33,678 bases of DNA. Origin: Azospirillaceae bacterium. GTDB lineage: Bacteria; Pseudomonadota; Alphaproteobacteria; Azospirillales; Azospirillaceae. Below the pieces are notes generated by a model, which saw only the letters and a list, made by a program, of their open reading frames with translations, had not been told where the DNA came from and ran no database searches. Shown in pieces: positions 1 through 33,678 of the stretch. The position numbers and the translations under genes were made by a program. Every line of letters begins with the position of its first letter. Within the stretch, counting starts at the first letter, position 1. The stretch lies in contig JANQJV010000209.1 of NCBI GenBank assembly GCA_028281465.1, positions 1 to 33,678 on the forward strand, given 5' to 3'.

Positions 1-120
1 ACCCCCCTTCTCGAAATCAATGTAATAACTGCCAACCACCGGGTTTGGAATGATACACAGCAGCGCTTGGCCGGCGCGCACCGCGGTGGCACCAGGGGCC
101 TGGCTTGGGCCGAGTTCCAC
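1..120 (-). CDS. Possible 5' end of an unrecognised gene, cut by the window edge
   Basis: An open minus-strand frame runs off the left edge. It could begin at a GTG at 120, 37 bases after the stop of the URO-D-like gene and on the same strand. The 40 visible residues include a hydrophobic stretch (ALLCIIPNPVVG) followed by SYYIDFEK. I do not recognise a family. No good ribosome binding site precedes the GTG, and the plus-strand frame here is also open, so coding is only suggested by position and strand. Confidence 0.3.
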   Translation of the reverse strand, partial: MELGPSQAPGATAVRAGQALLCIIPNPVVGSYYIDFEKGG

Positions 121-157
121 TCGGGGTTTATAACCGGTGACAGCGGGTCATCTCCGG

Positions 158-1144
158 TTAGGCGGCACGCACCCAGGCGCGCACCTGGTCGAGAACGGCT
201 TCGTCCAGCGGGTGGCGCAGGGTACAGCCGGGTGTGACCAAGTGCCGATGCCCCTGCGTGGCGGTACGGCCGGCCCCAATCTGCTGCTTCACGGCCACCA
301 TGTCTCGGGCCGTCACACTCCAACGATTAAGGCCGCCAACCAGGGTCTTGCCCGTGAAGGCCCGGGCATCGGCCAAGCTGGGTGGCGTCTCCCAAACATG
401 CCAGTTGATCGCCTGTGCCGGGTACCGCTCCGCCACGTCGAAAAACCGCACGTCATCCCCATGCAGATGAACGATGGTGCACCACCCCATCGCAGCGGCT
501 TGCAACACGGCGATGTCATGGGGCACGGCCAATGCCTCGAACTGGGTGTCGCTGACCACACCACGGCCGACATGTTGGGTCGCAAAGAACACCCCCGCTG
601 CCCCGGCCGCAATGGCAGCAGCGGCCAGACGACCGGTGACGGCCGCGATGCTTGCAAGGCCGATGTCGACTGCGGCCTGTCCCGCCGGCGTACGGGCGTG
701 GTCGAACACGGCCCCCCGGGACAACTTGGCCGCGACGGTTAGAGGACTGAACACAGTGAACACGACTGGTATCTGGCCATCAACCAGCGCCAGCAAGCGG
801 CGCAAGGCGTTCAGTTCCCGTCCCAAAGCGCCGGTGCCGATGTCCAGCTTCGGCAGGGAAACCCAATCTTCCGGATGCCGCACCGGTGTCGCGGTGACAC
901 GCGCGACCCCTCCCTCGGCAACGGCGGTAAAATCGAGCGCACAACCATAGTCTTCAACCGCGTACATGCCGTTCGGCATGGTCTTGATGACATCGACATC
1001 ATGACGGCACGCGAATGTCCAGGTCGCATCGGCCAACTGGTTGGCATCCCGGTCCACCGCGGGCAGATGGGTCCAAAGGCTGAAAAGAGGCGGCAGTCCC
1101 TCTGCCCCGGCCAATAAGGCGCGCAATCGTTGAGGCTTGTCCAC
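158..1144 (-). CDS. Uroporphyrinogen decarboxylase (URO-D) family protein, MtaA/CmuA-like fold, substrate unknown
   Basis: This 328-residue soluble protein has URO-D superfamily features: an N-terminal LPPLFSLWTHLP segment, VDVIKTMPNGMY-VEDYG near residues 50-66, and a glycine/alanine-rich barrel. The family includes heme-pathway decarboxylases and zinc-dependent corrinoid methyltransferases (MtaA, MtbA, CmuA). In those methyltransferases zinc is held by an H-x-C motif and a later Cys. Here the motif reads H226-L-H228-G and the later Cys is C307 in TPGCTL, so an H/H/C metal site is plausible but inferred. The GTG start at 1144 is chosen because GAGAGGGG lies about 9 bases upstream and the start is just past the tctA stop. 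An ATG at 1162, inside tctA, is the alternative. Being last in a TTT operon suggests it acts on the imported compound. It is probably not HemE. Confidence 0.85.
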   Translation of the reverse strand: MDKPQRLRALLAGAEGLPPLFSLWTHLPAVDRDANQLADATWTFACRHDVDVIKTMPNGMYAVEDYGCALDFTAVAEGGVARVTATPVRHPEDWVSLPKLDIGTGALGRELNALRRLLALVDGQIPVVFTVFSPLTVAAKLSRGAVFDHARTPAGQAAVDIGLASIAAVTGRLAAAAIAAGAAGVFFATQHVGRGVVSDTQFEALAVPHDIAVLQAAAMGWCTIVHLHGDDVRFFDVAERYPAQAINWHVWETPPSLADARAFTGKTLVGGLNRWSVTARDMVAVKQQIGAGRTATQGHRHLVTPGCTLRHPLDEAVLDQVRAWVRAA

Positions 1145-1148
1145 CGCG

Positions 1149-2678
1149 TCAGCCCCTCTCATCCGCCATCTGCCGGGCCCGATCACGCCAAGCGCGCAAG
1201 ATTGGCCAGAGCAGGATCAGCAGGGTCAGGCCAAACAGGATCAGTGAAATCGGGCTGCGGAACAGTGCCGTCCAGTCGCCCAGATTGATCAACAGAGTCA
1301 GACGCAACTGCTGCTCCGCCATGCCGCCCAAAATCAGGCCCAGGATCACCGGGGCGAGAGGAAACTTGAGGCGGTCCATGGCATAGCCGACGAGGCCGAA
1401 GCCGAGCATGAGCCACACCTCGAACAGGCTGTTGTTGAGTGTGTAGACGCCGACCACAGCGAGGCCGAAAATCATCGGCGCCAGCAATACGCGTGGCAGC
1501 CGCAGCACCTGGGCGAAGGTGCGAACCGCAAACGGGCCGCCAAAGCCGATCAGCAACACCGAAGTGAGCAACATCTGGATCATGAAGCCATAGACGATGT
1601 CCGGATTGTCCCGGAACAACTGCGGACCAGGTTGCAGCCCATGCACCAGGAGGCCCGCAAGGATAACGGCGGACACACCACTCCCCGGTACGCCCAGAGT
1701 GAGGGCCGGGATCATGGCCGCCGCATTGTCGGCATTGTTGCCGCATTCCGCCGCCGCCACGCCAACCGGGTTGCCTTTGCCAAAACTGTTCTGGTCGCGC
1801 GCGGACCGTTTGGTCTCGTTGTAGGCGAGAAAAGCCGCCATGGAACCGCCAGTACCGGGCAGGATACCAACGAGGATACCGAAGAAGCCGCCGCGCAGCC
1901 ACGCCGGCACGAATCCTCGCCAATTCGCCAGCACCGACTCTCCGGGCCCGATCGCCAGGTCCTTCGCGCTCAGGCCTTTGGTCAAGGCGTCTTCGGCCAT
2001 CATGATAGCCGGGGGAATGGCATACAGGCCAGTCAACACCACGATCAGGTTCAGCCCATCGAGCAGATAGCGATTGCCGAAGGCGAAACGTTCATGGCCA
2101 GTCACCATATCCAGGCCGACCATGCCCAGTAGCAAGCCGAAGCAGGCCGACATGAGGCCCTTGATCGGATCGGCGCCCAACAGGACCGCGATGCTAGATA
2201 GGCCGAACACGGCCACCCAGAAGTACTCGGCAGGACCGAACATGAGCGTCACCTGGGCCAACGGCGGCGCGAAAAGCATGAGCGAGATCGCGCTGACTGT
2301 ACCGCCGATCGCCGACGACACGCAGGCGATCTTCAGGGCATACGCGGCCTGGCCACGTTGTGCCATGGGGTAGCCGTCGAACGTGGTGACGATGCTCGGC
2401 GGCGTGCCAGGAATGCGCAGAAGGATGGCCGGGATGGCGCCGCCGTACATGGCGCCATTGTAGATGCCGGCCATCATGCCGAGCGCCACCAGTGGGTCAA
2501 GGGTGAAGGTGAGCGGAATCAGGATGGCGATGGCCATCGTGGCGGACAGGCCGGGAAGCGAGCCAACCACCATGCCAGCCACCGTCCCGACCACGATCGC
2601 AACGACATTCTGCCACTGCAGCACCACCGACAGAGCATGCCAGAGTGGACCAAACAGCGTCCAGAGAGTCTCAGCCAT
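1149..2678 (-). CDS. tctA: TctA-type large membrane subunit of a tripartite tricarboxylate transporter
   Basis: This 509-residue polytopic inner-membrane protein forms the transport channel of a TTT importer, driven by an ion gradient and fed by the TctC binding protein. It shows the TctA signatures GSLPGLSATMAIAIL near the N-terminus, YGGAIPAILLRIPGTP about 60 residues further on, and VGVAAAECGNNADNAA in the middle, with about a dozen hydrophobic segments. The ATG at 2678 (MAETLW) is chosen because it overlaps the tctB stop by 8 bases, a coupling typical of tctBA pairs. Longer versions add a cysteine- and arginine-rich leader unlike the family. The transported carboxylate cannot be read from sequence. 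Confidence 0.93.
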   Translation of the reverse strand: MAETLWTLFGPLWHALSVVLQWQNVVAIVVGTVAGMVVGSLPGLSATMAIAILIPLTFTLDPLVALGMMAGIYNGAMYGGAIPAILLRIPGTPPSIVTTFDGYPMAQRGQAAYALKIACVSSAIGGTVSAISLMLFAPPLAQVTLMFGPAEYFWVAVFGLSSIAVLLGADPIKGLMSACFGLLLGMVGLDMVTGHERFAFGNRYLLDGLNLIVVLTGLYAIPPAIMMAEDALTKGLSAKDLAIGPGESVLANWRGFVPAWLRGGFFGILVGILPGTGGSMAAFLAYNETKRSARDQNSFGKGNPVGVAAAECGNNADNAAAMIPALTLGVPGSGVSAVILAGLLVHGLQPGPQLFRDNPDIVYGFMIQMLLTSVLLIGFGGPFAVRTFAQVLRLPRVLLAPMIFGLAVVGVYTLNNSLFEVWLMLGFGLVGYAMDRLKFPLAPVILGLILGGMAEQQLRLTLLINLGDWTALFRSPISLILFGLTLLILLWPILRAWRDRARQMADERG

Positions 2679-3288
2679 GGACCGTCTCCACGGACACCGG
2701 AACGTGTAGGGACCCGCGCAGGAAAAACTCCTGCGGCAAGGGCCGTTCAAAAGCGAGGATGAACACAACCCAAATGAAAGCCAGGAACGCCGCCAGGCTG
2801 ACCAAAATCGGCATCATGGCGCGGTACCCCATGAGCACGGTGAGCGCGACAAACATCGTGGCTGTGCCGCTGAAATAGCCGGCGACCTGGACCGCCGCGA
2901 CATAACCAACGAGCAGAGCCACCACCAGCCCGAACCGGGTCGGGTGGCGGAAAAACCGCCACGGTACCGGCGCATCCCCAGACGGATCGGTGCGGCCGTG
3001 TCTGAGACGGCGAAGCGAACGGGCCAGGAAGACGGTGCATAAAACAGCGAATACCAAAAGGATCGCTTGGGGAAACAATCGTGCGCTCTCGGGAACCTCG
3101 GCCAAAGACAGCCAAAGCACGGCGCACAACAGCAGGAGAACGGCCGCGGTCACGGCCTCCAGAACAGCATACGACACGACAACACGCATCCTCGACCCGT
3201 ACGCCAGGCCGGCCGAGGCAGATGCAGCCGGCACGACAGAGGCAGCGGAAAGAACCGGCGCCACATACGGTGGCGCCGGCCAATCCAT
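2671..3288 (-). CDS. tctB: TctB-type small membrane subunit of a tripartite tricarboxylate transporter
   Basis: This protein of about 205 residues has four strongly hydrophobic segments: VLEAVTAAVLLLLCAVLW, AILLVFAVLCTVFLA, VVALLVGYVAAVQVAGYF and the AFLAFIWVVFILAF tail. That is the usual TctB layout, a small membrane partner for TctA. The family is poorly conserved, so position between tctC and tctA is the main identification. The ATG at 3288 is 5 bases past the tctC stop and follows GGAAGTG. An ATG at 3189 would remove an unusual Ala/Pro/Ser-rich N-terminus of about 33 residues but has no well-placed ribosome binding site. Confidence 0.85.
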   Translation of the reverse strand: MDWPAPPYVAPVLSAASVVPAASASAGLAYGSRMRVVVSYAVLEAVTAAVLLLLCAVLWLSLAEVPESARLFPQAILLVFAVLCTVFLARSLRRLRHGRTDPSGDAPVPWRFFRHPTRFGLVVALLVGYVAAVQVAGYFSGTATMFVALTVLMGYRAMMPILVSLAAFLAFIWVVFILAFERPLPQEFFLRGSLHVPVSVETVHG

Positions 3289-3292
3289 GTCA

Positions 3293-4255
3293 TCACTTCC
3301 AAGGATCTTCGGCCCAGACGGCCGCCAGATTCTCGTCGGTCTGCACGATGAAGGCCGTGTACGCATCAGACGCCTGGTAGTTCAGCGGTACGTCGGCCTT
3401 GCGTGCGCTCTCCACATACTCTGGGTCGTCCATCGCCTGACCAATCGCCGCGGACAGTTTGGTCACCACCTCGACCGGCAAACCAGCCGGGCCGGCGATC
3501 CCACGTGAAGATCCGGCAACCAGGTCAACACCCTGTTCGATGAAGGTGGGGGTGTCGGCCGCCATGCCGCTGCGCTCCGCCGCCATCACCCCGAGGATTC
3601 GTAGCTGACCTTCTTCCTGATACTGTGTCGCTTCGCCCAGATTGAAGGCAGCCACCGGAATGTGGCCGCCAAGAAGGGCCGTGCGCAGCGGCGCGGTGCT
3701 GCCGAACGGAACATGGTTGAACTTCGTACCGGTCTTGTTCTCAAGCTGCTTGATCGCCAGGTGCTCGCTGGAGCCGACAGAGCCGCTTGTGCCGATGGGC
3801 AGGGCCCCTGGGTTTTCCTGGCCATACGCGATCAGATCGGCCAAACTCTCGAACGGGCTGTCGGCGCGAACAGCAAGAATGCCCGGGTCGTAGACCAGAT
3901 TGGCGATGGGCGTGAAGCTCTCTCGGCTGTATTCGGTTCGACGCTCATAGGAATAGGCGAACATGGCCGGCAGATTAATGAAACCGATGGTGTAACCATC
4001 CGGCTCGGCCTGGGCCAAGGCGGTGAAACCGACTTCACCGCCGGCGCCCGGCTTGTTTAAAATGGTCAAGTCGGCACCAAGGTATTTTTCAATGTACGGC
4101 TCGATGCTGCGCGCCGCCACATCGGTGCCGCCGCCGGGCGAAAACGCGACAATGACAGTGATCGGCTGCTCCGGATACTCGGCGACGGCCGTCCCGACGG
4201 CCACAGCGCCCAGACCCAGAGCAGCCAAGGCCGCAGTGAGGGATTTCCCGGTCAT
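3293..4255 (-). CDS. tctC: TctC/Bug-type periplasmic solute-binding protein
   Basis: This 320-residue exported protein is the high-affinity receptor of the TTT system. A signal peptide covers residues 1-25 (short basic start, alanine/leucine core, AVA before E26). The mature protein begins YPEQPITVIVAFSPGGGTD, the hallmark of the Bug/TctC family, followed by LNKPGAGGEVG and EPDGYTIG. Bug proteins bind organic acids through main-chain contacts in these loops, so the ligand cannot be inferred. The ATG at 4255 has GGAG close upstream and AAAGG further back. A TTG at 4264 would add three residues. It heads the operon tctC-tctB-tctA-URO-D, with two dyads and a hairpin upstream. Confidence 0.93.
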   Translation of the reverse strand: MTGKSLTAALAALGLGAVAVGTAVAEYPEQPITVIVAFSPGGGTDVAARSIEPYIEKYLGADLTILNKPGAGGEVGFTALAQAEPDGYTIGFINLPAMFAYSYERRTEYSRESFTPIANLVYDPGILAVRADSPFESLADLIAYGQENPGALPIGTSGSVGSSEHLAIKQLENKTGTKFNHVPFGSTAPLRTALLGGHIPVAAFNLGEATQYQEEGQLRILGVMAAERSGMAADTPTFIEQGVDLVAGSSRGIAGPAGLPVEVVTKLSAAIGQAMDDPEYVESARKADVPLNYQASDAYTAFIVQTDENLAAVWAEDPWK

Positions 4256-4298
4256 GGTCTCCAACCTTTTTTGATGACGGATTGGTAGCGGACCCGCA

Positions 4299-4315
4299 GC
4301 CGGGCCAGGCCCGGC
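4299..4315 (-). other. Hairpin in the tctC leader
   Basis: GCCGGGCC and GGCCCGGC are perfect complements separated by one base, giving in practice a 7-bp GC stem with a 3-base loop. It lies about 45 bases upstream of the tctC start, between the dyads and the ribosome binding site, so it would be transcribed in the leader. There is no U-run, so an intrinsic terminator is unlikely. Confidence 0.45.
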
Positions 4316-4354
4316 CGCAGAGCCAACATTGTGCGATTAGCCAACGCTCGGCGC

Positions 4355-4382
4355 AATGCACTTTGCATTATGTCGTACATAA
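4355..4382. promoter_or_regulatory. Two adjoining inverted repeats upstream of tctC (putative operators)
   Basis: The first dyad is AATGCA-CTT-TGCATT (4355-4369). The second is TTATGT-CGT-ACATAA (4368-4382). Both are perfect with 3-base centres and share two bases. The second has the GT-N3-AC core common among GntR/FCD-type operators. The pair lies about 100-130 bases before tctC, so an operator for the transport operon is likely. The regulator is not encoded in the window. A CATAAT within the second dyad, read on the minus strand, could act as a -10 element but lacks a convincing -35. Confidence 0.5.
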
Positions 4383-4806
4383 GCCGGTCACACCACGCCG
4401 ACCACCGTTCAGCGCTGCCGGACCGAATCGTTGGCGGAGCTGATTTCGATGCACCATCCCACGATGGCCAGACCGGCCTTGCGTTGTCGCACCTCGGTCG
4501 GTCATTTGCTGACCGAAAGTTCGCAAACCCCCTCTCAGGGTCGGCCGCCATGCATGCCACGGGATCACGGATACACTGTTCCATGGTGTCTGGCATGGCC
4601 GCATCAACCGCGGCTGCGCCCGAGGAGTCTCCTCTGCCCGACTCCGAAATCGCGGCATGTTGACGCTCGCACCAGTGTGCAATGCAATTTGCGCGTGTTC
4701 GGATTGTCACTGTCCGAAATCGGCCACAAATATGGGCGAAATAAATGTGTCGTCGCTGGCATGGGACGTGCTCCCCCCCGTTCTGTTGGAAGAACGAGGA
4801 TCAGTC
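4383..4806. other. Intergenic region without a recognised gene
   Basis: Several overlapping frames are open here on both strands, but none has a start with a ribosome binding site plus recognisable protein features. The region holds a GCAATGCAATTTGC element at 4679-4692 that matches the tctC-upstream dyad region (4353-4366) at 13 of 14 bases. It also holds a weak TTGTCA (4704-4709) that could belong to a plus-strand promoter for the small gene at 4807. Confidence 0.5.
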
Positions 4807-5019
4807 ATGCGGCCGAGAAACCTGGAGCTGGAACAAGAGATGAACCTACACCATGCCTTGCGCGCCGATCCAGGTCCGCCGCCGGCTTTGACCGACATGC
4901 CGACGATGACGGACACGACCGAGGTTGACGCCCATATTGCCGCAGAAATCGCCCGCATGCGAGAGCTGGCCGACGAAGTGCAATCGTTGATCGACGCGTT
5001 TCATCGGCCCTCAAATTGA
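4807..5019 (+). CDS. Small hypothetical protein, 70 residues
   Basis: I do not recognise this protein. The ATG at 4807 is preceded by GAGGA at 7 bases spacing, the best start signal in this intergenic region. The sequence has a polar N-terminus (LELEQEMNLHHAL), a proline-rich linker, and a C-terminal segment predicted helical (HIAAEIARMRELADEVQSLIDAF) with regularly spaced hydrophobic residues. There is no signal peptide or membrane segment. It converges on rarA, whose stop is 16 bases away. An upstream in-frame extension to 4657 has no ribosome binding site. Confidence 0.5.
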   Translation: MRPRNLELEQEMNLHHALRADPGPPPALTDMPTMTDTTEVDAHIAAEIARMRELADEVQSLIDAFHRPSN

Positions 5020-5034
5020 TTTGCCTGAGCGGCT

Positions 5035-6348
5035 TCAAGGTGCTTGTCGCTGTTGGCGCAAACGTTGCCAATATTCCAGTCGTTTTCGCAGGTCTCGTTC
5101 GAAACCGCGTTCAACCGGCTCGTAGAATGTCTGTCGGGCCATGCCGTCGGGGAAGTAGCTCTGGCCGGAGAAGGCATCCGGTGCATCGTGATCATACGCG
5201 TAGCCGGTGCCGTACCCCAGAGATTTCATGAGCTTGGTCGGGGCGTTGAGAATGTGCAGCGGCGGGGCCAAGGACCCTGTGGATTTGGCCATCGCCGTGG
5301 CTGCCTTGAAAGCGACATAGGCGGCGTTGGACTTGGGCGCCGTGCCAAGGTAGATCACGCATTGTGCCAATGCCAACTCGCCTTCCGGTGAGCCAAGCCG
5401 CTCGTAGGTCTCCCAGGCGGCAACGGCCTGGGTGACCGCGGCCGGATCGGCCAATCCGATGTCTTCGATGGCGAACCGCAGCAAACGGCGCGCAATGTAG
5501 CGCGGGTCCTCGCCACCGGACAGCATGCGTGCCAACCAATACAACGCTGCATCGGTGTCAGACCCCCTCAGGGATTTGTGCAGCGCCGAAATCAGATTGT
5601 AATGGCTGTCCTGGCCCTTGTCGTAGAGCGGGGATCGCCGCTGCACGGCGGTCGTCAACGCCTCCGGCCCGAGGCGCCGACCCTCGGGCAGGGCGAACAG
5701 CTCTTCGCACAAGTTTAAGAGAAACCGACCGTCACCATCGGCCATGGCCTTCAGGATTTGTCGGGCATCGGCATCGACCGGTAGAGACCGGCCAACGATG
5801 ACCTCGGCCCGCCGCAGCAAGTGTTCCAGTGCTGCGTCCTCCAGACGCCGCAACACAAGCACCTGGGCCCGGCTGAGCAAGGCCGGGTTCAACTCGAACG
5901 ACGGATTCTCCGTGGTCGCTCCAACCAGAATCACCGTGCCGTCTTCCACATAGGGCAAAAAGCCGTCCTGTTGCGCCCGGTTGAAACGGTGGATTTCGTC
6001 GATGAACAGCAGGGTTCCCTGCCCTGCGGCTCGGCGTTGCTGAGCCCGATCGAAAACGCGACGCAGGTCCGCGACACCGGAAAACACAGCGGAAAGCGGT
6101 TCGTACACCAGCGCCGTGGTGTCGGCCAACAGACGTGCGATGGTCGTCTTGCCACTGCCAGGTGGCCCCCAAAGCACGAGAGACGCCAGACGGCCGGCTG
6201 CCACCATACGCCCGAGCGGCGCTTCCCGTGACAACAGGTGATCTTGGCCAACCACCTCATCCAGACTGGTCGGCCGCAGCCTGTCGGCCAAAGGCTTAGG
6301 GGCAGCCGATTCGAACAAACCCGCTTGCCCAGGGGTCGAACGCGGCAT
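5035..6348 (-). CDS. rarA: Replication-associated recombination protein A (RarA/MgsA AAA+ ATPase)
   Basis: This 437-residue cytoplasmic AAA+ ATPase belongs to the RarA/Mgs1/WRNIP1 clamp-loader-like family, which acts at stalled replication forks and binds SSB and DNA ends. Visible features are FESAAPKPLADRLRP-DEVVGQ at the N-terminus, Walker A GPPGSGKT at 61-68, Walker B LLFIDEIHRF with D117-E118, sensor-1 VGATTENPSF, and the C-terminal tetramerisation region with DIGLADP and a GYAYDHD-x-QSYFPD motif. Length matches the family. The ATG at 6348 overlaps the protease stop in TGATG, so the two are translationally coupled. A longer frame to 6402 would lie inside the protease gene. Confidence 0.95.
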   Translation of the reverse strand: MPRSTPGQAGLFESAAPKPLADRLRPTSLDEVVGQDHLLSREAPLGRMVAAGRLASLVLWGPPGSGKTTIARLLADTTALVYEPLSAVFSGVADLRRVFDRAQQRRAAGQGTLLFIDEIHRFNRAQQDGFLPYVEDGTVILVGATTENPSFELNPALLSRAQVLVLRRLEDAALEHLLRRAEVIVGRSLPVDADARQILKAMADGDGRFLLNLCEELFALPEGRRLGPEALTTAVQRRSPLYDKGQDSHYNLISALHKSLRGSDTDAALYWLARMLSGGEDPRYIARRLLRFAIEDIGLADPAAVTQAVAAWETYERLGSPEGELALAQCVIYLGTAPKSNAAYVAFKAATAMAKSTGSLAPPLHILNAPTKLMKSLGYGTGYAYDHDAPDAFSGQSYFPDGMARQTFYEPVERGFERDLRKRLEYWQRLRQQRQAP

Positions 6349-7760
6349 CACCGGATGGTGCTGGTGAGCACGCGATCGCCCCGGCGCAGACGCAGCCGCC
6401 ATGGTCCTCGCGAGCCGTCGAGGTGCGTGCGCAGGTGTTGCACCGTATCGATCGTGGTGCGGTTGATCTGCAAGATGATGTCGCCGACGCGAACGCCGAC
6501 ACGATCAGCAGCGCTGCGACGCACCAGGTCGAGCACGATCACCCCCTGGGCCGGTCCATCGAAATCCAGCTCTTCGGCCAGCGCGGGAGATAGATTGGCG
6601 ACGGTGGCCCCCGACAGCGGATGTCGTCCGCGCAGCTCAGTCACCCGGCGCGGCGGCACCTCTGGCGGCGCGATCAACGCAATGATGAGATCTTTCGCCT
6701 GTCCGTCACGCCGAATCGCCAACCGGGTCTCACCCCCGATCTCCCGCGTTGCGATGCGAAACCGCAGCGACTCCGGATCGTCCACCGTCCGACCATCCAC
6801 CGCCGTGATGACGTCGCCGACACGGAGCCCGGCCGCCGCCGCCGGACTCTGCGGGTGCAAGCGGCGAACCAAGACACCGGCTGGACGGTCGAGGCCAAGG
6901 CTCTGCGCAATGTCTCCAGTCACCGGTTGACCTTCGGCACCGAGCCAGGGACGCACCACCGGTCGCCCCTGCTCCACCGCCCTCAGCACCGAACGGACCA
7001 TGCTGGCCGGAATGGCAAAGCCAATGCCGATGGAGCCACCACCGCGACGCGCATAAATCGCCGTGTTGATGCCAACCAGGCGGCCGGCCATGTCGATCAG
7101 GGCACCACCCGAATTGCCCGGATTGATGGCAGCGTCGGTCTGAATGAAGAAATTATAGTCGCCGACGCGGACCCCGGTGCGCGCCAAAGCCGAAACGATG
7201 CCGCTGGTCACCGTCTGCCCAACACCAAACGGATTGCCGATGGCCAGAACCAAATCTCCGACCTCAAGCCCATCCGGATCGGCGAGCGGCACATGGGGCA
7301 ACGCTTCATCCACCGGATTGATGCGGAGAACCGCCAAATCGGTTCGTTCATCCACCGCAACACGAACGGCCTCGAACTCGCGCCGATCCGACAGGACGAC
7401 CGTCACCTGATCTGCATCCTCGATCACATGGGCGTTGGTAATGATCAACCCTTTGGCGCGGACAATGACGCCGGAACCGAGAGAATTCTGCACCCGCTCC
7501 CGAGGCCGACCAAAAGGAAAGTCACGCCCGAAAAACCGCCGGAAGAAGGGATCGTTCAAGAAGGGACTGAGCGGTCGCTCCGCCACCACTCGGCTCGTAA
7601 AAATATTCACCACGGCCGGAGCGACTCGTTTGACCAATGGCGCGAACGACAGCGCGATCTGCTCCCGGCTTTCTGGAACATCCTGCGCCGAGACAGTGTC
7701 AAGCCACGCAAAGGCCCAGACCACAAGCCCCAGCACCAGAAGCCATCGGCAACCGCACAC
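6348..7760 (-). CDS. Do-family periplasmic serine protease/chaperone (DegP/DegQ/MucD-like)
   Basis: This 470-residue HtrA-type protease degrades or refolds damaged envelope proteins. A signal peptide ends near residue 25 (VSA before QD). The trypsin-like domain has the triad H111 (TNAHVIEDAD), D141 (DERTDLAVL) and S217 (NPGNSGGAL). The segment FFRRFFGRDFPFGRPRERV before it resembles the LA loop. Two PDZ domains follow, at roughly 260-345 (GVLVRRLHPQSPAAAAGLRVGDVI) and 375-465 (VIVLDLVRRSAADRVGVRVGDII). The start is GTG at 7760 with GGAGG 7 bases upstream. A Do protease directly before rarA and after a small lipoprotein suggests a short stress-related operon. Whether it is orthologous to DegP, DegQ or MucD is not decided here. 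Confidence 0.93.
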   Translation of the reverse strand: MCGCRWLLVLGLVVWAFAWLDTVSAQDVPESREQIALSFAPLVKRVAPAVVNIFTSRVVAERPLSPFLNDPFFRRFFGRDFPFGRPRERVQNSLGSGVIVRAKGLIITNAHVIEDADQVTVVLSDRREFEAVRVAVDERTDLAVLRINPVDEALPHVPLADPDGLEVGDLVLAIGNPFGVGQTVTSGIVSALARTGVRVGDYNFFIQTDAAINPGNSGGALIDMAGRLVGINTAIYARRGGGSIGIGFAIPASMVRSVLRAVEQGRPVVRPWLGAEGQPVTGDIAQSLGLDRPAGVLVRRLHPQSPAAAAGLRVGDVITAVDGRTVDDPESLRFRIATREIGGETRLAIRRDGQAKDLIIALIAPPEVPPRRVTELRGRHPLSGATVANLSPALAEELDFDGPAQGVIVLDLVRRSAADRVGVRVGDIILQINRTTIDTVQHLRTHLDGSRGPWRLRLRRGDRVLTSTIR

Positions 7761-7855
7761 GTGCCCGCCTCCACTGCCCTATCCACCGGGACTCACCGCC
7801 ATGACGCGGCCCCGCCCATCACTGCCCCCTGGTACGGCACCGATACCGACGCCAC

Positions 7856-8161
7856 CTACTGCTTGCCACACGACTCCAGGCAGCGCTGCAACTGCCGGTC
7901 GCACACTGCCTGCGGACCAAAGAACTCATGCTGCACATCACGGCGCGCCGCCGCCGTATCGCCACAGCGGCCAAAATCGCGGTCGCAAGCTTGCCGGCAT
8001 TGACCGGACGGCACCGCGTTGTCCACGCTCGCCGCACGATCGTATTGCGGTGCCCGTTGAAGATCGCCGAACCCTAGACGGTCCAATGGCGACTCGAAAT
8101 TGTTACAAGCCACCAGCAGCCCAAGCGCCGCCAGACAAATCGGGACGTGTTTTCGCGACAC
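7856..8161 (-). CDS. Small cysteine-rich lipoprotein with mirror-symmetric cysteine spacing
   Basis: This 101-residue predicted lipoprotein has a signal ending in the lipobox LVAC (C19). I recognise no family. Six further cysteines lie at 55, 59, 66, 87, 94 and 98: C-x3-C-x6-C, a 20-residue loop, then C-x6-C-x3-C. Each outer-to-inner pair (55+98, 59+94, 66+87) sums to 153, which is what two antiparallel helices stapled by three disulfides would give. This is an inference, resembling CHCH or alpha-hairpinin architecture but with different spacing. The GTG start at 8161 has GAGGGGAG about 8 bases upstream. It sits 95 bases before the Do protease on the same strand, so a shared transcript is likely. 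Confidence 0.75.
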   Translation of the reverse strand: MSRKHVPICLAALGLLVACNNFESPLDRLGFGDLQRAPQYDRAASVDNAVPSGQCRQACDRDFGRCGDTAAARRDVQHEFFGPQAVCDRQLQRCLESCGKQ

Positions 8162-8276
8162 TCACACTCTCCCCTCGCCGTGGCGCTGGCCCCAACCGGC
8201 CGCACCCGACAGCAAGGTTGTCGGACTGTCATCCCCTGTCAAGCGCGCGTGCTTTGACCACACGACGGCAGATGAT

Positions 8277-8300
8277 CAGCGATGCGCATCGGCATCGCTG
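8277..8300 (-). terminator. Terminator-like hairpin after rplQ
   Basis: CAGCGATGC and GCATCGCTG form a perfect 9-bp stem around a 6-base loop, 20 bases beyond the rplQ stop. No U-run follows, so it is not a canonical intrinsic terminator. It may be a processing or 3'-stabilising hairpin separating the ribosomal transcript from the downstream lipoprotein gene. Confidence 0.45.
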
Positions 8301-8319
8301 GTTGCCGCAACCACGGTGC

Positions 8320-8739
8320 CTACTCTTCGTCGCCATCGCCTAAGTTTTGTATTGGACCGCTGTCCTTCCCCTTGGCGTCCATATCGCGATCGACGAACTC
8401 GATGATTGCCATGGGCGCCGCATCGCCTTGCCGGAAGCCGGCTTTAACGATGCGTGTATAGCCACCGTATCGGGTTCCATAACGGCCCGCCAGGGAGCCG
8501 AACAGTTTACGGACCATGACGTCGTCGCGCAGGAACGAAAAGGCGCGGCGCCGATGATGGAGGCTACCATGTTTACCCAGCGTGACCAACTTCTCCACGA
8601 TCGGACGAAGTTCCTTGGCCTTAGGCAAGGTGGTGGTAATCTGCTCGTGTTTGATCAGGGCATTAGCCATGTTGGAGAACATGGCTTTGCGGTGGCTTGC
8701 GGTCCTATGCAGCTTGCGTCCGCGGTTGGCGTGGCGCAT
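8320..8739 (-). CDS. rplQ: 50S ribosomal protein L17 (bL17)
   Basis: This 139-residue large-subunit protein begins [20 protein letters not shown], the L17 signature, and continues with [17 protein letters not shown] and the glycine/tyrosine-rich RYGGYTRI segment. The last 20 or so residues ([19 protein letters not shown]) are an acidic tail beyond the core. The ATG at 8739 follows AAGGAG at 10 bases. Last gene of the alpha operon after rpoA, as in most proteobacteria. Confidence 0.97.
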
Positions 8740-8839
8740 GGCGACGGCACTCCTTAAGGCATGCAACCGGTCGGCCGCTCCTGTGCCGGCACCGCCCTCG
8801 GACATGAGAGGGCAACCGGACGGAAGTTCGGCGATCGGA

Positions 8840-9856
8840 TCAGTACGGTTCTTCCAGGCGTTTAGCCATTTCTTCGATGTTGTCCGGCGGCCAGTTGGGA
8901 ATCTCCATCCCCAGATGCAGTCCCATCTGCGCCAGGACCTCTTTGATTTCGTTCAGCGATTTGCGGCCGAAATTCGGTGTCCGCAGCATCTCCGCTTCGG
9001 TCTTCTGGACGAGATCGCCGATATAGACGATGTTGTCGTTTTTGAGGCAGTTCGCCGAGCGTACCGACAGCTCGAGCTCGTCAACCTTGCGTAACAGGTT
9101 CTTGTTGAACGGCGGCTCCTCGCCCCGCTCCTCCGGCAGCGAGTGACGCGGTTCCTCAAAATTGATGAAGAGTTGCAATTGGTCCTGCAACACCCGCGCG
9201 GCCAGCGCCACGGCATCTTCCGGCGAAACGGCACCGTTGGTTTCCACTGTCATCGACAACTTATCGTAGTCGGTGACCTGGCCGACACGACTGTTCTCCA
9301 CGCCATAGGACACCTTGCGCACCGGGCTGAACAGCGCATCCACTGGAATCAGACCAATCGGCGCATCTTCCGGCCGATTCTGGCTGGCCGGCACATAGCC
9401 TTTGCCGGTTTCCACGGTCATTTCCATGTTCAGTTTGACGCCCTTGTCCAGGGTGCAGATGATCAGGTCCGGATCCATGACCGCAATGTCCGGCCCCGCC
9501 TCGATCATTCGAGCGTACACCTCACCCGGCCCTTCCGCCCGCAAACGGATACGCTTCGGACCATCGCCGTGCATGCGCAAGCCGAGTGTCTTGATATTGA
9601 GGACGATGTCGGTAACATCCTCACGCACGCCGGGAATCGAGGAAAACTCATGCAGGACACCGTCGATCTGCAACGACGTGACTGCCGCTCCCTGCAGAGA
9701 CGACAAGAGAACACGACGCAACGCGTTCCCAAGAGTCAACCCGAAGCCACGCTCCAAAGGTTCGGCCACCACCGTCGCGAGCCGGGCGGGATCGGCTCCT
9801 GGTTGCACATCAAGCTTGTTCGGCTTGATCAGTTCCTGCCAATTCTTGTTGATCAC
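8840..9856 (-). CDS. rpoA: DNA-directed RNA polymerase alpha subunit
   Basis: This 338-residue alpha subunit dimerises to nucleate RNA polymerase and contacts UP elements and activators. The N-terminal domain (about 1-230) includes [22 protein letters not shown] for dimerisation and beta/beta' binding. The C-terminal domain (about 245-338) includes [23 protein letters not shown], with the DNA-contacting arginine region, and [14 protein letters not shown]. The start is GTG at 9856, giving [15 protein letters not shown] as expected for alphaproteobacteria, with AGGGAG 9 bases upstream. A longer frame to 9907 adds unsupported residues. It lies between rpsK (141-base gap) and rplQ. Confidence 0.97.
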
Positions 9857-9997
9857 GGGATTGATCTCCCTGATGGTTCCGCCAGGTTGCCGGCCACGCC
9901 TGCCCACAGTGCGGGGTATGCGTCCCTATCCGATACGCCGCTGCCCAATTCCTCGCCGTTCGCGCCGCGGGCCGACCGGTCGAAGACGCCGCAGGCC

Positions 9998-10396
9998 TTA
10001 CACGCGTCGCTTCTTGGGGGGGCGAACACCATTGTGCGGGATCGGCGTCACGTCACGGATCGAGGTGATGGCGAACCCGATCGACTGCAAGGCACGCAGG
10101 GCCGATTCCCGGCCTGATCCAGGCCCCGACACTTCGACTTCCAACGTCTTCATGCCGTGTTCCATTGCTTTCCGTCCGGCATCTTCCGCCGCGATCTGTG
10201 CCGCATAGGGCGTCGATTTGCGTGACCCCTTGAACCCCTGACCACCCGCCGACGACCAGGAGATGGCATTGCCCTGGGCATCGGTAATGGTGATCATGGT
10301 ATTGTTGAAACTGGCGTTGACGTGGGCAATGCCGGCGGAGATGTTTTTTCGCTCCCGGCGCCGCAAACGTTGCGCCGATGCGCTCGCTCTGGCCAT
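9998..10396 (-). CDS. rpsK: 30S ribosomal protein S11 (uS11)
   Basis: This 132-residue protein of the 30S platform has the S11 core [41 protein letters not shown] and the C-terminal [17 protein letters not shown]. An N-terminal arginine-rich stretch ([10 protein letters not shown]) precedes it. The ATG start and the length fit alphaproteobacterial S11. It follows rpsM by 36 bases in the alpha operon. Confidence 0.97.
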
Positions 10397-10432
10397 GGTT
10401 CCAAACCACCGTCGTTATGAATTGCGTCGAAG

Positions 10433-10801
10433 CTACTTCTTCTTGCCGGCAATGGGCTTTGCCGGCCCCTTCCGGGTCCTGGCATTGGTGTGCGTCCGTT
10501 GCCCACGCACCGGCAGACCCTTGCGGTGCCGCAACCCACGGAAACAGCCCAAGTCCATCAGACGTTTGATGTTCATGGCCACTTCGCGGCGCAGATCACC
10601 TTCTACGCGATAGTCGCTGTCGATGGCTTCGCGGATACGCAAAACCTCATCGTCCGTGAGCTGATTGACGCGTCGTTCCACCGGGATGCCGATCTTCCGG
10701 CAAATCTCTCTCGCCTTGGAAGATCCGATGCCGTGAATATACGTCAAGCTGATTTCCACGCGCTTTTGCGTCGGAATATTGACGCCTGCGATACGCGCCA
10801 C
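10433..10801 (-). CDS. rpsM: 30S ribosomal protein S13 (uS13)
   Basis: This 122-residue 30S head protein contacts the 50S subunit and P-site tRNA. It begins [25 protein letters not shown] and ends in the basic tail [24 protein letters not shown]. The start is GTG at 10801, supported by AGGAG 7 bases upstream and the family N-terminus. Upstream in-frame codons to 10924 lie in the transcribed leader. First gene of the alpha operon, with its own promoter. Confidence 0.97.
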
Positions 10802-10847
10802 GCTTTGTCTCCTCGTTACCCAAGCCGTTGCCCCAAATGCCATCAAC

Positions 10848-10880
10848 GGCGGGCGACCAAACGTCATGCCGACGCCCGCC
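10848..10880 (-). promoter_or_regulatory. Leader hairpin upstream of rpsM
   Basis: GGCGGGCG (10848-10855) and CGCCCGCC (10873-10880) are perfect complements separated by 17 bases. They lie between the predicted transcription start near 10926 and the rpsM start at 10801, so they would fold in the 5' leader of the rpsM-rpsK-rpoA-rplQ transcript. Ribosomal-protein leaders of this kind often bind a product of the operon. That is an inference here. Confidence 0.45.
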
Positions 10881-10932
10881 CACCGCTGTTCACAGTGCCG
10901 TTCGAACCGATCACACTTTGACAAGGCGCGCT

Positions 10933-10961
10933 AGATAAGTCGATCTAACCGGCAAAGTCAA
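10933..10961 (-). promoter_or_regulatory. Predicted sigma-70-type promoter for rpsM-rpsK-rpoA-rplQ
   Basis: Read on the minus strand, TTGACT (10956-10961) and TTATCT (10933-10938) are separated by exactly 17 bases. They match the TTGACA/TATAAT consensus at 5 and 4 positions. The site falls in the only long gap of this part of the cluster, between adk and rpsM, with a predicted start near 10926. Confidence 0.65.
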
Positions 10962-10987
10962 GAACAAAGTTACTCAACCATGCGTCC

Positions 10988-11638
10988 TCACGCCGGATGG
11001 AGAATTGCCTCGATCTGTTGCGTTACCTCTTCGATCGCCGCCATGCCGTTGACCTGACGTAACGTGCCATGTTGCTCATAGTACGGGAGGATCGGCGCGG
11101 TCTGTTTGTGGTAATTCTCCAATCGCGTTCGCACCGTGGTTTCGGTGTCGTCAGCCCGCCGTTTGAACTCCGTATGGCCACAGACGTCACACACGCCATC
11201 CACCGCCGTCCGTTTAAAACGGTCATGATACCCTTCACCACATTTGGCGCAAGTGAAACGGCCGACGATGCGCTCAACCAGCGCGTCGTCCTCCACCTTC
11301 ATCTCAATCACCGCATGCAACTTCAGTTTTTTGAGATCAAGCATATCGTCCAGCGCCTGTGCCTGCGGCACGGTGCGCGGAAACCCATCCAGGATGAACC
11401 CGCCGGCACAGTCTGGCTCGTCGATTCGATCGGAGATCATGCGCACCATCAGCGCATCCGGCATCAGTTTGCCGGAATCCATGATGCTCTTAGCCTCCTG
11501 GCTGAGCGTATCGCCTTTTGTCACCAAAGCCCGCAACATGTCTCCTGTAGACAACTGCACCAAACCGTATCTGCTTTCCAATCGTTTCGCTTGGGTCCCT
11601 TTTCCCGCTCCAGGTGGACCAAGCAAAATCAGATTCAT
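10988..11638 (-). CDS. adk: Adenylate kinase with a four-cysteine LID
   Basis: This 216-residue enzyme interconverts ATP + AMP and 2 ADP in the cytoplasm. The P-loop GPPGAGKGT is at residues 7-15, and GFPRTVPQA and the LID region are present. The LID carries C130-x2-C133 and C150-x2-C153, the set that binds zinc in many Gram-positive and some alphaproteobacterial adenylate kinases. The E. coli enzyme lacks it. Its ATG overlaps the secY stop as ATGA. The secY-adk pair before rpsM is usual in alphaproteobacteria. A 186-base gap with a promoter separates it from rpsM. Confidence 0.97.
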   Translation of the reverse strand: MNLILLGPPGAGKGTQAKRLESRYGLVQLSTGDMLRALVTKGDTLSQEAKSIMDSGKLMPDALMVRMISDRIDEPDCAGGFILDGFPRTVPQAQALDDMLDLKKLKLHAVIEMKVEDDALVERIVGRFTCAKCGEGYHDRFKRTAVDGVCDVCGHTEFKRRADDTETTVRTRLENYHKQTAPILPYYEQHGTLRQVNGMAAIEEVTQQIEAILHPA

Positions 11639-12978
11639 CCTCTCCTCCCTCGGAGCTTCGATTTCTTGATGAGGCCTTCATACTGGTGAGCCAAGAGATG
11701 CGAATGGATTTGTCCGACCGTGTCCATGGTGACGGTCACAACAATGAGCAGACTGGTTCCGCCGAAGTAGAACGGCACGGTATAGTTGGCGATGAGAAAC
11801 TCCGGCAAGAGACACACCACTGTCAGATAAGCGGCACCGACCACGGTCAATCGCGTCAACACGTGGTCAAGGTAATCGCCCGTGTTCTTGCCCGGCCGTT
11901 TGCCAGGAATAAATCCGCCGTACTTACGTAAGTTGTCAGCCGTCTCCTGCGGATTGAACACAATCGCCGTATAGAAAAAGCAGAAGAAGATGATCAGCGC
12001 CGCGTACAACACCATGTACGCCACGGTGCCATGCGCCAGATAGGTCGACAAGGTTTGCAGCCACTCCGGACCACTGGTGCCAGCGAATCCCACGATGGTC
12101 AGCGGCAACAACAAAAGCGAACTGGCGAAGATCGGCGGAATCACGCCCGAGGTATTGAGTTTCAGCGGCAGGTGCGACGACTCACCGCCAAACATGCGGT
12201 TGCCGACCTGGCGCTTTGGGTACTGGACGATGAGGCGGCGTTGAGCCCGCTCCACGAAAACAATGAAACAGATGACCCCCACCGCCATGATCAGCAGGAA
12301 AATGATGAACAAGGCAGACAGTGCGCCCGTGCGGCCCAACTCCAGTGTGCTGGCGAAGGCCCGCGGCAGTTCCGCTACGATCCCGGCGAAGATGATCAAA
12401 GAAATACCGTTCCCGACGCCGCGTGCCGTCACCTGCTCGCCCAACCACATCAGGAACACGGTCCCACCGACCAGTGTCACAACCGTGGTGAAACGGAAGA
12501 AGAACCCCGGATCGATCACCGCGCTGCCTGATGAGCCCGTCATGCCTTCCAGCCCCACAGCAAGCCCATAAGACTGGACTGTCGCTAACAGAACCGTGAG
12601 ATAGCGGGTGTATTGGTTGATCTTCTTACGGCCCGATTCGCCCTCCTTCTTCAACGCTTCAAGCGTCGGCGAGGTGGCGGTCAAGAGCTGTATGATGATC
12701 GATGCCGAGATGTACGGCATGATGTTCAGCGCGAAGATGGTCATCCGCGACAACGCGCCACCGGCGAACATGTTGAACATGTCCAGAATGCCGCCGCCGT
12801 ACTGCGAAAACACGTCACGGAAGATGGCCGGGTCGATGCCGGGCAACGGAATGTATGTGCCGAGCCGGTAGACAACCAGCGCGCCCAGGGTGAACCAAAG
12901 GCGCTTCTGCAGTTCCGTGGCCTTGGCGAAGGCCCCGAAATTGATATTGGCGGCAAGCTGTTCTGCGGCGGATGCCAT
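11635..12978 (-). CDS. secY: Protein translocase subunit SecY
   Basis: This 447-residue inner-membrane protein is the channel of the Sec translocon. It has about ten transmembrane segments and the SecY marks RLGTYIPLPGID near the N-terminus, MFNMFAGGALSRMTIFALNIMPYISASII, KEGESGRKKINQYTRY, and the cytoplasmic-loop FFYTAIVFNPQETADNLRK. The ATG at 12978 follows GGGGAG. A TTG at 12990 would add four residues. A 170-base gap separates it from rplO. Confidence 0.97.
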   Translation of the reverse strand: MASAAEQLAANINFGAFAKATELQKRLWFTLGALVVYRLGTYIPLPGIDPAIFRDVFSQYGGGILDMFNMFAGGALSRMTIFALNIMPYISASIIIQLLTATSPTLEALKKEGESGRKKINQYTRYLTVLLATVQSYGLAVGLEGMTGSSGSAVIDPGFFFRFTTVVTLVGGTVFLMWLGEQVTARGVGNGISLIIFAGIVAELPRAFASTLELGRTGALSALFIIFLLIMAVGVICFIVFVERAQRRLIVQYPKRQVGNRMFGGESSHLPLKLNTSGVIPPIFASSLLLLPLTIVGFAGTSGPEWLQTLSTYLAHGTVAYMVLYAALIIFFCFFYTAIVFNPQETADNLRKYGGFIPGKRPGKNTGDYLDHVLTRLTVVGAAYLTVVCLLPEFLIANYTVPFYFGGTSLLIVVTVTMDTVGQIHSHLLAHQYEGLIKKSKLRGRRG

Positions 12979-13148
12979 GGTGCTCCCCAATTCTCCGAAG
13001 CGCGCCGGAAATGACCGACCCCTGCCAAGATGGGTCAGACGCGTGCCTTACGCCAACATAAGCCTGGTGCACAAGATCGTTAGACCGTATGGCCACGGCG
13101 ACGGCGCGCCGTACCCCGTCACCCGCGACGGCAAGACGCCGACACGCG

Positions 13149-13640
13149 TCATTCCGCGGTTTCGCGAGCCTCAGGTGTCGCGGCGCCCAGGATGGTGACC
13201 GATCCACCGGCACGCTCAACCGCCGCCACCGCAGCGGCCGATGCGCCAGTGACTTCGATCTCGATCTTCGCCGTCAGTTCACCCTTGCCGAGCAAACGCA
13301 CACCGTCGCGTACCCGAGTGAACAAGCCGGCGCGACCGAGTGCCTCGGTCGTGATGGGACCGGAAATATCGAGCCGACCGGCGTCGATCGCCTGCTGCAA
13401 CCGGCCCAAATTGACTTCCGCATAGCTTTTGGGAAATGGATTCTTGAAGCCGCGCTTGGGTAGACGCCGATGCAACGGCATCTGGCCACCCTCGAACCCC
13501 TTCATGGCTACGCCTGTGCGCGACGTCTGACCCTTGACACCGCGTCCGGCGGTTTTACCCTTGCCAGAACCAATCCCACGGCCGACACGCATACGCTGTT
13601 TGCGAGCGCCCGGATTGTCGCGAATCTCGTTCAGTTTCAT
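13149..13640 (-). CDS. rplO: 50S ribosomal protein L15 (uL15)
   Basis: This 163-residue protein shows [22 protein letters not shown] and [16 protein letters not shown], followed by [16 protein letters not shown], all diagnostic of L15, a late-assembly protein of the 50S subunit. The C-terminus ([17 protein letters not shown]) has a short extra tail. It sits between rpmD and secY as in the spc operon. Confidence 0.97.
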
Positions 13641-13665
13641 GACTGCGTTCCCCGGAACGACGGCC

Positions 13666-13875
13666 TCATGGGGCCGGCTCGACTCGCACCAGATGTTTGA
13701 TTTTGTTGATCATACCCCGCACCGCCGGGGTATCTTCCAACACCCGGCTGCGGTGCATCTTGTTCAGCCCGAGGCCAATCAAGGTGGCACGCTGATCGTT
13801 CGTGCGGCCGATCGGGCTGCGAACCTGCGTCACGCGCACCTGTTGGTCGACCTTGCGATCGTCCGCCTCAACCAT
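13666..13875 (-). CDS. rpmD: 50S ribosomal protein L30 (uL30)
   Basis: This 69-residue protein contains the L30 core [26 protein letters not shown] and [12 protein letters not shown]. The ATG at 13875 overlaps the rpsE stop by 8 bases, which implies coupling. A longer frame to 13899 lies inside rpsE. Presence of L30 is variable among bacteria, and it is intact here. Confidence 0.95.
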
Positions 13876-14464
13876 GATGAGCCGCCCCTTCCCGACCATA
13901 TTCCGGCGTCTCGCGCCGGCCCAGAATGTCGCTGACCCGACGCCCGCGCCGCGATGCCACCAACCGCGGGCTGACGCAATTGCGTAGCGCCTCGAAGGTG
14001 GCCTTGATCATGTTGTGTGGATTTGAGGTACCCAACGACTTGGCAACCACGTCCTGCACGCCCAAGGCTTCGAAGATTGCACGCATGGGGCCGCCCGCAA
14101 TGATGCCGGTGCCGCTCGGTGCCGCGCGCAGAATAACGCGGCCTGCACCAAAATGTCCGTGCACGTCGTGGTGCAAAGTGCGGGCCTCGCGCAACGGCAC
14201 GCGAATCATCGTCCGTTTTGCCTGATCGGTTGCCTTGCGGATTGCCTCGGGCACCTCACGCGCCTTGCCCGAGCCGGAGCCAACACGGCCTTTGCCGTCT
14301 CCAACCACCACAAGCGCGGCAAACCCGAAGCGCCGTCCCCCCTTCACAACCTTGGCGACACGGTTGATGCTGACCAGTTTCTCCACCAGTTCAGCATCTT
14401 CGCGATCGCGCTCCCGATCCCGGTCACGCTGCCCGCCGCGGTCGCCCCTGTCTCCTCGTGCCAT
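13868..14464 (-). CDS. rpsE: 30S ribosomal protein S5 (uS5) with a charged N-terminal extension
   Basis: This 198-residue protein has the double-stranded-RNA-like S5 domain ([33 protein letters not shown]) and the [19 protein letters not shown] motif. S5 lies at the 30S decoding and mRNA-entry side. The first 22 residues alternate Arg and Asp with Gly ([21 protein letters not shown]), longer than the E. coli N-terminus, and the C-terminus also runs on. It follows rplR by 14 bases. Confidence 0.97.
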
Positions 14465-14478
14465 TCGTGTCCAATCCT

Positions 14479-14841
14479 TCAGAACGACAGGCCGCCTTCA
14501 CGGGCTCCATCGGCGAGCGCCTTGATCCGACCGTGATAGATGTACGAACCGCGGTCGAACACGACCGCCCTGATGCCCGCCTCGACCGCACGGGTGCCCA
14601 AGAGCTTGCCGACCTGCTTGGCCGCCTCGGTATCCGCTCCCGTCTTGAGGCTCTCGCGCAACGGTTTCTCCAATGTCGACGCCGCCACCAGCGTCCGGCC
14701 ACTGCGATCGTCAATCACCTGCGCGTAGATGTGTTTGCTTGATCGGAACACCGAAAGACGCAATCGGCCCGACGAAAACCGCGCGATGCGGGCACGGACA
14801 CGCATGCGGCGGCGCGCACCGAGTTTCTTAACCTTGTCCAT
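14479..14841 (-). CDS. rplR: 50S ribosomal protein L18 (uL18)
   Basis: This 120-residue protein helps dock 5S rRNA. Signatures are [28 protein letters not shown] and the C-terminal [26 protein letters not shown]. Length and position between rplF and rpsE are standard for the spc operon. Confidence 0.97.
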
Positions 14842-14865
14842 GGCTTTCGCCCCTCACCCGCTCGC

Positions 14866-15399
14866 CTACTTCTTCTTGCCTTCTTTGCGCAGAATCGTCT
14901 CGTTGGCGTATTTAACCCCCTTTCCCTTATAGGGCTCGGGCGGTCGATATGCACGGATCTCCGAGGCGATCTGCCCGACCAGCTTCTTATCCGCACCGAA
15001 AATGGAGATGCTGGTCGGTTTCTCGGTCTTGATCGTGATCCCGTGCGGAATCGGATACTTGATCTCGTGGCTGAACCCGAGCTGCAGTACCAAATCCGAT
15101 CCTTGCACAGCCGCCCTGTAGCCAACCCCGCTGATTTCTAAGCCGACAGTGAAGCCTTCGCTCACACCCTTGACCAGATTGTTGATCACCGTACGCGACG
15201 TGCCCCACATCATGCGGGCCTTTCGCGTGTCCTGGCGCGGCGCCACAGTCACCTTGCCGTCTTGGATATCAACCGTCACATCGTCGGGCAGGATCGCCGA
15301 CAACTCGCCCAATTGACCCTTGGCGGTCAAGATATGACCATCCAACGCGAGAAGGACGCCGGCCGGAACCGGCACCGGGTGCTTGCCAATGCGCGACAT
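14866..15399 (-). CDS. rplF: 50S ribosomal protein L6 (uL6)
   Basis: This 177-residue protein begins [15 protein letters not shown] and ends with the C-terminal L6 repeat ([24 protein letters not shown]), which binds 23S rRNA near the factor-binding centre. Two similar L6 folds are evident in the length. The ATG start is 12 bases beyond the rpsH stop. Confidence 0.97.
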
Positions 15400-15411
15400 C
15401 GACCGCTCCCC

Positions 15412-15810
15412 CTAAAACACCTGACACAGCACCTCGCCGCCGACATTGGCAGCGCGGGCTTCGTTGTCAGACATCACGCCACGCGGCGTCGATAAGATAG
15501 AGATGCCCAACCCGTTGTAGTATCGGGGCAATTCGGCAATCTTCGAATAAACCCGCCGACCCGGCCGGGAGACTCGGGCGATCGTACGGATCACCGGTTC
15601 GCCTTCGTGATACTTAAGCTCAATGCGCAAATTGGCGACGCCAGGGCGTACTTCCTCACGCATGTAGCCACGGATGTATCCTTCCCGTTTGAGCACCTCG
15701 AGCACATTGCTGCGCAATTTCGACGCCGGGCTTCGCACCGTCGTCATGCGCGCGCGCTGCCCGTTGCGAATACGGGTCAGCATATCGCCAAGCGGATCGC
15801 TGAGCGCCAT
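15412..15810 (-). CDS. rpsH: 30S ribosomal protein S8 (uS8)
   Basis: This 132-residue 16S rRNA-binding protein starts [20 protein letters not shown] and ends in the S8 motif [32 protein letters not shown]. The ATG at 15810 is chosen by the family N-terminus. A longer open frame to 16044 reads through rpsN in a different frame and is not protein-like. S8 is the autogenous regulator of the spc operon in E. coli. Whether that holds here was not determined. Confidence 0.97.
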
Positions 15811-15826
15811 CGTGTATCGACCCTCC

Positions 15827-16132
15827 CTACCAGCTCGACTTGACCATGCCCGGGATCTGACCGCTGGACCCAAGTTCGCGCACGGCCACGCGCGACAACT
15901 TGAATTTGCGGTAGAAGCCGCGCGGCCGGCCACTGAGCTGGCACCGATTGCGAACGCGCGTCGGATTGGAATTACGCGGCAATTTGGCCAGCTTGAGACG
16001 AGCTTCGAACTGTTCCTCCGGTGGTAGCGACGTGTCCTTCGCAATGGCCTTCAACTTGGCCCGCTTGTCAGCATACTTCTTGACTAAACGGCGACGCCGC
16101 TTGTCGGTTTCGACGGCTCCTACCTTCGCCAT
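15827..16132 (-). CDS. rpsN: 30S ribosomal protein S14 (uS14), zinc-free form
   Basis: This 101-residue 30S head protein has [16 protein letters not shown], then [49 protein letters not shown]. The paired CxxC motifs of the short zinc form are absent, so this is the longer C-minus type that needs no zinc. Standard position between rplE and rpsH. Confidence 0.97.
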
Positions 16133-16150
16133 GTCTTTCGCTCCACCCCG

Positions 16151-16696
16151 TCAATCGACGAACGGCATGTCAAAGCCGCGCAAGAGCGCCCTGGCTTCTC
16201 CATCCGTCCGTGCCGTGGTGCAAATCACGATGTCCATCCCCCGCAGTTCGTCTACCTTGTCGTAGTCGATCTCAGGAAAGATGATCTGTTCCTTCAGCCC
16301 CATGGCATAGTTGCCGCGGCCGTCGAAGCTCTTGCCCGACAGACCGCGGAAATCGCGAATGCGCGGCAGGGCAATGGTGATCAAGCGATCCAAGAACTCA
16401 TACATCCGGTCGCTACGCAACGTGACTTTGCACCCAATCGGCATGCCTTGTCTGATCTTGAACTGGGCGATCGATTTGCGCGCCTTGGTCACCACCGGCT
16501 TCTGCCCAGTAATGGCGGTGAGGTTTTCCACCGCAGCGGACAGTTTCTTGCTATCACCAACCGCCTCGCCGACCCCCATGTTGATGACGATTTTTTCGAC
16601 CCGCGGCACCTGCATGACGTTCTTGTACGCGAAGTCCTGCCGCAGTGTCGGCACGACCACCTTGCCGTAATGATCTCGCAATCGGCTGGCCATCAT
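16151..16696 (-). CDS. rplE: 50S ribosomal protein L5 (uL5)
   Basis: This 181-residue protein of the 5S rRNA complex and the 50S-30S bridge shows [40 protein letters not shown] and [26 protein letters not shown]. Two adjacent ATG codons (16696 and 16693) follow GGAGG. The second has the better spacing, so the true protein may be one residue shorter. Confidence 0.97.
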
Positions 16697-16702
16697 CGCC
16701 TC

Positions 16703-17026
16703 CTACAGATCGATCACGTCGCCGGACCGCTTGGCGAAACGCACCTTGCGCCCATCCTCGAGCACTCGGTAGCCCACCCGCGTCGGCAGGTTATGTTGCG
16801 GATCGACATGCGCCACATTTGAAATGTGGATCGGAACTTCCTTATCGACGATGCCCCCCTGGGATACGCGCGTCGGCCGCTCATGCCGGCGGGCGATGTT
16901 GATCCCACGCACGATCACACGATCTTCTTTCGGCAAGACCTTCAACACTTCGCCAGTTTTACCCTTATCTCTGCCGGCAATCACAATGACGCGGTCTTTG
17001 GTCTTGATCTTGAGCTTCTTTGCCAT
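16703..17026 (-). CDS. rplX: 50S ribosomal protein L24 (uL24)
   Basis: This 107-residue assembly-initiating protein carries the KOW motif ([41 protein letters not shown]). The ATG at 17026 overlaps the rplN stop in TGATG. A longer frame to 17419 runs out of frame through rplN and is rejected as N-terminal sequence. Confidence 0.97.
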
Positions 17027-17394
17027 CACAAGACCTCCGGTGCCAACGAAATGATCTTCATGAACTTTTTGCCGCGCAGCTCCCGTGTGACCGGTCCGAA
17101 GATGCGGGTGCCAATCGGTTCGCCTTGCTTGTTGATCAACACCGCTGCGTTCCGATCGAAACGAATGGCCGTGCCGTCGCCCCGGAACAGTTCCTTCGCA
17201 GTGCGCACGATCACGGCACGCAGCACATCGCCCTTCTTCACACGACCACGCGGAATGGCTTCCTTCACCGACACGACGATGATGTCGCCAATGGCTGCCG
17301 TCTTGCGCTTCGAACCACCCAGAACTTTGATGCACTGCACCCGGCGCGCGCCGCTGTTGTCGGCAACCTCCAGGTTGGTTTGCATCTGGATCAT
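17026..17394 (-). CDS. rplN: 50S ribosomal protein L14 (uL14)
   Basis: This 122-residue protein begins [30 protein letters not shown] and contains [29 protein letters not shown], the classic L14 sequence. It sits at the subunit interface and also binds the silencing factor RsfS in many bacteria. First gene of the spc segment, 21 bases after rpsQ, coupled to rplX. Confidence 0.98.
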
Positions 17395-17415
17395 TGGTTT
17401 CTTTCCTTGTCCGAC

Positions 17416-17742
17416 TCAATCCGCCGTCGGTGTCACGGCAGGTTCCTCACCGCCCGGTGCCACCGCAGGCCCCGCCGATGCCTCTCCGGCGTCGGCGGTC
17501 GCTTGGCCACCGCGCATCCCCAGCACCAGGAACCGCTTGCGCCGAGACATGGGCCGACACTCCTCGATCATCACCGTATCGCCAGTCTTGTACTGGTTGT
17601 CCTCGTCATGGGCCGTGTAGCGCTTGCTGACGCGAATGTACTTCTTCAACAGCGGGTGCATGACACGCCGCTCGACCCGAACGATCACCGTCTTGTCGCC
17701 CTTGTCGCTCACAACCTTGCCTGACAAAACACGCCGTGGCAT
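17416..17742 (-). CDS. rpsQ: 30S ribosomal protein S17 (uS17) with an Ala/Pro/Gly-rich C-terminal tail
   Basis: The S17 OB-fold core occupies residues 1-76 ([56 protein letters not shown]). A low-complexity tail of about 30 residues ([15 protein letters not shown] onward, ending PAVTPTAD) follows and is absent from E. coli S17. It contains no frameshift sign and ends before rplN. The ATG at 17742 is chosen by the family N-terminus and sits 13 bases past the rpmC stop. Confidence 0.96.
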
Positions 17743-17755
17743 TGCCCCACGCCCC

Positions 17756-17974
17756 TCACGTCTTGTCGACGGCCGCGGAATCCGCATCATGCCGCCGCTG
17801 TGTCAAAATCGTCTTGATTCGCGCTATGTCGCGACGCACCACACGCACCCGCGCGGTATTCTCCAACTGACCGGACGCCCTCTGGAAACGCATGTTGAAT
17901 TGCTCACGCCTCAGCGTGATCAATTGGTCGCTGAGTTCGTCCGATGTCTTGGTGCGGAGGTCCTGTGCCTTCAT
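17756..17974 (-). CDS. rpmC: 50S ribosomal protein L29 (uL29)
   Basis: This 72-residue helical-hairpin protein near the exit tunnel shows [38 protein letters not shown] and [16 protein letters not shown]. Its ATG overlaps the rplP stop as ATGA. The C-terminal [15 protein letters not shown] is a short polar tail. Confidence 0.97.
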
Positions 17975-18396
17975 GATGCCACCTCTTCACTCAACCGGGT
18001 GACAAAGCGCGTACGGATCGGCAGTTTCGCACCGGCCAGCTCGAATGCCCGCTCCGCCAAGTCCGGCGCGACACCATCCAGTTCGAACATGATCTTGCCC
18101 GGCTTGACCCGCGCCGCCCAAAATTCTGGCGATCCTTTGCCGGACCCCATGCGCACTTCGGCCGGCTTGCTCGACACCGGCAGGTCCGGGAAGATGCGGA
18201 TCCATACCCGCCCCTGGCGTCGGATGTGACGCGTTATGGCCCGTCGCGCCGCCTCGATCTGGCGCGCTGTGATACGGGCCGGTTCCAGGGCCTTCAATCC
18301 GTAAGCACCGAAGTTGAGAGAGGTGCCACCCTTGGCCATGCCTTCCATACGGCCCTTATGGGCCTTGCGGTACTTGGTACGTTTCGGACTAAGCAT
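17971..18396 (-). CDS. rplP: 50S ribosomal protein L16 (uL16)
   Basis: This 141-residue protein near the A-site tRNA and peptidyl-transferase centre begins [21 protein letters not shown] and includes [26 protein letters not shown] and [26 protein letters not shown]. The ATG at 18396 overlaps the end of rpsC by 8 bases. Confidence 0.98.
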
Positions 18397-19111
18397 GGTC
18401 ACGATTCCTCGATCCACCGCCTTCGTTGCCGCGCGGCGTGGTGGCCTGAGTCTCGCTCAGGCGTTTGTCCTGTGCCATCGGATCGTGCGCCATGATTTCA
18501 CCCTTGAACACCCACACCTTGACTCCGCAGGTGCCGTAGGTGGTCTTGGCCGTTGCGATGCCATAATCCACGTCAGCGCGCAGCGTATGCAAGGGCACAC
18601 GTCCTTCACGGTACCATTCCATGCGCGCGATCTCCGCCCCACCGAGGCGCCCGCTACAATTGATGCGAATACCGAGCGCCCCCAGGCGCATGGCCGATTG
18701 CACGGCCCGCTTCATGGCGCGCCGAAACGCCACACGCCGTTCGAGCTGGTTGGCGATATTCTCCGCAATCAGGCGTGCTTCGATCTCCGGCTTACGAATC
18801 TCCAAGATATTAAGATGCACCTCCGCGCCCGTGCGCTTGGCCAGGTCGGTGCGCAGCTTTTCTATGTCCGCCCCCTTCTTGCCGATGACCACGCCTGGCC
18901 GGGCTGTGTGGATGGTCACGCGCGCCTTCTTCGCCGGGCGTTCGATGATCACCTTGCTACAACCGGCCTGGCTGAGCCGCTTCATCAGGTAGGAGCGTAG
19001 CTGCAGGTCCTGGTGCAACAGCGTCCCATAGTCACGCTTGGCGTACCATCGGCTGTCCCATGTGCGGTTGATGCCGACGCGCAAACCGATCGGATTGACC
19101 TTCTGACCCAT
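18389..19111 (-). CDS. rpsC: 30S ribosomal protein S3 (uS3)
   Basis: This 240-residue protein lines the mRNA entry channel. It has [20 protein letters not shown], the KH domain with [20 protein letters not shown], and the C-terminal [23 protein letters not shown] segment. The last 30 residues are a polar tail. Its ATG overlaps the rplV stop by one base (TAATG). Confidence 0.98.
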
Positions 19112-19509
19112 TACTCGTCATCCTTTTGCGACGTCGTTTCGGTGCGCTCGCGCACCACCACCCGAAGCCGACTGAACGGCTTCTCGATCCGGCCGGCGCG
19201 ACCCCGCGCCCGTGCCTGGTAGCGCCGCATGACCACCGATCGACCGACGGTCGCCTCAGCCACATACAGGCGATCGACGTCTAGCTCGTGGTTATTTTCC
19301 GCATTGGCGATTGCTGCCTGCAGAACCTTGCGCACCTCGCCGGCGACGCGCCGTTTACAGAATGCCAGCTCGGTCATGGCACGCCCCGCGCTCATGCCCC
19401 GGATCAAGGCAGCCACGAGATTGAGCTTGCGCGCACTCGACCGGATCATATGCGCCGACGCCAGGGCCTCGTCGGCCCGCACCTTTGGCGGGTTGCTCGC
19501 TTGTCCCAT
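19111..19509 (-). CDS. rplV: 50S ribosomal protein L22 (uL22)
   Basis: This 132-residue exit-tunnel protein shows [29 protein letters not shown], the beta-hairpin region and [38 protein letters not shown]. The hairpin tip residues look intact, with no sign of macrolide-resistance insertions or deletions. One base separates it from rpsS. Confidence 0.97.
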
Positions 19510-19510
19510 G

Positions 19511-19789
19511 TCAGCGTCTCCTGGCCTTCTTATCGGCGGCGTGGCCGTAATACGTCCGCGTCGGCGAGAACTCGCCGAACTTGTGGCCGATCATGTTTTC
19601 GGTCACGAGCACAGGGAGGAATTTCTGGCCGTTGTAGACACCAAACGTCAGGCCCACGAATTGCGGCAAGATGGTCGATCGACGCGACCATATCTTGATG
19701 ATCTCATTCCGTCCCGACGCCCGCGCCTTCTCCGCCTTCTTTAGAAGGTAGCCGTCGACGAACGGGCCTTTCCAAACCGATCGCGCCAA
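19511..19789 (-). CDS. rpsS: 30S ribosomal protein S19 (uS19)
   Basis: This 92-residue 30S head protein begins [22 protein letters not shown] and continues [31 protein letters not shown] and [27 protein letters not shown]. Standard length, 12 bases beyond the rplB stop. Confidence 0.98.
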
Positions 19790-19801
19790 CGCGCCCTCCT
19801 C

Positions 19802-20629
19802 TTACTTCTTGTTGCGCCGGCGAATGATCAGCCGGTCGGTCTTCTTGTTGTTGCGGGTGCGTTTGCCTTTGGTTGGCACGCCCCACGGGGTGACTGGATG
19901 ACGCCCACCCGACGACCGTCCTTCGCCACCGCCATGGGGGTGGTCAATCGGGTTCATGACAACGCCGCGCACCGACGGTCGTATGCCAAGCCAACGGTTG
20001 CGGCCGGCCTTGCCGATCTGCGTGTTGGCCTTATCCGGGTTGGACACCGCCCCCACCGTAGCCATGCATTCCAGACGCACCATGCGCAGCTCACCGGAGC
20101 TGAGCTTGATCTGGGCATAACCCTGGTCGCGTCCGACCAGCTGCACATAGGTGCCAGCAGCGCGTGCGATCTGACCACCCCGGCCGGGTTTCATCTCCAC
20201 ATTATGCACGATGGTCCCGACAGGGATGTTGCGCAACGGCATGGCATTGCCTGGCTTCACATCGACCCGATTGCCGGAGATGACCCGATCACCAATCTTC
20301 AGGCGCTGCGGCGCCAGAATATACGAGAGGGTATCATCCTCGTAACGGATGAGCGCGATAAACGCCGTGCGGTTCGGATCGTATTCCAACCGTTCCACGA
20401 TCGCCGGCACGTCCGCCTTGCGGCGGCGAAAATCGACCAGACGATAGCGTCGCTTGTGCCCGCCGCCGATATGGCGCGCCGTCACCCGGCCGGTATTATT
20501 GCGTCCGCCGCTTTTGGTCAGACCTTCGGTCAGACTCTTGACCGGCTTACCTTTCCACAGCTCGGAGCGATTGACCTGCACGAGCTGGCGCTGACCTGGT
20601 GTGATCGGATTAAATGTCTTCAGTGCCAT
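19802..20629 (-). CDS. rplB: 50S ribosomal protein L2 (uL2)
   Basis: This 275-residue core protein is needed for subunit association and peptidyl transfer. It shows [30 protein letters not shown] and, near the C-terminus, [26 protein letters not shown] with the conserved histidine at residue 230. Full length, between rplW and rpsS. Confidence 0.98.
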
Positions 20630-20648
20630 GGAATGCGTCCCGCTCTGC

Positions 20649-20978
20649 TCACACGCCGGTGGTCACATCGATCGACTGGCCCTCGGCGAGCGTGACGATC
20701 GCTTTCTTGACGTCCGATCGGCGTCCGCGGATGCCGCGGAAACGCTTGTTCTTGCCCTTCTGCACGAGCGTGTTGACCGCCGTAACGGTGACCTTGAACA
20801 ACGTCTCCACCGCTACCTTGATCTCCGGTTTGGTCGCCGACAACGGCACGCGAAAGGTGATCTGGTTGTGCTCCGTTATCAGCGTGGCCTTTTCCGTGAT
20901 CACCGGTGCACGGATCACCTCGTACATGCGCTCCTGGGTGAGCGTGGGCTTGCTCTTGGCGTAGTGGCGTCCGATCAT
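20649..20978 (-). CDS. rplW: 50S ribosomal protein L23 (uL23)
   Basis: This 109-residue protein at the tunnel exit is the docking site for trigger factor and SRP. It shows [47 protein letters not shown] and [24 protein letters not shown]. The ATG at 20978 overlaps the rplD stop. An internal ATG (MYEVIRAP) would shorten it by 17 residues. The longer N-terminus is kept because of the ATGA coupling. Confidence 0.96.
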
Positions 20979-21595
20979 CGCAGTCGTGCCTCCAATTGCT
21001 CAACCGCAGTCCGGGTCAACACCAAAGTGTCCCGTCGCAGGATATCATAGACATTCGCGCCCTGTTGTGGCAGAACATCGATTTTCGGAATGTTGCGGGC
21101 AGCGCGCACGAAATTTACATTCAACTCGCTACCGTCCACAATCAAGGCCGACTCCAATCCCAGGTCACGGAACCGGATCGCCAATTCTTTTGTCTTGTGG
21201 CTCTCCGCCGCGGCGTCCTCGAGCACCACCAACTTGTCGTCGGCCAGTTTGGCCGACAATGCAGTCTTCAAAGCCAGTTTGCGCACCTTCTTGGGCAGAT
21301 CGAAAGCATGGCTACGCACGACCGGACCGAAGATGGTGGCACCGCCGCGGTACTGCGGCGACCGCTGCGACCCCTGGCGGGCACGTCCGGTGCCTTTCTG
21401 CCGGAACGGTTTCTTACCGGTCCCGCTAATCTCGCTGACACCTTTGGTCTTGTGCGTGCCCGCCCGCCGTTTGGCCAACTGCCAAGTGACCATGCGTGAC
21501 AGAATATCGCCCCGCACCGCGATCCCGAACACGTTGTCGTCGAGGTCGATCTCCCCGATCTCGGCGTTGTTCAGGTTGCGCACCACCGCCTTCAT
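20975..21595 (-). CDS. rplD: 50S ribosomal protein L4 (uL4)
   Basis: This 206-residue protein has the tunnel-lining loop region ([35 protein letters not shown]) and the C-terminal globular domain with [46 protein letters not shown]. In E. coli L4 represses the S10 operon. No equivalent leader was identified here. Its ATG overlaps the rplC stop. Confidence 0.97.
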
Positions 21596-22299
21596 TGCAC
21601 CGCCTCCACCAGGCCGGCCGGTTCGGCCGCACGCACGGCGCCGGGAAACGGCACACCGTCCGGCACCTTACGCTTGATCGCATCCCGTACCAGGACCCAA
21701 CCCTTGACGGCCCCCGGAACGGCCCCCTTGACCAGGATGAGACCACGGTCGACATCGACCGAAATCACCTTCAGGTTGAGCGTCGTCACCCGTTCGTTGC
21801 CGAGTTGACCGGCCATCTTCTTATTCTTGAACACCTTGCCCGGGTCTTGGCATTGCCCGGTCGACCCATGCGCCCGGTGCACCACCGATACACCGTGTGA
21901 CGCGCGCGTGCCATGGAAGTTCCAGCGCTTCATGACGCCAGCGAAGCCTTTACCGATGCTGGTCGCGGTAACATCCACATATTGCCCAGGCACGAAATGG
22001 TCAGCCGTTAACTCCACCCCCACGTCCAACAGTGCATCTGGAGTCACCCGGAACTCAGCCAATGTCTTCTTCGGTTCCACGTTGGCCTTGGCGAAGTGAC
22101 CGCGCTGCGGCTTGGTGACGTTTTTCACCTTTGCCTTGCCGGAACCCAACTGAACGGCGGTATAGCCGTCAGTTGCCTCGGTCCGCACAGCCACGACCTG
22201 ACAGCCATCGACCTTGAGGACGGTCACCGGCACGTGGGCCCCTTCGTCCGTGAATACCCGCGTCATGCCGAGTTTCTGCGTGATCATGCCCGAGCGCAT
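21592..22299 (-). CDS. rplC: 50S ribosomal protein L3 (uL3)
   Basis: This 235-residue assembly-initiating protein shows [26 protein letters not shown], and in the middle [50 protein letters not shown]. The ATG at 22299 has GGGAG 9 bases upstream. A second ATG four codons later is the alternative. Upstream codons to 22353 overlap rpsJ out of frame and are rejected. Confidence 0.97.
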
Positions 22300-22333
22300 G
22301 ACAATGTGCTCCCGTGTTCCTGTACGATTTCGC

Positions 22334-22642
22334 TCAGAGCTTGATCTCGACATCGACCCCAGCCGCCAGATCGAGCTTCATCAGCGCATCCACGGTCTGC
22401 GGGGTTGGGTCAACGATATCCAGCAAACGCTTGTGCGTGCGGATTTCGAACTGTTCGCGAGATTTCTTGTCGATGTGCGGGCTGCGGTTGACCGTAAACT
22501 TCTCGATCTGGGTCGGTAAAGGAATCGGCCCGCGCACACGCGCCCCGGTCCGCTTCGCCGTGTTGACAATCTCGCTGGTCGACTGGTCCAGAACCCGGTG
22601 GTCGAAGGCCTTGAGCCGGATCCTAATATTCTGGTTGTCCAT
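22334..22642 (-). CDS. rpsJ: 30S ribosomal protein S10 (uS10, NusE)
   Basis: This 102-residue 30S head protein also acts as NusE in antitermination. It shows [55 protein letters not shown] and [20 protein letters not shown]. The ATG at 22642 is chosen by the family N-terminus. The ribosome binding site is weak (AAGAGA about 12 bases upstream). It is separated from tuf by 189 bases containing a GC-rich hairpin. Confidence 0.97.
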
Positions 22643-22794
22643 CGTCTTGACCGATCTCTTGTTCTTATTCCACGCGATCCGACACCGTAGCGCCACGCAC
22701 TGCATCGGGGCCCACCTGGCCCACCCATTGGACGACGGCCCCAATGCCGCCGACCGCATCCCCTCTCATTCCGTCTCGCATACGCACCATCAAT

Positions 22795-22819
22795 CCGCCG
22801 GCAGCAACGCCGCCGGCGG
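22795..22819 (-). terminator. GC-rich hairpin directly after tuf
   Basis: CCGCCGGC (22795-22802) and GCCGGCGG (22812-22819) form a perfect 8-bp stem with a 9-base loop, beginning 12 bases past the tuf stop. There is no U-run, so partial termination, transcript processing or 3' protection of tuf mRNA are all possible. I saw no convincing promoter between it and rpsJ. Confidence 0.4.
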
Positions 22820-22831
22820 CAGGGACGCTTT

Positions 22832-24022
22832 TTACTCGATGATCTGAGCCACCACGCCGGCACCGACGGTCCGGCCACCTTCGCGGATAGCGAACCGCAA
22901 GCCTTCGTCCATCGCAATCGGAGCAATCAGCTCGACCGTCATGGACACGTTGTCGCCCGGCATGACCATTTCCGTCCCCTCCGGCAACTGCACCATGCCG
23001 GTCACATCGGTTGTGCGGAAGTAGAATTGCGGACGATAGTTGGTGAAGAACGGCGTGTGCCGCCCTCCCTCTTCCTTGGTCAGGATATAGGCCTCGGCCT
23101 TAAATTTGGTGTGTGGCGTGATCGAGCCCGGCTTGGCCAAGACCTGGCCACGTTCGACGTCGTCGCGCTTGGTACCGCGCAGCAGCGCGCCGATGTTGTC
23201 CCCGGCCTCACCCTGGTCGAGCAACTTACGGAACATTTCCACACCGGTGACCGTCGTCTTTACTGTGTCCCGCAGACCAACGATCTGAACCTCCTCGCCG
23301 ACCTTGATCACGCCGCGCTCGACACGGCCGGTCACCACGGTACCGCGGCCGGAAATAGAGAACACGTCTTCGATCGGCATCAGGAACGGCATATCCTTTG
23401 GCCGTTCCGGTTGGGGCACATAGGCGTCAACCTCCCGCATCAGTTCAAGGACGGCCTCCTTGCCCAGCTTGGAATCACCATCTTCCAATGCCACCAGGGC
23501 CGAACCCTTGACGATCGGGATATCGTCGCCAGGAAATTCGTAGGACGACAGAAGCTCGCGGACCTCCAACTCGACCAGCTCCAGGAGCTCCTCGTCATCG
23601 ACCATGTCGCACTTGTTGAGGAACACCACAATCGCCGGCACACCAACTTGGCGTGCCAGAAGGATGTGTTCCCGGGTCTGAGGCATGGGGCCGTCGGCGG
23701 CCGACACCACCAGGATGGCGCCGTCCATCTGTGCCGCACCAGTGATCATATTCTTGACATAGTCGGCGTGGCCCGGGCAGTCGACGTGCGCGTAATGACG
23801 GTTCTCGGTCTCGTATTCGACGTGCGCCGTCGAAATTGTGATACCACGCGCCTTTTCTTCAGGAGCCTTGTCAATCTGATCGTACGCCGTAAACGTGGCA
23901 CCACCCTTTTCTGCCAGGATTTTGGTAATCGCCGCCGTCAGCGAGGTCTTGCCATGGTCGACGTGCCCAATGGTGCCGATGTTGCAGTGCGGCTTGTTAC
24001 GTTCAAATTTCGCCTTGGCCAT
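22832..24022 (-). CDS. tuf: Translation elongation factor Tu
   Basis: This 396-residue GTPase delivers aminoacyl-tRNA to the ribosomal A site. It has the G1 motif GHVDHGKT at 19-26, the switch region [16 protein letters not shown]3 DCPGHADY, G4 NKCDM, and the domain 2-3 sequences of bacterial EF-Tu through [14 protein letters not shown]. The ATG at 24022 ([14 protein letters not shown]) matches the family. An upstream GTG at 24034 would add four residues. It lies 37 bases after fusA. Confidence 0.98.
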
Positions 24023-24059
24023 CTCTCTATTCACTCCGTTCCCAAGCGGTTTCCCAGGC

Positions 24060-26138
24060 TCAGCCGGCCAACTTCGCGCGAACTTCGTCGGCGATGGCCT
24101 GCGGTACCGGTTCGTAGTGGTCGAACTGCATGGTGTATTGCGCCCGCCCCTGGCTCATGGACCTGAGGGTGTTGACGTAGCCGAACATGTTCGCCAGCGG
24201 CACCATGGCGTTGACAACACGGGCAATACCGCGCTGATCCATGCCAGTCACATGGCCGCGCCGGCTGTTCAGGTCGCCAATCACATCGCCCATGTACTCT
24301 TCCGGAGTCACCACCTCTACCGCCATGATGGGTTCCAGAAGCGACGGCCCCGCTTTGGCGATTCCTTCCTTGAACGCGGACCGGCTCGCAATTTCGAACG
24401 CCAGCACCGAAGAGTCGACGTCGTGATACGCGCCGTCGGTCAAGGTAACCTTGAAGTCGATCACCGGGAATCCGGCGATCACACCGGTATCCTTGGACGC
24501 TTCCAGTCCCTTTTCGACGCCAGGAATGTATTCCTTTGGCACATTGCCGCCGACCACGACGTTCTCAAACGCGTAGCCCTGCCCCGCTTCCTGCGGCTCG
24601 AATACCAGCTTGATGCGGGCAAACTGGCCCGAACCACCTGTTTGTTTCTTGTGCGTGTAGTCGATCTCAGCACGCTTCGTGATGGTTTCGCGATACGCCA
24701 CCTGGGGCGCACCGACATTGGCCTCCACCTTGAATTCACGCTTCATGCGATCGACCAGGATTTCCAGGTGAAGTTCGCCCATGCCCTTGATCACCGTCTG
24801 ACCACTTTCGGCATCCACAGCCACACGGAACGATGGGTCTTCCTGGGCAAGGCGCTGCAATGCGGTCGACATCTTTTCTTGGTCGGCCTTTGTTTTCGGT
24901 TCCACCGCCACTTCGATGACGGGCTCGGGAAACTCCATACGCTCCAGAATCACCTGCTTGGACGTATCGCACAAAGTGTCACCCGTGGTGGTGCCTTTCA
25001 GCGACGCCAGGGCAACGATGTCGCCCGTCATGGCCTCCTTCACCTCCTCGCGCGAATTGGCATGCATCAGCAGCATACGCCCAACCCGCTCACGCTGGTT
25101 CTTCACTGAATTGAGCACATAGGTCCCCGAGGACAACGTACCGGAATAAACCCGCGCAAAGGTCAGTGACCCAACGAACGGGTCGGCCATGATCTTGAAC
25201 GCAAGCGCGGAGAACGGCGCATCGTCTTCCGGTGGCCGTTCGGCCGGCTCGCCCTTGTCGACGGTCACACCCTTGACGTTGCCGATGTCCAGAGGCGACG
25301 GAAGGTAATCGATCACGGCATCCAAGAGCGACTGAACGCCCTTGTTCTTGAACGCTGAACCGCAGAGCACGGGCACAAAACGCAGGCTCACCGTACCTTT
25401 GCGAATGCAGGCCTTGAGAGTCGCCTCATCCGGCTCTTCACCGCCGAGATAGGCTTCCAGGGCCGCATCGTCCTGCTCGACCGCGGTCTCGATTAGCTGG
25501 TGGCGATACTCATCAGCTTGATCCTTGAGGTCGTCCGGGATGTCGCCGACAAAGAATTCGGCCCCCAGCTTCTCTTCCTTCCAAGTGATCGACTTCATCT
25601 GCACCAGGTCGACGATCCCGACGAACTCCGCCTCCGCACCGATCGGTAGATTCAGGACCAGAGGCGACGCTCCGAGCCGGTCGACCATCATGTCGACACA
25701 CCGGAAAAAATTGGCGCCCATGCGGTCCATCTTGTTGACGAACGCCATCCGTGGCACGTTGTACTTATCTGCCTGCCGCCATACGGTCTCAGACTGCGGC
25801 TCGACGCCGGAAACACTGTCGAACAGCGCGATCGCCCCATCGAGGACGCGCATGGACCGCTCCACCTCGATCGTGAAGTCCACGTGGCCTGGGGTGTCGA
25901 TGATATTGATGCGATGATCGTTCCAAAAACAGGTGGTGGCCGCAGATGTGATCGTGATGCCCCGCTCCTGCTCCTGCTCCATCCAATCCATGACCGCCGT
26001 GCCCTCGTGCACCTCGCCGATCTTGTAGGACCGGCCGGTGTAGTAGAGGATACGCTCCGTGGTCGTCGTTTTTCCGGCGTCAATGTGAGCGCAGATGCCG
26101 ATGTTTCGGTATCGCGCGATGGGCGTCTGGCGTGGCAT
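24060..26138 (-). CDS. fusA: Translation elongation factor G
   Basis: This 692-residue GTPase drives ribosomal translocation and, with RRF, recycling. It has [19 protein letters not shown] (G1, residues 17-24), [15 protein letters not shown] (G3), [10 protein letters not shown] (G4), then domains II-V including [17 protein letters not shown] and the C-terminal [21 protein letters not shown]. Full length, 54 bases after rpsG. No second EF-G copy is in the window. Confidence 0.98.
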
Positions 26139-26192
26139 GGCGTTGCCTCGATCGTTTTCCCGGCGGGTCGCAGTCGGTCGTCAGCGCAGTGG

Positions 26193-26663
26193 TTACCAGC
26201 GATAATGCGAAAAGGCGCGGTTGGCTTCGGCCATTCTGTGCGTGTCCTCCCGCTTCTTGACCGCAGTGCCGCGTTGGTTGGCGGCGTCAAGAAGCTCCGA
26301 CGACAACCGGTCGGTCATCGTGGTCTCACTGCGCCCGCGCGCGCTCTTGATGAGCCACCGGATCGCCAGGGTTTGGGCGCGGTCTTGACGGACTTCCACC
26401 GGAACCTGGTAGGTCGCCCCACCAACGCGCCGTGAGCGCACTTCCAGGTGCGGCTTCACATTGCCCAACGCCTCATGGAACATCTGCAACGCATCCTGCC
26501 GCGCCTTCTGCTCGATCCGCGTCAGAGCCCCATAGACGATGCTCTCCGCCGTCGATTTCTTACCGTCCAGCATGAGGCAGTTGATGAATTTGGAAACCGT
26601 GCGGTCGCCATATTTGGCGTCCGGCAAGACTTCCCGCTTCTCGGCGCGGCGTCGACGCGACAT
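26193..26663 (-). CDS. rpsG: 30S ribosomal protein S7 (uS7)
   Basis: This 156-residue primary 16S 3'-domain binder begins [44 protein letters not shown] and ends [16 protein letters not shown]7 regulates the str operon in E. coli through the rpsL-rpsG spacer. Here that spacer is only 28 bases, so the same element is unlikely. Confidence 0.98.
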
Positions 26664-26691
26664 GCTCTTTGGCCCTCCCGAGCGGCCGTGC

Positions 26692-27063
26692 TCACTTCGG
26701 CCGCTTGGCGCCGTATTTCGACCGGCGCTGGCGGCGGTTCTTGACGCCCTGGGTATCCAAGGTGCCGCGAATGATGTGGTAACGCACGCCCGGCAAGTCC
26801 TTGACGCGACCGCCGCGGATCATCACCACCGAATGCTCTTGCAGATTGTGCCCCACGCCGGGAATATAACTGGTCACCTCGAAGCCGTTGGTCAGCCGGA
26901 TGCGCGCCACCTTGCGCAGCGCCGAATTCGGCTTCTTCGGCGTCGTCGTGTAGACGCGGGTGCACACGCCACGCTTCTGCGGACACGCTTCCATGGCCGG
27001 AACCTTGTTGCGCTTGAGCACCGGCAGGCGCGGCTTACGAATCAGCTGATTGATCGTCGGCAT
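26692..27063 (-). CDS. rpsL: 30S ribosomal protein S12 (uS12)
   Basis: This 123-residue decoding-centre protein contains [19 protein letters not shown] and [20 protein letters not shown]. The residues at the main streptomycin-resistance sites are the sensitive forms, K43 and K88 counting Met as 1. The Asp that RimO methylthiolates in E. coli is present at D89. The ATG at 27063 has GAAGG 6 bases upstream. First gene of the str operon, behind a 225-base leader. Confidence 0.98.
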
Positions 27064-27294
27064 CGACAACCTTCAATAAAGTTCCATCGCTGAAAGGCTG
27101 TAGAGCTGCCGGACCCGATCGCCCGTCGAACGCCAAAACGACCAGGGCCCGCACCTCGTAAGCGGTCACCGCTCGAGGACAGCCCCAGACCCATGCCGCC
27201 GTGCACAAGCACCAGCGGTTATGTCGTCAGACATCCCATCGGGACAGCGTCTAGGCATGCGCCTACAACCAGCCCCTCGTTTGAGGTGGCAGAA
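27064..27294 (-). promoter_or_regulatory. Transcribed leader of the str operon, with two small hairpins
   Basis: If transcription starts near 27288 the leader is about 225 bases long. It holds two perfect dyads: TAGGC-ATGC-GCCTA (27252-27265) and AGCGG-TCA-CCGCT (27161-27173). No known riboswitch or ribosomal-protein binding site was recognised, and no open frame here has a convincing start. Confidence 0.4.
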
Positions 27295-27323
27295 AGATTA
27301 GCCACCGTCCACCCCGTCGTCAA
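27295..27323 (-). promoter_or_regulatory. Predicted sigma-70-type promoter of the str operon
   Basis: On the minus strand TTGACG (27318-27323) and TAATCT (27295-27300) are separated by 17 bases, matching consensus at 5 and 3 positions. It is the best such pair between rpsL and the next gene. This position would let rpsL-rpsG-fusA-tuf be transcribed without readthrough from rpoC. Confidence 0.6.
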
Positions 27324-27771
27324 TCTTTTTCTCTTCAGACTGTTTCAGGGTCGACGCGGCGACCGATCACAACAGTGACCACATACCTTGCATCGCCTGC
27401 AGCGTTCTCAGACCCGCAGCCGTTCCAGCGGCTGGTGTCTACCGCAACGGCAGTATCGGCCGCCGCACGCTGTACTGGGCCCTGTTGGGGCCGGTTAGGG
27501 CGGCCGCATCTCCAATGGGGCCCCGTCGCCCAGAACCACTTTGCTTCGATGGTGTTCGAATCACTCGAGTTTTTGCCGTGTTGGCACGCCTTGGCAAGGA
27601 AGATTTTCTTGTTGAATAGTGGAGACGAGACCTTGATTTGGCAGCCAGCACGGATCATCTCAAGTCTGGCATTTGCGCTTGCTCAATTTTCACTGAGCAG
27701 ATCGCATCGATCGTGCCGAACGGCCGAATCGTTATCTTCCGAAGTAAAGCCTCAGGGCCTGGAGACATCAA
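27324..27771. other. Stretch without a recognised gene
   Basis: Several frames stay open on both strands, but none shows a ribosome binding site with recognisable protein features. The only notable element is a dyad, TGCTCA-N8-TGAGCA (27680-27699), about 75 bases upstream of the small gene at 27772. I see no RNA gene here. Confidence 0.5.
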
Positions 27772-27978
27772 ATGCAGCCGAACCCGGATCACAGAGTCAT
27801 GCTGCAACGCGACGGACACACGCAATTCGAGCAGGCGTGTGGTTCGATGGCGCTGTCGTTGCAGGACATGGCTGCGCGCGCCCAGGAAATCGGCGCCAGC
27901 TTCCGCCATCTCAATGAAACACTGAATAAACAGCATCTGGCCTTGACCGACCGCCTCCCTCCGGCCGCCGCCGCATAA
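27772..27978 (+). CDS. Small hypothetical protein, 68 residues, helical
   Basis: I do not recognise this protein. The ATG at 27772 has GGAG 7 bases upstream. The middle (FEQACGSMALSLQDMAARAQEIGASFRHLNETLNKQHL) is likely one or two amphipathic helices, flanked by polar N-terminal residues and a short PPAAAA end. It lacks a signal peptide and membrane segment. It converges on the lipoprotein gene 40 bases downstream. The dyad at 27680-27699 is its only visible upstream element. Confidence 0.5.
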   Translation: MQPNPDHRVMLQRDGHTQFEQACGSMALSLQDMAARAQEIGASFRHLNETLNKQHLALTDRLPPAAAA

Positions 27979-28018
27979 ATGGCCGACGCCGACACGGGAC
28001 ACGACCCAATCGGCGCAA

Positions 28019-28561
28019 TCAGCGGCTTCGCCCCTCCCGGTTGAAAGCAAGCTCGGCACGGCTCAAACGGAAGCCGACGAGAACGGCGTGGTTCGGACCG
28101 GCCTGCACGTCGGTGAGCGGAATCCACTGCTCAAGTGCCTCCTGTGACCCGGCGGTACGAACGCCGTTCTCGAACCGGACCTCGGTCTCAAACGATTGCC
28201 ACTCAAGGACCATCCGATCGGGTGACGTGACACTCACGAAATAGCTCAAAGGCAACCGGTCCACCGTTAGGGCCGGGCCTCGTTCAGCCAGGACCGCCAA
28301 GTCGAATTGGATGTCAACCCCGTCATCGCGGTAAGCGCAGGTGCCGTCAACCATGCGAAGCTCGGCTATGGCCATCACATTGGCCGGTGTCGAAAGGGTC
28401 TCGGGGCCAAACCGCGTAAGGTGCGCAGCATCGGCCACCAGCGCAACCGTGGGACACGCCGGGTCTAAGACCGTCGCCGTATCGGACGAACAGGCAACGA
28501 GCAGCACGCTGCCGATGACGGGGGCCAGAAATGCGGCGGAATGGCAATGGATCCGAAGCAT
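28019..28561 (-). CDS. Hypothetical lipoprotein, 180 residues
   Basis: The signal sequence ends in a lipobox LVAC with C24 as the lipidated residue, followed by SSD. The mature part has two further cysteines (C36, C75), which could form a disulfide, and a conserved-looking middle (ACPTVALVADAAHLTRFGP, CAYRDDGVDIQFDLAV) and end (EQWIPLTDVQAGPNHAVLVGFRLSRAELAFN). The protein reads as a globular beta-rich domain of unknown function. The ATG at 28561 gives a proper signal peptide, though the ribosome binding site is weak. A longer frame to 28810 runs through the tRNA gene and is rejected. Confidence 0.75.
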   Translation of the reverse strand: MLRIHCHSAAFLAPVIGSVLLVACSSDTATVLDPACPTVALVADAAHLTRFGPETLSTPANVMAIAELRMVDGTCAYRDDGVDIQFDLAVLAERGPALTVDRLPLSYFVSVTSPDRMVLEWQSFETEVRFENGVRTAGSQEALEQWIPLTDVQAGPNHAVLVGFRLSRAELAFNREGRSR

Positions 28562-28722
28562 GGGTAAAAACACTTTCTGCGGCAAGGATTGCGGGCCGGA
28601 GAGTAGGCCAACGCCGGCGCCGGAACAAGCCGGCCACAACCGTACCGGCGCCGTCACGCGGGACTTGAACCGTCGCCGCCCATCTGCTAGCCAAAGTTGA
28701 TGATCCCTTGCGGTCTGCCTGG

Positions 28723-28809
28723 GCGGTCGTGGCGGAATTGGTAGACGCGCAGCGTTGAGGTCGCTGTGGGAGAAATCCCGTGGAAGTTCGAGTCTTCTCG
28801 ACCGCACCA
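28723..28809 (+). tRNA. tRNA-Leu (anticodon GAG)
   Basis: The 87-base gene has a perfect 7-bp acceptor stem (GCGGTCG with CGACCGC), a D-arm of the leucine type (GGCGGAATTGGTAGACGC), an anticodon loop TTGAGGT with GAG, a long variable arm (GGGAGAAATCCC) and a TTCGAGT T-loop. Discriminator A and CCA are encoded. It reads CUC and CUU codons. It stands alone, with no other tRNA nearby. Confidence 0.96.
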
Positions 28810-28929
28810 TATCAAATCTGTTTTCCTTGAGCGGCTAAACGGCCGTTGTGGCGTTCTGCCGACACAATGCCATGCACTGCGCCGATGTCCGACGTGCCGG
28901 CGCATGGTGCCGTATGGGGTCCGACTCGC

Positions 28930-29565
28930 ATGCCATTCAAGGCCGTCCTGTGGGACATGGATGGGACGTTGATCGATAGCGAGCCGACCCATGCCGCGGT
29001 CCTATCGAGCATGCTGGAAATGTTGGGGCATGACGTCAAATCCTCGCTGAGCCAGTCCTTCACCGGTATGACCGAAGAAAGACTGCTCACCGTGCTCCAG
29101 CAAGAATTCGGGTTGTCAATCGATTTCAGAACCTGGTCCAAGCTGGCCTTCGCCAAGTATCTGGAGCATAGCGACACGCTCAAGGCGCGCGACGGCGCTC
29201 TCGCTCTGTTTCAACGCCTGACCGCCGACGGCATCCGGCAAGCGGTTGTCTCCAACGCCGATCGTGTGTTCCTCGACGCCAACCTGCGAGCCATCGGCTT
29301 GGCACAACCGGGCCTGGTTTCAGTCAGCCGCAACGATGTACGACGCGGCAAACCGGATCCGGAACCCTATCTGCGTGCCGCGTGGTTGCTGGATATCGAT
29401 CCCGCGGAGGTGGCCGTGGTCGAGGATAGTCCAACGGGTGCCGCTGCGGGCGTCGCTGCCGGCATGACGACATTCTTCTGGCCGCAATTGTCGTTCGACG
29501 CGCCGGCCGGAACCGTTCCGGTTGCGCACGGTCATGACCTGGGGGCACGGTTGCTCGCCGCCTGA
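28930..29565 (+). CDS. HAD-superfamily hydrolase (phosphatase/beta-phosphoglucomutase-like)
   Basis: This 211-residue cytoplasmic enzyme has all four HAD motifs: D9-x-D11 in LWDMDGTLIDSEP, S108 in VVSNAD, K141 in RRGKPDPEPY and E165-D166 in VVEDSPTGAAAG. A helical cap domain between motifs I and II (about 18-80) marks subfamily I, which includes phosphoglycolate phosphatase and beta-phosphoglucomutase. The substrate cannot be named. The ATG at 28930 places motif I at residue 9, as usual. Upstream in-frame codons to 28846 are not supported. It converges on the methyltransferase gene. Confidence 0.93.
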   Translation: MPFKAVLWDMDGTLIDSEPTHAAVLSSMLEMLGHDVKSSLSQSFTGMTEERLLTVLQQEFGLSIDFRTWSKLAFAKYLEHSDTLKARDGALALFQRLTADGIRQAVVSNADRVFLDANLRAIGLAQPGLVSVSRNDVRRGKPDPEPYLRAAWLLDIDPAEVAVVEDSPTGAAAGVAAGMTTFFWPQLSFDAPAGTVPVAHGHDLGARLLAA

Positions 29566-29590
29566 GTGACGCCAACACCGTCAAGGCGGC
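29557..29590. terminator. Inverted repeat between convergent genes
   Basis: GCCGCCT (29557-29563) and AGGCGGC (29584-29590) are perfect complements with a 20-base loop, spanning the end of the HAD gene and the short space before the methyltransferase stop. It could serve both strands, but the loop is long and no U-run is present, so it is weak. Confidence 0.3.
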
Positions 29591-30652
29591 TTACGACCGG
29601 CCGCCAGGGTTGTCGCGTCCGCTGTCGGACTCGACGATTGCTTCGATCAGCGTGATGGCAGGGGAACGGGTTGGCACGACGCGGCTCGGTCGAAGCCCAA
29701 CAGTCTGCAACAGATCCAGCATTTCCGCCTGTTGCCAGTAGCCGGTGCCAAACAGCACGAGCATGGTAACATCGCGCGATCGCAAGAGTTCTGGGCTATC
29801 CGCGGTCAGAAATCCGTCGATGATCAGGAGCCGGGCGTGGTCGTCCATGGCGGCACGGCAGTGCGCAAGCAGGCGCAAAACGCCTTCCCGCGACCAGTTA
29901 TGCACCACGTCCTTCACCACAAGAAGCTCCCGTCCGCCCGGGATCCCCTCTAGAAAACTTCCCGGCATGAAATGACAGCGCTCTGCGACGCCATGGGCTG
30001 TCAGGGTCTGACGCGCCCCGGGTTCCGCATGCGGCAGGTCGAACCAGGTTCCGGTCATCCCCGCATGGGCGGCCAGCAACGCCGCCGTCAAGCCGCCATG
30101 ACCAGCTCCGATGTCAACGAAGCTGGCAAAGCCGGAGAAATCGTAGGCGTCCAGAACCGTCACGATCTCTCCTTGGTCTGCCGTGGTGCCGCGCAGCGTG
30201 TCGAACAAGGCCGCCGCCTCGGCGTCGGCATTCAGGAAATCCCAGAATGACTGGCCATGCACATGCTCGAAGGCCGATCCGCCGGTCGCTAGACTGTGGT
30301 CGAGCCGGGCCCAGGCGCTCATCCACCACGTCGCCCCCGTGCGCAAAGCCCGTGTGCGCAAAGATGCCGGCGCATCCCGTAACAGCGTCTCCGACAGCGG
30401 CGTATTCGTGAATCGTCCGTCGGGCAACGCCGCAAAAATACCCGCCAAGGCCAGCAGGTGGAGCAGCCGTGCCAGCGCGCGGCCATCGGTGCCAGTCTCC
30501 AGTGCCAGGTCTTCCAGCGCCTTGGGCCCATCCATTAGGGCATCAGCGATGCCAAAGCGGGCCGCGGCATGGATGGCCGCGGTGTGCACAACACCGTTGA
30601 TGTGCCCGGTCATGCGTGTGGTCGGTGATCCGGTCTGCCAGTGTTCGGCCAT
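29591..30652 (-). CDS. SAM-dependent O-methyltransferase (plant-type/CrtF-like)
   Basis: This 353-residue protein has an N-terminal winged-helix dimerisation domain (about 14-100: ARFGIADALMDGPKALEDLA, ARLLHLLALAGIF) and a C-terminal Rossmann domain. The SAM motif is VDIGAGHGG at 179-187, followed by FDLPH near 205 and KDVVHNW at 247-253, with H251 at the position of the catalytic base. This matches the family of hydroxyneurosporene and acetylserotonin O-methyltransferases. The substrate is unknown, and no carotenoid or polyketide genes are nearby. The ATG at 30652 follows AGGGAG at 8 bases. It is divergent from maeB. Confidence 0.9.
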   Translation of the reverse strand: MAEHWQTGSPTTRMTGHINGVVHTAAIHAAARFGIADALMDGPKALEDLALETGTDGRALARLLHLLALAGIFAALPDGRFTNTPLSETLLRDAPASLRTRALRTGATWWMSAWARLDHSLATGGSAFEHVHGQSFWDFLNADAEAAALFDTLRGTTADQGEIVTVLDAYDFSGFASFVDIGAGHGGLTAALLAAHAGMTGTWFDLPHAEPGARQTLTAHGVAERCHFMPGSFLEGIPGGRELLVVKDVVHNWSREGVLRLLAHCRAAMDDHARLLIIDGFLTADSPELLRSRDVTMLVLFGTGYWQQAEMLDLLQTVGLRPSRVVPTRSPAITLIEAIVESDSGRDNPGGRS

Positions 30653-30830
30653 TTGGGGGTCTCCCTGGGGCGACGGACCGCGCCGCATCGGTACCGGACG
30701 TCCAACCCCGCCCCCGGTGCCGGATCGCGTGGCCGATCAGGAAACCGCGGCTCCGATAGAGATGCGGCTTGACCGAACCGCGCCACGGCAGTTTCTGTAA
30801 ACCGATTTCCCCGTCGAGCGGTGCACACCC

Positions 30831-33140
30831 ATGTCCGATGGATTAAAAGACGCGGCACTCGAGTACCACCGCCGGCCTGGCCCCGGCAAGATCGCAGTGA
30901 CACCAACCAAGCCCCTGGCCACGCAACGTGATCTGGCGCTCGCGTATTCGCCCGGGGTGGCGGCCGCATGCGAAGCCATCGTGGCCGATCCGCACGCCGC
31001 CGCACAGGTCACGGCGCGCAGCAACCTGGTGGCCGTCGTCAGCAACGGAACGGCAGTCCTCGGCCTCGGTGCAATCGGCCCGCTGGCAGCCAAGCCAGTG
31101 ATGGAAGGCAAGGCCGTCCTATTCAAGAAGTTTGCCGGAATCGATGTGTTCGACATCGAGATTGCTGAAACCGACCCGGCCAAGCTGGTGGACGTGATCT
31201 CAGCCCTGGAACCGACGTTTGGCGGAATCAATTTGGAAGACATCCGCGCACCGGACTGTTTTGAAGTGGAGGAAGCGCTCCGCGCTCGCCTGCGCATTCC
31301 GGTGTTCCACGACGACCAACATGGCACCGCCATCATCGTCGCCGCGGCCATTCTCAACGGGTTGCGGGTGGTCGGCAAATCACTCGACCAGGTGCGCTTG
31401 GTCACCGCCGGAGCCGGAGCAGCGGCCATCGCCTGCCTCGACCTGCTGGTGGAACTCGGTGTTCCCCTGGCGCACATCGTCGTGACCGACTTGGCCGGTG
31501 TGGTCTACGACGGGCGCACCGACCTCATGGACGAGCGCAAGCAGCGCTATGCCCAAGTCACCGAGGCGCGCACACTGGCCGAGGTCATCGGCGGCGCCGA
31601 TATCTTTCTGGGCCTTTCCGCCGGCGGTGTCCTCAAACCGGAGATGGTCCAGAGCATGGCGGTGCGGCCGCTGATCCTGGCCCTGGCCAACCCGACACCG
31701 GAAATTCTACCCGAGGCCGTCAAGTCGGTCCGGCCGGATGCCGTGATCGCAACCGGCCGCTCCGATTATCCCAACCAGGTCAACAACGTCCTGTGCTTCC
31801 CATTCATCTTCCGTGGCGCGCTTGACGTGGCTGCGACCACCATCAACGAGGCGATGAAGCGGGCCGCGGTGCATGCCATCGCTGACTTGGCCATGGTCGA
31901 GGCGAGCGACGTCGTCGCCGCTGCCTACGGTGACGTACCCATGCGCTTCGGACCCGAGTATCTGATTCCCAAACCGTTCGACCCGCGCCTGATCACGCAG
32001 ATCGCCCCAGCGGTGGCCGCGGCGGCCATGGCGAGCGGGGTGGCGCAGCATCCGATCGCCGACCTGGATTCGTACCGCGACCGGCTGCAGCGCTTCGTCT
32101 ACCGGTCCGGCCAGACCATGCGCCATGTCTTCACCCGCGCCAAACAGGCCCGAAGACGGGTGGCATATGCAGAAGGCGAAGAGGAACGGGTGCTGCGGGC
32201 GGTCCAGGTGGTGGTCGACGAAGGCCTGGCGTCCCCGATCTTGATCGGGAGGCGTGAAGTGGTGCTTCGGCGTATCGAGCGGTTCGGTCTGCGCCTGAAC
32301 CCGGACGCGGATTTCGAGCTCTGCGATCCAGAACAGGATGCGCGTTACAATGCCTATTGGATGGATTACCACCGAATCATGGAACGCAGCGGCATTACGC
32401 CCCGCGCCGCGCGCACGGTGATCCGCACCAACACGACTGTCATCGGTGCCATGATGGTGCGGCGCGGGGATGCAGACACCTTGGTGGCTGGCGTCGTCGG
32501 CGGTTACCACGGGCACCTGAAGCACTTTCTGGATGTGATCGGTCTAGCGCCGGGGGTCCGCACGGCGGCCGGACTGAACGCGCTGATCCACGCCAAAGGC
32601 ACTCTGTTCATGTGCGACACCCAGGTCGCTTCCGATCCGTCTGCGGAAAAGATCGCAGAAACCGCGAAGCTGGCCGCGGAGGCAGTTCGGCGCTTTGGCA
32701 TCACCCCCAAAATCGCCCTGCTCTCGCATTCCAACTTCGGCAGTCGGGCCACCGAGAGCGCCCTGAAGATGCGTCGGGCCGTGGAGATTTTGGCGGAGAT
32801 AGCCCCCACGCTCGAGGTCGAAGGGGAAATGCATGCCGACGTGGCCCTGGACGAAGACATCCGCAACGCACTGTTCCCGCGCTCACGGCTGGCTGGGGAA
32901 ACCAATTTGTTGCTCTTCCCAACCTTGGACGCCGCCCATATCGCACTCAACCTGACACGCTCGCTGAGCGACGGCATCGCGGTCGGCCCGATTTTACTGG
33001 GCATGGCCAGACCGGTGCACATCGTCAACCAGTCGACAACCGTGCGCAATCTTGTGAACATGACGGCGGTGGCCGTGGTTGATGCCGAGACCGGCGACCA
33101 CACCTCCCGCGCACCACTGAACGAGGGTCCGCCTGCCTGA
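30831..33140 (+). CDS. maeB: Malic enzyme fused to a phosphotransacetylase-like domain (MaeB type)
   Basis: This 769-residue protein oxidatively decarboxylates malate to pyruvate with NADP (inferred from the MaeB type). The malic domain has Y39 in LAYSPGVA, K94 in [12 protein letters not shown], metal ligands around NLEDI (E136-D137) and D161-D162 in HDDQHGTAI. The dinucleotide loop is GAGAAA at 194-199. The phosphotransacetylase-like domain (about 425-760) includes [21 protein letters not shown] and LLSHSNFGS. In MaeB proteins this domain is regulatory and binds acetyl-CoA rather than catalysing transfer. The ribosome binding site is weak. A TTGACC at 30769-30774 lacks a clear -10. Confidence 0.96.
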
Positions 33141-33153
33141 CTCCGGCGCCGGC

Positions 33154-33201
33154 TCGGGGGATGACGATGGTCACACGCGGCAAGGCGACTGCGTCCCCCG
33201 A
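33154..33201. repeat. Long-spaced inverted repeat after maeB
   Basis: TCGGGGGA (33154-33161) and TCCCCCGA (33194-33201) are perfect complements 32 bases apart. They lie between the maeB stop and the end of the opposing heptad-repeat gene. A role in termination is possible but not shown. There is no T-rich tail. Confidence 0.3.
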
Positions 33202-33228
33202 TACGGCAATGATGAGCGGTGCCACGGA

Positions 33229-33587
33229 TCAGATGGTCGGCACCTGCTTCAGGATCAGTTCGCCGCCTTCGAGCCAGCCAAGGAGCGCCTCCCGCCATGC
33301 TTCGTGGCGGGCGAGGGATTCGATCAGAGCGTCGTGCTTTTCGACCAGGCCGTGCAGGATTTGGCATGGCACCCCAGTGTTTCGCTCTGGCGGCGCAGCG
33401 CCTCACTCTGGCGGCCAAGCCCGTCCGTCACCTTCAGAGAAACGTCGATCTGCCGGTCGATTCTGTCGTCCTGCCGGACAAACCGCTCGTCTTGCCACTC
33501 GAATCGCGATTCCGGCTGCTCGAACCGCTCGTCCCGGCGGTCGGATGGCAACGACCCCATTGGCCGCCTCGTCGGTACAAGTTCCAC
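33229..33587 (-). pseudogene. Heptad-repeat coiled-coil protein, frame changed at a four-base homopolymer
   Basis: A GTG at 33587 opens a frame with tandem seven-residue units from residue 19: DERFEQP, ESRFEWQ, DERFVRQ, DDRIDRQ, then SEALRRQ and SETLG, a clear coiled coil. That frame stops at 33324 after unlike residues. A frame one base back (-1) carries on with CQILHGLVEKHDALIESLARHEAW and ends at 33229 (GELILKQVPTI). The change lies near the CCCC run at 33372-33375, where one extra base would join them into about 118 residues. It may be a real frameshift, a sequence error or slippage. No family was recognised. Confidence 0.5.
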
Positions 33588-33678
33588 ACCGTGCTACCGC
33601 CCGTCCCGCAGAGGATGAACCTCTGGGCGGGTCGTGGCCACATCCCGGAGCGCCGACGCCCCGTCGGCCCGGCCCGTC

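Follow-up and report, generated by a model that had tools for sequence, protein, structure and literature searches.

The six-cysteine lipoprotein gene and its locus

The window analysed here is a stretch of 33,678 nucleotides (contig JANQJV010000209.1, assembly GCA_028281465.1) from a bacterium of the family Azospirillaceae. It carries a small gene for a six-cysteine lipoprotein (Table 1), which the initial annotation had reported without a strand and which lies on the minus strand. An SD-like sequence, AGGGGAGAG, is found immediately 5' of its GTG start codon. The signal peptide, MSRKHVPICLAALGLLVAC, consists of a basic n-region and a hydrophobic stretch followed by the lipobox LVAC, as is characteristic of lipoproteins processed by SPase II; one additional cysteine, C9, sits within it. 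The translation bears out the mirror-image arrangement described for this protein: the cysteines at positions 55, 59, 66, 87, 94 and 98 read C-x3-C-x6-C, 20 residues, C-x6-C-x3-C, and the positions of the three nested pairs share a common sum of 153.

Table 1. Coordinates in the window of the lipoprotein gene, the segments of its product and the neighbouring genes
Feature	Position	Strand	Remarks
Six-Cys lipoprotein gene	7856..8161	minus	GTG start at 8161; stop codon 7856-7858; 101 aa
Lipoprotein signal peptide	8105..8161	minus	ends in lipobox L-V-A; lipidated Cys19 is the next codon, 8105-8107, within the range
Low-complexity linker, residues 20-54	8000..8104	minus	lipid anchor to hairpin; low pLDDT
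Predicted helix 1, residues 51-73	7943..8011	minus	Cys55, Cys59 and Cys66 on one face; Arg61/Asp68/Ala72 stripe on another
Predicted helix 2, residues 83-100	7862..7915	minus	Cys87, Cys94 and Cys98 on one face; near-invariant Leu91
rplQ (ribosomal protein L17)	8320..8805	minus	next upstream
Do-type (DegP/DegQ-like) serine protease gene	6348..7760	minus	next downstream; partnership only a candidate
rarA/mgsA (replication-associated recombination protein A)	5035..6402	minus	third gene of the conserved locus; basis includes a homologue's annotated name

The genes rplQ, lipoprotein, degP and rarA lie on one strand at the end of a large ribosomal protein cluster. The lipoprotein gene had correctly been placed directly upstream of a Do protease, as the degP-like gene begins 95 nt downstream of the lipoprotein stop codon. 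No promoter or terminator was called in the intergenic regions.

The order rplQ - lipoprotein - degP - rarA is the usual one. In Azospirillum (g11), where the lipoprotein gene is single copy and universal among the sampled genomes, degP is absent from the locus in 47 of 47 genomes and rarA adjoins the lipoprotein gene in most of them; in the annotated case of Azospirillum thermophilum a YqaA-family gene lies between rplQ and the lipoprotein gene. Two of the five genomes of genus g6 (G015, G020) also lack degP at the locus, and there the lipoprotein gene overlaps rarA by 4 nt. Genus g217 (family f15) shows the order rplQ - lipoprotein - rarA, degP is absent within the stretch read in genus g200 (family f115), and the pair of lipoprotein gene and degP is separated from rplQ in several g12 genomes.

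As to how often the Do protease is a neighbour, degP follows the lipoprotein gene in 18 of 21 genera (counted by hand), versus 38 of 76 loci without the lipoprotein (p 0.005); these 76 are full-length rplQ neighbourhoods, one per family, and the lipoprotein is present in none. Outside the window's order degP follows in seven of nine genera, which is not significant (p 0.16). Since the lipoprotein persists without degP, and rplQ-degP occurs without the lipoprotein, the Do protease is often adjacent, within an old gene order, but is no obligate partner. Of the earlier suggestion that the adjacent protease is the sort of partner that handles disulfide-rich envelope proteins, the frequent adjacency stands, while the partnership is weakened by the non-significant enrichment outside the order and by the survival of the gene where degP has left the locus, including all the Azospirillum genomes.

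Two observations on individual loci may be added. At loci L107 and L108 of genus g6 it is the lipoprotein stop that overlaps the rarA start, and this 4-nt overlap points to coupled translation of an envelope gene and a replication-recombination gene. At locus L222 of A. thermophilum (NZ_CP029358.1, 488-7533) a block of rpsM, rpsK, rpoA, rplQ and lipoprotein-rarA is carried on 'plasmid unnamed3'; essential ribosomal genes are found there on a secondary replicon of 406 kb, and a gene for an ISAs1 transposase lies shortly before rpsM.

Distribution and conservation of the family

A profile search of 82 genomes from the window's order detected the family in 81, with one match per genome. Eight further alphaproteobacterial families also have members, in nine genera altogether; family f115 accounts for two of these genera. 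The first relatives to be found were ten within Azospirillaceae, in which all seven cysteines, the lipidated one included, are invariant; loci from Skermanella aerolata (L122) and from an Azospirillaceae MAG (L121) are among those related to the window's lipoprotein. The sole genome of the order in which no copy was detected (L226; G006:C23:159000-167200) has a gap of about 3.5 kb between rplQ and degP, and the lipoprotein gene may have been lost there together with a rearrangement.

No member was detected outside Alphaproteobacteria in a 349-genome sample of Pseudomonadota, although absence from the genomes of the class and phylum samples is weak evidence because the number of candidates that these many-genome searches scored in each genome was limited (14-18 in the largest searches). 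A motif search of 80 rplQ neighbourhoods, one per family, revealed neither additional members nor a relaxed twin CX3C form. Three candidate members, G140 (partial, with stops), G077 and G048, proved spurious. From these searches the family is apparently restricted, so far, to Alphaproteobacteria.

Of the 89 loci of the order that were examined, all 89 show the exact cysteine pattern, the inner loop being 18-27 residues long; the pattern is likewise exact in all 45 non-redundant sequences. Across the class, no full-length copy read departs from the six cysteines or from their 3/6 and 6/3 spacings, while the length of the inner loop ranges between 18 and 30 residues and the most divergent copies share about 20 per cent identity with the window's protein. 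The alignment of homologues proposed in the initial annotation as a check on the pattern has therefore come out in its favour. With six cysteines placed at random in 81 residues, a palindromic spacing arises with a probability of 0.0013 and the exact steps 4, 7, any, 7, 4 with one of 7.5e-6. A palindrome seen in 0.13 per cent of random trials would not be striking by itself. The motif occurs in none of the 2,945 ORFs (356,415 aa) of 80 random rplQ neighbourhoods. The decisive evidence is conservation and, judged by it, the cysteine pattern is not due to chance.

The six cysteines are the only invariant residues across the 45 sequences. The next most conserved are an Asp two residues after the third cysteine (39/45), a Leu four after the fourth (36/45), an Ala six after the third (34/45) and an Arg two after the second (32/45). 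On helix 1 the Arg, Asp and Ala line up in a single stripe that lies 220-260 degrees round from the first cysteine, far from the cysteine face. About one third of the non-cysteine helix positions are hydrophobic. Such a composition would fit a hydrophobic groove for client proteins less well than it would a scaffold that cystines hold together and that has a single contact surface. The hairpin domain is under purifying selection in the relatives, with a median dN/dS of 0.29 (547 pairs).

The lipobox passes an automatic filter at 88 of the 89 loci of the order, and the exception, L141, reads LAGC by eye. One member outside this pattern, L120/L024 (G079), has the six cysteines and a 30-residue loop together with an ordinary signal peptide ending in TPAFA, without a lipobox; the lipid anchor is consequently not universal in the family.

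Predicted fold and comparison with known disulfide hairpins

An AlphaFold2 model built from the 45 sequences places helices at domain residues 9-31 and 41-58, which correspond to the two helices of Table 1; pLDDT is about 80-87 across the cysteine segments, and pTM is only 0.52. An earlier AlphaFold2 run on the whole protein agrees with the domain model. The cysteine steps of 4+7 and 7+4 bring each triplet onto one helical face (0, 40 and 20 degrees; 0, 340 and 20 degrees). Structures matching the whole length of the model are ordinary antiparallel helical hairpins, among them a lengthened Rop, Gfh1 and the MexA hairpin. Z is below 8 for all of them, and these matches support the hairpin arrangement and nothing beyond it. 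As the inner loop is free and the outer spacings are fixed, we infer a nested pairing 1-6, 2-5, 3-4 (C55-C98, C59-C94, C66-C87). The proposal of two antiparallel helices joined by three disulfides, made from the window's sequence, is thus supported by the invariant cysteines, the variable loop, the one-face triplets, the modelled helices and the hairpin matches, the pairing itself being the probable reading of these spacings.

Searches of Pfam, NCBIfam and PDB sequences with single proteins and with profiles gave nothing above chance; for these three databases, the statement that no described family has this spacing holds. Weak matches of one or two members each to Toxin_37, Phospholip_A2_2, the LIC_10730 family, Lepto_8Cys, OutS and ribosomal L44 were set aside as noise from cysteine composition. 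No description of the lipoprotein gene was found in the literature, and the A. thermophilum product, WP_109333905.1, is annotated as 'hypothetical protein'.

Several known proteins share parts of the predicted architecture. Small Tims, the twin CX3C chaperones found in the mitochondrial intermembrane space, consist of two antiparallel helices with a CX3C in each, joined by cross-hairpin disulfides, with the spacing CX3C-X14-16-CX3C (PMC12114033). The predicted lipoprotein hairpin likewise has a CX3C in each of its two helices, but these lie 32-44 residues apart (34 in the window's protein) instead of 14-16, with two further cysteines, a third pair, between them, and the protein has a lipid anchor; the small Tim profile matched no member of the family. 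CHCH, or twin CX9C, proteins are helical hairpins held by two disulfides, one inner and one outer (PMC12114033). The outer-to-inner distance in the lipoprotein is close to theirs; however, every copy reads C-x3-C-x6-C, that is, a CX10C with a middle cysteine, which gives a middle rung and a spacing of 10 rather than 9, and the loop is long. With a cut-off of E 1, the CHCH profile matched none of the 45 members.

Plant alpha-hairpinins follow the formula C1-X3-C2-(X)n-C3-X3-C4 in a helix-loop-helix (PMC4695807). The outer four cysteines of the lipoprotein fit this formula, with two more between them. Alpha-hairpinins differ in having two disulfides and in being secreted defence peptides of 30-50 aa, and only one of the 45 members matches PF14861, with E 0.97. 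Neurotoxin B-IV-like proteins (Pfam Toxin_13) also form a helical hairpin with several disulfides. These are secreted animal proteins, and the two of 45 members that match them do so at E 0.4 or worse, evidence on which no homology can be claimed. The CHCH, small Tim and alpha-hairpinin folds are absent from the structure-match lists, which proves nothing. Because the spacing and profile comparisons with small Tims and CHCH proteins and the sequence comparison with alpha-hairpinins all failed, we class the protein as a lipid-anchored hairpin distinct from these. It represents an unnamed and unrecorded lipoprotein family, apparently with a three-rung hairpin.

Possible role in the cell envelope

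We consider it reasonably probable that the protein is an outer-membrane-tethered, disulfide-stapled helical hairpin that serves as a binding module, possibly in envelope quality control. The lipoprotein would be exported by Sec and lipidated at Cys19; the residue at +2 after the lipidated cysteine is never Asp at the loci of the order and, under the +2 rule, the outer membrane would be its destination. A flexible linker, 10 to 56 residues long in the relatives, would then hold an antiparallel hairpin of about 50 residues in the periplasm, where the DsbA/DsbB system could form the disulfide ladder with the nested pairing proposed above. DsbB is encoded in the same genome (E 3.8e-30). If cystines and not a hydrophobic core hold the fold, the non-cysteine residues would be free to drift. 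The rigid hairpin would act in binding, with the Arg61-Asp68-Ala72 stripe, which faces off the cysteines, as its likely contact surface. Protein quality control in the envelope, beside Do proteases, would be the most plausible setting and one independent of the adjacent degP gene; this setting is weakened by lineages, Azospirillum among them, that keep the lipoprotein gene but have lost degP from the locus. Also counting against the hairpin explanation are the low pTM, the member without a lipobox and the fact that the invariant cysteines could also bind metal.

The hairpin might instead be a membrane-tethered adaptor or inhibitor dedicated to the adjacent trypsin-fold Do protease, much as two alpha-hairpinins, VhT1 and BWI-2c, inhibit trypsin (PMC4695807). 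The enrichment of degP next to the lipoprotein gene and the pair that stays together away from rplQ in genus g12 are in line with such a dedication. Against it, the lipoprotein is kept without degP at the locus in the 47 Azospirillum genomes, in two of the five g6 genomes and in genera of f15 and f115, half of the sampled families have rplQ-degP without the lipoprotein, and the enrichment is not significant outside the order. Do proteases cleave after small aliphatic residues, and for this reason the conserved Arg would not be an obvious bait. The analogy of a trypsin-inhibiting hairpin beside a Do protease is attractive, but synteny is not proof, and we regard a dedicated partnership as unlikely.

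A purely structural role, as a small outer-membrane spacer or stabiliser with no specific partner and a place in the locus owed to inherited gene order, would agree with the extreme drift of the non-cysteine residues and with the persistence of the gene among differing neighbours. The conserved stripe off the cysteine face suggests a contact surface instead, and retention of one copy in nearly every genome of the order also speaks against it; we hold this reading, too, to be rather improbable. A metal-binding or redox-sensing lipoprotein, whose six thiols would at times be reduced and would bind metal or switch state, would account for an alignment with six invariant cysteines and few other invariant residues, as sensing would need all six too, but it is quite improbable given a mirror spacing and free loop that cross-helix pairs demand and a metal site does not need, export into an oxidising compartment, the DsbB gene and the lack of any above-chance match to metal-binding families.

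The mitochondrial intermembrane space derives from the periplasm (PMC12114033). It is conceivable, and in our opinion very improbable, that the three-rung hairpin is an ancient module in the periplasm of Alphaproteobacteria, the mitochondrial lineage, and that, by function or remote descent, it is the bacterial counterpart of the disulfide hairpins of the intermembrane space. Tethered to the membrane, it would then escort envelope proteins or serve as a protease adaptor for them.

The interest of this lipoprotein family lies in its being order-wide and previously unrecorded, with its cysteine geometry as the one rule that it strictly keeps. It could offer a natural mini-scaffold that is probably very stable, and a clean readout of oxidative folding in the periplasm of Alphaproteobacteria. 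For the plant-growth genus Azospirillum it is a candidate new envelope factor.

Elsewhere in the window, on the same strand, a second ORF with a lipobox-like stretch, VLLVACSSDTATVLDPACP, lies at 28019-28810; it is listed with 263 aa, and its true start is probably later. Within 158-4264, three minus-strand ORFs were named by eye only: one at 1149-2768 resembles the membrane subunit of a tripartite tricarboxylate transporter, one at 3293-4264 is like the binding protein of such a transporter, and a uroporphyrinogen-decarboxylase-like ORF (158-1186) lies beside them.
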